Both the position numbers and the translations under genes were made by a program. A stretch of 64,000 nucleotides of DNA from Histomonas meleagridis (lineage: Eukaryota > Parabasalia > Tritrichomonadida > Dientamoebidae): positions 1 through 64,000 of the forward strand of contig WSYJ01000037.1 of assembly GCA_020186115.1 (NCBI GenBank), in the 5' to 3' direction. Below the pieces are notes generated by a model that was not told the DNA's origin, ran no database searches, and worked only from the letters and a program-made list of their open reading frames with translations. Positions 1 to 64,000 of the stretch are shown here, piece by piece; positions within the stretch are counted from its first letter, which is position 1; each line of letters opens with the position of its first letter.

Positions 1-4
1 AGAT

Positions 5-205
5 ATGCAACAAAACTCAAGACAAAAAACATCAGGAGACTCAAGACCCAAAATAGAACACAGTGATACCTTTTATAAAGTACAAAACCCATTTTTTGAG
101 TCCGGCCATCCTGATCGTTTAGATGCAAAGAAAGTTCAACGGAGGAAACAACAAGCAACACAGAAACAACGTACACCAGTCCAGAACCATTCAGAGAGAA
201 TATGA
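5..205 (+). CDS. Gln/Lys/Arg-rich fragment, possible 5' part of the decayed zinc-finger gene
   Basis: A 66-residue open stretch, hydrophilic and rich in Gln, Lys and Arg, with no recognisable domain. It overlaps the next open frame by four bases (the TGA of this frame overlaps an ATG in another). It is either the end of a gene that starts outside the window or the N-terminal part of the same decayed gene that follows, split by a frameshift. I do not recognise a family, and it may not be expressed. Confidence 0.25.
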   Translation: MQQNSRQKTSGDSRPKIEHSDTFYKVQNPFFESGHPDRLDAKKVQRRKQQATQKQRTPVQNHSERI

Positions 206-2515
206 GTCCAGATCATGAACAAAATTTCGAAATCAGATTTCGATCTGATGGAGTACCGAAATTCCAAACACACCCACAACCAGCACCAATAGTACTCCCT
301 AATACAAATAACATTAGAAATCCAATGAAGATAATAAATGAACAGGAATATTATGCAGATGATGAAGAAACCAGTACTGAAACAGAAGTTGAAGATGCAG
401 CATTTAGATCTAGAACACTCACAACAGATGAAATAAATCTAATGAGAAACGAAATAAGATTCACGTTCTATAACTTACCGATAGCTATACAAAATAATAT
501 GAAAAAAATATTATTATTTTGTCCATGGTTTCCTTTTTGTACTTGGCAATGTGACAATGTAGATGAATTATTTAATGATTTACACAGATTACACGAAGGA
601 AAACGAATTGAATTAGCACCATACATGAAATTCAGAAATATAGACATTGTTAATCTACTTGACATTAATAATAATGAAATAGAAGAAAGTGAGGAACCCG
701 GGACAATGCTTAATATAATATGTCCATTATGTGGAAAAATAAAATTAAACAATTCAGATGATTATGGACTACACCTTACTGATCATGCAAATTCAAATGT
801 CTACTATAGCAATATGCTTAGAAAATGCTGTTTTCTTGATGGTTTTCTATTTCTTTTATCGAAAAACAATAAATTCCGAACATTAGGAACTATTATAGGA
901 GATAATGAAGAAAGACACCCAAACAACAACTCAAATTTTAACATAAACTCACAAGATGTGAACATTAAAATCCCAAATTTTAAAATATTCTCAGAAGAAG
1001 TTATAATACCGCAATTTAATAAAATAATATAAGAAAATGATATCATAATTTCAGAATTTAATATCGAAAAATATAAAGAATATATTGAATTACCAAAAAT
1101 AGAAATAATCGAAGAAATCAAAAAATTATCAATTTCCAAAATTAACTTTATACAAAAAGATCAATATGTTAAGATTCCAAAATTTAATTTAAATGAAGAA
1201 ATTAACAATATTTTATCACCTAAATATTTCAAACAAGAATTCGAAGTTAATGTCCCAATACCAAAATTCAATATTCAAAATGTAGAAGAAAATATTACTA
1301 TACCAAATTATAAAATTATAGAATAAACAATTAATATTCCAAACTTTAGAATGAACCAAATCAATAAAGACTTTAATATTCAAATTATAAATTTTAATCA
1401 TTTAGAAAATAAGATTAATATTTTAAAAAAGAAAATTGAATATATAAATGAAACAATTAATATTAAAACACCTAAATTTAATTATATCAATGAAGATAAA
1501 AACATAACCATTACAAACATGAAAATAAATGAAATACGAAAAGATATTAATATTATTATACCAAAAATTAATTACATTTACAAAGATATAGATATAATAG
1601 TACCAAACGGAAATTATAACTTTATTCAAGATAAAAATAAAGAAGATAATAAAGCTTCAAACAATAATAAAAAAGAAAATGCTAACAACGATGAAATAAG
1701 ACAAAATATACAAGAACCACAACAAACTAATCAAAAAATAGAAAACTATAATCAATATAAAAATAATATTCCACTAAATAATAATACTAACATTGATATT
1801 AACAATGAGATTATTATACATACACCAGAAGAATTTTATTTAAATTTAAAATATGTTAAAACTACATTAGAATGAAAATTAACAATAGATAAATGGAAAA
1901 ATTATAATATTGACGAATATATATTTTTATACAAAACAGATGAAACAAGAATACCAATCATTTAATTTAATGTTAGTTTTTAATAAATTTCCAGGCATTG
2001 GTCCATTTATTTGTCACAAATGTGATTACCAAGTTTTCAATGCGGTCACTGACTTAAAAAGGCATGAAAACTTGGCACATAATGATAAAAGACGAAATGG
2101 AGATAAAATTTATGTATACATGTAATATATATATTTAGACTCAATATTAAGAGAGAAAACTTATTGAGAACAATATGACAAAGATAATAAACAACCTTCA
2201 ACTTATCGGAAAGTAATAAACTTTATATGCATGTGCTATACATAATTGTCATTATATTACAGATTGTGAAGACACATTTAATAATCATATAGTAAAAAGA
2301 CATACCAATAATGATGAAGACAAAAAAGATTTTGGATGGATGTGGGCATTAATATTAAATCATATTCAAAGATATGATATAAATCCAACAGCGGAAATAT
2401 TATCAGATAAAAGAAAAGCATATATATGTTTTTTGTAAAAAAGCACTTGCAGAAACATATAATAACATAATTTCACATAATAGTCATGCACATAATATTT
2501 CAAGAATAAAAAATA
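202..2515 (+). pseudogene. Decayed gene: C2H2-like zinc fingers flanking an Ile-Pro-x-Phe repeat array
   Basis: One reading frame runs from ATG 202 to about 1965, interrupted by TAA at 1030, TAA at 1324 and TGA at 1873; after that the similarity continues in other frames. The N-terminal part has a Cys pair around CPWFPFCTWQC and a finger-like CPLCGKI...H...H (about 720-800). From about 960 to 1610 there are many short units of the form (D/E)-I-N-I-x-(I/V)-P-K/N-F-N. A classical finger, CHKCDYQ...H...H, lies at 2010-2080, and two more (CHYITDC...H...H near 2245-2310, and a frameshifted one near 2428-2490) follow. The two in-frame TAA codons leave the repeat periodicity intact, so these breaks look young. 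I do not recognise the family; a regulatory protein or a zinc-finger part of a transposable element are both possible. Confidence 0.55.
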
Positions 2516-2811
2516 TTAAGATCACTATACATCAAGTATAATATGTAAAAAATTTCGTAAGTACACATTATCGGAATGTTAGACTTGTAATATCTACTTG
2601 AAATTTCTTGTATGATTTCGTCATCAGTAATAATTTTATTCGAAATCAAAAATTGATCTAATATTTGATACAAATTAATATTGGCCGGCACAAACGGAGA
2701 TTCCAAAATTATGCTTTTGTATAAATATATTACATCATATGCTTCAGAAGCCTTTTGACAATTCTTATATGTAGATGTTTTTTGCCACGCTTCCATAAAT
2801 GAGAATACCAT
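2500..2811 (-). CDS. Hypothetical protein or gene fragment
   Basis: ATG-initiated 103-residue open frame on the minus strand, with no signal peptide and no recognised domain. Its central part (ILDQFLISNKIITDDEIIQ) looks alpha-helical. Its 3' end overlaps the last zinc-finger relic of the plus-strand decayed gene, and it lies in the AT-rich flank of the transposon. It could be a fragment of an older gene. I see no evidence of function. Confidence 0.25.
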   Translation of the reverse strand: MVFSFMEAWQKTSTYKNCQKASEAYDVIYLYKSIILESPFVPANINLYQILDQFLISNKIITDDEIIQEISSRYYKSNIPIMCTYEIFYILYLMYSDLNIFYS

Positions 2812-3420
2812 AATTTGTTCTGAACAAGATTAGAATATTGCTTTTTATACAATTCGTTTAATAGAATTGCTTTCTCGAATCATTTAATTTGAGCTAATAT
2901 TCGCTGATAAAGTGAGAAAACAACACGCACCATGCAAATAAACCAAACACTTTTGTTAAATTTGGTTTGAGGTAATGTATTTTAAATGTTATTTGATGAT
3001 CCAGAGGCTCCTAGAAGTGATACAGCTGATCTCACAGAAAAAAAACAACTCTGAGATCGAAAGAGAAACAGGTAATTGCAGAAAATTTGTTCGAATGATT
3101 TGCATAATTTATTGAATAATTCTGTTTTCCATAAAAATTCTCATATTGAAAAACTTTCCATCATTAATTTGTAATAACGGATAAGGTCAACAATATGACG
3201 ACAAATAACATGAGAATGGGAGCCCGCACGATAGCTGATCTGCTATCAGAAGAAAATTAAATTAGTCATGGGACATTGTACATAGTAGGACAGCGATTGG
3301 GTTTAATTACTTGCCGCCAAAGAAAATTGATACTAATGACCTTAAATTCATTCTGGTCAGTTCAAATGATCATAATAAGTAAAAATCTCAAATAAGTGTC
3401 AAAAAAAAAAGTACCACTTC
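2812..3420. other. Intergenic, no gene recognised
   Basis: AT-rich sequence with somewhat GC-richer patches near 3000-3060 and 3200-3330 that contain no sustained reading frame. It may be old gene debris. The right end abuts the transposon target site. Confidence 0.4.
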
Positions 3421-3429
3421 GTATTCAAT
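3421..3429. repeat. Left 9-bp target-site duplication
   Basis: GTATTCAAT directly before the left end of the transposon, repeated exactly after the right end at 8307-8315. Confidence 0.92.
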
Positions 3430-4175
3430 GAGAGTCTGGGTAGCATACCCAAAACATACCCACTTTTGGACGGTTATTCCCACAATTTTCGACTTTTTGA
3501 ATTCGATGTAAAATAACCGTCTCATTTTTCCAAAATTTTGGATAAAAAAAATTTCGAAAAAATAAAGCTTAACAAAATAGAATAATTTAAACAATAGTAA
3601 GAACTATATCAATATGATTATTCATGAATAGTATAGAATTAAATAATAATGAGTATTCGTGGAAAAAAAACGATTTTGAAAATAATCATAAAATATTATA
3701 AAATAAATAGTATAATCGAATTCTCCATATGTTAAAACATATTACTGTATTCTTTTTGCCAAAATACAAAATGTATATTGTGTTATTAGCAAATGTTTTT
3801 TGATGTCCATTATGCATTATTGAATTCATGTTCAAAAAGTGGGAATTGTGAAGAAATAATTTCATTCAATTTTAATTTCAATACTTTACATTTTTGCCGC
3901 AATAAATTCTGAACAAATAAAAAATGACATTGTAAAACAAAATAATTTAAATGAATAATCAATAAATAAGAATAATTATATATATTAAGCATTGACAAAC
4001 AATGAGCTACAAAATATATTTTTTAATAAGCATTAAATTACAATAATTTATGAATAACATTATTTACAATCATTGATAAATAATGAATTATAATGATTAT
4101 CATTAATTAAACATTAATATACAATGATTTATAATTATTTATTTTACTAAACATTAATATACAATGATTTATAAT
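3430..4175 (+). repeat. Left terminal inverted repeat of the MULE
   Basis: Matches the reverse complement of 7560-8306 almost base for base. Differences seen by eye are few: an A/C change near 3588, a one-base T-run difference near 3800, and a short replaced stretch near 3757-3770 where the right copy has an A homopolymer. Homology stops after ACAATGATTTATAAT at 4175. The outer ~60 bp hold GTATGGGT/ACCCATAC-like words and a GGTTATTCCCAC block that could serve as transposase binding sites (inference). Confidence 0.9.
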
Positions 4176-4505
4176 TATTTATTTCATTAAATATTAATAT
4201 ACAATGATTTATAATTATTTATTTCATTAAATATTAATATACAATGATTTATAATTATTTATTTCATTAGACATTCATATACAATGATTTATAATGATTA
4301 TCATTAATTAAACATTCATATACAATGATTTATAATCATTTATTTCATTAAACATTCATATACGATGATTTATAACGATTATCATTAATTAAACATTAAT
4401 ATACAATGATTTATAATGATTATCATTAATTAAACATTAACATACAATGATTTATAATCATTTCTTTCATTAAATATTAATATACAATGATTTATAATTT
4501 CAATT
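4141..4505. repeat. About nine tandem copies of a 40-41-bp AT-rich unit
   Basis: The unit contains ATTAAAYATTAATATACAATG and ends GATTTATAATTATTTATTTC. Copies starting at 4141, 4181, 4221 and 4261 are in exact 40-bp register; later copies vary, with TAATGATTATCA replacing TAATTATTTATT. The first copy lies inside the left terminal repeat, so the array has expanded only on the left side. There are no spacers, so this is a minisatellite and not a CRISPR array. Confidence 0.88.
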
Positions 4506-5300
4506 AGGCAATGAAAGTTTTCAGATAAAATGTTAAGCAATAAGCACATATTTATTGTCATAAAAATCAAAAACAAGCATTTAAAAAACAATCAATTAAT
4601 ATATCAATTTTTATTAAATATATAAATGAAATAATCAGACAATTTTGTTAAAGCAATATGCTTAACATTCGAAATGCAATAAATTATGATGAAATTAATA
4701 AAATATTATCTATAATATGATAAACTTTTAATTATTTTATCAATAATCGATTCTTATATAAGAATCTTTTATGTGAATCAATAGACAACAACTTGTTGTA
4801 AACGAAAAAATATTGATCATCTAAAAAGCTATGAATCATTTTTTAATCTTACTATACTTCATAAAACAATAATTTATTATTTGATGAACATTTATAAGCA
4901 AATGAATATGATAACAATATTTGCTTTTCTACATAAAAGTTAATATTAAGGTGCAAGTTAAATATATAAAAGCCAATAATAGATAATGAGAACAAATAAT
5001 AAATATTATAAATGCATTAAAATTATTCGTAAAACATCAATAATCAATGAATTACATTATATGAATGAATAAAAGCAATAGTTTTTTGAGTATGTGCAAA
5101 ATATTATAAGCACTTATATATCAAATAAATCATTGTTTAATTTGAAAAAACAAATTAATTGAATAAATGTGCAACAATAAAGCAAATCATGAATTTGTGT
5201 TACGCATGATAATGCAATGAAATGAAAGTAAATTATAAATATTCATTAATAATAATTGACTTTAATTTACCTTGCACTTCAATTAAATATATTATACTTT
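4506..5300. other. Non-coding left arm of the transposon
   Basis: Very AT-rich filler between the tandem array and the 3' end of the transposase gene. No reading frame or RNA-like structure was seen beyond scattered ATTAAT/ATTTAT words. Confidence 0.5.
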
Positions 5301-5314
5301 TTCTAATCTTTTAA

Positions 5315-7018
5315 TTAGTTGAATTTCATGTTCCATTTTTTTTCCAATTGCGACATATTTTCCCAACCACCTCTATCGAACAATTTCGTAATTATTTTAT
5401 TTTTATCTTTTTTACTTGATTTCATATATTTTTTAACTATTGTCCATGGTATTCCATAATTTCTTTTCACTTTTCTGGCTCTAGTATTTATAGGTGTAAA
5501 ACGACCCATTTTATTTTTAGAATAAAATGGTGGTGTTATTTTAATATTTCGAAATACTGACGAACTCAGCATTTCTTCAAAATTTGGGGTAACACCAAAA
5601 TCATTTGTGTTTTCAAGTTCCATCGCTTTATTAAAATAAAAATATTTGTTTCTCATATATTTAATTTGTTCAATAAACTCTAGACTTTCATTGTGAAATG
5701 GTTTTTCATAAAATTTTTTCGGAATAACTGAATTATCCCTATCTCGATTAAGATATTTGTTTTTCTGCACATCCTCTAATGTTTGAATATGAACGAAAAA
5801 TTCATGAAGAGAAGGTTTATATGTATTAATGTATCTATTCATCGTCCTATTGAAGCTTTCGTTTCCATTATTGGTAGATCTTTCGAGCATTGGTTTCCCA
5901 GTCGTATTCCAAAGATCAATAGGATATATTGTTGAATATGTTTTCTGAAAATAGTCAATAAATTCATCAATTGACTTTTCCCCACATTTAAGTTTAGTCA
6001 TAAAATCAATAAATTTTTTTGCTGAATTAATTTCAATATATGGAAGGAGCTTGAGAATTTTCAACAGATCAATAAGAAATATATTTTGAGATCTCTTAAA
6101 ATCGGATTTATGTTTTTTCAAAGTTTGAACATAATGAAAATAGCATAGTTGCAAGCATGAATTATTGTGCGAAAATATTTTTTTGATCGAATTTATCATA
6201 GCTAATTCGAAGTCACAAACAAACTTAACATCTTGCTTGATAGAATAACCACAGCTTTGCAAGTATGCATAATATAGACTAAATGCAAGATTATATGTTT
6301 CTTCCTTTTTGTTTGGTAGACATATATATAACAAAGGAATATTCATAATCGGTGTTCTTCCAATAAAAGTAACTAATTGGTATGAATTTATTGGTGAAAT
6401 TTTGAAAGTTCCATCAATACCGATCATTGAAGATTCTTGAATTCTTTTTAACATGAAATCCGATGAAAACCCATAAATAACTTTATCAGCATTTATAGGT
6501 ACTTCAAATAACAATAACCGATCTCCATTTAAAGTTTGTTTAAAATCAGTGTTCGATGTATATTGTCTGTTCAATTCTCCAACAAAGTTCTGTACTTTCC
6601 GCAGAGAAATGGAATTTTTGGTTTTGCCTATGAGCGTTTTCTTCTCGATCCAATTCAACAATTTATTGAAAATTAAAAATGGCATCCGATGATATTTGTT
6701 GTCATTGAACAATTCTATGATTTTTTTTTCGATGTCTTCTTTGCTCCAAAATGGTGAATCATTTTGTGTATTTTGATCGCAACTATGAATTCCATGAATA
6801 ATATATGAATAAGACGATAAATCTGCAGAAAAATCACATGAAAGACGGCATTTGCAATAACCTGGCATGCTTCGATTGTTATGAATGCATCTATAAAAAG
6901 CTATTCGATGTTTTTTACTTCCGTTGCGCTCAAACTGATATTTATAGTTGTTAATTTCGATCATATAGGGTATTCTACAATACATACCATCATAACGCCC
7001 AGGCCAACTCGCGATCAT
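5315..7018 (-). CDS. MULE transposase
   Basis: A 567-residue protein from ATG at 7018, the only sizeable gene in the element. The N-terminal ~85 residues contain a Cys/His cluster (C44, C55, C57, C61, H78, C80) resembling the FLYWCH/WRKY-like zinc DNA-binding region of Mutator transposases. The central part matches the MULE DDE core: D202 in GIDGTFK, D269 in VCDFELA, the characteristic C292-x2-H295 in CYFH, and E387 in NGNESFN. The C-terminal basic region (KNKMGRFTPINTRARKVKR) may also bind DNA. All catalytic residues are present and the frame is open, so it may be active. It lies inside near-identical terminal inverted repeats. Product: cut-and-paste transposition of its element. Confidence 0.92.
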   Translation of the reverse strand: MIASWPGRYDGMYCRIPYMIEINNYKYQFERNGSKKHRIAFYRCIHNNRSMPGYCKCRLSCDFSADLSSYSYIIHGIHSCDQNTQNDSPFWSKEDIEKKIIELFNDNKYHRMPFLIFNKLLNWIEKKTLIGKTKNSISLRKVQNFVGELNRQYTSNTDFKQTLNGDRLLLFEVPINADKVIYGFSSDFMLKRIQESSMIGIDGTFKISPINSYQLVTFIGRTPIMNIPLLYICLPNKKEETYNLAFSLYYAYLQSCGYSIKQDVKFVCDFELAMINSIKKIFSHNNSCLQLCYFHYVQTLKKHKSDFKRSQNIFLIDLLKILKLLPYIEINSAKKFIDFMTKLKCGEKSIDEFIDYFQKTYSTIYPIDLWNTTGKPMLERSTNNGNESFNRTMNRYINTYKPSLHEFFVHIQTLEDVQKNKYLNRDRDNSVIPKKFYEKPFHNESLEFIEQIKYMRNKYFYFNKAMELENTNDFGVTPNFEEMLSSSVFRNIKITPPFYSKNKMGRFTPINTRARKVKRNYGIPWTIVKKYMKSSKKDKNKIITKLFDRGGWENMSQLEKKWNMKFN

Positions 7019-7559
7019 TTTTTACAAATATGATGGCCAAATATTTATTGAAAAAGTTGATTTCTTTTATTATTTCATCGACAATCATGTTTAACATGAA
7101 ATCAACATATTTTGTAATTTGAATATCAAATTCATTGTTTATCAAGGTCTACAGTTTGATATTATAGAAATTTATTGTATTTCACAATAAGAAAAATGTT
7201 TCATCATATTTTATTGTTTTTATAAGTTTAGCATATCATAATATATAATATTATTGATGTTAAATAAAAATAATAATTCAATGTTGTTTAATAAGGAAAT
7301 TTAACATATGGTTTATTGATATTCAATAAAAAATTTATAATTTATGAATCACAAAATTATATGTGTTAGGTAATGTTTTAGAATTAAATTCAGGAAAAAT
7401 TATTGTTACAAAAGATATAATTAACAAAATCATTGTAATTCAATGCTCGTTAATGTCATATAAAGATATTCATCAAAATTAATAAATGTTTGATAAATGA
7501 ATATTTAAAGAACTAAATAATTAAAATTCATTGTTTGTTGATATATAATGTAGAAAACC
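7019..7559. other. Non-coding right arm and transposase promoter region
   Basis: AT-rich sequence upstream of the transposase start, ending at the inner edge of the right terminal repeat. It must hold the transposase promoter. It has no gene of its own. Confidence 0.5.
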
Positions 7560-8306
7560 ATTATAAATCATTGTATATTAATGTTTAGTAAAATAAATAA
7601 TTATAAATCATTGTATATTAATGTTTAATTAATGATAATCATTATAATTCATTATTTATCAATGATTGTAAATAATGTTATTCATAAATTATTGTAATTT
7701 AATGCTTATTAAAAAATATATTTTGTAGCTCATTGTTTGTCAATGCTTAATATATATAATTATTCTTATTTATTGATTATTCATTTAAATTATTTTGTTT
7801 TACAATGTCATTTTTTATTTGTTCAGAATTTATTGCGGCAAAAATGTAAAGTATTGAAATTAAAATTGAATGAAATTATTTCTTCACAATTCCCACTTTT
7901 TGAACATGAATTCAATAATGCATAATGGACATCAAAAACATTTGCTAATAACACAATATACATTTTGTAAAAAAAAAAAAAAAAGAATACAGTAATATGT
8001 TTTAACATATGGAGAATTCGATTATACTATTTATTTTATAATATTTTATGATTATTTTCAAAATCGTTTTTTTCCACGAATACTCATTATTATTTAATTC
8101 TATACTATTCATGAATAATCATATTGATATAGTTCTTACTATTGTTGAAATTATTCTATTTTGTTAAGCTTTATTTTTTCGAAATTTTTTTTATCCAAAA
8201 TTTTGGAAAAATGAGACGGTTATTTTACATCGAATTCAAAAAGTCGAAAATTGTGGGAATAACCGTCCAAAAGTGGGTATGTTTTGGGTATGCTACCCAG
8301 ACTCTC
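7560..8306 (-). repeat. Right terminal inverted repeat of the MULE
   Basis: Reverse complement of the left repeat, ending at CCCAGACTCTC. It differs mainly by an A-rich homopolymer of about 18 bases near 7968-7985. Short open frames inside it simply mirror those of the left repeat and are not genes. Confidence 0.9.
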
Positions 8307-8315
8307 GTATTCAAT
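8307..8315. repeat. Right 9-bp target-site duplication
   Basis: Exact copy of GTATTCAAT directly after the right end of the transposon. Confidence 0.92.
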
Positions 8316-8741
8316 ATTTGCCTGATTTGATATGGTGGGGGTATCGTTTTTGATTAAGCTTTATTAAAATTTGGAGAGTTTTTGCCCTATCATAAGATAA
8401 ATCGTTTTTTTTTTTTTTTTTTTTTTTGATATATATTATTTCATATATCGATTCAAATTAATATATTATTAAATTATGTTTTTTGTAATTAATTCTAATT
8501 TCATCTAAATTACTTTGGATATCGGTAATATTAATTTAAATATCCAGGTCAAAACTACACGAAGGAGTATATCTATTGCCGAATGAATTTTAAGATGGCG
8601 CTGATAAATGGACAAGACAAGGAATCATTAGACGTTGAATTGTGATCACATGTAAAGTTATGAAAATTTACATGACGATTCAACTTTTTTTTGATCTTAA
8701 GCGGTTTTTTGTATAAACTTATCAAAAAATACAAAGAAGTG
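8316..8741. other. Intergenic region between transposon and helical-repeat gene
   Basis: Contains a 23-base T homopolymer at 8405-8427 followed by AT-rich sequence. A less AT-rich stretch from 8540 to 8690 precedes the gene at 8742 and is probably its 5' region. No gene seen. Confidence 0.5.
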
Positions 8742-11700
8742 ATGGAAGAAGAAAATGATGCATTCATGAACCTTATAAAAGAAGGCCTCCAACCAGAAAC
8801 TACCGACGAAAAGCTCAAATCAATTCTATATCAGTTTCAGCATGAAGTCAACATGAGTAAATTTTCAAAATATCCTCGGTATAAAATCATTGAATTCTTT
8901 AATATTATATGGAAATTACTTCTTACTAGTTCCGCAAGCGAATCTTCTACCACAAGGCTTGCAGCATATCGGGCTACAGGTGCATTTCTTACACGAATTA
9001 CACCATATTTTCCAGAAATTGTTCACACTTCATTTTCAGATGTAACTCTTCAAGCCACAATTGATGTTAGTTCATCTGCAGTAATTGCTTCATCATTTGC
9101 ATTTATTTCAACATATATAGCTCCACCATTTTTACCTAAATTTTTAAGGCATTCTCCAGTTTTCCATCATTTCGCATCTGACAATCAAGCTTTTTCTGAG
9201 CATTTGGCGGTTATCATCACACATTTGGGGCACCTCGGAATTGATTGGCTGAAAAATTTACTTCAATATTTCCTAGAAAAATTAGGAGAATCTTCTTCAA
9301 GATATTTAATTAAATCAATAGCTGCAATAATTAGTCATGACCCACCATTGTTCATTAAAATTATTATGGACTATACAAAAAATAATATACCAACATTTAT
9401 TAACTTGATTTCATTTATTATATCAAACCAACAATGTGAGTTGGAAAACATCGATTTAAGCCAAACTGCTATTTCTGCACTTGATATAATTGATAATCCA
9501 AATTCATCACCTGCTGATATTGATTCAGCTGTTCAAGTTTTAGCATTTAAGTCCTCGTCTTTTAATGTTAGTGTTGATTTAGTTTCGGATAATTGTCATA
9601 TTACTGTATGGAATGATACAACCAAAAAAGAAAAAGATGTTAGCATCAAATTAATAGACACTAAGTCATCATTTTATTTGTTGCCTCTACCATTTGATTA
9701 TCTAATCCCCAAAAAAGGAGAATCATTAATGATTCTTAGTTCTAAATTTAAATCACTTGCATCAAATCCTAATTTTGACACCGAATCTGTTCTTAATATC
9801 TTTGAGCCATATCTCTTAATGGAATATAACACTGTTGCTTCCTCTGCTCTTCAAGGTCTCACATATATAATAAACCGTTTATTAACCGATGTCAAAACAA
9901 ACCGTTTGCACATGATCGTTCGAAAAGTGCTCTTTTCGAAACAAACTTCATGGTATCATTCATTTGATAAATTACGTATCATCAAGAACATAAACCCAGC
10001 GTTATTTAAGGAAAAATTAGGAGAAAAGTTATATAATGAGTTATTAGATTTCATTGTAAATTTATGTTCATGTGAAAATGATTCATTATCAAATGAAGCA
10101 GTTAATACCATTTTAGAATATTTAACACCGAATAATTTTGAGGTGATAATTCGATCACATTTACGTCAATTTGATATTTTCACAACGAATTTATTTTATC
10201 GCTCGATTTATTTCATGCGAAATATTATTGAGAAACATAACATTCATTTAATCGAAATCGATTTATATTGTTCCCAAATCCTTGAATCATTATTTTTATA
10301 TTATGATAACTTAAATATTTTATCTGAAATTCTTTTATTCTTTTCCATATATAAATATCCAAATCATAAATTAAATGATTTAATTGATATCTCGAATTGT
10401 ATCTTTAAATCATCATATGAAACAATTACTGGAAACACATTAAACATTGAAATCAATGCAAATAACATTGAAACATATAACGAATTAATAGTAAATGATA
10501 TAAATAATAGAAACGTCGATATGATAACAGAATCGAATATAAATTATATGGAATTTATCGAGCCAATGCGTTCATCACTTTTGTTTATGTTTTCGTTACC
10601 TATAAATAATGAAATTATTAACATCGCAAATCTTTCACATAATTTGTTTCCTTTGGAATGTTCCAATTACTTTTATAATAATTGGAAAAACATCGAAGAA
10701 GAAAATAAATTTGTTACATTGTCAACAATAAAACGATTTTTAAATTACGTCGGAAATATAAATGTACATAGTATTTGGTGTCGGATATCAATGAAAGAGA
10801 AAAACTTCTTAAACGATTATCGATATAATGAATCAAAAGATTTCTTGAAAGTAATTTCACGATATTATATTAAAAACAATTCTTATTCCAAAAATATTAA
10901 TGCAACAACTTCATTTGTTTATTATTTATATGTTGTTGATAATAAATTAATTGATATTAAAAAATTTATAAATGAAATCGAAGTAAACCATAGAATTGAT
11001 TTCGTGAAAAATTATAAAAAATTATATAAATTAATTAAAGAAAAGTTTAATGATTTATTACCAAATGAAATAACTAATGAGAAAAATGAAATCAAAAATG
11101 AAATTATCGAAAAAGATAATAAAATCGAAATGTTCCCAAACAATTTAAAAGTCGAAGAAATTCAAAATTATTTCGTTCATTATGTATATCATCAAGAAAA
11201 TGTTTTACTTTCATTGTTACTTTCAAATGCGAAAAAACTTAAAGTTAAATTGGAAATTAAAAATATCGAATTTCCAAAAAATACTATTGATATAGTTGCA
11301 AAATATTTGGCTGAAAACCAATTGGATATTATATCATTTGATGATGCTTTAGAATTGGCAATTACGAGTTGGAGGCCTTTAGTCGTTGAAGTCATCAAGA
11401 AAAATCAAATTGAATTATTGAATGCATTGAATTCCAAAGAAAAAATTAAGAAGAAGACATTGATTTCCTTTGAATCTTTATTGGGTACAATTAAATTCGA
11501 CGATAATTTGCTATTGAAATTAACTAAGAGAATTTTGAATCAGGCCGAAACTGAAAAACGCTTTCAAATCGTCATTTCCTTTGTGACAAAAGTGGTTTCG
11601 GTTGTAGAGAAAATTGACAAGGAATTTGTGAGCGAAACAATCACAGTGTTCGACAAAAATTTCAATGTATTGAACGATCAAATTTCATACATTTTATTAT

Positions 11701-12746
11701 TGTTTGCACAAAAGCTTCCATTAGAATATAGTACATTAGCATTTATAAACAAATGTTTTATATTCTGTGGGAAACGTTCACCATCATTTGGAAGACTTCA
11801 TCAAATATTAATTGGTGTATCATCAAATGTTAAATATGTTGGAAGAAATTATTTCCTTGAACTTCCCGAAATCATTATACCATTTATCAAATCTAAAAAG
11901 CCATCTAAGTATTGCACAGGCTTAAGATTAGTTGAACAATCAAATTTGTCGATACCACTTGAGAAGTCAATGGCATTTTTAAAGATAGCAATTGAACGTA
12001 TCACAAGTAGTTATGATGAATGTTCATATTCGCAGCCTATTTTAGAATATTCATATCGGATGATAATGTCATTATTCATAAAACCTAATTCATTACAATA
12101 TCAATTATATATAATAAATAACTACTACCCGAACAAACTAATCACTGATTCAACCAAAGCAAGTTATCAATACACAATATTAATATTACCAATTTCGATG
12201 AAAATTATAAATTTGAACGATAACACCAAAAAAGTGACACTTCTTATCGAATCGTTATTTTCACAAGGTGTGTTCATACAATACGGTTTTAGAGCACTTT
12301 TACGATGGATTGAAAAAGTTAACTCGGTCGATGAAAAAGAAAACATATTAATGAATTGTTTATTGATATGGTTACGTAAAAATCATAACAATATTTCATA
12401 TTGTACTATGAAAGAAACTTATGAATGGGTTTGTTTTATGGGAAATATTTTAAAGCCTCAACGAGTTATCGAAATAATTTGTTTTCAGATGCTTCGACAC
12501 TTACATTTTAATATTATATTTCCGAATCTGCTTAAGTTTTATGTTAAATATAAGAATGATGATAATGTAAATGAATTTAATGAGTTAATGGATACCGCAA
12601 CAGAATTAGTGAATAAAAACTATTGTAAAGAGGCACTAAAATTAATGCAAACGACAAAGAACTATAAGGAATTGATTCGATTGGCGTTGTTTGATGACGA
12701 TTGTAAGGAAACAAATGAAATAATTGAAAACCTTAAAAGTTGTTGA
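8742..12746 (+). CDS. Large alpha-helical repeat (HEAT/ARM-like) protein, function unknown
   Basis: A 1334-residue protein. The first ATG in the frame is 8742 (MEEENDAFMNL); the frame is open upstream but has no earlier ATG. The first ~500 residues look like helix pairs of the HEAT/armadillo type (for example TRLAAYRATGAFLTRITPYFPEIV and SVLNIFEPYLLMEYNTVASSALQGL). The middle third (about 10.2-11.2 kb) is much richer in Asn, Ile, Lys and AT and may be less constrained. No signal peptide, membrane segment or catalytic motif was seen. Its size and architecture suggest a scaffold, such as a transport factor, nucleoporin-like or checkpoint/chromatin protein, but I cannot place it in a family. Confidence 0.6.
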   Translation: MEEENDAFMNLIKEGLQPETTDEKLKSILYQFQHEVNMSKFSKYPRYKIIEFFNIIWKLLLTSSASESSTTRLAAYRATGAFLTRITPYFPEIVHTSFSDVTLQATIDVSSSAVIASSFAFISTYIAPPFLPKFLRHSPVFHHFASDNQAFSEHLAVIITHLGHLGIDWLKNLLQYFLEKLGESSSRYLIKSIAAIISHDPPLFIKIIMDYTKNNIPTFINLISFIISNQQCELENIDLSQTAISALDIIDNPNSSPADIDSAVQVLAFKSSSFNVSVDLVSDNCHITVWNDTTKKEKDVSIKLIDTKSSFYLLPLPFDYLIPKKGESLMILSSKFKSLASNPNFDTESVLNIFEPYLLMEYNTVASSALQGLTYIINRLLTDVKTNRLHMIVRKVLFSKQTSWYHSFDKLRIIKNINPALFKEKLGEKLYNELLDFIVNLCSCENDSLSNEAVNTILEYLTPNNFEVIIRSHLRQFDIFTTNLFYRSIYFMRNIIEKHNIHLIEIDLYCSQILESLFLYYDNLNILSEILLFFSIYKYPNHKLNDLIDISNCIFKSSYETITGNTLNIEINANNIETYNELIVNDINNRNVDMITESNINYMEFIEPMRSSLLFMFSLPINNEIINIANLSHNLFPLECSNYFYNNWKNIEEENKFVTLSTIKRFLNYVGNINVHSIWCRISMKEKNFLNDYRYNESKDFLKVISRYYIKNNSYSKNINATTSFVYYLYVVDNKLIDIKKFINEIEVNHRIDFVKNYKKLYKLIKEKFNDLLPNEITNEKNEIKNEIIEKDNKIEMFPNNLKVEEIQNYFVHYVYHQENVLLSLLLSNAKKLKVKLEIKNIEFPKNTIDIVAKYLAENQLDIISFDDALELAITSWRPLVVEVIKKNQIELLNALNSKEKIKKKTLISFESLLGTIKFDDNLLLKLTKRILNQAETEKRFQIVISFVTKVVSVVEKIDKEFVSETITVFDKNFNVLNDQISYILLLFAQKLPLEYSTLAFINKCFIFCGKRSPSFGRLHQILIGVSSNVKYVGRNYFLELPEIIIPFIKSKKPSKYCTGLRLVEQSNLSIPLEKSMAFLKIAIERITSSYDECSYSQPILEYSYRMIMSLFIKPNSLQYQLYIINNYYPNKLITDSTKASYQYTILILPISMKIINLNDNTKKVTLLIESLFSQGVFIQYGFRALLRWIEKVNSVDEKENILMNCLLIWLRKNHNNISYCTMKETYEWVCFMGNILKPQRVIEIICFQMLRHLHFNIIFPNLLKFYVKYKNDDNVNEFNELMDTATELVNKNYCKEALKLMQTTKNYKELIRLALFDDDCKETNEIIENLKSC

Positions 12747-12749
12747 ATA

Positions 12750-13108
12750 AAATATATTTGAAATTTTTATGACTTTTTTGGATAAAAACATTAAAAGAGA
12801 AAGCAAACCAAAAAGTTCTGTGTCGCATTCTTAAGATTTAAATTTACATATTTATCAATTTATTATATTTCATTTAAAACAATATCCACTTAATAGTATG
12901 CCCATTATTTGATTTAATTACCGATTCAAACACAAGTATTTTTAAATATTATTGGTAATTTTAGCTAGATTAATTCCAAAGGAAATGGGGTACCCCTAAC
13001 GCACAGAAAAAGTTTGATCCTTTTTGCAACAAACGGTTATAATAAAATTGATAGAGAAATAATCGTCTTGTTTAATCTGACCAACTATACTTGTCACTTT
13101 TTAATTCA
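12750..13108 (+). promoter_or_regulatory. Upstream region of the proteasome beta-6 gene
   Basis: Holds a perfect GC palindrome GGGGTACCCC at 12987-12996, then CCTTTTTGC (13019-13027) and AACGGTTATA (about 13032-13041), and an initiator-like TCACTTTTTAATT at 13094-13106, just before ATG 13109. Trichomonad promoters are known to use an initiator of the form TCA+1YTWYTCATTA and AACG-type Myb sites; the role of the palindrome is unknown. Confidence 0.5.
13094..13106 (+). promoter_or_regulatory. Initiator (Inr)-like element of proteasome beta-6
   Basis: TCACTTTTTAATT lies 2 bases upstream of ATG 13109 and fits the trichomonad initiator consensus (TCAYTWYTCATTA) in its first part. It supports 13109 as the start. 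Confidence 0.5.
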
Positions 13109-13786
13109 ATGATGGAAGCACCAATCGAACACAAACAAAAACAATGGAATCCTTATAATAATAATGGCGGTACAGCAGTTGGAATTACTGGTACTGATTT
13201 CGTTATGGTTGGAACTGATACCCGCCTTTCAGCAAACTATAATATTGATTGCCGTCATAAAAGTCGTGTTTTCCCAATGACAAAAAAGGCTATGATTGTT
13301 GCCACTGGATTTGATGCAGATATTGATGCTTTTGTTACTCGAATGAAGAACATTTTAGTTAACTATCAGCAAGAGCATTTTAAGGAATTATCCACTGAAT
13401 CTCTTGCGCATTCAGTTTCTAATGTTTTATACTCTAAGCGCTTCTTCCCTTATGAAGTAAATATCTTGGTTGCAGGAATTGGTCAAAATGGCCAAGGCCT
13501 CCTCTATGGATATGATCCTATTGGATGTATCGAAAGCCTCCACTATGATACAAATGGTACAGGATCACCAATGGCCATTCCAATTCTTGATGCTGCATTT
13601 GGAACAATCCATCATAACACACAGCCATTTAACCACCCAAGTCTTGACACTGCAAGAGACCTCATCAGAGATGTCATGGCTTCCGTTGCTGAAAGAGATA
13701 TATATACAGGCGATTTCCTTCAAATTGCAATAATGAAAAAGGATGATGGATTTATACTTGAAGAATACCCTCTACCAGCACATTAA
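13109..13786 (+). CDS. PSMB1: 20S proteasome subunit beta type-1 (beta-6)
   Basis: A 225-residue proteasome beta-subunit. The N-terminal WNPYNNNGGTAVGI followed by GTDTRLS and the block LYSKRFFPYEV...AGIGQNGQG...YDPIG are hallmarks of the beta-6 (Pre7/PSMB1) subgroup, as is the C-terminal AERDIYTGD. Beta-6 is a structural, non-proteolytic subunit of the inner ring of the 20S core, which degrades ubiquitinated proteins in cytosol and nucleus. Length is close to that of other beta-6 subunits, with a short pro-region. The start is the first of two adjacent Met codons (MMEAPIE) and directly follows an initiator-like element. Confidence 0.95.
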   Translation: MMEAPIEHKQKQWNPYNNNGGTAVGITGTDFVMVGTDTRLSANYNIDCRHKSRVFPMTKKAMIVATGFDADIDAFVTRMKNILVNYQQEHFKELSTESLAHSVSNVLYSKRFFPYEVNILVAGIGQNGQGLLYGYDPIGCIESLHYDTNGTGSPMAIPILDAAFGTIHHNTQPFNHPSLDTARDLIRDVMASVAERDIYTGDFLQIAIMKKDDGFILEEYPLPAH

Positions 13787-13806
13787 ATGAGATTGATTGA
13801 ATTAAT

Positions 13807-14213
13807 TTGTTTTTTATTTTGAGATTAATTAACAATTTAAATTCTCATGATTTGAAATATTTTTTGAATATAACTCAGTTGAGTCGTAAAAAATTTCTTC
13901 ATAACAATAGACATTTCATATTCCATTATTTTAAAAAAAATAATCATTCTTTTAAAAGAATTCCAAGAATCTTTTATATAGAAAAACTCAGAGCTGTTAG
14001 AAGGAATGAATGTATAACATCTGAAACTAATCGTGATAAAAGTGTTGCTTTAAATATTAAAAATAATGAAAAAGAACAATTGAAATTTAAATAATACCAA
14101 TATCATATGAGAAAAGTGGATTGGGAATAATGCCAATCATTGGAATTTCCATTGCTGTAGCTGTTGCTATAGTTATTATTGGAACAACTTGGCGATTTCT
14201 AAAGAATAAATAA
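13807..14213 (+). pseudogene. Relic of a surface protein with C-terminal membrane anchor
   Basis: Just downstream of the proteasome gene. The first part (to 14094) is an open but ATG-less basic stretch. Shortly after it, in another frame, 14130-14213 encodes MPIIGISIAVAVAIVIIGTT plus the tail WRFLKNK: one hydrophobic helix followed by a short basic cytoplasmic tail. This is the typical C-terminus of trichomonad BspA-like and other type I surface proteins. The ectodomain is missing, so I read it as the end of a decayed surface gene. An alternative is a tiny single-span membrane protein of 27 residues starting at 14130. Confidence 0.4.
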
Positions 14214-14690
14214 TATAAGTAAAAAATATTTGTGAATGTGTTGAGCAAAAAACATTTTGTAGTTACATTTGGATAAGTTTTCTAAAAAAAATATAAAACA
14301 TATTGCATTATCCCAAATCATCACAATTGTATTTTTAAATTAGAAGAAATATTAACAGCAGGAAATTAATATTTTTTTTATGTAAATTCAATCAAAATTC
14401 TTTGTTACATATTGTTAAATTATCTATTAAGTAACAACAACTTTTAAAAGAAGAAAGACTTTCAATGAAGAAAGCATTTATTGTAAATTTTGATAGATAG
14501 AAATATAAAATATTGAATTTAATTGTTATTGCATCAGCATTAGAAGCATATGTTGATCATTTCAATTTCATTACCATAAAAAGTTTTTCAATTAGTTCTT
14601 ACAGCAATCTATTTTTAAACATGAAAATAATAAAAATGGTATTTTTGTCATTATATTGGTATTTTTATTAAACATATAATTCATTTTATA
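14214..14690. other. Intergenic, no gene recognised
   Basis: AT-rich sequence without a sustained reading frame, between the surface-anchor relic (plus) and the last ankyrin repeat of the minus-strand array. Confidence 0.4.
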
Positions 14691-14699
14691 TAATAAGCT

Positions 14700-16152
14700 T
14701 CTCAGTAAATGCTGCATATATCTTTTTTAACCCCATTTTGTTTAAGAAGTAATTTAACTATTTCTGTATGACCATTTCTAGATGCTTTTATAAGTGCTGT
14801 ATGAAATAATTTAAATAATTTCCAAATATTATTTTGAAATATAAAATTATTAAAATAGTTTTTAAAATAAACAAATAAACATCTCTAGCATTAATATCAA
14901 TTCCTTTTTGTTCAAGAAGTAATTTAACTATTTCTATATCGTTATATTTAACTGCTAAATGAAGACATGTCCCAAATTATTATAAGAAATTTCAAGTAAT
15001 AATAAGTAATTTCAAATTATTTATTGAAACTTTAAACATATAAAAAAAATTTCAAATCATATAAATAAATATAAAATTAACAAAATATATACCATATTAG
15101 TAAAATGAATACCAAATAAGCAAAATAAATACGAAATTTTATTATTGTACTCCAAATTATTAAAACAAATCATAAATTATTGAATGAAATTATAACTTAT
15201 TAAAATGATCTAAAAACAACAAAATTGAAGATATTTTGCATTAACATTAATTCCTTCATGTTGTAAAAGTACTTTTATTAAATCCATATTATTGATTTTT
15301 ACGATATTTTGAATTCTTCCTTGATCATAATATATTGTTTCCATGTTGTTTTTTCGGATTAATGAATGAAGTATTGTTTCAAACACTTAAAATAAACTAT
15401 AAATCATTAAAAAAGATAATAAATTTTTAAAACAAATATAAAATTTTATAAATATATTGTAAAAATTTAGAAAAAATTCTAAACTATTACAACAAACATA
15501 AAATTAGTGAATAAAATTCCTAATTATAGATACAAATATAAAAACATTAAAAAAGATTTCATATTATTATAAGAAATTTCAAGTTTTTATAGTAAATGCC
15601 AAATTATAAAAAGAAACATGTGTTGCATTTATATCAATTCCTTTGTGTTTTAAAAGTAACTGAAATATTTCAATGTTTTTTTCCAGTGCCATATGAAGTA
15701 GTGTTTCATTAAATGATTTAATTAAACCATAGAAAAATAAAATAAACGCCAAATTGTCACAATAAATATAAAACAATATAATTCAATAGCAAAAAAATAA
15801 AATAAATTTCATAATAAATAAATAAATAAATATAAGGTAATCAAAATGAATTTTTTTTATATTAACATCAATATCTTCACGTTGTAAGAGCAATTTTACT
15901 ATTTCTATGTTATTGTTTTGAACTGCTAAATAAAGTGGTTTATGAAATTATTAAAATAAATATAAAATCATGAAAATGAACACCTGCATTAATATTAATT
16001 CCTTCTTGTTTTAAAAGTAATTTTACTATTTCTACATTATTGTTTTGAACTGCAAAAATAAGTGGTGATTTAAATTATCAAAACAAATTTTAAATTATGA
16101 AAGTATACTCGAATTTATTAAAATATATATAAAATTATTATAATAAATACCA
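14700..16152 (-). pseudogene. String of six separated ankyrin repeats downstream of the DUF3447 gene
   Basis: Reading on the minus strand after the main gene, single ankyrin repeats recur at about 15983-16068 (SPLIFAVQNNNVEIVKLLLK), 15865-15945 (PLYLAVQNNNIEIVKLLLQ), 15620-15715 (TLLHMALEKNIEIFQLLLK), 15235-15400 (TILHSLI...MDLIKVLLQ), 14889-14985 (CLHLAVKYNDIEIVKLLLE) and 14710-14800 (TALIKASRNGHTEIVKLLLK, ending with a stop). AT-rich spacers of varying length separate them, and the repeats are not in one open frame. The repeat sequences are well conserved, which favours either tandem exons of the upstream gene with intervening spacers, or recently decayed duplicates. A GTAAGT directly follows the last in-frame repeat of the main gene (16209-16214). 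Confidence 0.6.
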
Positions 16153-16154
16153 AA

Positions 16155-17429
16155 TTATGAAAATATATAAGAATTTATTAGAACAAATATCAAAATTTTA
16201 AATAAAATACTTACAGCATTAATATCTATTTCTTTTAGTTTTAAAGTATATTTGACGAGTTCGACATTTTCTGATATAGAAGAATATAATAATAATTTTT
16301 TAGGAATATAATTATTTTGTACAAAGTACATAACATGATATAAGTTACCCATTTTTGCTGACTCTTTAACAATATTATCATGAATCATCATTCCTTCTTT
16401 TTCTAGAAATCTAAAAATTTCAAAATTCTGAGACAAAACACATATTCTACCTAAGTATTCATTATTATTAAAATCTTCAATTTTATTTTCATAAATATAT
16501 TTAAAGATATCATTTTGATGGAATTCAATTGCTGTTATATATGCATCTTCAAATGTTGAATGATTTTGTTCGCATAAATGAATAATTTCTTCATTTCCAC
16601 CTGCAACTGCATATTTACCTGTGTTTATTACATTTGCATTATTCATGAGTAAATATTTAAAACATTTAACTGATCCAAAAAATGCTGCATAATCAATTAA
16701 TGAAACATTTTTTTTGTTAATAAATGAACATTTTTCATATAGTGATTTTTCAATTATTTGATCAAAATCAAAATCATTTTGTGATGATATTTCTTGAAGT
16801 TTTTCGAGATCATCATCTCGAATTATTTTTGTTATTTCATTTGGATTATGGCCTTCTTTAATTAACTTCTTATGAAGTTCCCAATCATTCTTTGATAATT
16901 CTTTATAATTCGCAATAAATGTTCTACTAAATGGATCTTTATGATAGGATGTGAACGTATTTTCTTCTTCTGTTTTATATTGTGCAAAATATTTTGATTG
17001 GATATTTTTAGTTACACTTGAATCAATTAAATTTCGTTCAATCATTTTCTCGATTATATAAAGTTTTTCTTGTGATTTTGTTTTAAGTATATTCTTAACA
17101 AAAATATTAATGATTTTTAAAATGTTTTCATTAATTTCATTTTCTTTTTCTTGAATTGACTCTAAGTAATTTAAATATATATCAAAATCTTTTCGATGAG
17201 AACAAAATGCAGCATAAGTCAAATTACTTATAAGAAAATTAAATGATTCTGGAAAATAAAGATCGAATAATTTCATTGTTTGTTTAACAGAAATGTTAAA
17301 ATTTGCTTCAATAATATGAAAAATAATTTGATAAAGTTCCGAAAGTAATTCAATGTTGGTAGATTTATTTTTATCATGTTTGTGTTTTCTTTTTGAAGAA
17401 CTTTCTGAGCTTTTGATATCTTCATTCAT
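16155..17429 (-). CDS. DUF3447/ankyrin-repeat protein
   Basis: A 424-residue protein from ATG 17429. The N-terminal ~40 residues are Ser/Lys/Asp-rich. Residues ~40-200 form a helical region shared with the second copy at 37.8 kb. Residues ~200-405 are degenerate ankyrin repeats of the DUF3447 type (SLIDYAAFFGSVKCFKYLLM, KYAVAGGNEEIIHLCEQN, NVELVKYTLKLKEIDINA). After the last repeat the frame runs into 19 hydrophobic residues and a stop; these may be read-through of an intron or spacer, since GTAAGT follows the INA codons. The family is hugely expanded in trichomonads and its function is unknown; protein-protein binding is assumed from the ankyrin fold. Close paralogue: 37838-39061; relics at 26.9 and 51.0 kb. 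Confidence 0.8.
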   Translation of the reverse strand: MNEDIKSSESSSKRKHKHDKNKSTNIELLSELYQIIFHIIEANFNISVKQTMKLFDLYFPESFNFLISNLTYAAFCSHRKDFDIYLNYLESIQEKENEINENILKIINIFVKNILKTKSQEKLYIIEKMIERNLIDSSVTKNIQSKYFAQYKTEEENTFTSYHKDPFSRTFIANYKELSKNDWELHKKLIKEGHNPNEITKIIRDDDLEKLQEISSQNDFDFDQIIEKSLYEKCSFINKKNVSLIDYAAFFGSVKCFKYLLMNNANVINTGKYAVAGGNEEIIHLCEQNHSTFEDAYITAIEFHQNDIFKYIYENKIEDFNNNEYLGRICVLSQNFEIFRFLEKEGMMIHDNIVKESAKMGNLYHVMYFVQNNYIPKKLLLYSSISENVELVKYTLKLKEIDINAVSILFKILIFVLINSYIFS

Positions 17430-18145
17430 TAACTTAGGGAAATATTCTAAATGTAAAATATTGAAAACAGGACATACTGATAGGATTTTAAACGGTCAAA
17501 CATCTGTACGTTAAGGGAATGATTTTTCGCTTTCAGCGCAATCCTTGATAAATAAAAACTTATCCTATTCAGCAAAGCTCCTATTTCCTCTAGTTAATCT
17601 TTCTATATCATTTGTATTTTATAATTATGCTTTGTTAACAATTTTGATTTTTTTTTTAAATTCCTCCAAAACTCATTCATAATAAAATTTTTGCTTTGTG
17701 AATGATATACTTTATACTCTTCAAATAATAATTTATTTCGATAACTATCAGAGAATATTCAAGAAATTTTAATTTTGGTTACAAAACATTATTATTTCGA
17801 AAAATAAGACCTAAAATAAAAATCTGTCTGATAAATTTCTAGATATTCAAATAAATTTTATTATTAATAAATAAGTAATAAAAAGTTATCACATCTTAAC
17901 GATTTTGGAATTGTATTATTTATTAATGATGAGCATAACTGAAATACAACCCCCAATTGCTGTTACATTTTCTCATGAGAACTATCGCTAATTTAGAACA
18001 TTAGAAAAATGCATTATTTTCAATCGTTTTAACTTAATCACCTATTTACATGAATTAAAAGCATTTTATGTTATTTCCTCAACACAGCCCTCAATAATAT
18101 GATGTTAGGATTTTTTTTTTTAAATCCTTTCATTAGGTTCAACAC
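17430..18145. other. Divergent intergenic region
   Basis: Lies between the minus-strand ankyrin gene and the plus-strand BRCT gene, so it should carry both promoters. It contains ACGTTAAGG near 17511. AT-rich; no gene seen. Confidence 0.45.
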
Positions 18146-19777
18146 ATGAACATCAAAAACGATCGAATTCGATTAAATCGGCTTCAAAAAGTTATCTTAA
18201 ATTCTGAGGGGCGCCCCATAAATCGGATGAAGTTCCGATCTTTTTTTCTTATGCCTTCTGTTTCAGGAAGAGCACAAAAGATTCGGGACAAACTTGCAAA
18301 GATCGATCAGAACATGACTGAGGACGAAAAGGAAACTCCCAATTCACTGATCATTGGCACTACACATGATGATGTCATTTATTGTCAGAGCAAAAACTTC
18401 TTTTTTCTCTCTGAGACAGTTATCAAAGAATTATCTGTTTCAAACCTTAAAAAGTTCCCAATAGATCAGGAAAAAAGGCAATTGGTATCAACATGTTTAT
18501 CAAATCATACCATTGTTTTGGCACTTGAAAAGAAAATTTTTGACAAAACTTTCAACCAACTTATTTTGCTAGGCGCGACGATTTCGTCTGATATATCTTC
18601 GTCAGTTTCATTATTAATTACTGACAATCCTTCCAAAACTAAAGCACTGGAAGCTCTTAAATTCGGAATTCCAATTGTTACTACGCGTTGGGTTAATTAT
18701 ATCTATGAAGAACAAAAACTACTTCCATATTCCCCATTTCTTCTTCCTCCATTTACTTCCTGCAACGTTACGTCAACAGATCTTCCGTCTAAAGTGCGTA
18801 ATGAGCTAAAGAAATTAGTCGAAGATAATGGCGGTGATTGGAGTATTGGTTTAACTGACGGTAGCACAACATATCTCATTTCTTCATCACTTGCATCCAC
18901 TAGTAAAATTGCTATTGCACTTCGATCCAATATTCCTATTGTTCGTCCAGAATGGATTTATCAAATTGCCGCACATAAATCAGGACCAATCGAACCATAC
19001 TTGATTAACTGGTGGGCTATGGGCAAAAACAAGTCGAACCTTTTTTCTGATTTAGTTTTTAGCATCCAATTTTCTGTTACTGATGATATAGCATTATTTG
19101 AAGAACTCATTGAAATTCACTCTGGAAAAATAGGTCAAAATCCCACGCACAAAATAGTTCCATTTTTCTTCCGGCCTGTTGAATCTGATTCCATCTATGT
19201 AACTCCAAGTTGGTTATATGCATGTGTTGAAAGCAAGAAACTTATTGACCCTGAATCATATCCTCTTTATCAACCAATGAAAAAACCAGTGTTTGAAGGT
19301 TTTACATTAAGTCTTTATCAACTTGATGATCAAACGAGAGCAAAATCAGCAGATTTAATACGCGCTCTTGGAGGCACAGTGCTGTACAAAGTTTGCAAAA
19401 ATGCAAATTTTGTTGTCACATCAAAGATAACATCAAAGTTGGAGAAAAGTGTCAAGACGATACCAATTGTAAATCCGAACTTTTTGGTACAAGCAGCAAA
19501 AACAGGAGAAATCCCAGAGCCAAAGAAGTTTTCGGCATTAAATGTAAGTAAGCTATGTCAAATAATACAAAATTTCGACTCATCAAACTTAGTGGATATT
19601 GATAACAAATACTTAAGTATCGAAGACTTAGAAACTTCATCGCAGATACCAATTATTGTAAGCGGAAATGAAATGAGATCTGATGTATCTTATGATACAA
19701 ACCAAAGCGTTTTATTACTGTCACAAAATCTGACAAGTGATCCATTGTTGGATTGCATACAATCATCAGCTGAATAA
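18146..19777 (+). CDS. Multi-BRCT repeat protein (TopBP1/Dpb11-like)
   Basis: A 543-residue protein with about four BRCT units in a row: residues ~110-190 (ending in the conserved Trp of TTRWVNYIYEE), ~200-290 (Gly-Gly-Asp-Trp turn and RPEWIYQIA), ~300-375 (TPSWLYACVES) and ~385-465 (RALGGTVLYKV, VNPNFLVQA). BRCT tandems bind phosphorylated partners in DNA replication and damage checkpoints; a four-BRCT layout without another domain is most like TopBP1/Dpb11/Rad4, but PTIP-type scaffolds cannot be excluded. The longest frame starts at ATG 18146. A GC palindrome GGGGCGCCCC at 18208-18217 lies 9 bases before an in-frame ATG at 18227, which may be the true start (giving 516 residues). The Ser/Leu-rich tail has no known motif. 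Confidence 0.75.
   Translation: MNIKNDRIRLNRLQKVILNSEGRPINRMKFRSFFLMPSVSGRAQKIRDKLAKIDQNMTEDEKETPNSLIIGTTHDDVIYCQSKNFFFLSETVIKELSVSNLKKFPIDQEKRQLVSTCLSNHTIVLALEKKIFDKTFNQLILLGATISSDISSSVSLLITDNPSKTKALEALKFGIPIVTTRWVNYIYEEQKLLPYSPFLLPPFTSCNVTSTDLPSKVRNELKKLVEDNGGDWSIGLTDGSTTYLISSSLASTSKIAIALRSNIPIVRPEWIYQIAAHKSGPIEPYLINWWAMGKNKSNLFSDLVFSIQFSVTDDIALFEELIEIHSGKIGQNPTHKIVPFFFRPVESDSIYVTPSWLYACVESKKLIDPESYPLYQPMKKPVFEGFTLSLYQLDDQTRAKSADLIRALGGTVLYKVCKNANFVVTSKITSKLEKSVKTIPIVNPNFLVQAAKTGEIPEPKKFSALNVSKLCQIIQNFDSSNLVDIDNKYLSIEDLETSSQIPIIVSGNEMRSDVSYDTNQSVLLLSQNLTSDPLLDCIQSSAE
18208..18217. promoter_or_regulatory. GC-palindrome GGGGCGCCCC near the BRCT gene start
   Basis: A 10-bp perfect palindrome in otherwise AT-rich sequence, 9 bases before in-frame ATG 18227. 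It belongs to the recurring GGGG-NN-CCC(C/T) block described in the findings. If the gene starts at 18146 it is coding (Glu-Gly-Arg-Pro). Confidence 0.35.
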
Positions 19778-19780
19778 TTG

Positions 19781-20339
19781 TTTTGTAATTAAAATATATT
19801 TCCTGAATGAAAAACGGAGCACGTTTTTGTGTATATAAAATCTGTTATAAATTTCATATTTTGCTTTTTAATTATTAACATTAATGATTCACTTATATTT
19901 TATAGACTGCAGTGAAAAACAAGACACCTTAATATAACTTACGCCTACACTGTAGCATTATTAACAGAGAACATATATAGGAATATATATTGATAAATTT
20001 TTTTTCGATTTAATTTTGTAATTTTCGCAATATTCCGATTTTTCACTCACTTCACTAAGGAGAACGTTAACACGAAAAAATCTTTTTTCTCGATTTTCAT
20101 TACATATTTTAATTAATTTATATTTTTGGGACTGAATGTATGTTGCTAACAAACTATATAAAAATTTATGATTTATCTAAAATTTTGTTGTCGGTCTACA
20201 GGTTTTTCACCCATCTACATGTTTTCCACGGCAGCCTAATGTTGTTGTCAACAAAATAGTTTATAAATTTGTTCATTTTATTTAATACAATTTTTAAATC
20301 TTAGTAATTTTTTTTGGACAGTTTGCATCTAATAATTTT
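19781..20339. other. Intergenic between convergent genes
   Basis: Lies between the 3' ends of the BRCT gene (plus) and the small hypothetical gene (minus). AT-rich, with a patch of mixed composition at 19900-19960. No gene recognised. Confidence 0.45.
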
Positions 20340-20762
20340 TTAAATACGTGCATTGTTTTCTAAATAGTCAATCAATTCAGAACTATATCGATTTCCGAGA
20401 TTGGTTGATGAAATAAGATACTTTGAATTTTCATCAGTAACTCCATATATATACCCTGCCCTTGTTGAAACTAACCCATTAAAATGAATTGATTGAGAAA
20501 TATTTGGAATCTTACAAAGTTCGAAATTTTTCATAAATCTCCAATATGTTAAAACTAACATATTTGCATGTTGGTCTTCTGTGTTGGCAGTTGCCCATTT
20601 ATTCATAGAGGGATCTGGGAAGCAAAAATAATATTCAATCACGCCGTTGACATAGCGGTGATTGATTATCTTTCCTGTTTCAGGAACTGGTGAGTTTAGG
20701 TATTGATCAAAATTTTCATATGGTTTATTTTTTTTTTCTTCTTCTCCATTAAGCACCTCCAT
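20340..20762 (-). CDS. Small hypothetical protein
   Basis: A 140-residue protein from ATG 20762, with no membrane segment or signal peptide. The centre (IINHRYVNGVIEYYFCFPD...W...) has aromatic spacing that faintly recalls a chromo-like beta barrel (x-NG-x-x-EYYF), but key residues are not clear and I would not assign it. The normal amino acid composition, with Trp, Cys and Pro, supports a real gene. It is divergent from the large gene at 20874, only ~110 bp away, so they probably share a promoter region. Confidence 0.5.
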   Translation of the reverse strand: MEVLNGEEEKKNKPYENFDQYLNSPVPETGKIINHRYVNGVIEYYFCFPDPSMNKWATANTEDQHANMLVLTYWRFMKNFELCKIPNISQSIHFNGLVSTRAGYIYGVTDENSKYLISSTNLGNRYSSELIDYLENNARI

Positions 20763-20873
20763 TTAATGGGTTGAGGATGAGAAGCCGTTTATTGTTTTAA
20801 AAAGTGAATTTTGTAAATCGAAAAGCTGGAAAGATGTAAAAAACAAAGTTTTTTTTGAAATGATCTTAACACC

Positions 20874-23800
20874 ATGGATTTTAATACTAACTTTGAAAGT
20901 TTTACTTTTGTTCTTTGGGGTTTATTGGAAATGAATGATATTTTTAGCTATATTAATAATCTCTTTTCCTTTTCAATTATTCCTGCTAATTTCATTTGCA
21001 AGAATGTAAAGATTAAGTTTTCATCTCCTTTGTTTACTACTAAGATTTTAGAACCACTAAAAAATCCTTATATATCCAAATGCATTTTAATGAATATTAT
21101 TCAAATCTTTACTACAGATTCATTATCAAGATTGACTCCACATTTACAGAAAGAGTATAAAAACATAAAAAATGAATTACAAACAAAGTATAGCTTATCA
21201 AATATCATTTTTTATCTACAAAATATGAAAAAATTTATTGAATACATTAATTCTATTGTCACATGGTTTGTTGAAATTGTTCTTGATTATATTAAAAATC
21301 CATTTCAAAAGGAATTCTTCATTACTTCTATAAAAAAATTTAATTCTTGTTTTAATTATTTAAAATTTTTAGATCAAGGAATCATTGTTGAACTTAAATT
21401 TGTTCCGAAAGAATTTAACATTGAATTAATACAAGAATTCGTTAATGAACTAATGCTACAAGTAAAATGTTGTGTTGAAGTTACTGAAAAAATATTGGAA
21501 CAACCTAAAAATATTGAGCTACAAAAATTATTAACAAATGAACTTCAAAAGCTCTTAATGAGTCCCAAAGATTTTTCATTAATTTATACAAGATTAATGC
21601 AGAACATAAATTTAACAAACACATCAACTAATTCTCCACAAATTTTCTTCAAAAATTTCACAACTGTATCTTCAGATATATGTCTTTTAGCAATTATTTT
21701 AGCTATTTCTATACCAGAACAACTAGAAGATACAACAAATATTTTATCAAAGTTTTCATTGCATTGTTTTGAAACTTTTGCATTCCTTTCTTCTGCTCTA
21801 AATTATAAAGGAACATTTGAAGTATTAATAAATCACTCTCTTCAATCAAATAAAAAAATGAATTCAATGATTTATTCATTATTACAAAAGTTATCTGAAA
21901 TTTTACCTTCTGTAGAAGGACCATTTGGAGATTATTTAAGAAAACAATTATATGAAAATTTTGAAACAATATTACAACTTCAACAACAATTTTATCAAAA
22001 TCTAAATAAAACAATTGAAGATATTAAATCATGTAATGAATTTTATAAATATAATATTAATTCTATATCAATGCATGCTCGAACATTAATAAACTCTATA
22101 TCGAAAACAATAGAAAATATTCAACCAGTAAAAATATTAGAAAAAAATTATTTGCAATTTTGTGAGTATTTAAAAATTTATTCGCTCAAACAAATTGATA
22201 TGAAGAAACGTGTGTTTATTGTTGAAAAAGAAATTTTATTAAATAACAAAATGAAAACATTTTTTTCGGTACAATCCGAAACATTTAAAGAACAAATAAT
22301 AATATATAAAATGAAAATATTTGGAATTGATATTATGAATTCATTGACTTTAGTGGAAACATATGAATACGGATTTAAAGACTTATTAAATATTAAAAGA
22401 AAACTTTCAAAATTAATTGTTCGTTTTTATCCAGACAATTTTCAAGATTTAATACAAGAAATTAAAGTAAACGAATTAAACGCAGTTATTAATATGTTAT
22501 ATGAATCATATGAAATTTTTTGCATTAATAACAATGATAAAGATCCAAAAGAAGTATTAATTTGTTTAAAAGAATGTATCAAATTAAATATAATAATTGA
22601 AGGAATTTCAATATTTTTAAACCAAAAAAGCGAAATGTTGAAACAATTTGTATTAATTATTAAAAAAATTACATACAATTTTAAAATATTTTTACAAAAC
22701 ATTCTCTATTGTATACTAAATTTATTCATTAACATGTTAGATGATTACGAAAAAGACTTCAAAAAAATTCAATTACTAAAAGAAAAATTTACTGATAATT
22801 TACCATATTATTCGCGTGAGTTTACGAATGATTTAATTAAATCATCACGTGAAATCATCGAATCATATGAAATTTTTTTCGAGTATAATAAACTGTTGTT
22901 AAAATGTATTAATATTTATAAAGAATTACAATGTTTTACTGAAGTTTTACAAGAAACAAATTTTTTTCATTTCAATTTAATAGGATATATTATAAAGGAT
23001 TATGTATGTAAGATTAATGACTTCATTAATAACAATGAAATTTCATATTTCGAAAGATCACAAAGTATTTTTTTATATATAATAGAACTTAGTGATTATA
23101 TTGATTATGTAAATGAACTTAAATTTCATAAACAACTCCTTTTAAATGCTATGCGAAACATTATTTTATATGAAGCAGAACATTCTTTTTATCAAGAAAA
23201 CATACAATTTAGAGAAAATATCAATAAAGAAATACTGAGTATAAAAGCATTACTTCCTCACGTTGTTGTAATAGGAGATAAATATATAAAAAATATTAAA
23301 ATAATTTCCGATAAGAAAACAAATATTCCAGATTTTAAATTCAAAGAATATATTAGAAAAGATGAAAATTATAAAATTTATATATTAAAAGAAGAAATTA
23401 ATAAAATTTTTAATGAAGAAAATCATCAAAATTCTTCCAAATTGATAATTACAAAAACGATTCAAATCTTGAAAATTATATTCGTTTTATTATCTAAGCA
23501 ACAAAATATTTTTATATTTATGAATAATATTTTATCTGAAACAAGTCTTATTCTTTCTGATCTTATCCTTTATACAAAGGTTAATACAAATGTTAAACAA
23601 AATTTTTGGACAATAATCATTTCAAAAATTGATAATATTGTTAAATTAATCGAAGAAATAACTGATCTTCAAACAGAAGAATTTTTAAATTTTTTAAATA
23701 TATCATCTGAAGTTACTTTATTTGTTTTAAGCTTATTTTCATCTTTTGATAATTCAAATGGTATTACATGTAATGATTTGAAATCATTAAAAAAAATTTC

Positions 23801-24836
23801 AAAAATAATAATTTTGTTTATTGAAGGAAGTGAAGAAGAATTAAAATGTACAACAATTATCAATCACTTAAAGAAGATCACTCAAAATTTCATTCCAAAT
23901 CTTCAAAATATTAAAATTTGTATTGATTCTATATATGAAATATTATCATTATTTGATTCATATTTATATCCAATAGTATATTTAGAACGCCAAACAAATG
24001 TTTTAATAATACCAATATCATTTGATATAAATTTAAATGAAAATTCATTTGATAATATCAAACTATTTTTAGAATCATTACTTCGTGATACACAAGAAGT
24101 GTTTAAAATGTTCAAAAATAAAATCAACAACAAACAAACAAATTCCAAAATTATTATTAAACTTTTGAATAATTTTCATGCAAAAATAAGCTTAATTTCA
24201 AGTGTTCTAAATTTTTTGATGCAATTATCAACAAATAATAAAAAAGAAACAAAAATTAAATGTTTCAATAATTCACTTCAATATATTGGGAATTTGATGA
24301 TTCAAGTCGTACAAGAAAGAAAAACAGGAAGAATAACATGGAGATATTCATTAGTTTGTTTTATATGTTCATTTAAAGTATTTTTACATCAAATAAAAGA
24401 GATAATTCCCTTTGCTTTAGAAGTAAATATTACAGATTTATATTTAAAACAATTATATTTAATAATTTTTCGTTTAAAAAAATGTAAATTTAATGATTAC
24501 TTAATGATAAAACTTCATAAAAAATTAAAAGTTTTGTTTAAATCCATTTTACAAACTTTTGCTGATATTTCTGAAAGTAAAAAAGAGAAAATAATAAAAA
24601 CACTTGAAACAATTGTTAAATGTTTAGAATTAGAACAATCAAATTCATTTCAGAATATGGTCCAATTTGTTATATATGTCACGCAAATAAGAAAAGATTT
24701 TGATGAGTTTGAGACAATTTATAATTCATCTGATAAATTTATAAAAACATTTCAAATATTTCAATCACTCAAAGACAGTTTTGAAGAAGATATTATCACA
24801 AAACTAAATTCACTTTTGGTTCCTTTATCAAATTAA
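20874..24836 (+). CDS. Large all-helical protein, function unknown
   Basis: A 1320-residue protein from ATG 20874, preceded by AACACC. Composition is strongly Leu/Ile/Asn/Lys, and the sequence consists of long amphipathic helices from end to end (for example FTKIVSDKFIKTF-type segments, LQKLSEILPSVEG, ITKTIQILKIIFVLL). There is no signal peptide, convincing membrane helix, zinc motif or enzyme motif. Such a layout fits a cytoplasmic scaffold or tether; talin-rod-like or spectrin-like helical bundles are possible but not shown. Codon use and AT bias match the neighbouring helical gene at 8742. I do not recognise the family. Confidence 0.55.
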   Translation: MDFNTNFESFTFVLWGLLEMNDIFSYINNLFSFSIIPANFICKNVKIKFSSPLFTTKILEPLKNPYISKCILMNIIQIFTTDSLSRLTPHLQKEYKNIKNELQTKYSLSNIIFYLQNMKKFIEYINSIVTWFVEIVLDYIKNPFQKEFFITSIKKFNSCFNYLKFLDQGIIVELKFVPKEFNIELIQEFVNELMLQVKCCVEVTEKILEQPKNIELQKLLTNELQKLLMSPKDFSLIYTRLMQNINLTNTSTNSPQIFFKNFTTVSSDICLLAIILAISIPEQLEDTTNILSKFSLHCFETFAFLSSALNYKGTFEVLINHSLQSNKKMNSMIYSLLQKLSEILPSVEGPFGDYLRKQLYENFETILQLQQQFYQNLNKTIEDIKSCNEFYKYNINSISMHARTLINSISKTIENIQPVKILEKNYLQFCEYLKIYSLKQIDMKKRVFIVEKEILLNNKMKTFFSVQSETFKEQIIIYKMKIFGIDIMNSLTLVETYEYGFKDLLNIKRKLSKLIVRFYPDNFQDLIQEIKVNELNAVINMLYESYEIFCINNNDKDPKEVLICLKECIKLNIIIEGISIFLNQKSEMLKQFVLIIKKITYNFKIFLQNILYCILNLFINMLDDYEKDFKKIQLLKEKFTDNLPYYSREFTNDLIKSSREIIESYEIFFEYNKLLLKCINIYKELQCFTEVLQETNFFHFNLIGYIIKDYVCKINDFINNNEISYFERSQSIFLYIIELSDYIDYVNELKFHKQLLLNAMRNIILYEAEHSFYQENIQFRENINKEILSIKALLPHVVVIGDKYIKNIKIISDKKTNIPDFKFKEYIRKDENYKIYILKEEINKIFNEENHQNSSKLIITKTIQILKIIFVLLSKQQNIFIFMNNILSETSLILSDLILYTKVNTNVKQNFWTIIISKIDNIVKLIEEITDLQTEEFLNFLNISSEVTLFVLSLFSSFDNSNGITCNDLKSLKKISKIIILFIEGSEEELKCTTIINHLKKITQNFIPNLQNIKICIDSIYEILSLFDSYLYPIVYLERQTNVLIIPISFDINLNENSFDNIKLFLESLLRDTQEVFKMFKNKINNKQTNSKIIIKLLNNFHAKISLISSVLNFLMQLSTNNKKETKIKCFNNSLQYIGNLMIQVVQERKTGRITWRYSLVCFICSFKVFLHQIKEIIPFALEVNITDLYLKQLYLIIFRLKKCKFNDYLMIKLHKKLKVLFKSILQTFADISESKKEKIIKTLETIVKCLELEQSNSFQNMVQFVIYVTQIRKDFDEFETIYNSSDKFIKTFQIFQSLKDSFEEDIITKLNSLLVPLSN

Positions 24837-24839
24837 TTT

Positions 24840-25351
24840 TGACTTCAAGAGACAAAAAAACTATAGAATAAAAAAAATATGTAAAAAAAAAACTTTTTTT
24901 ATAATAAAATAGAAAGTGAGTTTGATGAAAAAAGAATCAATAAGATATATATATACATATTCATTAAACACATATGAATTTATAATTGTAATGTGAATTG
25001 CTTCAAATTTCAACTTAAGGCAACTGTTTTTACTGACGCAAACGCAATTGATCGATCAATTTGACAAATTGAATTTTTGGTTTAAAAAGTTCGACAACTC
25101 AACTTTTGATATAAAATTGTTTTATTGGCTTCTCAAAAAGTAAAACAAAAATCCGAACAATTTTTTCTCAATTACAATATAACTATAATAATAATACACG
25201 AATATTCCAATTTTCATTTTTGAGTTAATTTTTATATTAAACATAAACATAAAAATAATAATCATCTCCTTCAAAATTTAAGTTTTGATTTAAGCGACCG
25301 AACAACAATGAAAAAATTTGAATGATTTATTGGAGGTTAATTCTATTTACT
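24840..25351. other. Intergenic, upstream of the BAR-like gene
   Basis: AT-rich, with poly-A/T runs at 24860-24900. The downstream part should contain the promoter of the gene at 25364. No gene seen. Confidence 0.45.
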
Positions 25352-25363
25352 TCACATTGTTTC
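25352..25363 (+). promoter_or_regulatory. Initiator (Inr)-like element of the BAR-like gene
   Basis: TCACATTGTTTC sits immediately before ATG 25364 and resembles the trichomonad initiator TCAYTWYTCATTA. It argues for that Met over the upstream in-frame ATG at 25322. Confidence 0.45.
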
Positions 25364-26116
25364 ATGAAGAAATTCCTGAACAAGACCAAGAAGTCAATCA
25401 CAGTCGGAATTGGAAAAATAGATGAAAAAGTAGGCAGCGACAAGAAACGTGAGGAATCACCTGAGTTTACTCAAGCAATTGCAAACCTTAACGAATTTGA
25501 AGAAGCAATTAAAGGATTCAAAAAGTCCATTAATTCCCTTCGTGATGCTGCTCTTGCTTTCGGTGAAGTAATCATCAATGCTGGTAATTCCTTTAACAAT
25601 GCTCTCAAGGATGGAGACGAAGGTAAACAAGTTGCCCAAAATGCTAAAAACCTTAGTGAGCAACTCAAAGTTTATTACAACAACGCTCATAATTACTTCA
25701 TTCCAACCTTTGTTACATCTAAACTCAATGATATCAACAATCAAATCAAGCAAATCAAGCTTCTTATTGATAAGAGAAAGAAGAACCAGATCCTCTTGAA
25801 GCAAGAAGAATCCAACCTTAAATCTGCTCGTGAAAAGAACCAAAATGTTGAAAAGCATGAAGAATCAACAAAGGCTCGTAAGAAGAAGTTTAAGAAGTAC
25901 AACAAGCTTGTCCTCGAAGAAGTTGAAAAGGTTTACTCTTCAAGGTTTAGCACATATCAAGAATTGTATTCATCAATCATTTTCTACCAATCAGAATTGA
26001 TGAACCTCACATTACAAGGAATCAACTCAAATGTACCACAACTTTCATTTGAATCCAATAGGGATAAGTATCAATCTGTCACATCTGCAGTACCAGAAAC
26101 CTCAGAAACAAAGTAA
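25364..26116 (+). CDS. BAR-domain-like membrane-curvature protein
   Basis: A 250-residue protein read from ATG 25364. Three long helices, with basic residues spaced along them, run from residue ~30 to 230 (FEEAIKGFKKSINSLRDAALAFGE, LVYNNAHNYFIPTF-like centre, then a very basic QVEKHEESTKARKKKFKKYNK segment), followed by SSRFSTYQELYSSIIFYQSE. This order and the final Tyr/Phe-rich helix are typical of classical BAR domains (amphiphysin/Rvs type), which dimerise and bend membranes during endocytosis or membrane trafficking. No SH3 domain follows; the short tail is Ser/Thr-rich. Codon use is clearly less AT-biased than its neighbours, suggesting good expression. Confidence 0.75.
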   Translation: MKKFLNKTKKSITVGIGKIDEKVGSDKKREESPEFTQAIANLNEFEEAIKGFKKSINSLRDAALAFGEVIINAGNSFNNALKDGDEGKQVAQNAKNLSEQLKVYYNNAHNYFIPTFVTSKLNDINNQIKQIKLLIDKRKKNQILLKQEESNLKSAREKNQNVEKHEESTKARKKKFKKYNKLVLEEVEKVYSSRFSTYQELYSSIIFYQSELMNLTLQGINSNVPQLSFESNRDKYQSVTSAVPETSETK

Positions 26117-26147
26117 AAGTCACCATTTTTTATTCTTCTTTTTTGTA

Positions 26148-26250
26148 GTTAACAAACAAATTACTTCTTGAACAAGAAGGAATTGATATTAATGCTAAAG
26201 ATATTTATTTGGTTAATTTAATATTTATTTTATTAATTTGAATTTTCAAA
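26148..26250 (+). pseudogene. Isolated single ankyrin repeat with spacer
   Basis: Directly downstream of the BAR-like gene, the sequence encodes the second half of an ankyrin repeat (NKLLLEQEGIDINAKD), followed by ATTTATTTGG and an AT-rich spacer resembling those of the arrays at 14.7 and 39.0 kb, then AAATTATTTGATACA. No flanking repeats or start codon. It looks like a transposed or left-over repeat unit. Confidence 0.5.
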
Positions 26251-26700
26251 ATAATATAAATTATTTGATACAACAAGAAGGGAATAAGGCGTTTTGAAAC
26301 CCCACTCATCGATGAAGAGCTTTAATGCATGTTGATTATTAACCCATTTTCATCATATTGTTTTCTGAAATATTTAAGAATTTTTGAAAATATTGTAAAA
26401 CAATTAATTCTATCATTGAATAAGAAAATTCATTAATAAATTATATTTGTTATCAAAAATCATCACTAACAAAAGAATCTTGATACTATTTTTTGATTAT
26501 TTGATATTTTTCGCTTTAAAACAAGTTTGAATTCAAACATAAGTAAGGAAAAAAAAAGTTAAATAACATAAATTTTGTAAATTTTTACTTCTTATTGTTC
26601 AAAATGAGATGGAAAATTAATCTATTGTGATATGTGCTTGAAGCAATTTCCAATAACTATTGTTATCATGGATAATAATCCATCATCCATAAAATAATGA
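26251..26700. other. Intergenic, no gene recognised
   Basis: AT-rich sequence between the lone ankyrin repeat and the minus-strand ankyrin-family relic. Nothing else seen. Confidence 0.4.
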
Positions 26701-27330
26701 CTATAATGTAAATTGTGATTCGAGCATTGCCATGAATTTAAATCCTTTAAAACAAATCATTGATAAAATAATTTTATTGGTAACATTAGAGTAATGACCA
26801 ATACGATAAATAACAACGTATAATGTATAAATTGATTTTAACATAGCATATTCATTCCACAGATCACAACAAAGAATGCGGTTCTTCGATCTGACTCGAA
26901 GTATTTTCACAGTATCAGCAATATATATCTTCCAATCAGATCCAAATCTATGATAATGTGCAAAATATCATGGGTGACACTTGGATATAATTGAAGAATC
27001 AACTAAATTTCGTTCAGACAGTTTCCAAATTAGATAATGTGATTCTTCATAATTAGTTTTAAGCATGATATTAACAAAAACATCAATGACATTGGGAATA
27101 CTTTTGTCCATCTCAGTTTCCTTTGCTTGAATTGTTTCCAAATATTTTAGATAAAGATCGCCAGCGATCGAATTTGAGAGATATGCATCATAAGTTAAAT
27201 GACAAATCACTGAAATAAATGTGCTCGGAAAGATTGGGTCAAATAATTCTAATGTTTCTTGAATTGATGAAACAAGGTTATCTTCATTCATGTTTAAAAT
27301 GATTGTTTCGAGTGATTTAAGTAATTCCAT
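26701..27330 (-). pseudogene. Truncated DUF3447/ankyrin-family gene, N-terminal region only
   Basis: From ATG 27330, 120 residues match the N-terminal helical region of the two intact paralogues (LELFDPIFPSTFISVICHLTYDAYL, LYLKYLETIQAKETE, VDVFVNIMLKTNYEESHYLI, LSERNLVDSSIISK). A frameshift around 26965 follows, after which the other frame continues with YFAHYH, the same motif found next in the intact copies (YFAQYK / YFAHYM). After that the match is lost, and the DUF3447/ankyrin half is absent. This is a recently broken, truncated copy. Confidence 0.7.
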
Positions 27331-27749
27331 TGGATCACGTGTATTTGAGCCATTGCTTCATCAAATTTTGCAAAGTTCTAAATTTGCCAAAATATTTAAA
27401 AAGTTCATTGAATACAAAAGCCTTTAACGGCTTAAACTTTTTGATATATTCTGTCAAAATATACAAAGAAAATCAATAACTGTTAAAATTTAACAGACAT
27501 GTGAATTTGAATGGCCATGGATAAATTAGTGAAATTAATTTTAAGGCTTATTAAAATGTGACATTAAACTATTTTAATCTGTTTTTATATTTTTACTTTT
27601 TATAGGAATAATATTTTATAAGGCATTAATACTCAAACATCAAGATACCGAAAGTTTTATCATTAACATCAATAATTTTCAGTGTTTTTTTTTTCTTTTT
27701 CGTTACGAAGTATCATAAAAAAATCTTATAAAAAACATATAAACAATAT
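27331..27749. other. Intergenic, no gene recognised
   Basis: AT-rich region between two minus-strand loci. It contains a homopyrimidine run near 27690. No gene or clear signal seen. Confidence 0.4.
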
Positions 27750-29117
27750 TTACACATGTACAAAAAGCGGCACTTGGCGTATCTTTGATTTATTTGTCAA
27801 ACAGTACATCCAATGCCTTATTATTGGTTCATCCTCATTCGAAAATCCAATAGTTTGAAGTGAGTTTAACATTCTTTCTCTTGTTTGCAGTGTTCTCGTA
27901 GTCAATTCTGCTATTTTTATTTTAAATTTCCCGAATATATGTTTAATATCATTAAAAGAGTTTAAAATTAAAATATTTTCCGATATATTATTTAAATTAC
28001 AATTATGTGAAATATGTCTAATTATCGAATTCTCAGAACATTTTGTTCCATGGAAGGAACAGCTTTGCAACTCAAAAACATTTACCATTTCATTTGGTTT
28101 CATACGTTTTGCAATGATTATATTATAAGGGATACATTCGATAGTTTTAGGTGAATTTCCCCGCGAAATGTGATATGAAAAAGATTCTTTAAACGGTGAA
28201 AAAATTGACAGTTTTTTTGCGAGAGTTTCGCCAACGGTTAAATTATCTGTGATGAGCGCAAGCGTCTTGCCACTAAAAATTGTGAAAAGACAATCGAAAA
28301 TAGTTTTGTTTTGAAACATTGTTGTGATTGATATTGATTCAGAATCATTTTGTTGAAGAAGAGTTTGAATAATTTGTGATGGATTATTTCCAATTGCAAT
28401 ATCAAAACCATCTAACTTTGTTAAGGAACTCATGCTAAATGTGGTTGATGGAAGAGTTTTGATAAAATTGAGAATTTTGGGTATTTGGGATTTCAAATCA
28501 ATTAGACCAGAAATGTCTCTAAGGTTGTTATTAATATAAGTAAAATCTTCTACAGTTTTTGTGCAATTTTCTATTGGTTGAATTTCCTGGATATCATAAT
28601 ATTGAAGAATTGATTTTAATTCATCAATTTTTGATTGAAGACCATGATTCTCAGAACCAAACTTGGAAACTGCAAATTGAAGTTCAGCAGCATATTTCTG
28701 AATTTCAATTGGAAATACATCATTGGAATATTTTTGGAATTCTTTTGTGAGCTTCAGAAGAGATTCGCGATAAAGACATAGTGTTTCATCAATAAGTGTT
28801 GAACTTTGATTTGCTAAAACAAAAACAATTGGACGTGAAAATCCTCGAGCTTCAGTGTCGAGTATTTGAATATGAATTGATATATAATGAAGAGAACAAA
28901 AAAACGACCTTATAATTGTTGGTTCGGGGTTTATTGAAGGTTCTAAATTTGTTGGAGTATTTACGACTAATAAGCGAAAACCATCAGAATCAGGAATAAG
29001 TGTTGAATCATTTTCCCACTCTGTTCTAGGGTAAGAACCTTGAGCGAATTCAAATATTGCACAATAATATTTTGTTGAAGAAACCGGATTTAATAAGGAA
29101 TTATTGTTATTTAACAT
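27750..29117 (-). CDS. Folliculin/SMCR8-like longin-DENN protein
   Basis: A 455-residue protein from ATG 29117, preceded by GTGTCAAC. Near the N-terminus a longin-like region (YYCAIFEFAQGSYPRTEW ... RSFFCSLHYISIHI) is followed by LDTEARGFSRPIVFVLANQ. The D-x-x-ARG-(F/Y)-x-RP signature and following helices (ESLLKLTKEFQKYSNDVFPIE) are characteristic of the folliculin/SMCR8 group of DENN proteins. The C-terminal half (TMFQNKTIFDCLFTIFSGKTLALI) resembles the DENN core. In other eukaryotes these proteins form GAP/GEF-type complexes with Rag or Rab GTPases at lysosomes and in autophagy. Sequence divergence is large, so the choice between folliculin and SMCR8 is open. Confidence 0.6.
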   Translation of the reverse strand: MLNNNNSLLNPVSSTKYYCAIFEFAQGSYPRTEWENDSTLIPDSDGFRLLVVNTPTNLEPSINPEPTIIRSFFCSLHYISIHIQILDTEARGFSRPIVFVLANQSSTLIDETLCLYRESLLKLTKEFQKYSNDVFPIEIQKYAAELQFAVSKFGSENHGLQSKIDELKSILQYYDIQEIQPIENCTKTVEDFTYINNNLRDISGLIDLKSQIPKILNFIKTLPSTTFSMSSLTKLDGFDIAIGNNPSQIIQTLLQQNDSESISITTMFQNKTIFDCLFTIFSGKTLALITDNLTVGETLAKKLSIFSPFKESFSYHISRGNSPKTIECIPYNIIIAKRMKPNEMVNVFELQSCSFHGTKCSENSIIRHISHNCNLNNISENILILNSFNDIKHIFGKFKIKIAELTTRTLQTRERMLNSLQTIGFSNEDEPIIRHWMYCLTNKSKIRQVPLFVHV

Positions 29118-29507
29118 GTTGACACTTTTCGGATAATATTAAAACTTAAAAATAGAAATTTAAAACAGAACTTCTGCACCAAATTCCAAAAATATGTAAA
29201 GCCTACTTTCTATGAATTTTTATTTAAAGATGAGAAATTTTACAATAAACTTTATTAATTATACATTTACTAAAAATTCAATTATATAAATTTTACCATA
29301 ATTTAATTTTTCATTAAATTTTACTCATATTTTCAATCTTTCTTATTTTATTAATAATTAGGTCAGTGATACGATTAAAACACATGTCTCTGGGTGTTTT
29401 TATATTTATAATGAAATATAATATCTTCGAGGAAAATATATTATATATGAAATATTTCTATACCAATTCTTAAAAAAAAACTTTTATTGATGAACATATT
29501 ATTTAAT
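29118..29507. other. Intergenic, no gene recognised
   Basis: AT-rich region between two minus-strand genes, expected to carry the promoter of the folliculin-like gene. No other signal seen. Confidence 0.4.
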
Positions 29508-30554
29508 CTAAAGCTCTATCCATGAATTTGGTTCAACTTCAACATCAATATCATATTCAGGATTTGGTTGTATTGGATCATATTCATCCGTTTCTTCGAC
29601 GTACTGAAGGCATTTAATGCACTTCGACGAGAATTTATTTAAAGTTTTATTTATATGAGATCGAAATTCGAAAATGGAAAAGTTCGTTTCCGAAAAACAA
29701 CTTTCTCTAATGTCTAAGCTAGACCAATATGAGTAAAACGAGCTGCCATTAACACCAGAAGTGTTATTTATGAAGCATGAATGTCGAATTTCTGATTCGA
29801 AATCTGGAGATATATCTCGAACGTATATTGCTCCACCATGCGTTTTGGCTCTATTTCTAATGAACTTAGATCCAATAATGCTTAGAGTGGCTTTGGAAGC
29901 ATAAATAGCTCCACCACGATTTCCGAAATTATTTGTGAATACGCAATTCTTGAAAATGGCATCGCAATCAGAGAAAAATGAGGACTCTGAATTCTCAAAA
30001 GAAGTATCAGAAACATCTATGATAGCTTCAGTTATTGCTTTAATTGGTCGATGTAAATTATTACGAAATATACAATTGTCAATTTGGAAAGTTCCTCCTT
30101 TAACATCGAAAATATCGCCTTTATTGTTTTCAAAAACGCAATCTTTGAATATGATAAGAGGCCATGGAGTTTCTGATATGATACGAATTAAAATAGGTTT
30201 AGCAAAATTGGTGAATGTAAAGCCGACTATCTTTGCCCAACAGAACCTTGATGCAGAATGAATATTGAAGAGAGACTCCCCTGCAATAAAACTCCCATCA
30301 ATAATTGTTTTATCTGTTGTAATAAAAGTTACATTCATAAACATAGAAATATGAAGAAGATCCGAAAGAGGCGAGGGGTAACTTGTAATAGATATTTTTG
30401 AATCATGAAAAAGTAGAGTATCACCATTTCTTATAATGCGTGAAGCAACATCAAAGCTACATGAAGAAGTAAAACAATCACCATCACTACGATCAGATAC
30501 ATGTAATGTTCTTAAGTCTCGTGAATAAGCAAATAAAAAAAGAAGAGAGAACAT
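29508..30554 (-). CDS. Secreted Pmp-like parallel beta-helix protein
   Basis: A 348-residue protein from ATG 30554, starting with a clear signal peptide (MFSLLFLFAYS). It is built of right-handed beta-helix turns with FxxN and GGAI motifs: FTNNFGNRGGAIYA and FIRNRAKTHGGAIYV, plus CVFENN, CIFRNN and CFINNTS. These are the repeats of the polymorphic membrane protein (Pmp) family, known in Chlamydia as adhesins and present as a surface-protein family in trichomonads. There is no C-terminal membrane helix; the tail is acidic and ends WIEL, so it is probably secreted. Length is short for the family. Role in host or surface adhesion is inference. Confidence 0.75.
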   Translation of the reverse strand: MFSLLFLFAYSRDLRTLHVSDRSDGDCFTSSCSFDVASRIIRNGDTLLFHDSKISITSYPSPLSDLLHISMFMNVTFITTDKTIIDGSFIAGESLFNIHSASRFCWAKIVGFTFTNFAKPILIRIISETPWPLIIFKDCVFENNKGDIFDVKGGTFQIDNCIFRNNLHRPIKAITEAIIDVSDTSFENSESSFFSDCDAIFKNCVFTNNFGNRGGAIYASKATLSIIGSKFIRNRAKTHGGAIYVRDISPDFESEIRHSCFINNTSGVNGSSFYSYWSSLDIRESCFSETNFSIFEFRSHINKTLNKFSSKCIKCLQYVEETDEYDPIQPNPEYDIDVEVEPNSWIEL

Positions 30555-31006
30555 TTTATCTGGGGAGTACCATTATAAAATTTCTTGTTTAACGTCTTCT
30601 TTTCTTTTTTCATAAACTGTATAAAATTATGATTTTTTTGCTTAACAATACAAAGCATAACAACTACGCCCAACAAGCTTAAATGGATATAGAAATATTT
30701 CATCAAAAAAAATGAAATTATTATTTTGCAGATGCATTAACACATCTTTTAGTCAGATAAAAAATAGTTTTTCTATGCTTCGCACATATTTATATGGTTG
30801 TTTTTTAGTTGTTGCGCTCATTTTCGTTTTGCAAAACATTTATTCTCAATAATGAACGATTATTTTACACACAAAAAATTGGTAGATCCCTACTTTTTAT
30901 GAGGACTTCGTTAAAACTTTTTCAATATATATCGAACGTTTATATACCTTTATCTGACCGGCCAAATATAATTGACAGATACAGTTAAAAAATTCATTCA
31001 AGAAAA
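30555..31006. other. Divergent intergenic region
   Basis: Between the Pmp-like gene (minus) and the Derlin gene (plus); should hold both promoters. TTCATTCAAG just before ATG 31007 is initiator-like. No gene seen. Confidence 0.45.
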
Positions 31007-31687
31007 ATGGAAAACCTCGCAAACATCCCAATATTTACAAAAATATATGGCATCGTCGTTCTATCATTCGGACTCCTCGTCTCACTGAAAGTTGTCAATC
31101 CGCTTTATTTAATTTTTCTACCGCAAGCAATATTTCAAGGACAAATATGGAGAATTTTCACAGCACCATTTTTCCTTGGAAAACTCGATATGAACCTTAT
31201 AATGCGTATTTTGTCCTCATTTATGATGGTCAAAAAACTTGAAGAACAACATTTTTCACATAGATTATCAAATCTCATTTTTATTTTTATTTTACTTTGT
31301 ATCCTTACAATGTCATTATCAGCTATCTTTGGTTCTTTCTTTGTTGGTTCTTCCGTCCTTTCAGGTCTTATCTATATATACTCAAAATTGTATTCAAATA
31401 CAATGGTTAATCTTATGATGGTCATACCAATAAATGTCCAATGGCTTCCATTCACTTCTCTCCTTATTGATTTACTTAATAATATGTCAATGCTTCCAGA
31501 TCTTATTGGTCTTGCATCAGGTCATATCATATTTTATTTACTTTTTGTTCTCCCTGTTTTGATAAAGCGCCCATTACTCAAAACTCCCACGTTTTTATCA
31601 CGACTTTTGGATGATACAAACTTTATTCCAGAAGGAGAGCAACGTAATAATGCATTTGGAGGACGTGCTCACAGAGTTAATGAGTGA
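31007..31687 (+). CDS. Derlin/Der1-like ER membrane protein
   Basis: A 226-residue polytopic protein with about six hydrophobic segments. Near the start, FTKIYGIVVLSFGLLVSLKVVNP, then the signature QGQIWRIFTAPFFLG (the WR motif and (F)F after the first membrane helix), followed by an internal loop with KKLEEQHF and later membrane helices. Size and order fit Derlin/Der1, a pseudo-rhomboid that helps retrotranslocate misfolded proteins from the ER for degradation by the proteasome. The C-terminal tail (EGEQRNNAFGGRAHRVNE) is short, and I see no clear p97-binding SHP box, though FGG-R is a partial resemblance. Confidence 0.88.
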   Translation: MENLANIPIFTKIYGIVVLSFGLLVSLKVVNPLYLIFLPQAIFQGQIWRIFTAPFFLGKLDMNLIMRILSSFMMVKKLEEQHFSHRLSNLIFIFILLCILTMSLSAIFGSFFVGSSVLSGLIYIYSKLYSNTMVNLMMVIPINVQWLPFTSLLIDLLNNMSMLPDLIGLASGHIIFYLLFVLPVLIKRPLLKTPTFLSRLLDDTNFIPEGEQRNNAFGGRAHRVNE

Positions 31688-32615
31688 TAAACTCAAAATA
31701 TCCTTTGTGTGGAAATAAACATTATTTGAATTTTTTACTTTTTAGGAAAAATAAATTCAATACTTTAAGTATCGTTTTTATCTGAAAAAATGGTATCGTT
31801 CTATTGAAAATCGCATCATTTATTTCTGGTGCAAAGTTTGAATTTAGCCACTTGTGGCAGCAATTGTTTTGATGTATTGCGGAACTTTAACAGAACGTAG
31901 CACTTTAAATCAAATAGGCGAAGATAACAATTCATCAACTTATCAAAAAATTTATCTGATCGAACTTAAAGTTGGTATAACACCAATTTCTTGGAAGCAC
32001 TTGGAAAATAGCAGTGAAGACACTGAATGCATATTATATACGTAATAGATGTATTTTTTTTCGCTAATTTAATTCATTACGACTGATTTAAAACCTGTTC
32101 AATTTTTGAGTAAACTATTTAAAAAACCGAAAACCTGTAACAGAAAATTAAATGATCATTCAATATATTGAAGGTTATTTTTACGACATTAAAAATATAA
32201 CCGTAATTATCTGCTGGAAAAGTTGTTGAAAGTGATATGATTCATAATGAAGTGTTTTAGAGTCCAATTATCATTTTCAGCTTCAAAAGGCTGAGGTAAA
32301 TTCACCCTTTCAAAATGTAAAATCTAATGTTATGATATCACAAAGATCATACATGAAATTGCCAACAAATTTACTGGAAAATGTGATGAAAATCGATCTA
32401 ATAATCAAATGCTGAGTACAATAGCAACTACAGAACAAAATTGCAAATAAAAATAAGTATGAGCTAATAAACTATTAGTTATCTTCGTTAAATGACAATA
32501 CGCTTAAAACGTTACGAACTGTTCAAAAAGTTGAAATGACTTCACTTATCCGATATAGTAAAATTTTATTTGAGATCATTACGATCGTTTTATATTGAAA
32601 TTAAATGTATAAATG
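31688..32615. other. Long intergenic region
   Basis: About 930 bp between the Derlin gene and the CARMIL-like gene. It contains only a short ATG-poor open stretch (31851-32045), without known similarity, that could be gene debris. No RNA gene or repeat seen. Confidence 0.4.
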
Positions 32616-32628
32616 ACACTTTTCATAT
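32616..32628 (+). promoter_or_regulatory. Initiator (Inr)-like element of the CARMIL-like gene
   Basis: ACACTTTTCATAT just before ATG 32630 resembles the trichomonad initiator TCAYTWYTCATTA and supports that start. Confidence 0.4.
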
Positions 32629-32629
32629 A

Positions 32630-35600
32630 ATGGCAGAAGGATTTGATTATCACCTAAGTCCAAAAGAACAAGAAAAAGTTGAAAGAATCGTACCAGTCAA
32701 TCAATCAAAGATATTTTTAGCATTTCATGCAGATATTATATTAAATGAAAAAAAATTCAAAGAGGGTACATGTGTTCTTACAACACATCTAATTATTTTA
32801 TGCAAGCGTACCTTTATTGGGAATGGCCTCTCTGAAATTAAGACATTTCATATTTTAAGACTAGAGAAATTTGCTATGATTAAAGAAAACATATGCAAAT
32901 TTATTATTAATAATGCTAAAGTGACCATAATTTCACAGGCGGCTTTACGTTTTGCTAGAGTTTTAAACAGGAATTACTATGTAATAACAACACTTTTTCC
33001 TCCAAATAAAAAGGTAAAATTCAAAACAAAGAACAAATCAGATTTTCCTCCATTTGACCCGCACATGTCACCATCACAAAAGTTACAGTTTTGCTATAAT
33101 GCTTATTGTTCATTTTACAAATGTTTATATATTCATGATATTCCACGTTTTTTCCATTCTTTAATTTTCAGCGGCAATGGAATAGCAAACTTAGACCAGC
33201 TTCCTACCTATCTTATTGATCTTAAATTCAGTTCAAATCTTGATCTAAGACCAGTTTTTAATTCATTAATTTTTTATCCATTGATTTATGGCATTTGCTG
33301 TTATGACGTAGATAGGTACGACATCGTGAAGTCAATGTCTCCATTGATTACATATACCAAATATCTTCAACTTATTGATATTCATAATTGCCAAGTTGAA
33401 GTTGGAATAAACGAACTAGCAGAAGCTCTGACCAAAAACCCTGAAAACAAAATTGTTTATTGGGATCTAAGTAACAATCCATTCAAAAACATCACTCCAT
33501 TTTGCAAAGCATTATCTTTAGCAACAGCACCAATTTTTTACCTAAACTTGTCAACAACACAGCTCACAACAGAGTCAACCATTGAGTTATTTAACTCGAT
33601 TTTGAATAATAAGAATTTATGGGGAATCAAATATCTATTTATTGATGGTGCTATCTTTTCAGAAGAAAGCTTACTAGCGTTATCAAAACTAATAAGCACA
33701 TTCGCTCAAGAAAAAATTCGTTCATTACACACTTTGAGCATTGCAAATATCAAAGGTCAAATCGAAACGGTTATAAACGTATTTAACCGTTGGCCTCAGC
33801 CGATTTCATCGTTCAATGTATCCAACAACGAACTTAACCAAAAGGCAATTTCAGAGCTTAATAAGTTCGTGAAAGGATCTGAATCATTAAAGGATCTGGA
33901 TATAAGTTCTACAAATCTTAGCTCAGATGATATTACTGATATAATCAATGGAATTTCAGAAAATCAAAAAATAACTGAAATGAAATTGAATTTAGCAAAA
34001 CTTGAATTAACTGGGAAGAAAATAAGAGATGTTATGAATGCATTTGAAAATTCAACATTAACAAAATGGACAGGAATTTCAATTGAATCTAATGATGTAC
34101 AAATGGAAGAGCTTGGAAAGTTCATTAGTGTTGCAAGGAGAATGACAAACTTGAGAAGTCTCTCACTTGGTGATAATTTCACATATAAAACCAAAGGAAT
34201 TGAAGAAGCTCTTTTACAAATCCTTTCACTTAATTCGCTTAGGTTATTAAGCATTAGGGGAACAGAAAAAAGATTTCTTGGAGATAAATTATACAGGTTT
34301 TTGAAAGCAATGAAAATAAATACAACACTTCTAAAGCTCGATATTTCAGGGAACAAGATCAAAGACACAGGCATGGATCTAGTTTGCGATGTTTTACGTT
34401 CGAACAAAATGCTTACAGAGCTTAATATTGATGGATCATGTCCAAAGAATCAAAAAACCCTTCTTAAATTCTTTGAAACTCTTTCCTCAAATACATACAT
34501 TGTTGAGTGTGCATTTCCATATGAAGATTTTTCGACACTTCTTAGTTCAATTTCGTCAAATTCCCAAATGCAGTCTTTCTTTGACCAATTTTCTAAAATC
34601 CAAAAGTCATCCCAAGAAGCCATTCAAAAGAATCAAATGGAAGTTGGCGCACATTCATATCTCTCCGAGAAGAAGCTCCCAGAGTTGGACGAACTGATTG
34701 ACAACATCACGATAAACGTTCACCAAAAACTTGAGAACACAAAATTCAATCAACACGCGGCTATTTCATCGGTTTTTGGGCTGCCCCTACCGCATTTAGA
34801 TCCCTCTGATGACCAGACCAAAGGTGCCATAATTGACCTGAAGCAACCACAATCTATTGATGAATATGAATTGAAGAACACAAACGTTATGGTAGTTGAG
34901 GATATTAGTATGTTAGAAACGCCATTAGGATTAAAGACACTTCAATATAACTCATTATGTATTCGAAGGTCAATTCATGTCGAGCCAAAGATTGACGTGA
35001 ACAAACTCGACCCAACAGAAGAAGAAATTTATCGAAACGCGCGAAAACTTGGAATACCACCAATTTTATTACAAGGAAATATGAATATGTCTTCGTTAGG
35101 AATACAGTCATTGGCGAAGAGCAACGACGTTGAAAAGAACCCAAAAAGAAAGAAAAGAATTACAAAGAAAGTTGTATCGAAAAAGAAGAAAGTTGTTACA
35201 AGGAAGAAAATAAGAAGGAAAAACAATGAAACAAATAACGTAGAACAATGCGAAGACAGCTTGGCTATGAGCGAATCAGATGAAGAAGAAAGTGAGGAAG
35301 AGAGCGAAGAAGAAACAAGCCAAAATGAAAGCAATAGCTTAAAGGTGGAGGAAACAAGCGAAAAAGAAAAGAGCAATAGCTTAGAGGTAGAAGAAACGAG
35401 CAAAGAAGAAAAGAGCAATAGCTTAGAGGTAGAAGAAAGGAGCAATAGCTTAGAGGTTGAAGAGACGAGCGAAGAAGAAAGGAGCAATAGCTTAGAGGTT
35501 GAAGAGACGAGTAAAGAAGAAAGGAGCAATAGCTTAGAGGTGGAGGAAACAAGTGAAACAACAAAGGAGTCGAGGAAAAGTGACAGCGAAACGAACACAA

Positions 35601-35929
35601 CAAAAAGTGACGACAAAACAGATAAAAGTGACGCTCAGAGTTCAACCAGGAAAAGTGACAGTGGAACGGATAAAAGTGACAATGAAAGCAAAACGTACAA
35701 AAGTGACACACAAAGCTCAACTGAAGATAGTGAAAATGAAAGCAGTTCCACAAAAAGTGATAGCGAAAGCAAAACAGAAAGAACCGAAAGTTATTCAAGA
35801 AGTGATACATCAAGCAAAAGCGAAGATGAGACAAGTGATAATAGTGCAAGTGATAGCGAACAATCGAATGAAGAAGAAACCAGCAGCAGTCGAAGTCGTG
35901 AATATTACACAAATAGCGACAGCACATAG
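32630..35929 (+). CDS. CARMIL-like leucine-rich-repeat protein with acidic repeat tail
   Basis: A 1099-residue protein from ATG 32630 (MAEGFDYHLSPKEQEKV). Residues ~1-140 look like a divergent PH-like domain (ILNEKKFKEGTCVLTTHLIILCKR). Residues ~220-630 carry about 14 ribonuclease-inhibitor-type leucine-rich repeats (YWDLSNNPFKNITPF, SLKDLDISSTNLS, LLKLDISGNKIKDTG). A linker is followed by a strongly basic stretch around residues 830-870 (KKKKVVTRKKIRRK) and then a ~230-residue acidic tail of Ser, Glu and Asp. PH plus LRR is the layout of CARMIL proteins, which regulate actin capping protein at the membrane; I did not find a certain capping-protein-interaction motif. Part of the tail is a 14-residue repeat. 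Confidence 0.55.
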   Translation: MAEGFDYHLSPKEQEKVERIVPVNQSKIFLAFHADIILNEKKFKEGTCVLTTHLIILCKRTFIGNGLSEIKTFHILRLEKFAMIKENICKFIINNAKVTIISQAALRFARVLNRNYYVITTLFPPNKKVKFKTKNKSDFPPFDPHMSPSQKLQFCYNAYCSFYKCLYIHDIPRFFHSLIFSGNGIANLDQLPTYLIDLKFSSNLDLRPVFNSLIFYPLIYGICCYDVDRYDIVKSMSPLITYTKYLQLIDIHNCQVEVGINELAEALTKNPENKIVYWDLSNNPFKNITPFCKALSLATAPIFYLNLSTTQLTTESTIELFNSILNNKNLWGIKYLFIDGAIFSEESLLALSKLISTFAQEKIRSLHTLSIANIKGQIETVINVFNRWPQPISSFNVSNNELNQKAISELNKFVKGSESLKDLDISSTNLSSDDITDIINGISENQKITEMKLNLAKLELTGKKIRDVMNAFENSTLTKWTGISIESNDVQMEELGKFISVARRMTNLRSLSLGDNFTYKTKGIEEALLQILSLNSLRLLSIRGTEKRFLGDKLYRFLKAMKINTTLLKLDISGNKIKDTGMDLVCDVLRSNKMLTELNIDGSCPKNQKTLLKFFETLSSNTYIVECAFPYEDFSTLLSSISSNSQMQSFFDQFSKIQKSSQEAIQKNQMEVGAHSYLSEKKLPELDELIDNITINVHQKLENTKFNQHAAISSVFGLPLPHLDPSDDQTKGAIIDLKQPQSIDEYELKNTNVMVVEDISMLETPLGLKTLQYNSLCIRRSIHVEPKIDVNKLDPTEEEIYRNARKLGIPPILLQGNMNMSSLGIQSLAKSNDVEKNPKRKKRITKKVVSKKKKVVTRKKIRRKNNETNNVEQCEDSLAMSESDEEESEEESEEETSQNESNSLKVEETSEKEKSNSLEVEETSKEEKSNSLEVEERSNSLEVEETSEEERSNSLEVEETSKEERSNSLEVEETSETTKESRKSDSETNTTKSDDKTDKSDAQSSTRKSDSGTDKSDNESKTYKSDTQSSTEDSENESSSTKSDSESKTERTESYSRSDTSSKSEDETSDNSASDSEQSNEEETSSSRSREYYTNSDST
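35330..35566 (+). repeat. Coding minisatellite: six copies of a 14-residue SNSLEVEETS... unit
   Basis: Units of 42 bp encode S-N-S-L-E/K-V-E-E-T-S plus four mostly Glu/Lys/Arg residues; the third copy is shortened to 9 residues by an in-frame deletion. Copies are nearly identical at DNA level, indicating recent expansion. It is followed by KSD-rich low-complexity sequence to the stop. Copy number probably varies between strains (inference). Confidence 0.85.
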
Positions 35930-35932
35930 AGA

Positions 35933-36444
35933 TATCGATTTTCTTTTGTGTTTTTGTCCATCTCCAACTCTAATAAACTACAGATTGTTACTGATTCTTT
36001 ATGCTGTCTTCCAATTGATTGCAATCATTTGAAGAATGTGACGAATTGGAATGAAAAATGTTATCGAGAAATTATTTAAGGAAAACTTCCATTTAAATGA
36101 CACATGTGTCATGTTACTTCTAATTTTAGGAGCAAAAACAAAAGTGTTTAGAAATTTGATATAGTGATATTCAATGTATCAAGTATATCAGTATAAAATA
36201 TTGGAAAGTTTAAACATAATTCGAGCCAAATAATATTAAATTCTTTCATTGACTTAAATAACTCTTATGACCATCTTTTGATTTTCATTTCTGTACTTAC
36301 ACTCTTTTCAAAACCACGTTATTCCTGGGTTCGAAAGTGCCTAAACTTATGTGTTGATCATGTACATTGCAATTGGAGTTCAGCTAACAGTATTGTTAAA
36401 CTTTGCAAAAATATGTGTAAACTTCATAATTTGATATTTGTGTT
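35933..36444. other. Intergenic, upstream of glucosidase II beta
   Basis: AT-rich, with an ATG-poor open frame at 36278-36460 that is in frame with the downstream gene but starts only with TTG or a weakly placed ATG (36413). It is better read as 5' non-coding sequence. No RNA gene; a GGGTTCGAA near 36328 has no tRNA context. Confidence 0.4.
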
Positions 36445-36454
36445 GGGGTGCCCT
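36445..36454. promoter_or_regulatory. GGGGTGCCCT block directly before the glucosidase II beta start
   Basis: A near-palindromic GC block 6 bases upstream of ATG 36461, in AT-rich sequence. One of five such blocks in this window; see findings. Confidence 0.4.
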
Positions 36455-36460
36455 AAATTT

Positions 36461-37612
36461 ATGCTTTTGTTCGTTTCTTTGGTGTTTTCGGGGACAATTC
36501 CAATAGGGGCCACTCCAGAAACATGGCCAAAATATAAAAGACTAATTAACAAAGAAAAAAATACATTTCAATGTTTTGATCATTCAAAAATCATAAATTT
36601 AAGTCAAATAAACGATGGTATAGTTGATTGTCCAGATGGCTCAGACGAACCAGGAACTAATGCATATTCAATTGGTGAATTTTATTGCAAAAATGATGGA
36701 TCAATACCAATGAAAATTCCAAAGTCTTTATTAGGTAACGGATTTTGTGATTGTTGTGATGGATCAGATGAATTTTATAATCCGAAGTCAAATTGTTCAA
36801 ATATTTGTGAATCAATTGAAAAGGAAAGAAAGGAATTATTATCAAATATATCATCCATTTATTCACAAGGAATTTCAATCCACAACGAGTTTATTGAAAA
36901 AGGAAAACTAATGGTCGAACAGAATGCAATTAAACAAAAAACAATTATTGATGAAATGGATAATTTATTAGAAGAAAAGAACAAGATCAAACCATTAAAC
37001 CCAGCTGGTGAAGAAGATGATATTTCGCTTTATAAGCGTATTTTTATATGGATATGGAAAATGACATTTCATGTACCAATAAATATTGATGATGAATTTT
37101 CATACAAAAGATACATTTATCCATTATATGATGAAAAGTCACTCCAAAAGGTTGATTCTATTAATGAAAAAATTGTTAAATTAGACAAAAAACTCCAGAA
37201 ATACAAAGAAACACTCCAAGTCAAAGAAAAGGTCAAACCAGAGTTCCTAAAATTATACGGAAAATCTTATCAAACAGCTCATTACCAATTAGAATTCATG
37301 ATCGAAATGATGTACAATTGGGTAACGATAGGAACTTTCAAAGAAATTAGAAATAATTCAATGGTTTACGAAAACGGTTATTCATGCAACGACACACACT
37401 TAACAAACGCAGTGTTAGACATAAAATGTTGGAATGAATCAAGACTTTTGGATGTAGAGAAAATTACAGAATGTGAATTTAGGGGAACTTTCGTATCACC
37501 AATAGTTTGTGATAATAATTCAATAAAATCATTGGAAAATTTATCACTCGAAGAATTGAAGGCTTTAGTCCCGCCTCCCGAAATCCCCATTTATCATTAT
37601 TATGAGTATTAA
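36461..37612 (+). CDS. PRKCSH: Glucosidase II beta subunit-like (PRKCSH) ER protein
   Basis: A 383-residue protein starting MLLFVSLVFSGTIPIGATPE, a good signal peptide. Two Cys-rich G2B units follow (NDGIVDCPDGSDEPGT and GNGFCDCCDGSDEFYNP...C...C), then a helical Glu/Lys-rich region. The C-terminal MRH (mannose-6-phosphate receptor homology) domain is recognisable from GTFKEIRNNSMVYENGYSCN...CWN...CEFRGTFVSPIVC. The beta subunit recruits and guides glucosidase II, which trims glucose from N-glycans during ER folding control. It is shorter than the human protein (~530), with a reduced acidic region, and ends YHYYEY with no HDEL-type ER retention signal. Start chosen for the signal peptide; ATG 36413 would put 16 extra residues before it. 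Confidence 0.9.
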   Translation: MLLFVSLVFSGTIPIGATPETWPKYKRLINKEKNTFQCFDHSKIINLSQINDGIVDCPDGSDEPGTNAYSIGEFYCKNDGSIPMKIPKSLLGNGFCDCCDGSDEFYNPKSNCSNICESIEKERKELLSNISSIYSQGISIHNEFIEKGKLMVEQNAIKQKTIIDEMDNLLEEKNKIKPLNPAGEEDDISLYKRIFIWIWKMTFHVPINIDDEFSYKRYIYPLYDEKSLQKVDSINEKIVKLDKKLQKYKETLQVKEKVKPEFLKLYGKSYQTAHYQLEFMIEMMYNWVTIGTFKEIRNNSMVYENGYSCNDTHLTNAVLDIKCWNESRLLDVEKITECEFRGTFVSPIVCDNNSIKSLENLSLEELKALVPPPEIPIYHYYEY

Positions 37613-37837
37613 ATTTTATAATATTAAAATAAATATTGTATGCATATTAATTTTTTTTATGTTTAAATTGATTTTTGTTTCAATTGGATAAGAGAAAATT
37701 TAATATATCAAACTTGGGTTAAAAATTTTAATTAGTTATGAACTATTTTATTTCCTTGTAATTCTTCAATGAGAATTTGAATATTTTACATACTTTGCAA
37801 TATCGAATAATCTAAAAAATCATCGCAAATTTTCGTG

Positions 37838-39061
37838 ATGAAACAAAACGAAAGAATAATGGGAGATTACAGTCAAAATGAATTAGAAACACTGTTGTTA
37901 ATTGAGCAAATGTTTTCTGACTTGTGTAAAGAAAATATTAAGCAAAAAGCAAAATCAGTTATGGATAAGCTTGATAGTGATTATCCATTATCTTCTATCA
38001 TGAATATTGTACAAATAGTTTATACTTTATTTGTTATTAGACAACTTGACTTTTCTGAATTTATCAATTTTCTTAAAGAAATTGAAATAATAGAAGAAAA
38101 TAACAAATTCAATATTAATAATATATTTAATATATTCTCACATTTTATTATCAAAGAATATACCCAAGAATCATATTATCTTATTGAAAATATGATTGAA
38201 GAAAAACTCCTTGAATCAAAACTTATTAAAAATATACAAAATTCATATTTTGCACATTATATGACTGAAAAACAAATTAAAGAAAAGCATTTTTTGAGAT
38301 TTATGAAGAAAATCATTGAAAATTATGAAGAATTATCAAAGAATGATTGGGAACTTCATAAGAAGTTAATTAAAGAAGGAGTTAATCCGAATGAACTTGC
38401 GATAATAATTCGAAATGATGATATAGAAAAACTTCAAGAAATATCATCACAAACAAAATTTGATTATAATCAAACAATTGAACCATCACTTTATGAAAGA
38501 TGTGACTTTATTAATAAAGATAATGTTACATTAATTGATTATGCAGCATTTTTTGGGTCAATAAAATGTTTTAAATATTTACTTATGAATGAAGCAAATA
38601 TCGAAGAAACAGGTAAATATGCAGTTGCAGGTGGAAATGAAGAAATTATTCATTTATGTGAACAAAATCATTCAACATTTGAAGATGCATATGAAACAGC
38701 AATAGATTTTCATCGAAATGATATCTTTAAATATCTTTATGAAAATAAAATTGTTGAAAACTATAATTTAGAAGAACTTGGAAAAAAATGTGTTTCACAT
38801 TATAATTACAAAATTTTATCTTTTTTAATTAAAGAAGGAATGAAAATTAATGTGAATATTATTGATGAATCGGCAAGAATTGGAAATATTTTCCTTATCA
38901 AATATTTTCATAAAGACAATCAACTCCCATTAGATATTTTAATTTCTTCTTCAATATCAGGAAATATTGAACTTGTAAAATATATTCTTGATCAAAAAGA
39001 TATTAACATAAATGCTAATGATATTAATTTGTTTTATTTTATGTTTGTGCCAATAATTTAA
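37838..39061 (+). CDS. DUF3447/ankyrin-repeat protein, paralogue of the 16.2-kb gene
   Basis: A 407-residue protein from ATG 37838 (an alternative ATG is at 37859, MGDYSQNELE). It matches the protein at 16155-17429 over its whole length, including YEELSKNDWELHKKLIKEG, SLYERCDFINKDNVTLIDYA, KYAVAGGNEEIIHLCEQNHS and the final repeat SGNIELVKYILDQKDININA. The N-terminal half is more divergent. As in its paralogue, the frame ends a few hydrophobic residues after the NINA codons, and further ankyrin repeats follow after AT-rich spacers. Molecular role unknown; ankyrin repeats suggest protein binding. Confidence 0.8.
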   Translation: MKQNERIMGDYSQNELETLLLIEQMFSDLCKENIKQKAKSVMDKLDSDYPLSSIMNIVQIVYTLFVIRQLDFSEFINFLKEIEIIEENNKFNINNIFNIFSHFIIKEYTQESYYLIENMIEEKLLESKLIKNIQNSYFAHYMTEKQIKEKHFLRFMKKIIENYEELSKNDWELHKKLIKEGVNPNELAIIIRNDDIEKLQEISSQTKFDYNQTIEPSLYERCDFINKDNVTLIDYAAFFGSIKCFKYLLMNEANIEETGKYAVAGGNEEIIHLCEQNHSTFEDAYETAIDFHRNDIFKYLYENKIVENYNLEELGKKCVSHYNYKILSFLIKEGMKINVNIIDESARIGNIFLIKYFHKDNQLPLDILISSSISGNIELVKYILDQKDININANDINLFYFMFVPII

Positions 39062-39683
39062 TGTTTTAAGATAATATTTGGAAATTATTCAAAAGATTTT
39101 GGACGGCACTTATGTATGCTTCAAAATATGGATATAATGAAATAGCTAAATTACTTATTCAGCAAGAAGGAATTGATATTAATGCTCAAAATATTTATTT
39201 TTGTTAGTTATTGTTGATTAAAATAATTTAATGTTTCAGAATAATTTTTGGAAATTATTTAAAAGATTTAGAAATTCACTTATGTTTGCATCTCAAAACG
39301 GCCATACAGAGATTACAAAGTTGCTTCTTGAACAAAATATAAATTATATCAATGTTAAAGATATTTTTTTATTTTGTTTTGTATTTGTTTTGATGATTTT
39401 ATCCTGTTTCAAAGAATTTTTTGGAATTTATTAAAAATATTTAATACAGCACTCATTTATGCAGCTGAAAATGGAAATACTGATATAGTTCGAATTATAC
39501 TTTTGCAAAAAGGAATTGATATCAATATTAAAAACATTTATTTGTAAAAAATCGAGTTTATTTCATTATTTTTTGGTTTCAAAATTATTTTTGGAAATTA
39601 TTAAAATTATTTTTTACAGCACTTTATTATGCAACTAAAAATGACCACAATGAAATCGTGAATTTACTTCTTGGACAAAAATG
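39062..39683 (+). pseudogene. String of four separated ankyrin repeats downstream of the DUF3447 gene
   Basis: Repeats begin at 39103 (TALMYASKYGYNEIAKLLIQ), 39273 (NSLMFASQNGHTEITKLLLE), 39446 (TALIYAAENGNTDIVRIILL) and 39616 (TALYYATKNDHNEIVNLLLG, then a stop at 39681-39683). From the Asn codon of each N-A pair to the first codon of the next repeat the distance is 92, 92, 95 and 92 bases, always 2 modulo 3, so the repeats cannot be read as one frame. The spacers share TTTGGAAATTATT (once TTTGGAATTTATT) near their 3' ends. They may be exons with unusual introns, or decayed duplicates. Confidence 0.65.
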
Positions 39684-39964
39684 AATTATTTGTTTTGTTT
39701 ATTTTACAATCAATAAAGGTAAATTAACTTGTTAAAGAAAGAAAAACAACAACATGAAAAGGTTTAATAATTTTTCTTCTGTTTGATTTTAATTCGTTTT
39801 TGCATGAAATAATTGCTTAATACAAAATTGAATTTTTATATTTTTACATATTTAACCTTAGCAATTATTTTCAAAAAAATATAAATGATATTATTTATAA
39901 AAAATTGACTAAAATATGTAAGATATGGCTGAATAATGTACAAAAATATTTGAATACCATATTT
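39684..39964. other. Intergenic, upstream of eL24
   Basis: AT-rich sequence with no gene seen, ending at the GC block 39965-39974. Confidence 0.45.
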
Positions 39965-39974
39965 GGGGCACCCT
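39965..39974. promoter_or_regulatory. GGGGCACCCT block upstream of eL24
   Basis: Near-palindromic GC block, preceded by TTT, 48 bases before the eL24 start. It is the same 5'-TTTGGGGCACCC word as at 44901 and marks the abrupt change from AT-rich intergenic to gene-like composition. Confidence 0.4.
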
Positions 39975-40022
39975 GCAACGATTGCAATTGACAAACTTTG
40001 TTTGGTCCAACCTTACACTCCG

Positions 40023-40367
40023 ATGTCTCACAGAACAGAGATTGACGGATTCTCTGGACACCAATTTCATCCAGGCCATGGTATTATCTATATCCGTGAA
40101 GATAAGCATATGATGGCATTCGAATCTCGTAAAACATTCCGCATGTGGCAACGCAAGAGGAACCCAAGAAAGATCAGCTGGACTGAGCACTACCGCTTTG
40201 ATCACAAGAAATCCAACACTGACCAAGTTGTAAAGAAGGGACGCGCTCAAAGATCAAAGAAGGTTACACGTGGATATGCTGGTGTTTCCGTTGACGCAAA
40301 TGCCAAAGTTGCTACAACAGCTGTTAAGAGGCGTGTTCAACAAGTCAAGAAAGGAGGAAAGAAGTAA
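40023..40367 (+). CDS. RPL24: 60S ribosomal protein eL24
   Basis: A 114-residue protein. MSHRTEIDGFSGHQFHPGHGI is the eL24 N-terminus (x-x-E-I-D-x-FSG-x-x-x-x-PGHG), followed by FRMWQRKRNPRKISWTEHYR (the conserved QRKNPR-x-x-WT-x-x-R block), HHKK-like DHKK and a basic C-terminal tail (RVQQVKKGGKK). It belongs to the large ribosomal subunit and helps form an intersubunit bridge. The tail is shorter than in yeast or human proteins. ATG 40023 was chosen because the family starts a few residues before the E-I-D-x-FSG motif; upstream in-frame codons are non-ATG and include the GC block. Codon use is more GC-rich than average here, as expected for a highly expressed gene. Confidence 0.94.
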   Translation: MSHRTEIDGFSGHQFHPGHGIIYIREDKHMMAFESRKTFRMWQRKRNPRKISWTEHYRFDHKKSNTDQVVKKGRAQRSKKVTRGYAGVSVDANAKVATTAVKRRVQQVKKGGKK

Positions 40368-40523
40368 GTCAATAAAACTTACATTTTTAATACATTAATA
40401 ATCATTAATTTTTCTTTTTTTATTTTGAAAGCCAGCAATTACGCATTTATTGGATTATCCTTTTTTTAACTAAAATTCAATAAAACATAACAGATGATTA
40501 TAAACATTTATTAACAAATTGTT

Positions 40524-41666
40524 TTAATTGAACGCAATTGGATAGAAAAAGAAGTAAATAACCAATATAAATGTAAAAATCAAAAACAATTTGGACCAAA
40601 ATTTACACTTTGTCTCTAAAAAGAGAATTCCAGCAGAAATTATCATCACAAGTTTTGACAGAGAAACTTTTACCAACAAATCATTAACCAAACAAGAAAG
40701 TGGAAGAAAAAGTATTAAAATTGATATAATAAAATAAGGTACACATGATATATTTGATCTATCACAAATCAACAGGACAATCGAGAAAATTAGTAACAAA
40801 TATAATGCAAAATTATGTGGATGTATTATTAATTCTGCGATAATGAGCTTTGGATCAGGTTTTACATATTCCCATTTTGGCATACCAAAAACAAAAAACA
40901 CTGAGAAAAGAAGTGCTCCACAAAAAATTGTTAATATAAAAAGAACAAAAATTATTCCGAAAAATCGAAGGAATTTAATAAATGGATGAAGATTGGAATC
41001 TTTTGATAAAGCTTTTTCTAATTGGAGAAGTATTATAAGAAGTATTGGTAATGATTCAATTCGAAGAGAAAATGAAAATACTGCAAATGTCCAACTAATA
41101 AATGTATTAAATATCCAAAATGGTCGAAACAATGAAAGTTTGGAATTCTTTTCAATAAAAATGATTGATAAAACTATAAATATCATTTGAAGAGCAGATG
41201 AAGGAGTCTTAGATATGAGAGCTATGGTTGGTTCATCAAAAAGAAGTAGTGTTGAGAATAAAAATGCTGTTTTAGATTTTCCATTTTTGGATAAAAAAAT
41301 GTATATAAGTGTTGATAATATAGATAAGTGGAATACATGTATTAAGTTTAATTCTTTTAATGCTTTACAAATATAAATTTTTGGAAATTTAAAACAAATT
41401 GAATTAAAGATTGATGAAATTGGTTGTTCATACGTATAAGGAATAAAAACATAATTTGCTTGATAGAGGGATGTACCTTTAAAAATAAATAAAACAGTTT
41501 GAATTAATGAATAGCATAAAAAGCTTCCAATTATATCCAGAAATGAAATTTGTTTTATCTGAATCACCTTTGACTTCTCTTTTTTGCATGGACTTTTTTC
41601 AGAAAGCGGTGTCACTTCCCTTGAACTATGAGAGGAAGATGTGTAGCCAGGTGTTGGGGATCTCAT
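40524..41666 (-). CDS. Polytopic membrane protein, function unknown
   Basis: A 380-residue protein from ATG 41666, preceded by GTTTACA. The N-terminal ~45 residues are Ser/Pro/Lys-rich and cytosolic-looking (MRSPTPGYTSSSHSS). About nine hydrophobic helices follow (e.g. IIGSFLCYSLIQTVLFIF, FGIIFVLFILTIFCGALLFSVFFVF, LVMIISAGILFLET). The loop around residues 55-85 (YVFIPYTYEQPISSIF) and the helix pattern are somewhat like ER GT-C glycosyltransferases or PIG-type GPI-synthesis proteins, but the acidic catalytic loop is not obvious. I cannot name a family. Confidence 0.55.
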   Translation of the reverse strand: MRSPTPGYTSSSHSSREVTPLSEKSPCKKEKSKVIQIKQISFLDIIGSFLCYSLIQTVLFIFKGTSLYQANYVFIPYTYEQPISSIFNSICFKFPKIYICKALKELNLIHVFHLSILSTLIYIFLSKNGKSKTAFLFSTLLLFDEPTIALISKTPSSALQMIFIVLSIIFIEKNSKLSLFRPFWIFNTFISWTFAVFSFSLRIESLPILLIILLQLEKALSKDSNLHPFIKFLRFFGIIFVLFILTIFCGALLFSVFFVFGMPKWEYVKPDPKLIIAELIIHPHNFALYLLLIFSIVLLICDRSNISCVPYFIISILILFLPLSCLVNDLLVKVSLSKLVMIISAGILFLETKCKFWSKLFLIFTFILVIYFFFYPIAFN

Positions 41667-42081
41667 TGTAAACGTGCATACCTGATTCAACCGTTAAATT
41701 TGGCGGCAAAATGAATCTTTTTTCTAATCGAATTTCATGAATTTTCAAAAAAAATCATCTTCACGTCTGGTTTTAGCTTTGCTTGCATTTAACAAATTTT
41801 GGCGAGAATATAAATTGAATTGAATTTTTTCAAATGAGATTCAAATTATCAAAATTTATGTGTTTATGGTAATTAGAAAACATTCAAGCAAATTATAACA
41901 TTGTGAAGAATTGTCTTTAAGAATTTTAATTAAGATTTATGTGATTAATTTCAAGTTTTCATGGTCTTTCTTCAAACACCGGCAATTTTTATATCTATAA
42001 ATATCTTACTTTGTTTTCATTAATTTTATATTTTTACAGTAAAACTTTTTTTAACATTATTTGTTATATTTTATATCCGAA
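41667..42081. other. Divergent intergenic region
   Basis: Between the membrane-protein gene (minus) and the Sin3-like gene (plus). AT-rich; expected to carry both promoters; no gene seen. Confidence 0.45.
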
Positions 42082-43734
42082 ATGAAAATTAAAATACTGA
42101 GTGTATTCTTGGGTGAAACGATTTTTATTTTTGTTTGGATGGAACCGAACACTTCAACCAAAATTGAAATGTTGATTTCTCCACTCAAAGAATCTGTTGG
42201 AGAGAAAGACCTGAAGGATGCAATTGAAAATATCGTAAATTCACCTTTTCCAAATTTTAATTATTTCTGTCATATATATGAGTCGATTCCTTTCATGCAA
42301 AAACCAATTTTTGGACTTTCTCCTCCACACATTAATTATAATTTTCGCATTCCTGGGCGGATCAATTTTAATCGAAAAAAATCGGAAATTATCGAAGATC
42401 CTTATGTCAATACGATCAAGAATTTTATTGAAACTCCTGGAGTTCCTATTACTTATAAAGATATTTTGCAATTAAACAGAAAAGAATGTATTTTTACTGA
42501 TGAGCAAAAGCAAATCATTACTAATTTAAACGATTTCTCCTTAAACATAGAGCCACATAAATTATTTGCTGAAATTCATAATGAATTTACACAGGGCGTC
42601 ATTAGCGAAGATGAACGTGATGGTTCTTACGTTAAAACAATATTTTCACCAGGATTTCCAATTTTCAGTGGCGCAACGCCACTTGAAATCCAAGTCACCA
42701 ATAGAGAATGGGTTTGCTTTAACATCAACAATTGTGCAAGTGAGCCACGTAATTTTCCAGACTTTAATCACCTTTTAGATATCGAAGATGTAATTCATAA
42801 AACAGACGTTGAAATTGCAAGAAACAAAAATATATATCGTATGCTTTTATTTCATGGTCCAGATGTTCTGAACTCTACCTCTATGTTACTCGAAGAACTT
42901 GAGGCAATATATCCTAAAAAGAGCCACTTTATTCTCACTTTAATGAAGAAATTCCCACACGTCATCATTCCAAAAGTTCTCGATCGTCTTCGACAACGAT
43001 ACATGTCACTTTTTACACAAAAAGTGTTCGATTTAAAGAAAGACTTTTTAAAAATTAATTCTTTAACTCCTTTAACTCGTACTGACCCAAAAGCAAATGT
43101 GCCAACATTTCAAAACGCGGTAGTTGATAATTTTAGCAACATTAAATATTCCAAAAATTTTTTACATTTGATTCCAATGTTTGTTGATACTGCAACATCA
43201 AAAATATCTCCTCTTTTTGAAATGGATGAACAACATGCCAAAGTCATGCAAAATATAATGAAAGATTTACGCTCTAAATATCCTATACAGAAGTCGATAA
43301 GTTTTGATTATGCAGTTGCACTTATATCAGCGATACAATTTGTTCATCATATTAAATTATTAAAATTAGTTAATCCACAGAACTCAAAAAGTATTATGAT
43401 TACTAAAGAAATAGGATTAACAAATCAAAAGACAAATGGAATGGAAAATATTGCAAATCTATTGGCTCAAATGGCCGGTAAAAAGACGAAAAGAAAAACA
43501 GTGATGACAATTGCAGGATTTAGTTTTGATCTTGATTACAAAAGATCTTCGAAAGTGTTTGATTATGGTTTTGCGTTTTTGAGGGCTTTAGATAATTGTG
43601 TAATCGATGAGGAAGAAGAAGATGAAACAGCGCCATTTTTTGATTGTTCGATCGAACAAGGAAAAATTTCGATTTCCATGAAATCAGATCAAAGTTGCGA
43701 TTTTGTTGTAGATTTTTCGAGTTATGGTAAATGA
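42082..43734 (+). CDS. Sin3-like histone deacetylase corepressor
   Basis: A 550-residue protein read from ATG 42082 (an alternative Met is at 42139). The key evidence is at about 42.62-43.07 kb: GSYVKTIFSPGFPIFSGATP, then a Leu-Glu-x-x-V-x-N-x-x-WVCF segment, corresponds to the Sin3 HDAC-interaction domain (x-SYR-LP-x-x-x-P-x-CSGR...LND-x-WV). It is followed by IEDVIHKTDVEIARNKNIYRML and FPHVIIPKVLDRLRQRYMSL, which match the Sin3 block ending in A(V/I)PVVL-x-RL-x-x-K. Sin3 is the scaffold of class I HDAC repressor complexes in the nucleus. The protein is much shorter than usual and lacks clear PAH repeats at the N-terminus. The C-terminal acidic stretch (DEEEEDE) resembles other chromatin proteins. 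Confidence 0.75.
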   Translation: MKIKILSVFLGETIFIFVWMEPNTSTKIEMLISPLKESVGEKDLKDAIENIVNSPFPNFNYFCHIYESIPFMQKPIFGLSPPHINYNFRIPGRINFNRKKSEIIEDPYVNTIKNFIETPGVPITYKDILQLNRKECIFTDEQKQIITNLNDFSLNIEPHKLFAEIHNEFTQGVISEDERDGSYVKTIFSPGFPIFSGATPLEIQVTNREWVCFNINNCASEPRNFPDFNHLLDIEDVIHKTDVEIARNKNIYRMLLFHGPDVLNSTSMLLEELEAIYPKKSHFILTLMKKFPHVIIPKVLDRLRQRYMSLFTQKVFDLKKDFLKINSLTPLTRTDPKANVPTFQNAVVDNFSNIKYSKNFLHLIPMFVDTATSKISPLFEMDEQHAKVMQNIMKDLRSKYPIQKSISFDYAVALISAIQFVHHIKLLKLVNPQNSKSIMITKEIGLTNQKTNGMENIANLLAQMAGKKTKRKTVMTIAGFSFDLDYKRSSKVFDYGFAFLRALDNCVIDEEEEDETAPFFDCSIEQGKISISMKSDQSCDFVVDFSSYGK

Positions 43735-43776
43735 ATAAATGTTTGTTAGGAAAAAATTAGTGCAAAATTGTTTTGT

Positions 43777-44397
43777 TTAGTTATTCTTTTTTATGTACAT
43801 TCTTTCGTATGCAATAAATATGTTAAGAACGATTAGGATGCAAAAGAAGGTTCCAATGAGGGCTCTGTAAGACAATGGCTTCATGGATTTGACAATTTTG
43901 CCTCTTACGATTGAATACTTATCCGAAAATTCAATGGCTTGCATCAAAACATCTGACTTAATTTCTTGATACTTCTTCATTGCTTTAATCTCTTCAAGAG
44001 TTTTGATGTTGTTTTCTTGAATCAATTGGTCTAATTCATCAATGAGATTATAAGCTACTTCTTCATCACTATCTGGAGCAATGCAGACACCCTTGAATTC
44101 CTTTGCACTGTCAATACATTGTTTCTTACCTTTACTACATATTGCATTGACTGGGCATTTAACGCAATCCGGATCAAAAACATCAGTATCGCAATAATAA
44201 ACTGGATAAAGATATCCTAAAGCAACAATGAATGTGAATAATAAGACAATGATTTGTGTGAATAGTGAAAATACAATTTTCTTTAAGATAAATGTTTGTT
44301 TTGGTTTTGCCTTTTGTTCTTTTTTGGATGACATTGAAGGTGTTGGCTCTCTGGAAGTACTTGCTGATGAAGTTGAGCTAAAAATCGAGGAACTCAT
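43777..44397 (-). CDS. MSC-domain (Man1/Src1-type) membrane protein, probably inner nuclear membrane
   Basis: Read from ATG 44397 it has 206 residues (an upstream in-frame ATG at 44574 would add 59). A Ser/Thr/Lys-rich N-terminus is followed by a membrane helix (IVFSLFTQIIVLLFTFIVALGY), a Cys-rich luminal part (CDTDVFDPDCVKCPVNAIC...KKQC...GVC) and a second membrane helix (LIGTFFCILIVLNIFIAY) just before the end. The C-x-x-CP-x-(N/H)A-x-C pattern between two membrane helices is typical of Man1-Src1p C-terminal (MSC) domain proteins that tether chromatin at the inner nuclear membrane. No LEM/HeH helix-turn-helix is seen at the N-terminus. A 12-base word ACGTTAAATTTC lies ~20 bases upstream of this start and is shared with the 14-3-3 gene. 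Confidence 0.65.
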   Translation of the reverse strand: MSSSIFSSTSSASTSREPTPSMSSKKEQKAKPKQTFILKKIVFSLFTQIIVLLFTFIVALGYLYPVYYCDTDVFDPDCVKCPVNAICSKGKKQCIDSAKEFKGVCIAPDSDEEVAYNLIDELDQLIQENNIKTLEEIKAMKKYQEIKSDVLMQAIEFSDKYSIVRGKIVKSMKPLSYRALIGTFFCILIVLNIFIAYERMYIKKNN

Positions 44398-44574
44398 CAA
44401 GCTTATTGATTGATTGAAATTTAACGTCTCCTTAGATAATTGGCGCGCTTTTTTATTTGAATTTAAACAATGTAAACTATAGAAAATACAAGGCTTCAAA
44501 AAAAGAAGGTGATCACTCAAAAGAATCCTTAGATTAACAAAAAACAAAAGGTTTTTAGGAAAGCAATAAGCCAT

Positions 44575-44765
44575 TTGAAGCTTACAGATACAATAAACAA
44601 AAAATTTGATTATTTTATGTTAATTAATAATTAATAATTAATATATTTGTCAAATATTAATTACTATTAACTTAACTTTCTCACCTTGGTTATAGCATGT
44701 AAGATATTCTAAGTTTGAAGAACCACAAATTTTTTTTCAAGATTACAAATTATTTGTGTTTAAAT
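44575..44765. other. Intergenic, AT-rich
   Basis: AT-rich sequence upstream of the MSC-domain gene, including direct ATTAATAATTA repeats near 44622-44645. No gene seen. Confidence 0.4.
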
Positions 44766-44915
44766 TGAATAAAAAGAATGTTGATCCCTCGCATATGAGT
44801 AAGCAAGCCTACTCAGACAACGAAAGAGCCTTTATCCCTGAATTGTAACATCCGGCCAAACGAAAGGACGACATGACTCATTCAGGATATTGGCCATGCA
44901 TTTGGGGCACCCCGA
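44766..44915 (-). ncRNA. Candidate structured non-coding RNA (GC island)
   Basis: About 140 bp of near-balanced base composition inside very AT-rich intergenic DNA, without an open frame. On the minus strand it starts near the block GGGGTGCCCC, contains GGCCAA...TTGGCC and an alternative ATCCTGAAT...ATTCAGGGAT pairing, then a hairpin TGAGTA-(GGCTTGCT)-TACTCA enclosed by GTTG...CAAC, and ends in ACATTCTTTTT, where the T5 run could terminate RNA polymerase III. No tRNA B-box, Sm site or certain snoRNA boxes were found. It could instead be a promoter island for the MSC-domain gene. Confidence 0.3.
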
Positions 44916-44978
44916 ATTATTTTTAAACAAGAAAAAAAGAAACATACTTTTGTTTTTACAAAGCATATAAATCTTTCA

Positions 44979-47426
44979 CTAACACCCAATTTCTAAGTCA
45001 ATTAAAAACTTTGAGTATTGTGACATTGGAAAATCACGAGTTATTCTCATTGCATAAAGCATTATTTCACTATCATTTGACAATAACTGTGTCACTTTAT
45101 CTTCATCCTTTATTGCCAAGAAGCAAGCAAGTGCCCATTGTTTGATTCCTACAATCAAAAACGATCTTCCCAAAAGTGACATCGTATTAACTTTTTCAAT
45201 ATTCCAAACGACCATTTCGGATTCAATCATTTCCAAGCAAACCGAAATACCACTTTTTGAGAGGAACTGAAATGATGTTTGCAACGCGTCGCACAAGTTA
45301 AAATCAGCGAACTTACAAAACAGATAAGCTCTAATAATTTTATATGATTCAATACACTTCGTACAAATGAATTTCTTGAATCTTTCTTCTTTAGCCTTGA
45401 GATAACTTTTGAATTTTTCGATCAACTCCAAAAAGTTTGATGCTTCGACATTTAATAAAATTCTCGATTGAACACTTGGCTTAATCTTATCGAAAAATGG
45501 AACGAAGTCGAAATTCGAAAGGTTTACTATTTGTTCCTCATTTAACAGGTTAATAAAATCGGGAATTATACTTTGATCGATTTGTTGTAATGCGAAAATG
45601 AAATTTTGGAATTTGTTTTCGTTTTTAATTTTCAACATAAAATCGGAAAACAAATCGACGAAATTTTGGTCATTATGAATATTTTCCAAATAATTAACAT
45701 ATGACTCTTCCGCCTCATTAATTTCTAATGGTTTTATCTCAACTTTACCAATGTTAAAAACGTTTGGATTTAAATGATTTGGAATCCGAATTAAATATGT
45801 TTCATATGACCATAACGAATAACATTTTCCGACATTTATAACTTCGTTTTGATCTAATGAATATGATTCGATAGAACAATCTTTATTATAACTTAATAAT
45901 GATAAAGGCGAGTTATTCACCCAAAGTTTTTTACAGTTATTAAAAATAATTTTTGGATTTGTTTTATCATAAATTACCACATTTCGATTTGGTAAATATA
46001 AATAAATTACATCATTTGAAAGTATAAATGCTTTTAATATCGAATATTTTAATGCAATATTAGAGATCTCAACTTTAAAATCACCGATTTTTATAATATT
46101 TTTACTTTTATTTTTATCGGTTATATCAAAATCAAAAATTTCGATTTTATTATTATTATTTAAAATTAATTTTGTCTCATTACAATGCATAAATATCGGG
46201 TTAATATCAAGTTTATACTCGCCTAAACTTTCTAACTCATAAGAAAATAATCTCAAAACATTTTTCTCAGATATTATCGCTATGATGTCACTTATACATA
46301 TAATAAAATCAACAGTAATAAACTCATTATAAAAAAGTGATTGTTTTGTAACAATTGAAATTCCTTTTTTCCCAACAATACAAATTTCATCATGTGAACC
46401 AACTAAAATGTTTTTAATTGGAAAGATTTCATCTGGAATTTGTTTAACTCCGAAATGATTTTCATATTGCGGAATTTCGCATATCATTTTTTGATTTATA
46501 ATGTTATATACAAATGATGAACTATATATAAATGGCGGAATAAGTTTAACAAAATTAATATATTTAACGGATTTGGAAGAATTAAGAAATATAAAACGTT
46601 TCGTTATTTCATTATAGACAAATGAAATTATTTCTTTTGCAGTTTCATATTTAAAATCGTATTTTTGATGTAAAAAATATGAATAATAAAATATTTGTCC
46701 ATCTTGATCAATGGAAATGATGGAATTACCATACTCACCATATGAAATAGCAGTGGTGTTGGGTAAACTCATGATTTTTCTTAAATTTTTGGATTTTGGA
46801 TTATATGTTATTATATCACCATTGAATGTAGAAAGTAAAAAATGGTCTTCATACACATTGGTAAGTGCAACATTTTCAAGTTTAAGCGTTTCGTGCGTTT
46901 GTATTCGAGAATTTTTGATTTCAATAATATGAGGAACACCATCTTGTAAAAATAGAATATGATTATTTTTATCTGCTACTGCATTTTTGGTAAATTGAGA
47001 TTTGCAGTTTATTTGAGTAGAAGAAACTTGTTTGAATTCTGAATTAAAAAGTGTGATTTTTGGTCCAATTGAACAAATTGCTATAAATTCACCGAAAGAA
47101 AAAACATCTGTTATCAGTGTCTTAAGAGATGTAATTTTTGGTTCACCAATAAAAGAATTTAAAAATTGAATTCTAAAAACATTACCTGTAACTGTTCCAA
47201 AATATATATGATCTCCATGCCAATGAATCCAATGATTTTGTCCATATGAATTTATGCTATCTTGATCTCTTTGGAATTTATCTAAAAAAGAAAATTGTGA
47301 ATCAAATGCATTATAAACAAAAACAGTATCTGTTGTAATACCTGCTAAATATTCTTGTGTTGGACTTAAAATGATTTTAAAAGGCTTATCTTCAATATAT
47401 GAATCATGAACAAGAAAAGGAAACAT
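44979..47426 (-). CDS. RIC1-like beta-propeller protein (Rab GEF subunit)
   Basis: An 815-residue protein from ATG 47426. The N-terminal ~550 residues form WD-like beta-propeller strands (TDTVFVYNAFDSQFSFLD, NHWIHWHGDHIYFGTVTGNVF, NSIISIDQDGQIFYYSYF). The C-terminal ~250 residues are helical (FVDLFSDFMLKIKNENKF ... FLIVGIKQWALACFLAIKDEDKV). This arrangement and the early propeller motif fit RIC1, which with RGP1 acts as nucleotide exchange factor for the Golgi Rab6/Ypt6. Similarity is modest, and another propeller-solenoid trafficking protein is possible. It is transcribed head-to-head with the DRC5-like gene, only 89 bp between start codons. Confidence 0.6.
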   Translation of the reverse strand: MFPFLVHDSYIEDKPFKIILSPTQEYLAGITTDTVFVYNAFDSQFSFLDKFQRDQDSINSYGQNHWIHWHGDHIYFGTVTGNVFRIQFLNSFIGEPKITSLKTLITDVFSFGEFIAICSIGPKITLFNSEFKQVSSTQINCKSQFTKNAVADKNNHILFLQDGVPHIIEIKNSRIQTHETLKLENVALTNVYEDHFLLSTFNGDIITYNPKSKNLRKIMSLPNTTAISYGEYGNSIISIDQDGQIFYYSYFLHQKYDFKYETAKEIISFVYNEITKRFIFLNSSKSVKYINFVKLIPPFIYSSSFVYNIINQKMICEIPQYENHFGVKQIPDEIFPIKNILVGSHDEICIVGKKGISIVTKQSLFYNEFITVDFIICISDIIAIISEKNVLRLFSYELESLGEYKLDINPIFMHCNETKLILNNNNKIEIFDFDITDKNKSKNIIKIGDFKVEISNIALKYSILKAFILSNDVIYLYLPNRNVVIYDKTNPKIIFNNCKKLWVNNSPLSLLSYNKDCSIESYSLDQNEVINVGKCYSLWSYETYLIRIPNHLNPNVFNIGKVEIKPLEINEAEESYVNYLENIHNDQNFVDLFSDFMLKIKNENKFQNFIFALQQIDQSIIPDFINLLNEEQIVNLSNFDFVPFFDKIKPSVQSRILLNVEASNFLELIEKFKSYLKAKEERFKKFICTKCIESYKIIRAYLFCKFADFNLCDALQTSFQFLSKSGISVCLEMIESEMVVWNIEKVNTMSLLGRSFLIVGIKQWALACFLAIKDEDKVTQLLSNDSEIMLYAMRITRDFPMSQYSKFLIDLEIGC

Positions 47427-47515
47427 GTTTCTTCTTCTCCAAAAATGACGTTTTAATCCATAAAAAATTGTATGGAATTGTCCAAAAATGAGACGTTAGA
47501 AACCTAACGTGTAAA
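47427..47515. promoter_or_regulatory. Short bidirectional promoter with inverted ACGTTAG repeat
   Basis: The 89 bp between the divergent RIC1-like and DRC5-like starts contain a perfect inverted repeat ACGTTAG-aaac-CTAACGT (47493-47510), five bases before ATG 47516, and TGACGTTTT near 47447. The AACG core is like trichomonad Myb recognition elements; binding is inference. Confidence 0.5.
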
Positions 47516-48748
47516 ATGGAAACAACACAAAAACAAGAGGAAAATGGACTACCAAAATCATTTTCATCATATCCACCAATTGCAAATCCTTCAATTCCAC
47601 GATTAATAGATTTGTCACTCAAAACAATTATAGAAAATTTTGATAAATGTTCAGAACTCCATCTTATCCCAAAAAAATATCAAGCAAGAGTTCTCCGTGA
47701 AATAAGCACCAACCTTCCACTCAACACATCTGTCATGACAATACCAGATGGAATTTATTGGAAACGACTTACACAAGAAAAATTCCCACATATTCCAATT
47801 GATCCTGCTCGTAAAAAATGGAAGCGTTTTTATTTAGAAAATTATGCCAAGCTTAAACTTGAAAGTGCAACTGATAAAAATATTGATTCAATTTTTAACG
47901 AACTTAAAGTAATTAGTCCATATATACGTTCACTTCGTCTTGAGCGTTCTCCGTGTAAAGTTAGTATTTTTAAACTTTTCAATGTTTTTCGAGGTCTTAA
48001 ATCTCTTAAGCTTACATATGGTGAACCACGTCGAAACTTTGCTCAATATGAAGAATTTGATCAATTTGATGTGAAAGCAGAACATAGTACAACACTTCAA
48101 GATTGTCAAATCTTATGTACAGATTTCCAGTCACTTGGCGATATTTGCACGTTAGAACGACTTGACATGTCTGACAATTCATTAAATGATCAATCGATAC
48201 TTCGTATCGCAAAAGGACTTTATAATAATATCAATACTCTTACAACATTAATCTTCTCACATAATGAAATCGGTGATAAAGGAGCACATGCAATAGCATC
48301 TGTAATGTTAACATCGCCAATTTATAAATTTAATTTATCGGATAATTTAATAACTCCAAAAGGAATCGAAAAAATTTGTGATTGTGCAAAACGTTGTACC
48401 ACGCTTCAGAAACTTAACTTGAGTTCAAACCAAATCGGTGATATGGGCATTGGCTTTATATCCGATTTAATTGAGAATACTTCAAGTATCGCGAAAATTG
48501 ATATTTCGGGAAATCGAATTTCGAATTTTGAATCGTTTACAAACGCTTTGAATAAAAATAAATCATTGAAAGTTGTTATCATTGCTGCAAACCCAATAAA
48601 TGATAATGACTATGATAAAATTAAAGAAATAGCCGAGCAAAGTCAAACATTAGAAAGATTGGATATGAGGAGATACGAATTACCGAAGGAAAGCTTCGAA
48701 ATAAAAACTTCTGAAACATCAGAATCGCCATTGCTAAGGTTTAAGTAG
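47516..48748 (+). CDS. DRC5/TCTE1-like leucine-rich-repeat protein (flagellar)
   Basis: A 410-residue protein from ATG 47516. The N-terminal region LSLKTIIENFDKCSELHLIP...VLREISTNLPLN...IPDGIYWKRLTQEKFP resembles the N-terminal signature of TCTE1/DRC5 (helix, then a YW-(K/R)R motif). The C-terminal half has six or more ribonuclease-inhibitor-type repeats (LERLDMSDNSLNDQSI, TTLIFSHNEIGDKGAHAI, LQKLNLSSNQIGDMGIGFI). DRC5 belongs to the nexin-dynein regulatory complex of motile axonemes, which fits a flagellated protist. Other RNI-type LRR proteins (for example RanGAP-like) are possible, but the N-terminal block argues against them. Confidence 0.6.
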   Translation: METTQKQEENGLPKSFSSYPPIANPSIPRLIDLSLKTIIENFDKCSELHLIPKKYQARVLREISTNLPLNTSVMTIPDGIYWKRLTQEKFPHIPIDPARKKWKRFYLENYAKLKLESATDKNIDSIFNELKVISPYIRSLRLERSPCKVSIFKLFNVFRGLKSLKLTYGEPRRNFAQYEEFDQFDVKAEHSTTLQDCQILCTDFQSLGDICTLERLDMSDNSLNDQSILRIAKGLYNNINTLTTLIFSHNEIGDKGAHAIASVMLTSPIYKFNLSDNLITPKGIEKICDCAKRCTTLQKLNLSSNQIGDMGIGFISDLIENTSSIAKIDISGNRISNFESFTNALNKNKSLKVVIIAANPINDNDYDKIKEIAEQSQTLERLDMRRYELPKESFEIKTSETSESPLLRFK

Positions 48749-48751
48749 TTC

Positions 48752-49093
48752 TGTTAGTATGTAAAAATATATGTTTTTAAGACACAAGTAAAAAAACATC
48801 GAAAAATATTATTTTATTATTTTACTTTTTCTTTATATTTTAATTTAAAAAATTATAATATGCATAATCAGAAAACTTTTTAATATTGTTGAATTAAGAA
48901 ATTTATTACTTCTTTTTAATACATAATTACGTTATTTTGGAAATGTATCACTAATTTTGATAAAATTTAAGTTTTCATTTTAATAATATTGAACTAAATT
49001 AAATATTAATGGAAAATTCAAAAATCAAACATTAAATATCATTTAATTTTTTAGAAATAACAAAAACACATACATACAAATACTTTTACCATT
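48752..49093. other. Intergenic between convergent genes
   Basis: AT-rich 3' flanks of the DRC5-like and the 573-residue gene. No gene or clear signal seen. Confidence 0.45.
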
Positions 49094-50815
49094 TCATTGC
49101 GGAGCCTCAAAAGTTGGTTCCGGGCTATATGTAGGGAATTCTACGAAACAAGGCGAGAATGTACTTGTGCACACGATACCGAAACCATTTTCATTTTCAC
49201 ATTGTCTCATTGTAGTTATCATGAAAGAGTCACTAATTTCGTCGGGGAATATTGGAATTGCGTTTGCGTCAGCGAATTCGTATAATTGTCTCACGACCAT
49301 AGTGAGCAACAAATCGATGTTTTGAAGTTGTGAGTTTTCATGGAACAACGATTTAATTTCTTGTTTATTTTTTAATCTTTTCACAACTTCGATGAGTTTC
49401 ATGCCGAGTTCAGAAGTTTGTTCTTCATTTAATATTAAGTTTTCTTGGATAATGTTTATGTTTAATGGGTTATCATTAGTGTTTTCACATTCGTATGAAA
49501 TCATTCGTGAAATTTCACTAAGATATATTATGGAATAAATATGTTTTTCATCTACAACATATATACATTGTTGTGTTTCAACATTAATTAAATCCGAAAG
49601 AATTTTTAATGATTTTATTATTTGATTTCTTTGTTCCTCTTCAAAATATAGAGATGCAAAATAATGGACAAATGAAAATGATATTAGTGATATTTCACGT
49701 GTATTAAAATTAATGTTTCGTGTGCCTGGAAGTTGATAATGAAATCCAATGTTCTCATGACGAATTAATCTTCGTAATGAAAATCGATATTCTGGATTAG
49801 TTGGTGATAATTTGGACATTTGATATGTTAAAATTTCAGAATATAACTTTTGCGTTTCTTCATATTTTTGTCCAAGACTTGAAATAAAAATGGGTATATA
49901 ATCTGTCACTTTTGTATCGATGCGAAAAGTGCCAATGAGAGAATTAAACGAAAGTTCATCATCAACTGGAATCTCACCAACAGCAAGCTTATGAATCATA
50001 CGTCGAAGGCCATGCATCTTGGTTTCAAGTATTTCTCTTGTTACAGCTTTGTAATTTGTAAATACGTTTGCATTAGACTCGCTTTGAAAAAATTGCTGAT
50101 AAACAGAAGAGGTGTCATCACTATGTATAAACTCAGGGCATAGGATAAGTTCATGTGGAAATCGAGAAGGATGTAAATCGCTGAAATTTTCTATTTCCCC
50201 AATTTGTTGAATAATTTCTGGTTTACAAAATGGAGCTAACCACTCTTTGGCAATGTCATATGTAATAAGTCCAGATGCAAGACATGTTAAACATTTTGAA
50301 ACTGTTTTGGATATTTGCGATGAAGTTATTGAGCTTGTAATGTCAAGTATAATAGAAATAGCTTTGTCTTCATTCGGGTTAATTGGAGTTTCTTTCTTTT
50401 GAGAATAAAAAGAACTACAATTTATTGATGATAAAAATGCTGGTAATAATTGAATTAAATCTGAACGTGTATCATTGTTTGTAAATTCTAAAATTAGCTT
50501 AATGAAATTTTCATTTGATATTTTCTTGGTTATATAAAGTGAAAGATAACGCAAAAATAATACAAATTGATTAACACTTAAAATTGATTTTGCATGTTTA
50601 ATATAATTGTTAAAGATGAGCCTAAAATCTGGTTTTTCAAACATGTGTCGGGGATACATCTGTGTGAAATTAGAAGAAATAATTAAACATTCTTGAGTAG
50701 ACATTACTGATGGTTCTCCATCAAGAACACAACATAAAAAACTTGATAAATCGAAATGATTTTTAACGTTGGATTTAATTTGGTTAACAGCATAAAAGTA
50801 GTTGTGGGATTTCAT
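49094..50815 (-). CDS. Hypothetical helical protein, weakly PAH-like
   Basis: A 573-residue protein from ATG 50815, preceded by an initiator-like TCACTTTTTTATAT. Mostly helical, with no membrane segment or signal peptide. One stretch (FLRYLSLYITKKISNENFIKLI, then a Leu-rich helix ending LIQLLPAFL) has the spacing of a PAH (Sin3 paired amphipathic helix) repeat, and another around RRMIHKLAVGEIPVDDELSF could be a second. This is suggestive only, but a Sin3-like HDAC-interaction protein lies 7 kb away. The C-terminus ends with a Pro/Phe/Tyr-rich tail (FVEFPTYSPEPTFEAPQ). I do not assign a family. Confidence 0.5.
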   Translation of the reverse strand: MKSHNYFYAVNQIKSNVKNHFDLSSFLCCVLDGEPSVMSTQECLIISSNFTQMYPRHMFEKPDFRLIFNNYIKHAKSILSVNQFVLFLRYLSLYITKKISNENFIKLILEFTNNDTRSDLIQLLPAFLSSINCSSFYSQKKETPINPNEDKAISIILDITSSITSSQISKTVSKCLTCLASGLITYDIAKEWLAPFCKPEIIQQIGEIENFSDLHPSRFPHELILCPEFIHSDDTSSVYQQFFQSESNANVFTNYKAVTREILETKMHGLRRMIHKLAVGEIPVDDELSFNSLIGTFRIDTKVTDYIPIFISSLGQKYEETQKLYSEILTYQMSKLSPTNPEYRFSLRRLIRHENIGFHYQLPGTRNINFNTREISLISFSFVHYFASLYFEEEQRNQIIKSLKILSDLINVETQQCIYVVDEKHIYSIIYLSEISRMISYECENTNDNPLNINIIQENLILNEEQTSELGMKLIEVVKRLKNKQEIKSLFHENSQLQNIDLLLTMVVRQLYEFADANAIPIFPDEISDSFMITTMRQCENENGFGIVCTSTFSPCFVEFPTYSPEPTFEAPQ

Positions 50816-50816
50816 G

Positions 50817-50830
50817 ATATAAAAAAGTGA
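50817..50830 (-). promoter_or_regulatory. Initiator (Inr)-like element of the 573-residue gene
   Basis: On the minus strand TCACTTTTTTATAT lies one base before the ATG at 50815, matching the first part of the trichomonad initiator consensus. Confidence 0.45.
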
Positions 50831-50984
50831 TCAGAGATGGAAATAAATTGGTGAACGTTTAGATTTTTTACAAGGTGCATGAAATCATTCAAATCTAATG
50901 AAAAAGCAATAGAGTATAGAAATTTATGACCAACCATCAAACGTAAACGATTCAAAAAGTTTCTTGTTTTCATCAACCTGCAAA

Positions 50985-51290
50985 CAAGTCATTATTATCT
51001 ACTTGTGACACTAGAAAAAATAGTATCAAATTTAAACCCAGAAAACATTAAATTTTCGGTTGAACAAACGATAAAAATGTTCAATGAAAATAATTAATAT
51101 TTTTTCAATTCAACAACATTGTTTTTAAAATTTATTTTGAATATTTAATAAAATTTCATAATAACATTTGGAAATTATTCAAATTATTTCACACATCACT
51201 TACAATAGCAATTAAATAAGAAATACAGAAATTGCTAAATTACTTATTCAAATTGATGAAACAAATGTTAATATAAAACTTTTTTATTAA
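50985..51290 (+). pseudogene. Chimeric relic of a DUF3447/ankyrin gene
   Basis: Near 51000-51096 the sequence encodes VTLEKIVSNLNPENIKFSVEQTIKMFNEN, then a stop, matching the N-terminal region of the intact copies (ISVKQTMKLFD). About 60 bp later comes the array spacer motif TTTGGAAATTATTCAAATT followed by one degenerate ankyrin repeat (TSLTIAIK...IAKLLIQ...NVNIK) with a stop inside. The ~350 residues between N-terminus and repeats are missing, so the relic arose by a large internal deletion or by joining two fragments. Confidence 0.55.
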
Positions 51291-52164
51291 ATGATCACAT
51301 ATCTATTTAAATAATTTACAAGTATCCCCGAAGTGCAATAGTACTTGAATTAATCTTCAAATATTTCCAAAATGATCCAAAATAATAATATAATAATAAA
51401 TAATTTTTAAATGAAACATATTTCAAGACTGTTTTTTGAAGATTATTTGCAAATCAAATTTATATTGATATTCAGACAATAAAAATGAACAATTTGCTAA
51501 AATACATTCAAAATACATTAAAAACATTTAAAGTCAATGTATCGTTTGTCCCAAGATATTTCAAGAATATGTATATCATCAGAAACTATTCTATTGAATA
51601 TAAATTATTAAACAGGTTAAATAAGTACATCATAAAGGCACAACAAAAACTATCACATTACCAATTTTTTCATTAAATTCATAAATTCAAAAAAATCGAG
51701 ATTTCATATAATTGTTTGAAATAAATAACAAATCACGATTCTATGATAAAATTTCGATATTTTCATTTTTCAACAAACCATGAATCATTTAATTTGGCTT
51801 TGTACATATTACAACGACAAAAAACAAATAAACAACGTATCTTTTTGAAAGAAGGGTAAAATTTTGATAATATTTACCATCATTCAAATTCGCTCCTATC
51901 GTCATTTTTCGTCGCTGCTATCGTTCGATATAAACCATTCAAAAATCGATTTTCGTCACTTTTTAAAATGAAAAAATAAATTTATTTCGTGCTAATCATA
52001 ATATAATTCTTAGATTTATATTGATCATAGATGCAACTATGTATGTATATTATATATTCATGATATCAAGATCGAAGAATGATCGCTATATACGAATTGA
52101 AGAAATCGAAAGTCAATTTAATTTGAATACGTTTATTTTGTAAAATATGGAAAAACATTTTTGA
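51291..52164. other. Intergenic, no convincing gene
   Basis: AT-rich. A 63-residue ATG frame at 51485-51676 (Asn/Lys/Tyr-rich) has no recognised similarity and looks random. Upstream of the GTPase relic a TTTCGTCGCTGC patch near 51905 is slightly GC-richer. Confidence 0.4.
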
Positions 52165-52834
52165 ATGGAAGAAGGCAAACAGAACATTTCAATTGTTGGG
52201 AGTTTCTGTTCTGGGAAATCAACCATTATTGTAAGATGTGCGTCATATTTTGGGGATACTCTTTCTGACCCTGATCAATCCATTGAGTATCACACTTCTA
52301 CAATATATTATACTATAAATACAACTGTTAAAGGAAAGCCTTTCCAAGTAAATATGAATGAAGTTTCAGGGAACCTTGCATATGAGTATACTGGACTTCG
52401 TTCGTTCACATATCGAAACTCATCAGTTTACATAATTTGTTTTTCTTTAATTTCACCAGCTTCATTTGAAAAAGCACACAAAAAATGGTTTAAGGATATT
52501 CAGGAACATGGCCCAAAACACCCTATAATTTTAATTGGAACCCGAAAAGATATCCGCGGATGAACTTCTAAGATCACCAGAAAAAGTACAATCAGTAGTG
52601 GATAAAATTGAAGATTATCCTATGTTTTATCCAGAAAAAAATCCAACACCAATTCTTCCATCACAAGGTGAAGAACTAAAACATGTAATTGGAGCGCGAT
52701 ATTATTTTGAGAGTTCCAAATTTGATCAGCCCTGTAAATTCAAGGAAATTTTTGATGCAATATATGAGTGTTTTGAGGGTAAACAGAAAATTCCAAAAAA
52801 TTCATCAAACCCAAACAAATGCGAAATAATGTGA
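52165..52834 (+). pseudogene. Frameshifted Rho-family small GTPase
   Basis: From ATG 52165 the frame encodes a small GTPase: P-loop GSFCSGKST, beta strands and YIICFSLISPASFEKAHKKW, then LIGTRKDIRG and a TGA at 52561. In the next frame (from about 52560) the protein continues with DELLRSPEKV, ARYYFESSKF (G5 region), FDAIYECFEG and the prenylation-type end CEIM. A single extra G in the GG at 52558-52559 explains the break; it lies after the Rho-type D-x-R. It also lacks the usual DTAGQE: the switch II region reads NEVSGNLAYEY, so the catalytic Gln is missing, as in Rnd-like GTP-locked members. Either a young pseudogene or an assembly error. Confidence 0.75.
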
Positions 52835-52837
52835 TCA

Positions 52838-53285
52838 CTTTTGTTTTGAATTATTTAGTAAACAAAAAGAGAAAATATTAAATTTTTGCTAATGTTTAAG
52901 TTAAGTAATTTAACACATATTTATTCATTTTATGTTTGAAACATTTTATAAATAAGTTATAAATAAATTTTAAAAACAATTGTCTCTATTTTTTGGAATT
53001 TGGATAATCAATTTGAATTAAAAATAAAAAAAAAATGTTTTGATTTAGTAAAATTGTTGGAATCAAAATAATTATATCTGAATTTTCCAAGCAATTTTAC
53101 AATTAGAGGGGTATTGTTTCAATAATTTTCTTTATTGAATATATATTCTTGAAGAGTATTATTTTAATCATTTGGAAAATTTCTTTGAAAAGATTTGATA
53201 CATTGAATGTTACACTAAATTTATAATTATACCCGCAGATATCCGAAAAATATATGTTAACCCATTTTAAATAATATTTTTATTA
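52838..53285. other. Intergenic between convergent relics
   Basis: AT-rich with A runs near 53025. No gene seen. Confidence 0.45.
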
Positions 53286-54300
53286 TTAGTATATATCCTC
53301 ATTTTCAGGATAAAAATATGAATAAAGGCCTTTAAGTACATTTAAAGTACCAAATGTTTCATTAATATACGAAGAATTTGTAAAGATTGTTGTGCCGATA
53401 TCCAATAATGCATTTCTTCCAACCTTTGGTTCAATATTTCCAAAACAATAAATACACTTCAGTGAAGAACATTGATAAAAAGCATAATCATATATGAATA
53501 GATTTGATCTCCCAATGCAGAGTGTTTTTAAATTATTACACCCTTGAAAAGCATACATAGAGATTTTATTTACAGAATTTGGAATTAATATTTCTAACAA
53601 ATTAATACACCTTTTAAAAGAATAATAATCTATAATAATTAGCTTTTGATTCATTTGAATATTTTTAATGAAGCAACAGTCAAGAAATGAACTTAAAAAT
53701 GTAAGTTTAATGTTTTCCGGGAAAGTATAATTTTCTATTAATTTTCCTTCAGGAATACTAACAATTTTTGTAATTTTTTTATTATCAAGAATTCCATCAT
53801 TTTCATAATTTGAAAAAAATTGATTAGACTTACTTACATTAATACAAATACTCCATCATCAATCAACGATACTGGATCACGTATGGTAAATACTTTCAAG
53901 TATGAACAGTTTTTAAATGCACCCATAAAAATTTCTTTAATTGAACGAGGAATTTCGATTTTTGTTAGATGTGTACAATCTGCAAATATATTCGCTTGTA
54001 TTTTATCCAGACCATCACTTAGTGTAACTGATATTAAGAAGGAACATCCCATAAAAGATCCCATATTCAATATATTTATTGAATTTGGTCATGAAATTTT
54101 AGTAAGAGATATACAAGCTTGGAATGCAAAGTCACCAATTTTCTTTAGTCCTATATTTAATTTAATATTTGCTAATCTATAACAAGAACCAAATGCATGA
54201 TCATCAATTACCTTTGTTGAATTAGAAAATGTAATATTTACCAATGAAACGCAAAGTTGAAAAGCCAAGCTGTACAAAAAAGGAATGAAATTGTGAATTT
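53286..54300 (-). pseudogene. Broken BspA-like (LRR_5) leucine-rich-repeat gene
   Basis: Minus-strand repeats of the BspA/TpLRR type, each ~23 residues with the pattern I-x-x-x-A/S-F-x-x-C-x-x-L-x-x-I-x-I-P: AFQLCVSLVNITFSNSTKVI, AFGSCYRLANIKLN, SFMGCSFLISVTLSDGL, IFADCTHLTKIEIPRSI, AFKNCSYLKVF, AFQGCNNLKTLCIG. One in-frame TGA lies at 54089-54091, and a frameshift around 53834-53860 separates the N- and C-terminal parts. No signal peptide or start ATG is visible upstream of 54290, and there is no membrane anchor. BspA-like proteins are a very large surface/adhesion-related family in trichomonads; this copy appears dead but recently so. Confidence 0.75.
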
Positions 54301-54485
54301 TCTGAAAAGCTCTTTATAATGAGAATGTAATCTAACCAAAATAAAATAAAAATAAATGTTTTATCATTGATGCGACGATTATTTTTGAAAATTATTATAA
54401 ATTTAGATACTTTTTATTATAAATTTATTCATTTGCCGATACATGTATCTGTTCAAATGTTAACAGTTTAAACCGATACAACTGG

Positions 54486-55937
54486 ATGGGGGATTATAAA
54501 AAAAATTCTCACCCAGAAAGGTGTAAAGAATATTTCAAACCATCTTTAAATCAAAACCCATCGAGCAAAAATTCTGAAAATTTTAATGCTCTTCATTTTA
54601 CTGCTGAATTAAATTGTTTTAATGACACATTCTTATCAGGAAACATCCAATGGATCAGAAACGCAATCAAAACTCTTGTTAAATATTCACGCCAAGATGA
54701 CATTCAAATTAAAATCGAAATATCTCAATCAAAAGCTTTTCAAACTCTTTCTCATTTACAGACAAACCAACTATCTCTTGGATATGTTAACATCCTTTTC
54801 AACATAACGCATAACTCACCACATATTGTTTTTTTAATTTTTCAACAAAATTTTTTTGTACCATTTTATCAATCTCTTCTAATTGACGATGACCGAATAT
54901 TTTCAATATCTCTCAAGGCGCTTAAAAACATTATCAAAACCTCTAATTTTTCTCGTATTGCACTTGTTGTTACTGGGTTATTTTCAATCATTAAAAAAAT
55001 TCTTATGAAAAAGAATCGAAGCGTTCATAACATTCGTATGTTATCTCAAGTCACCGATCTTCTGATTAGTGGCATTATGAGCAACACATCTAATGCAACA
55101 GAATATGACGATGACACTTCAATCATCAAAATGCTTAAGAACGATCAAATTGATCAGAAAACAGTATTTTCACTAGTTAACAAAAAGTGCACACTGAATG
55201 CCGATAGCGATTTATTTTATATTCTAATTTTTTATTCAAGTTACAATGATAGTGTTGTTAAAACCAATGGAATCAAATCATTGACAAGGTTATCAAATGA
55301 TTTCCAAAACGCAGATCTTATATTCAATCGAACATTTTTATTTGAACAATGCAAAAACTTTTGCAGCAGAGGATCGCCCGAACTCCAATCAGCGACATTC
55401 CTTCTCCTTAGTAACATTGTATTTATGCTTGGTAACATAGCGAATGTACGATTTGTTTCTTCAGGACTTTTGGAATTCATTGCCCCGTTTTGTCTAAGCG
55501 AAATTACATCTGTTTCACTTGCAGCGATGAAATGTATCTCAAATTACATTCCTTTTAACATCGATAAAATATGGTACATATTCACTGATGAATTTGTTAA
55601 GTTGTTCTTCGTGAAACTCGTGAATGGAACATACAGTGAACGAGAAGAGGCGTTGTGGATCATATTGAACATCTCCATCATTGAGCCTTCGTTTTTGTCC
55701 ATCTTCGAAAATGAGAACAATTTGGTGGCGATTTTGGACTTCTTGGAGATACAATCAGAGGAAACTGTGGTAATGACATTGGAGGCGCTGAGGAGAGCAG
55801 CGCTGAAGGAAACGAAAGTAAAAAATTTGCTGTTGCAGATCGGAGGAGAGAACATATTACATAACTTGGCGTTGAATCAAAGTAAAGGCGTGAGTGAAAC
55901 TGCGCTCTTACTGTTAAATGCGCTTTCTATTGAGTAA
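54486..55937 (+). CDS. Armadillo-repeat-like protein
   Basis: A 483-residue protein from ATG 54486. After a polar N-terminus (~50 residues) it is a chain of armadillo/HEAT-like helix triplets (GYVNILFNITHNSPHIVFLIF, VSLAAMKCISNYIPF, EREEALWIILNISIIEPSFL, EETVVMTLEALRRAAL). The pattern W(I/V)-I-L-N-I-S and the C-terminal repeat layout recall importin-alpha, but the basic importin-beta-binding N-terminus and the regular W-x-x-x-N arrays are not clear. Cargo-adaptor or scaffold function is inference. Confidence 0.65.
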   Translation: MGDYKKNSHPERCKEYFKPSLNQNPSSKNSENFNALHFTAELNCFNDTFLSGNIQWIRNAIKTLVKYSRQDDIQIKIEISQSKAFQTLSHLQTNQLSLGYVNILFNITHNSPHIVFLIFQQNFFVPFYQSLLIDDDRIFSISLKALKNIIKTSNFSRIALVVTGLFSIIKKILMKKNRSVHNIRMLSQVTDLLISGIMSNTSNATEYDDDTSIIKMLKNDQIDQKTVFSLVNKKCTLNADSDLFYILIFYSSYNDSVVKTNGIKSLTRLSNDFQNADLIFNRTFLFEQCKNFCSRGSPELQSATFLLLSNIVFMLGNIANVRFVSSGLLEFIAPFCLSEITSVSLAAMKCISNYIPFNIDKIWYIFTDEFVKLFFVKLVNGTYSEREEALWIILNISIIEPSFLSIFENENNLVAILDFLEIQSEETVVMTLEALRRAALKETKVKNLLLQIGGENILHNLALNQSKGVSETALLLLNALSIE

Positions 55938-56118
55938 ATGTTTGTAATTTTTATGTGGAATTACTTCTTGAAGAATTAGTTGACAGCCGATAGAGAATTC
56001 AAAGCAGTAAACCGTATAATTGTTCTGAAAATCAATTATCGTTAATAGAATTTTCTATCGTTTCATATATTTTAATATGGCAACAAACACATAAAAATAG
56101 TTATCAATAAAAGTTTGG

Positions 56119-57393
56119 TTATCCTACATCACTTGTTTCAGATGAAAATGAATCGCTTTCTGAGCTCAATTTATGAGAAATTAAATTGTTATTTCCATTT
56201 GCCATATCAAGTAAACTTTGTAACGTTTCTTGTAATTGGACGTCAGAACACGAATCAAATTCATCTGAATCAAACTCATCGCTCTTTGATGGCTCATTAT
56301 CAAAGAGCGACAAGCACGGCATAAAACTTAACTTCACTGTTGATTTTTTGCTTTTATCCACTACGACATCAACAATGCATTCATTATGAAGACATAATTT
56401 TGATTTTTGTTTCTTCTTATTTAAAAGTTCGGCCGCTTTAATGTTTTTATCCTTTTCTTCCTTAGGAATTTCGAATTCTTGTTTTTCTTTCGATATTTCT
56501 AATTTTGTTGGATTTGTTCCAACACTTACAGATGATAACTTTACTTGTTTGCTAGGAGGAATCCATCCGTTAGCGCGTGCTTTAGATTTCCAATCAAATT
56601 CATAATTTGGTGGCTTCCATCCTAACCTCATTGCGGTGTTTACCCATGTGTAATCACTTTTCTCTTTACTTGTTTTATTTCTTTGGATTTGCTTTGAATA
56701 TTTTTGTTGCTTCACTACTTTATCATTTGTTTCCTTAATAAAAGTAGGAAATTTATTACAATCAAATGTGTAATGGCTGGATGATGAGCTAAGTTGATAA
56801 TTTGTAATTGGCGTATTAATGTTTTGCGTGGGAATTGAAGTTTTGTTATTTTGGAAAAGTTTTTCATGTATTGGAAACCCAAGTGCAATAGTTACAATTA
56901 TGCTTCCTGATTTGGTGTTGCTTGAAAGATTAAGTAATGAGATGCTTGAATTCCGATATAAGAAGGAAAGTGTGCGGCCATTAACTTGAACAACTTCGCT
57001 GATAGATAGCGGCAAAAGTGCAACACAAATAATTTTGGAGGAACTGCCTTCACGTTGATGAAGCTCAATTACAGGTGTAAATGACGAAAGTGAAAATGGT
57101 GGAACTTTAGTGAAATTAATAGAATAGGAACAATTAAATGTGACATCTTTATCTTTACACCAAACTGATGATGTTTCGATGATCTGAATAGAAGGGTGAA
57201 TCCGCATCTTTAAAAATATCATTCTGTTTTGACAATTATCTATATTATAGACATTGCCAATCGATATAAAAAAATGAGAAAATGGTTCAAACTCGTTTTC
57301 TTTAAGGGGCTTTATATGAGCTAAATTTGCGCCATTTACTTTACTTTGATTAGTTCTTCTATTCCAACAAAAATCCAAATCATCAAAATCCAT
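56119..57393 (-). CDS. C2-like domain protein with GWxPP repeats
   Basis: A 424-residue protein from ATG 57393. Residues ~35-170 look like a C2 beta-sandwich (SHFFISIGNVYNIDN, FNCSYSINFTKVPPF, PVIELHQREGSSSKIICVALLPL, GSIIVTIALGF). About 80 residues further is a pair of related segments, AMRLGWKPPNYEFDW and ARANGWIPPSKQ. The C-terminal third is Lys/Glu-rich, then very acidic and Ser-rich (SDEFDSDEFDS). The layout is reminiscent of centriolar C2 proteins (C2CD3/CEP120-like), but identity is not shown. The start is preceded by an AACGTACGTT palindrome. Confidence 0.55.
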   Translation of the reverse strand: MDFDDLDFCWNRRTNQSKVNGANLAHIKPLKENEFEPFSHFFISIGNVYNIDNCQNRMIFLKMRIHPSIQIIETSSVWCKDKDVTFNCSYSINFTKVPPFSLSSFTPVIELHQREGSSSKIICVALLPLSISEVVQVNGRTLSFLYRNSSISLLNLSSNTKSGSIIVTIALGFPIHEKLFQNNKTSIPTQNINTPITNYQLSSSSSHYTFDCNKFPTFIKETNDKVVKQQKYSKQIQRNKTSKEKSDYTWVNTAMRLGWKPPNYEFDWKSKARANGWIPPSKQVKLSSVSVGTNPTKLEISKEKQEFEIPKEEKDKNIKAAELLNKKKQKSKLCLHNECIVDVVVDKSKKSTVKLSFMPCLSLFDNEPSKSDEFDSDEFDSCSDVQLQETLQSLLDMANGNNNLISHKLSSESDSFSSETSDVG

Positions 57394-57558
57394 AATAATA
57401 AACGTACGTTAAAATTTCCAATTTTTTTGTTCGAAAAGGAAAAATTTGTTTAGAATATCTTCGAACAAAATAATTTGTTTCACAAAAGAGATAACAATTA
57501 TCGTTAAACAAAAATTCCTTGATATTTCTTTATAAAAAAAATTATGCGCAAATGTGAA

Positions 57559-58617
57559 TCAATGATGTCTATCGAACTCCCGAACATACTTGAAAAATGG
57601 ATGTTTCAACGCTTCCTCTGCTGTAATTCTTTCTTTATGGTCTACTATCAACAACTTTTGAGCCAAATCGATTGCATCTGAATTTTTCAGATTTTTTCTT
57701 GAATTTGGAATTAATGTATTCATATCAATTTTTGGTGTTACCTCGAAGAAAGATCTATCTCTTTCAGACAAAGTCACTCTATATTTATCTGCCCAATCGA
57801 TTATATCTTTACCTCCGACAACTTGTGCAATTGAATCGATTTGGTGATCATCGCCACCATCGAAAACATGGATTTTTTGGGTAATATATTCTAAGAGCAT
57901 AACACCGACAGACCAAATGTCGAGTGAATAATCATAATATTCATAATTAAGAAGGATTTCTGGTGACTTGTAATAACGTGTACAAACATGGACACTATAT
58001 TTACGCATCGGATGATAATATTCAGCAAGTCCCCAATCTGCTAATTTGACTTGTTTATACGGATCGGCGCAGAGGACGTTAAGTGGTTTTACATCGCGAT
58101 GCATAATGCCCAAACTATGGGTGTGGTGAAGAGCTTGAAGAATACGGTAAAAATAAAAGCGTGCTTGCCCTAGAGTCATGCCCATAAAGAGATCCTTCCA
58201 ATCGGTGTTAGGACAAAATTCTGTGACCATCGCAGGAATTCCTTCTCTACGATCTAGAACAATGTCATATAGTTCTAATATACTTGGACCTTGGGCACTA
58301 CTAATAATTTTAAGTTCTCTACGTACACGATCTGGATTAACAGGTTTAAGGAGTTTGATCGCACATATATTTTTGTCATCTTGTAATGCAGTAAAAACTT
58401 CCGAATAACGGCCTTCACCAATACATTCTACTAGTTTGTAACGATTGATATCTCCAAAATTGGGATTCCATGAACGAAATTTCCAATGATTTGGCCCAAG
58501 ATCAAGATTGACATTAGTAAAAACTCTAGATATATTTGGATGTTCTGGGTTAAATCTCCCATCAATACAAGCATTTGATATATCAAACGGATCAGTTTGC
58601 TTTTCTGTTGGTTCCAT
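57559..58617 (-). CDS. CK2A: Casein kinase II catalytic subunit alpha
   Basis: A 352-residue CMGC-group kinase from ATG 58617, preceded by GTTACACA. Motifs: glycine loop GEGRYSEVF, catalytic Lys in CAIKLLKPV, catalytic loop HRDVKPLNVL, metal-binding DWG (LADWGLAEYY, the CK2-specific DWG instead of DFG), and the CK2-type CTRYYKSPEILLNYEYYDYSLDIW. The pattern SARGPNI is here SSAQGPSIL. CK2 phosphorylates acidic Ser/Thr sites on many proteins and is constitutively active. The N-terminus has a ~40-residue extension relative to the core, but otherwise length is normal. The Lys cluster after the glycine-rich region is weaker than in animals. Confidence 0.95.
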   Translation of the reverse strand: MEPTEKQTDPFDISNACIDGRFNPEHPNISRVFTNVNLDLGPNHWKFRSWNPNFGDINRYKLVECIGEGRYSEVFTALQDDKNICAIKLLKPVNPDRVRRELKIISSAQGPSILELYDIVLDRREGIPAMVTEFCPNTDWKDLFMGMTLGQARFYFYRILQALHHTHSLGIMHRDVKPLNVLCADPYKQVKLADWGLAEYYHPMRKYSVHVCTRYYKSPEILLNYEYYDYSLDIWSVGVMLLEYITQKIHVFDGGDDHQIDSIAQVVGGKDIIDWADKYRVTLSERDRSFFEVTPKIDMNTLIPNSRKNLKNSDAIDLAQKLLIVDHKERITAEEALKHPFFKYVREFDRHH

Positions 58618-58965
58618 TGTGTAACAGTTACTTATCGTTTTGCTGTAATCTTTTCAATTTTGAATAGTACAATTTAAAGCCGTTGAATAGTGTGTGAGAT
58701 CAAAACCGTTTTTCCCACCAAAAATAAAGTATTCAAAAAAATGGAAATTCAAAAATATAAAATGAGAATAATATATCTGATTTTTTGATTCTCAGTGGGA
58801 AATTCCCGGGGGATGTCAGTTGTGAATTTTTTTTTAGTATACGATTGAAGCAAAATAAATTTTTTATTCTATTAAACGGTCACTCAATAAGACACTTTTT
58901 TTCAGTAAAAACTTTTTTGAGGGAAATAAACGTTTTTTTATAACAACCTTCAGCAAAGCGGGAGA
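58618..58965. other. Divergent intergenic region
   Basis: Between the CK2 gene (minus) and the GT-C-like gene (plus). It contains a CCCGGGGG patch at 58806-58813 and AT-rich flanks. Should hold both promoters; no gene seen. Confidence 0.45.
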
Positions 58966-60843
58966 ATGATTTGGGCTTTTGAAGTCCTATTCTCTCTTTG
59001 GTTTGGCTTCGAAATAGTTGTGCTTTTGGTTAAGAAGAAGCTTGATGTTCTACATTGTTTTTTTGCGGGGATTCCACTTGGTTTTTACACATTTGCATGG
59101 CTTGTCTTCATATTGACTGCAAAATTTCAACTTACCCCTAAAGTAGCCATCTTACCCATGTTGATTATATTTGTTGCAAGTTATTTCCTTCACAAGCATA
59201 ACATTAACAATTACAAAACAAAGTTCAAATTAAATACAACACAAATTGGAACATATATAATAGGTGGAGCAATCTTTGTTTACATAATTTATGTCTCGAT
59301 GCTTTATAAAGGAAATGAAGTTCGTGGTGCAGCATATGGTGATTTACCATTTCATCTTAATATTATATCATCTTTTGCCGTCGGGTGTAACAACAAACGT
59401 AATGGCCTTTACAACATCACCTCCAGTTTCTATGGACATGAAAGGCTTGTTTATCCAATGATCCCTAATTTTTTTACAGCGGTATTAATGTCCACTGGGA
59501 GTGGAAGCTTAAGGATTTCTCTCTTTCTTCCATCAGCTCTCATTATTTTATCTTTACTTTTTGGCATGTATTCACTTTCATTAAAATTTACGGGAAATCA
59601 TTTTGCCAGTGCTCTTTCAATTGTTATTTTTGCTAACCTTGGAGGTCTTGGTTGGACAAGACTTTTTAATCCTGAACATGGTTATGGCGATTGGATACAT
59701 AATTGGGGTCGTAATCGATATGAATATTGGTTCCACCCAATCTTCCATATTCTTGTTCCTCAGCGTGCATCATTGTGGTCTATGCCGCTTTGTTATTGGG
59801 GAATTTTGTTTTTGATTCACTCGGTCGAACGGTTTGATTGGCGGTTTTTCCTACTTTCAGCACTTTACACCGGTTTTACTCCTCTTGTACAAGTTCATAG
59901 TTATGTTTCCCTGGCTCAGTATGCCATTTTCCTATGCATCCTAACATTTCCATGGACTCATAAATCCAAAATGCCAAAAGTTATTGCGCTATGGGCCTTA
60001 TATGCAATTGTTGCAAATGTTATGGCTTTCCCTCAATTAATTCCTTATGTAAAGCGTGCTTCTGGAGGAGAGTTTCTTAAGCTTGCTCCTTTATGGATTA
60101 CACGAAGAGTTGGGGCACTTCAAATGTGGTGGAATGGACTTGGAGTTTTCTTTGCAATAGCTGTTTTCTTTGGCTTTGCAGTCCTTGACAAGACCCAGAT
60201 CATTCAATATCTTCCATCTCTGATGATTTTCATCACCACTAATATCATTCAATATCAACCATGGGAACTTGATAACACTAAAGTTTTCTACGCCGGTTGG
60301 ATTCCTATTGCACTTCCAGTTGTTTCCCTTTATTTGGCCACACTTCTCCGAATTCGAAAGACCAAAATAATTGGCGTAATTCTCTTGCTCAGCTCCATAG
60401 CATCAGCTGCGATACATTCCTTTGATTGCCTTTCCTCAGATCCGCATATTTTTGAGTCTGCAGACATTAATTTGGGATTATGGATTGCCGAAAATACACC
60501 AGTGGATGCAATGTTTTATACAACTAATTGGCACACTAACACCGTTGCAACAATTGGAGGCCGTCAATTGTTTCTTGGGTACTTAGGATGGGTTTCGTCG
60601 CATGGAATTAATTATTATGAACGTGAACGCGTTTTTCATATGCTGAAAACGAATCCAAACGACGTAGACGCATTTAAAAAATATGACATATCATACGTCG
60701 TTTCGGAGAAAAATGAGTTCAGCGTGATCGAAAATAATTTCGACGGAAATCTGTGGTCGAAAGTTTATCAGGACCCGAAATATTTGGTGCTGAGGCTAAG
60801 AGAAACGCCGATCGAATTAGAATTTGATGCGCCGAGTAGATGA
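58966..60843 (+). CDS. Polytopic membrane protein, GT-C glycosyltransferase-like
   Basis: A 625-residue protein with about 11 membrane helices (starting IWAFEVLFSLWFGFEIVVLL) and a ~130-residue C-terminal soluble part. Between the second and third hydrophobic blocks is GAAYGDLPFHLNIISSFAVG, an acidic loop placed like the catalytic first luminal loop of GT-C enzymes. Other conserved-looking motifs are NLGGLGWTRLF, LVQVHSYVS and WELDNTKVFYAGW. The C-terminal LGLWIAENTPVDAMFYTT is similar to the soluble region seen in related polytopic proteins of bacteria and protists. Function is probably sugar transfer from a lipid carrier in the ER; substrate unknown. Confidence 0.6.
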   Translation: MIWAFEVLFSLWFGFEIVVLLVKKKLDVLHCFFAGIPLGFYTFAWLVFILTAKFQLTPKVAILPMLIIFVASYFLHKHNINNYKTKFKLNTTQIGTYIIGGAIFVYIIYVSMLYKGNEVRGAAYGDLPFHLNIISSFAVGCNNKRNGLYNITSSFYGHERLVYPMIPNFFTAVLMSTGSGSLRISLFLPSALIILSLLFGMYSLSLKFTGNHFASALSIVIFANLGGLGWTRLFNPEHGYGDWIHNWGRNRYEYWFHPIFHILVPQRASLWSMPLCYWGILFLIHSVERFDWRFFLLSALYTGFTPLVQVHSYVSLAQYAIFLCILTFPWTHKSKMPKVIALWALYAIVANVMAFPQLIPYVKRASGGEFLKLAPLWITRRVGALQMWWNGLGVFFAIAVFFGFAVLDKTQIIQYLPSLMIFITTNIIQYQPWELDNTKVFYAGWIPIALPVVSLYLATLLRIRKTKIIGVILLLSSIASAAIHSFDCLSSDPHIFESADINLGLWIAENTPVDAMFYTTNWHTNTVATIGGRQLFLGYLGWVSSHGINYYERERVFHMLKTNPNDVDAFKKYDISYVVSEKNEFSVIENNFDGNLWSKVYQDPKYLVLRLRETPIELEFDAPSR

Positions 60844-61554
60844 AAAGGAAAGAAATGTTTTGCTATGCTTTTATGTGATTCTTTTTATATGTGAATTGTT
60901 TAAATTAATAAAATGAATTTCATGTTTACTTTTAATGGTATATTTTTTTCAATTTTCTGATTTACTTGATTATGCTTTAAGAGAAGGTTATATTTGGCCG
61001 AATGAAGAATCAAAATGTAATAAGGATTGCAATATGTTAGAAATGTATAATCAATAAACTCAAAATCAAAAGAAGGAAGTAAAAACGATCGGTTTCAAGT
61101 GAATTGTCTTACGAAAAGTTCTATCGTGCTTCTCATTTAAATTTGCTTTTTCTGGTGAGCTTTCTTGGTCATTTAATTGAAAATTTCACAAAAACCGCCT
61201 TTTTACACTTGAAATTATTTCAATTTTTAAATGAAGATTTTGCTAACCGCCTTTCCGGACTATTTTTAAGAAATATGAACCGGTTCCATTGAAAATTATG
61301 TTGTTTTTTCAGCTTCAGATCATTTTTGAATGAATTGAGAAGTTTTTGATGTTGGTGTTTCCATTCAAAATAAATCAGTCTCAGACAAATTGAACTAATT
61401 TCATCGTTTTAACAAATTGCAAACAGAAAAATACGAATTAAAAAACAATTTACTAGAAATATTACATTCGCAAACAACTTCAGCCAGACAGTATTACTCT
61501 TGGAGCTCTTGGTTTCAAGAAATTTGATGATGTTACCAATGTGAAAGATATAAC
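60844..61554. other. Long intergenic region with possible gene debris
   Basis: AT-rich, but with patches of coding-like composition. About 61480-61570 on the plus strand would read PDSITLGALGFKKFDDVTNV, without start or extension, and overlaps the 3' end of the minus-strand ubiquitin-like gene. Nothing recognisable. Confidence 0.35.
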
Positions 61555-62022
61555 TCATTTTTCCCATATAATAGGTAGTGGATCTGATGATATTTCTTTC
61601 ACAGAAGCCAAATCATTATTTTCATATGCCGTGTATTGATAGGTATCTGAATCTGAATATGATGATTCAGAATCTGATTTTGATATATCGCTTACGATAC
61701 CCTTTTTATCTGCTGCCATATCTAGGATGCGCGCCATTTCTCTTGCGATCGAATGTCGACTTGATGAAAATTCTTCACCAAAAATATTATATTTTTGAAC
61801 AATTTTACAATCAATTATGTCATTATCTCTAATTCCTTGCATTACAAGGGTTTCATCATAGTTTAAAATTTCGCCATTATGAAATAAACATATCATTTCA
61901 TCAGAGAAACAAGAGAATTGCAGAAAGTCAGAAAGTTCTGAAACAGGTGAATATTGATTTACTCTTACAAGGAGTATCGCGCCCGGAAGCCATTGTATTT
62001 TGATTTTCAGCTCGTCGCTCAT
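61555..62022 (-). CDS. Ubiquitin-like-domain protein
   Basis: A 155-residue protein from ATG 62022. Residues ~3-75 have the beta-grasp pattern of a ubiquitin-like fold (LKIKIQWLPGAILLVRV, SELSDFLQFS as the helix, EMICLFHNGEILNYDETLV, then DNDIIDCKIV). A helical stretch and a Ser/Asp-rich acidic C-terminus follow. There is no di-Gly end, so it is a built-in ubiquitin-like domain rather than a conjugated modifier. Possible roles are proteasome shuttle or adaptor; partner unknown. A CCTTTTATA word lies upstream near 62050. Confidence 0.6.
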   Translation of the reverse strand: MSDELKIKIQWLPGAILLVRVNQYSPVSELSDFLQFSCFSDEMICLFHNGEILNYDETLVMQGIRDNDIIDCKIVQKYNIFGEEFSSSRHSIAREMARILDMAADKKGIVSDISKSDSESSYSDSDTYQYTAYENNDLASVKEISSDPLPIIWEK

Positions 62023-62428
62023 TTGGGCTTCTTACCTTTGTTAATTAATATAAAAGGTTGCCTCTCAAAAGTGCTACAGGTTTACTTTTCAACCTTATCA
62101 ACTCTCACAAATTTCAACGAAATTTCTGCGCCGTTTTGAGTAAAGTTAATAAATTTGATAAGATTGACAAAAATCCCGATTTTATCTGACCATATATATT
62201 ATGAATCGAAGTTTTTAAATCATACAATCGTTATTTCAATATTATCGTCAAACTAATTAAGTAGATTCTTTTTAAACGTTCGTTAATATTTCATTTTTTT
62301 TAAAAATCTAAAATTATATTGAACAATATGCACAAAAATTTGTAAGACATGTTTCATATGAAATAATTTTGAAAAATGTTTTAAATTATGCAGATATAAA
62401 AAGCAATTAAAAACTGAATTTTAATGTT
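62023..62428. other. Intergenic between two minus-strand genes
   Basis: Upstream region of the ubiquitin-like gene and 3' flank of 14-3-3. AT-rich, with AACGTTCGTTAATATT near 62276. No gene seen. Confidence 0.45.
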
Positions 62429-63157
62429 TCATAAAGTTTTTTCTGATTCCGTATCATCATCAAACCACACAATTAAATTCGTTCTCATTGCTTGTAGTAT
62501 TTCTAATGATTCGTTATGTGCATTTTGATCAAGTTGACCCATATCTATTTCAGCCTCTCTTCTTGCTTTCCGAAGCATTTCAGCTGCTTCTGCGGTATTT
62601 TTTAGATGTTCAAAAATGAAAATTGCGTAGTTGAGTAATAGTCCTAATTTCATTGGTTCACTATGTAAAAGATATTGTGAAGATTCAACTGCTTCTAAAT
62701 AAGCTTTGTGCGCTTCGGTGATTATGCTTTGCAGATCTTTTTGGCTTGCAAACTCTGCAAGATATCTGTAATAATCGCCACGCATTTTTTGACAAAATAC
62801 TTTGTCCTTTGGCGTTGTTGCTTTTGGAAGAAGCTTCTCTGTGATCATGTTAATTATGAAATGACAATATTCTGTTAATTGACTATGAGTCTTTTCTTTG
62901 AAATGTTGTATCATTTCTGCGTTCAAAGCATGTACCATATCAACTTCATTTGCATAAGAATCCATTAATATGCGAAGTGAGTTACGTATTGGGTCTACTG
63001 TTGCCTTGCAAATTATGTTAATTGTTTCAAAATCTAAATCTGTTGTTGGTTTGTCTTCATCCAAATAAAGGCTTAAGTACTGTAATGCCTCTTTGTAGTG
63101 TGCAACTTTGCACAATGTTCCTGCATAAAACAAGTTGTCGTTAGCTGGCGAAATCAT
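62429..63157 (-). CDS. 14-3-3 family protein
   Basis: A 242-residue all-helical phosphopeptide-binding adaptor from ATG 63157. Recognisable blocks: NLFYAGTLCKVAHYKEAL (helices A/B), a basic helix C region (ICKATVDPIRNSLRIL), KVFCQKMRGDYYRYLAEFAS (the family signature with the Arg-Tyr that bind phosphate), LGLLLNYAIFIFEHL and the C-terminal NLIVWFDDDTESE. It dimerises and regulates kinases, metabolic and cytoskeletal proteins in the cytosol. Length is typical, with a short acidic tail. A shared 12-base word ACGTTAAATTTC lies ~18 bases upstream of the start. Confidence 0.95.
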   Translation of the reverse strand: MISPANDNLFYAGTLCKVAHYKEALQYLSLYLDEDKPTTDLDFETINIICKATVDPIRNSLRILMDSYANEVDMVHALNAEMIQHFKEKTHSQLTEYCHFIINMITEKLLPKATTPKDKVFCQKMRGDYYRYLAEFASQKDLQSIITEAHKAYLEAVESSQYLLHSEPMKLGLLLNYAIFIFEHLKNTAEAAEMLRKARREAEIDMGQLDQNAHNESLEILQAMRTNLIVWFDDDTESEKTL

Positions 63158-63275
63158 GAAATTTACCCGAACAGAAATTTAACGTGCTTTGTTAAAAACT
63201 GCCAAAAATGTGAAGTGATTTTTTATTGCAAATTTTCATATTTTAAAAAAGACAAAATTCTATCAAATATTTTAT

Positions 63276-64000
63276 TTATAACAATTTTTGTTTTCTTCCC
63301 ATTATTGCATCATATTCCGTCGGACTTAAACTATTATATAAAACATTTTGATCAAAATCTTCTCCTAAAATTAATGATATTAAATTCTGATTTACATTTT
63401 GTAACTCATCGATTTGTATTTGTAACTGATCAATTCTTTCGCTCATTGTCAATTGTATTTTTCCTGATTTTTCCTTATATTCATTTGATCTTTTCTTCAT
63501 TTCATCATGATCATTCTTTAAGTCGGAAAGTATTTCAGTGAATTCCGAAAGTTTTTGATTCGAATTATTTAATGTTTCTTGAATGAATTGTAATGCTTCG
63601 TTAACATCAGACCCGTCATATCCTATAAGCGATGCTTGTCGCATTATAAACTCAATCGATTTCCGATCTTTTCCGGCGTTAGTAATAATTTTCGTGATAG
63701 TAGCAATAATCCGATCAAGAAATGAATTGGAAAATGGTAAAATGACGTCGCGATCACGAATGCCCAAATGTAATGACGAAAGAACTTGTTTGAATTGTGT
63801 TTCGATGATTTTGTTGTTATTTTCGAATTTGGATATTTGTGATTGTAATTCTTTTTGTGTTGTTTCAAGTGTTTCGATTTGATGCTTTAAGTCTTTATTA
63901 AGTGTTTCGAGTTGTTTAACTTGTTGCGTAAGTTTTGCGTTGTTTGTTTCTAAATTTGTTATTTGTTGCTGTAACTTTTTGTTGTTTGTTTCTAAGTCTT
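63276..64000 (-). CDS. C-terminal part of a long coiled-coil protein (5' end outside window)
   Basis: The minus-strand frame is open from the right edge of the window to the stop near 63276 (about 240 residues), with no convincing ATG start, so the gene continues beyond 64000. The first ~75 residues are a Gln/Asn/Glu-rich heptad coiled coil (LQQQITNLETNNAKLTQQVK). A less regular segment follows (SSLHLGIRDRDVILPFSNSF ... MRQASLIGYDGSDVNEAL), then a second coiled coil and a short tail ending MGRKQKLL. Likely a cytoskeletal or centrosomal scaffold; family not assigned. Confidence 0.65.
   Translation of the reverse strand, partial: DLETNNKKLQQQITNLETNNAKLTQQVKQLETLNKDLKHQIETLETTQKELQSQISKFENNNKIIETQFKQVLSSLHLGIRDRDVILPFSNSFLDRIIATITKIITNAGKDRKSIEFIMRQASLIGYDGSDVNEALQFIQETLNNSNQKLSEFTEILSDLKNDHDEMKKRSNEYKEKSGKIQLTMSERIDQLQIQIDELQNVNQNLISLILGEDFDQNVLYNSLSPTEYDAIMGRKQKLL

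What the first reader, a model, noticed from the sequence alone, without database searches (positions are those of the whole stretch)
39011..39616. Ankyrin repeats separated by fixed-register 92-nt spacers: possible unusual intron or skipped element
From the Asn codon of N-A at the end of one repeat to the first codon of the next (T-A-L or equivalent), distances are 92, 92, 95 and 92 here and 92 at the minus-strand locus (14892 to 14801). One more there is 152. All are 2 modulo 3, so read-through is impossible, yet the ankyrin codons stay well conserved. Spacers share an ATTTATTTg-like start and TTTGGAAATTATT near the end. Removing about 71 nt between a 5' GATAT and a 3' ATTT would restore D-(I/V)-F-x-T-A-L in every case, including the 152-nt one if 131 nt are removed. 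The borders do not show uniform GT...AG. Options: introns duplicated along with single-repeat exons but with non-standard borders; a spliced, eliminated or bypassed element; or decayed tandem copies.
Basis: partly seen in the sequence, partly recalled or inferred. Interest (0 to 1): 0.75.

Follow-up and report, generated by a model that had tools for sequence, protein, structure and literature searches.

The report
Ankyrin exons split by odd introns
In a poultry parasite whose genome is thought to have almost no introns, a large and mostly unannotated gene family appears to have its protein repeats cut apart by short AT-rich spacers with no normal splice signals, which the cell would have to remove from its RNA to make the protein.

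Summary
The window is from Histomonas meleagridis (contig size match). The core TTTGGAAATTATT occurs 3,200 times, against 27 for the reversed control. Spacer length is not fixed modulo 3: 80 dominates, but all residues occur and some loci carry multiples of 20 nt up to 400. Yet repeats stay open (90 of 102 against 54-62% simulated), keep framework residues, and in 18 of 33 arrays the last one reaches a stop with no further spacer. In loci not chosen by the motif, 26 of 29 spacers carry GG exactly 23/22 nt before TAL; a related species' protein implies the same place. No register gives GT...AG. Frameshifting at each spacer is not supported. Best reading: introns duplicated with single-repeat exons, non-standard borders, unknown removal route. 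No RNA evidence was available, and average pN/pS does not show purifying selection. Silent donor cassettes or decaying arrays remain possible.

The parts
37835..39022 (+). First exon of the plus-strand gene: DUF3447 / ankyrin region; its open frame runs to a stop at 39059-39061 inside spacer 1. Start codon uncertain.
   Evidence: ORF 37835-39061; DUF3447 4e-9, Ank_2 2.7e-8; 107 rows of matches in the genome, the window's own included, 96 without an internal stop
39023..39102 (+). Spacer 1, 80 nt; GG at 39080-39081
39103..39192 (+). Ankyrin exon 2 (core, 30 codons)
   Evidence: HMM hit
39193..39272 (+). Spacer 2, 80 nt; GG at 39250-39251
39273..39362 (+). Ankyrin exon 3
39363..39445 (+). Spacer 3, 83 nt; GG at 39423-39424
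39446..39535 (+). Ankyrin exon 4
39536..39615 (+). Spacer 4, 80 nt; GG at 39593-39594
39616..39684 (+). Last exon: half-repeat TALYYATKNDHNEIVNLLLGQK followed by stop TGA
16209..17429 (-). First exon of the minus-strand gene (DUF3447 / ankyrin); open frame ends at 16155 inside its spacer
16069..16208 (-). Spacer, 140 nt (= 7 x 20)
15979..16068 (-). Ankyrin exon SPLIFAVQNNNVEIVKLLLKQEGININA
15942..15978 (-). Spacer, 37 nt by the HMM boundary (40 if the exon ends one codon earlier)
15852..15941 (-). Ankyrin exon KPLYLAVQNNNIEIVKLLLQREDIDVN
15705..15851 (-). Spacer, 147 nt (boundary approximate)
15618..15704 (-). Ankyrin exon TLLHMALEKNIEIFQLLLKHKGIDINA
15321..15617 (-). Spacer, 297 nt (boundary approximate)
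15231..15320 (-). Degenerate ankyrin exon
14971..15230 (-). Spacer, 260 nt (= 13 x 20)
14881..14970 (-). Ankyrin exon TCLHLAVKYNDIEIVKLLLEQKGIDINA
14801..14880 (-). Spacer, 80 nt
14702..14800 (-). Last exon, ends in frame at a TGA (TALIKASRNGHTEIVKLLLKQNGVKKDICSIY, stop)

Best explanation
These are multi-exon genes: a first exon of about 400 codons (DUF3447 plus ankyrin), then several exons of one ankyrin repeat each, then a terminal half-repeat with the stop codon. The spacers are introns that were copied together with the single-repeat exons. They are removed from the RNA (inferred) although they lack GT...AG. What marks them is a 5' ATT(T/C)ATTTG stretch, a GG (in ATT(T/C)GGA) 23/22 nt before the TAL codons, and ATTT just before the codon preceding TAL. 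They probably lose 68-74 nt of the 80 (20n minus 6 to 12 in the tandem type), joining D-I to F-x-T-A-L or nearly so. The exact borders and the machinery (an altered spliceosome or another activity) are not shown.
For: Arrays genome-wide. Spacer lengths in all residues modulo 3, and 39 of 52 spacer indels not multiples of 3, whereas split-frame exons were rare: 2 exons (both in L048) in a set of 210 exon hits, and two more in L054. Exons open in 90 of 102 against 54-62% under simulated neutral change; 103 of 128 by an anchor that does not use the exon itself. Nine framework residues kept 80-95% against 63-72% expected, with changes concentrated at positions 5 and 8 and in the codon before TAL. 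In 18 of 33 arrays the last detected exon reaches a stop without a further spacer, and 11 of these 18 stop 20-24 residues after the T of TAL (my count). GG at -23/-22 in 26 of 29 spacers from loci not chosen by the motif, 0.0044 per position elsewhere. Proteins from another, unnamed species: P0014 reads through a 63-nt spacer with a Trp (codon TGG) seven codons before T-A-L, hence GG at exactly -23/-22; P0006 implies, by reasoning from its residues, an 80-nt spacer with a Gly codon at nt 57-59 (inference). Orthologous genes of two species keep one spacerless junction K-N-V-(L/M)-F-E-S-(P/A)-L, as a mature form might look. A U6 snRNA candidate with an ACAGAG box is present (43.7 bits, just under the cut-off of 44).
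Against: No RNA or peptide evidence was available. Average pN/pS is not below 1 in close pairs: 2.0, 1.09, 0.81, 0.88 by distance class, with out-of-frame controls 0.43-1.44. 12 of 102 exons carry stops and the most diverged are often broken (5 of 11 open at 33-40 differences). No GT...AG in any register. The T. vaginalis-type 3' motif ACTAACACACAG occurs only 3 times in the genome, the reversed pattern 2 times. With the exact flanks used, no spacerless processed copy was found, only one gap-10 match. In the 20-mer loci the GG is at -23/-22 in only 26 of 59 spacers, and the protein P0009 of the other species reads through what looks like a 60-nt spacer without it. The published annotation reports at most one intron per gene.
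Confidence: 0.64

Rival explanations
1. Silent cassettes. Only the first exon is translated, ending in the first spacer; the downstream repeats are untranslated donors that recombine into the first ankyrin repeat, and conversion keeps them open.
For: The first frame mostly ends soon after the first repeat (apart from two N-terminal fragments, matches end at residue 391-395 of a 395-residue query; open frames 365-541 codons). Close copies within arrays are near-identical, and the repeats vary at surface-like positions.
Against: Terminal exons differ from internal ones and end in a stop, 11 of 18 at 20-24 residues, which a silent donor does not need. In L051 about 87 codons continue in frame after the last half-repeat to a stop, and in L052 at least 77 to the end of the stretch, alike in both. 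Spacers carry a position-fixed GG.
Confidence: 0.14
2. Decaying tandem arrays: a 170-bp satellite-like unit made of the last repeat plus 3' sequence, multiplied without function.
For: Recent homogenised arrays, pN/pS near or above 1 in close pairs, some broken exons, and two arrays cut off at the same unrelated sequence.
Against: Stop and framework conservation beyond simulated neutral change, terminal exons with stops, and G kept in 15 of 17 at each of the two GG positions in 80-nt spacers 27% or more diverged from the consensus (several of the 17 come from motif-chosen loci).
Confidence: 0.12
3. The ribosome copes with the spacers: programmed -1/+2 frameshift or bypass at each repeat.
For: 80 and 83 nt are both 2 modulo 3. 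The downstream frame is free of stops through the spacer in 64 of 101, and 63-nt spacers are in frame with both sides.
Against: A frameshift window exists in 77 of 101 spacers, what shuffling predicts (0.78 +/- 0.02). Lengths of every residue modulo 3 occur, up to 400 nt. Only 13 of 52 spacer indels are multiples of 3. Some 63-nt spacers have in-frame stops.
Confidence: 0.05

Closest known systems
Canonical parabasalid spliceosomal introns (T. vaginalis types A and B; PMC12316389, abstract and passages seen)
   Same: Short introns in a parabasalid; a fixed distance between an internal signal and the 3' end
   Different: T. vaginalis introns are GT/AG with extended motifs and an ACTAA branch site fused to the 3' site, 63 active introns, no multiple introns per transcript; here there is no GT..AG, no such motif, and several spacers per gene
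Nonconventional introns of euglenids (PMC4770533, abstract and passages seen)
   Same: Variable non-canonical borders; removal mechanism unknown there too
   Different: Those have secondary structure that brings the ends together; here pairing between the ends exceeded the shuffled mean in 26 of 45 spacers, and ensemble energy was lower in 31 of 45
Non-canonical introns of Fritillaria borealis (PMC13326754, abstract and outline seen)
   Different: There the introns are established; here the elements were seen, in what I read, almost only in ankyrin arrays and are unproven at RNA level
Noncanonical introns of diplonemids (PMC12621601, listing and start of abstract only)
   Same: Abundant noncanonical introns in a protist
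   Different: Different lineage; their border types were not compared here
Animal ankyrin genes with repeat-sized exons (recalled, no call)
   Same: Exon boundaries follow the repeat period
   Different: Those introns are ordinary GT-AG introns (recalled)

Membership tests
U2-type spliceosomal intron (GT-AG) | GT at the 5' end and AG at the 3' end | tested here: not met
   No register leaving 3-15 nt gives GT..AG as the common ends across 65 non-redundant spacers
U2-type spliceosomal intron (GT-AG) | Trichomonad fused branch/3' motif ACTAACACACAG | tested here: not met
   3 copies in 43.3 Mb, reversed pattern 2; Histomonas's own consensus is unknown to me
U2-type spliceosomal intron (GT-AG) | Spliceosome present | tested here: inconclusive
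   U6 candidate at 43.7 bits against a cut-off of 44; the U1 model found nothing, and nothing rang in the control genomes
Intron (any kind) | Removed from RNA | not testable with these tools
   No transcript data held
Intron (any kind) | Flanking exons keep coding constraint and frame while the insert length is free | tested here: met
   average pN/pS does not show it
Euglenid nonconventional intron | Secondary structure bringing the ends together | tested here: not met
   26 of 45 above the shuffled mean; ensemble energy lower in 31 of 45, a weak lean
Ankyrin repeat | Profile match and canonical framework | tested here: met
   Pfam Ank models and DUF3447 on the first exons; internal exons by an HMM built from the arrays themselves, residues T-A-L..A..G..EIVKLLL
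Programmed -1 frameshift | Overlapping open window kept in every unit | tested here: not met
   77 of 101, expectation 0.78

The most novel reading that the evidence does not exclude
A previously undescribed class of thousands of small introns, defined by total length in steps of about 20 nt and by a GG at a fixed 22 nt from the 3' border instead of GT...AG, is spread one per ankyrin repeat through a family of more than 100 genes in Histomonas and at least one relative, and is removed by an altered spliceosome or by a different machinery.
Probability: 0.42. Interest if true: 0.9.

Novelty: new variant of a known kind. Interest (0 to 1): 0.74.

Why it matters
If true, a genome reported to hold 573 to 638 introns holds several thousand more that standard gene finders cannot see. 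A large repeat-protein family would then be almost absent from the annotated proteome, and there would be a natural set of thousands of alignable non-GT-AG introns for asking how splice sites can be defined. If the arrays are instead silent donors or decay, they are still a large unannotated component of the genome.

Tried and rejected
Frameshift or bypass: tested and not supported. Spacer translated in the downstream frame: 37 of 101 spacers have stops there, 32 of 101 in the last 63 nt. Rigid modulo-3 length: rejected on 52 indel events (13 multiples of 3). In the exact-flank list of gaps 81-111, however, 83 dominates by my count of its 97 rows: 83 x57, 81 x23, 100 x8, 82 x4, 84 x4, 86 x1. 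Many of these look related to each other, so I did not treat it as a modulo-3 rule, but it is a result that leans the other way. Of the 100 rows listed (of 1214), by my count 77 are 80 nt, 19 are 63, 2 are 66, and one each 71 and 77. RNA end pairing: weak (45 of 70 non-redundant spacers were folded). Canonical parabasalid intron scan of 247 kb with one strict pattern: nothing. Rfam (gathering threshold) and tRNA scans of the window: nothing. Related loci in viral contigs and genome contigs: none. In one search my frame numbering was offset by one base; frame 1 in that output is the coding frame. A 34-residue register (68 nt removed) was favoured by the spacerless junction but gives stops in at least 6 of 65 spacers, against 0 for leaving 9 nt at three offsets; not resolved. 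In one search, 22 of 124 sites more than 40 differences from the consensus were dropped before counting; 9 of those 22 were open.

Full report
WHERE IT IS. The window is 1-64000 of contig C31 in a 43.28 Mb assembly of 121 contigs. Contig C120 of that assembly is 3,384,422 bases, the size of the largest contig of the virulent Histomonas meleagridis strain in Palmieri et al. 2021 (PMC8529796; abstract, passages and the assembly section seen). The best named protein hits are H. meleagridis, one of them on a contig of that size. It is a parabasalid, a parasite of poultry.

WHAT IS THERE. In the window two genes, 37835-39684 (+) and 17429-14702 (-), begin with an open frame that matches DUF3447 and ankyrin models and continue as single ankyrin repeats separated by AT-rich spacers. 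The spacers on the plus strand are 80, 80, 83, 80 nt counted from the codon after the last repeat residue to T of TAL. On the minus strand they are 140, 37 (40 if the boundary is one codon earlier), 147, 297, 260 and 80.

GENOME-WIDE. The core TTTGGAAATTATT has 3,200 exact copies, the pattern read backwards 27. The consensus exon end, 50-80 nt, and the consensus next exon occur 1,214 times, reversed control 0. A search with the first exon gave 107 rows (105 candidates scored of 2,428 in the first look), the window's own included, 96 of them without an internal stop; apart from two N-terminal fragments they end at residue 391-395 of the 395-residue query, where the first spacer begins. In the protein database only three named Histomonas proteins matched this query, so the family seems largely unannotated.

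SPACER TYPES. In 142 spacers from the window and 20 stretches of contig C1 (chosen by the core motif), 114 are 80 nt. The 80-mer can be read as four diverged 20-mers (my reading). In seven loci chosen by a 20-mer tandem pattern the spacers are mostly exact multiples of 20 nt (40, 60, 80, 100, 120, 140, 160, 180, 240, 300, 400), with four exceptions among 59 (57, 81, 139, 141), and fall 27/18/14 over residues 2/0/1. A 63-nt class equals three 20-mers plus one codon (my reading). Counting the 97 rows by hand: 83 x57, 81 x23, 100 x8, 82 x4, 84 x4, 86 x1, and nothing else between 81 and 111.

ARE THE REPEATS TRANSLATED? For: exons located only by the spacer motif are open in the coding frame in 103 of 128 (the other two frames 13 and 4). 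90 of 102 homologous exons are open against 54-62% for simulated change of the same size, and nine framework residues are kept in 80-95% against 63-72%. The residues that vary most are position 5 (Y, L, I, W, K, C, F, R), position 8 (E, S, K, R, Q, W, Y, L) and the codon before TAL, which by my recollection of designed ankyrin proteins are binding-surface positions. Only two exons showed split frames in a set of 210 exon hits, both in L048, and L054 has two more, whereas 39 of 52 spacer indels are not multiples of three. Of 33 arrays with at least three exons, 18 have a last detected exon that runs to a stop without a further spacer, and 11 of these stop 20-24 residues after the T of TAL, often in a form such as LLxxK-stop, as expected for a final half-repeat. 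A nineteenth, L052, runs in frame to the end of the stretch fetched. In the other 14, 13 last detected exons are followed by another spacer or part of one (some cut by the stretch fetched) and one hit is weak. In L051 the frame continues about 87 codons beyond the last half-repeat to a stop, in L052 at least 77, alike in both (14 of 297 nt differ). Against: pN/pS averaged over exons is 2.0, 1.09, 0.81 and 0.88 in classes of increasing distance, while out-of-frame controls range 0.43-1.44. The average therefore does not show purifying selection and the case rests on site patterns, stops and terminal exons. 12 of 102 exons carry stops, mostly diverged ones. Spacer divergence is of the order of synonymous divergence: 0.106/0.157/0.249/0.304 against pS 0.042/0.147/0.294/0.384, so faster in the closest pairs and slower in the distant ones.

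SIGNAL IN THE SPACER. To avoid choosing by the motif I used five loci found through the first exon or an ortholog (L059-L063): 26 of 29 spacers have GG exactly 23/22 nt before TAL, while GG elsewhere is 0.0044 per position; 24 of 29 have ATTT at -7 to -4 and 20 of 29 begin ATT. In 17 spacers that have diverged at least 27% from the consensus but are still 80 nt, each of the two G positions is kept in 15 of 17; several of these come from motif-chosen loci. In spacers of other lengths (38, outside the 20-mer loci) the GG is at the same distance from the 3' end in 27; in the 20-mer loci it is there in 26 of 59; in the window in 5 of 8. Proteins of another, unnamed species read into such spacers. 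P0014 passes through a 63-nt one in frame with a tryptophan seven codons before T-A-L; Trp has the single codon TGG, so GG lies at -23/-22 there. P0006 has a glycine as residue 20 after its D, hence GG at nt 57-58, and residues compatible with a (S/T)-x-L series starting at nt 80 (inference). P0009 reads through what looks like a 60-nt spacer without GG at that place.

BORDERS. No way of leaving 3, 6, 9, 12 or 15 nt gives GT...AG as the common ends. The one natural spacerless junction I found, shared by orthologous genes of two species (60% identity), has four residues there (V-L-F-E or V-M-F-E), favouring 12. I cannot decide. ACTAACACACAG, the T. vaginalis-type motif, is at background. A U6 snRNA candidate with the usual ACAGAG box scores just under Rfam's cut-off, so a spliceosome is likely present; U1 was not found, but nothing rang in that search's controls.

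MECHANISM. Shown: alternating open repeats and spacers of varying length with a fixed internal signal, in a second species by inference. Inferred: the spacers are removed from the RNA so that one ankyrin solenoid is made. Not known: the machinery. A frameshift at each spacer is not supported, since the window needed exists in 77 of 101 spacers, what chance pairing gives. Secondary structure bringing the ends together is not evident (26 of 45 above the shuffled mean; ensemble energy lower in 31 of 45). Silent donor cassettes and decay remain, at lower probability.

COMPARISON. T. vaginalis has 63 active GT/AG introns with extended motifs and no multiple introns per transcript (PMC12316389, abstract and passages). 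Diplomonad introns also carry a branch site fused to the 3' site (PMC6679479, passages). Histomonas was annotated with AUGUSTUS trained on a transcriptome, with 573 and 638 introns in the two strains and at most one per gene; the word ankyrin does not occur in that paper's main text (its supplements were not read). One Histomonas proteome paper names one ankyrin-domain protein, KANK1 (PMC10063853, one passage); its relation to this family was not examined. Non-GT-AG introns are known in euglenids (PMC4770533), a tunicate (PMC13326754, abstract) and diplonemids (PMC12621601, listing only). My searches for Histomonas with intron or ankyrin, Tritrichomonas foetus with introns and ankyrin, trichomonad or Parabasalia with non-canonical introns, and Dientamoeba with introns listed no paper that, from titles and abstract starts, describes this. 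The library holds only part of the literature.

VERDICT. A real, strong and genome-wide pattern. The best reading is an intron class with non-standard borders copied with single-repeat exons; it needs RNA to be settled.

Noticed in passing
L031:5260-5290 and L047 (minus strand) after its last exon at 4436: Two arrays break off inside the spacer core and continue with the same unrelated sequence (AATGGGTAAATTGCACAACCGCAG...), as if a shared element or a duplicated breakpoint follows.
   Followed up: no
whole assembly G000: About 105 DUF3447/ankyrin first exons scored, mostly open, but only three named Histomonas proteins among hits to this query: the family looks largely missing from the annotated proteome.
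   Followed up: partly
L051-L057: 20-nt minisatellite (ATATGTTTTAATAATTTGGA)n filling spacers, 2 to 20 units, with 4 of 59 spacers off a multiple of 20.
   Followed up: partly
proteins P0026, P0027, P0030, P0034-P0036, P0040: Ankyrin proteins of other organisms, two of them named Tritrichomonas foetus (P0034, P0036), also end soon after an IDIN- or DxKG-like stretch; their gene models might be cut at similar spacers.
   Followed up: no
ankyrin exons, positions 5, 8 and the codon before TAL: Strongly variable surface-like positions and pN/pS of 2.0 among close pairs suggest diversifying selection on the repeats.
   Followed up: partly
window 39963-40367: An open frame matching ribosomal protein L24e begins 278 nt after the plus-strand array ends.
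   Followed up: no
window 34001-36000: Strong AT skew (0.298) and several long overlapping frames on both strands around 32570-36032, perhaps a repetitive protein gene.
   Followed up: no
G000:C36:377228-377335: Candidate U6 snRNA, 43.7 bits.
   Followed up: partly
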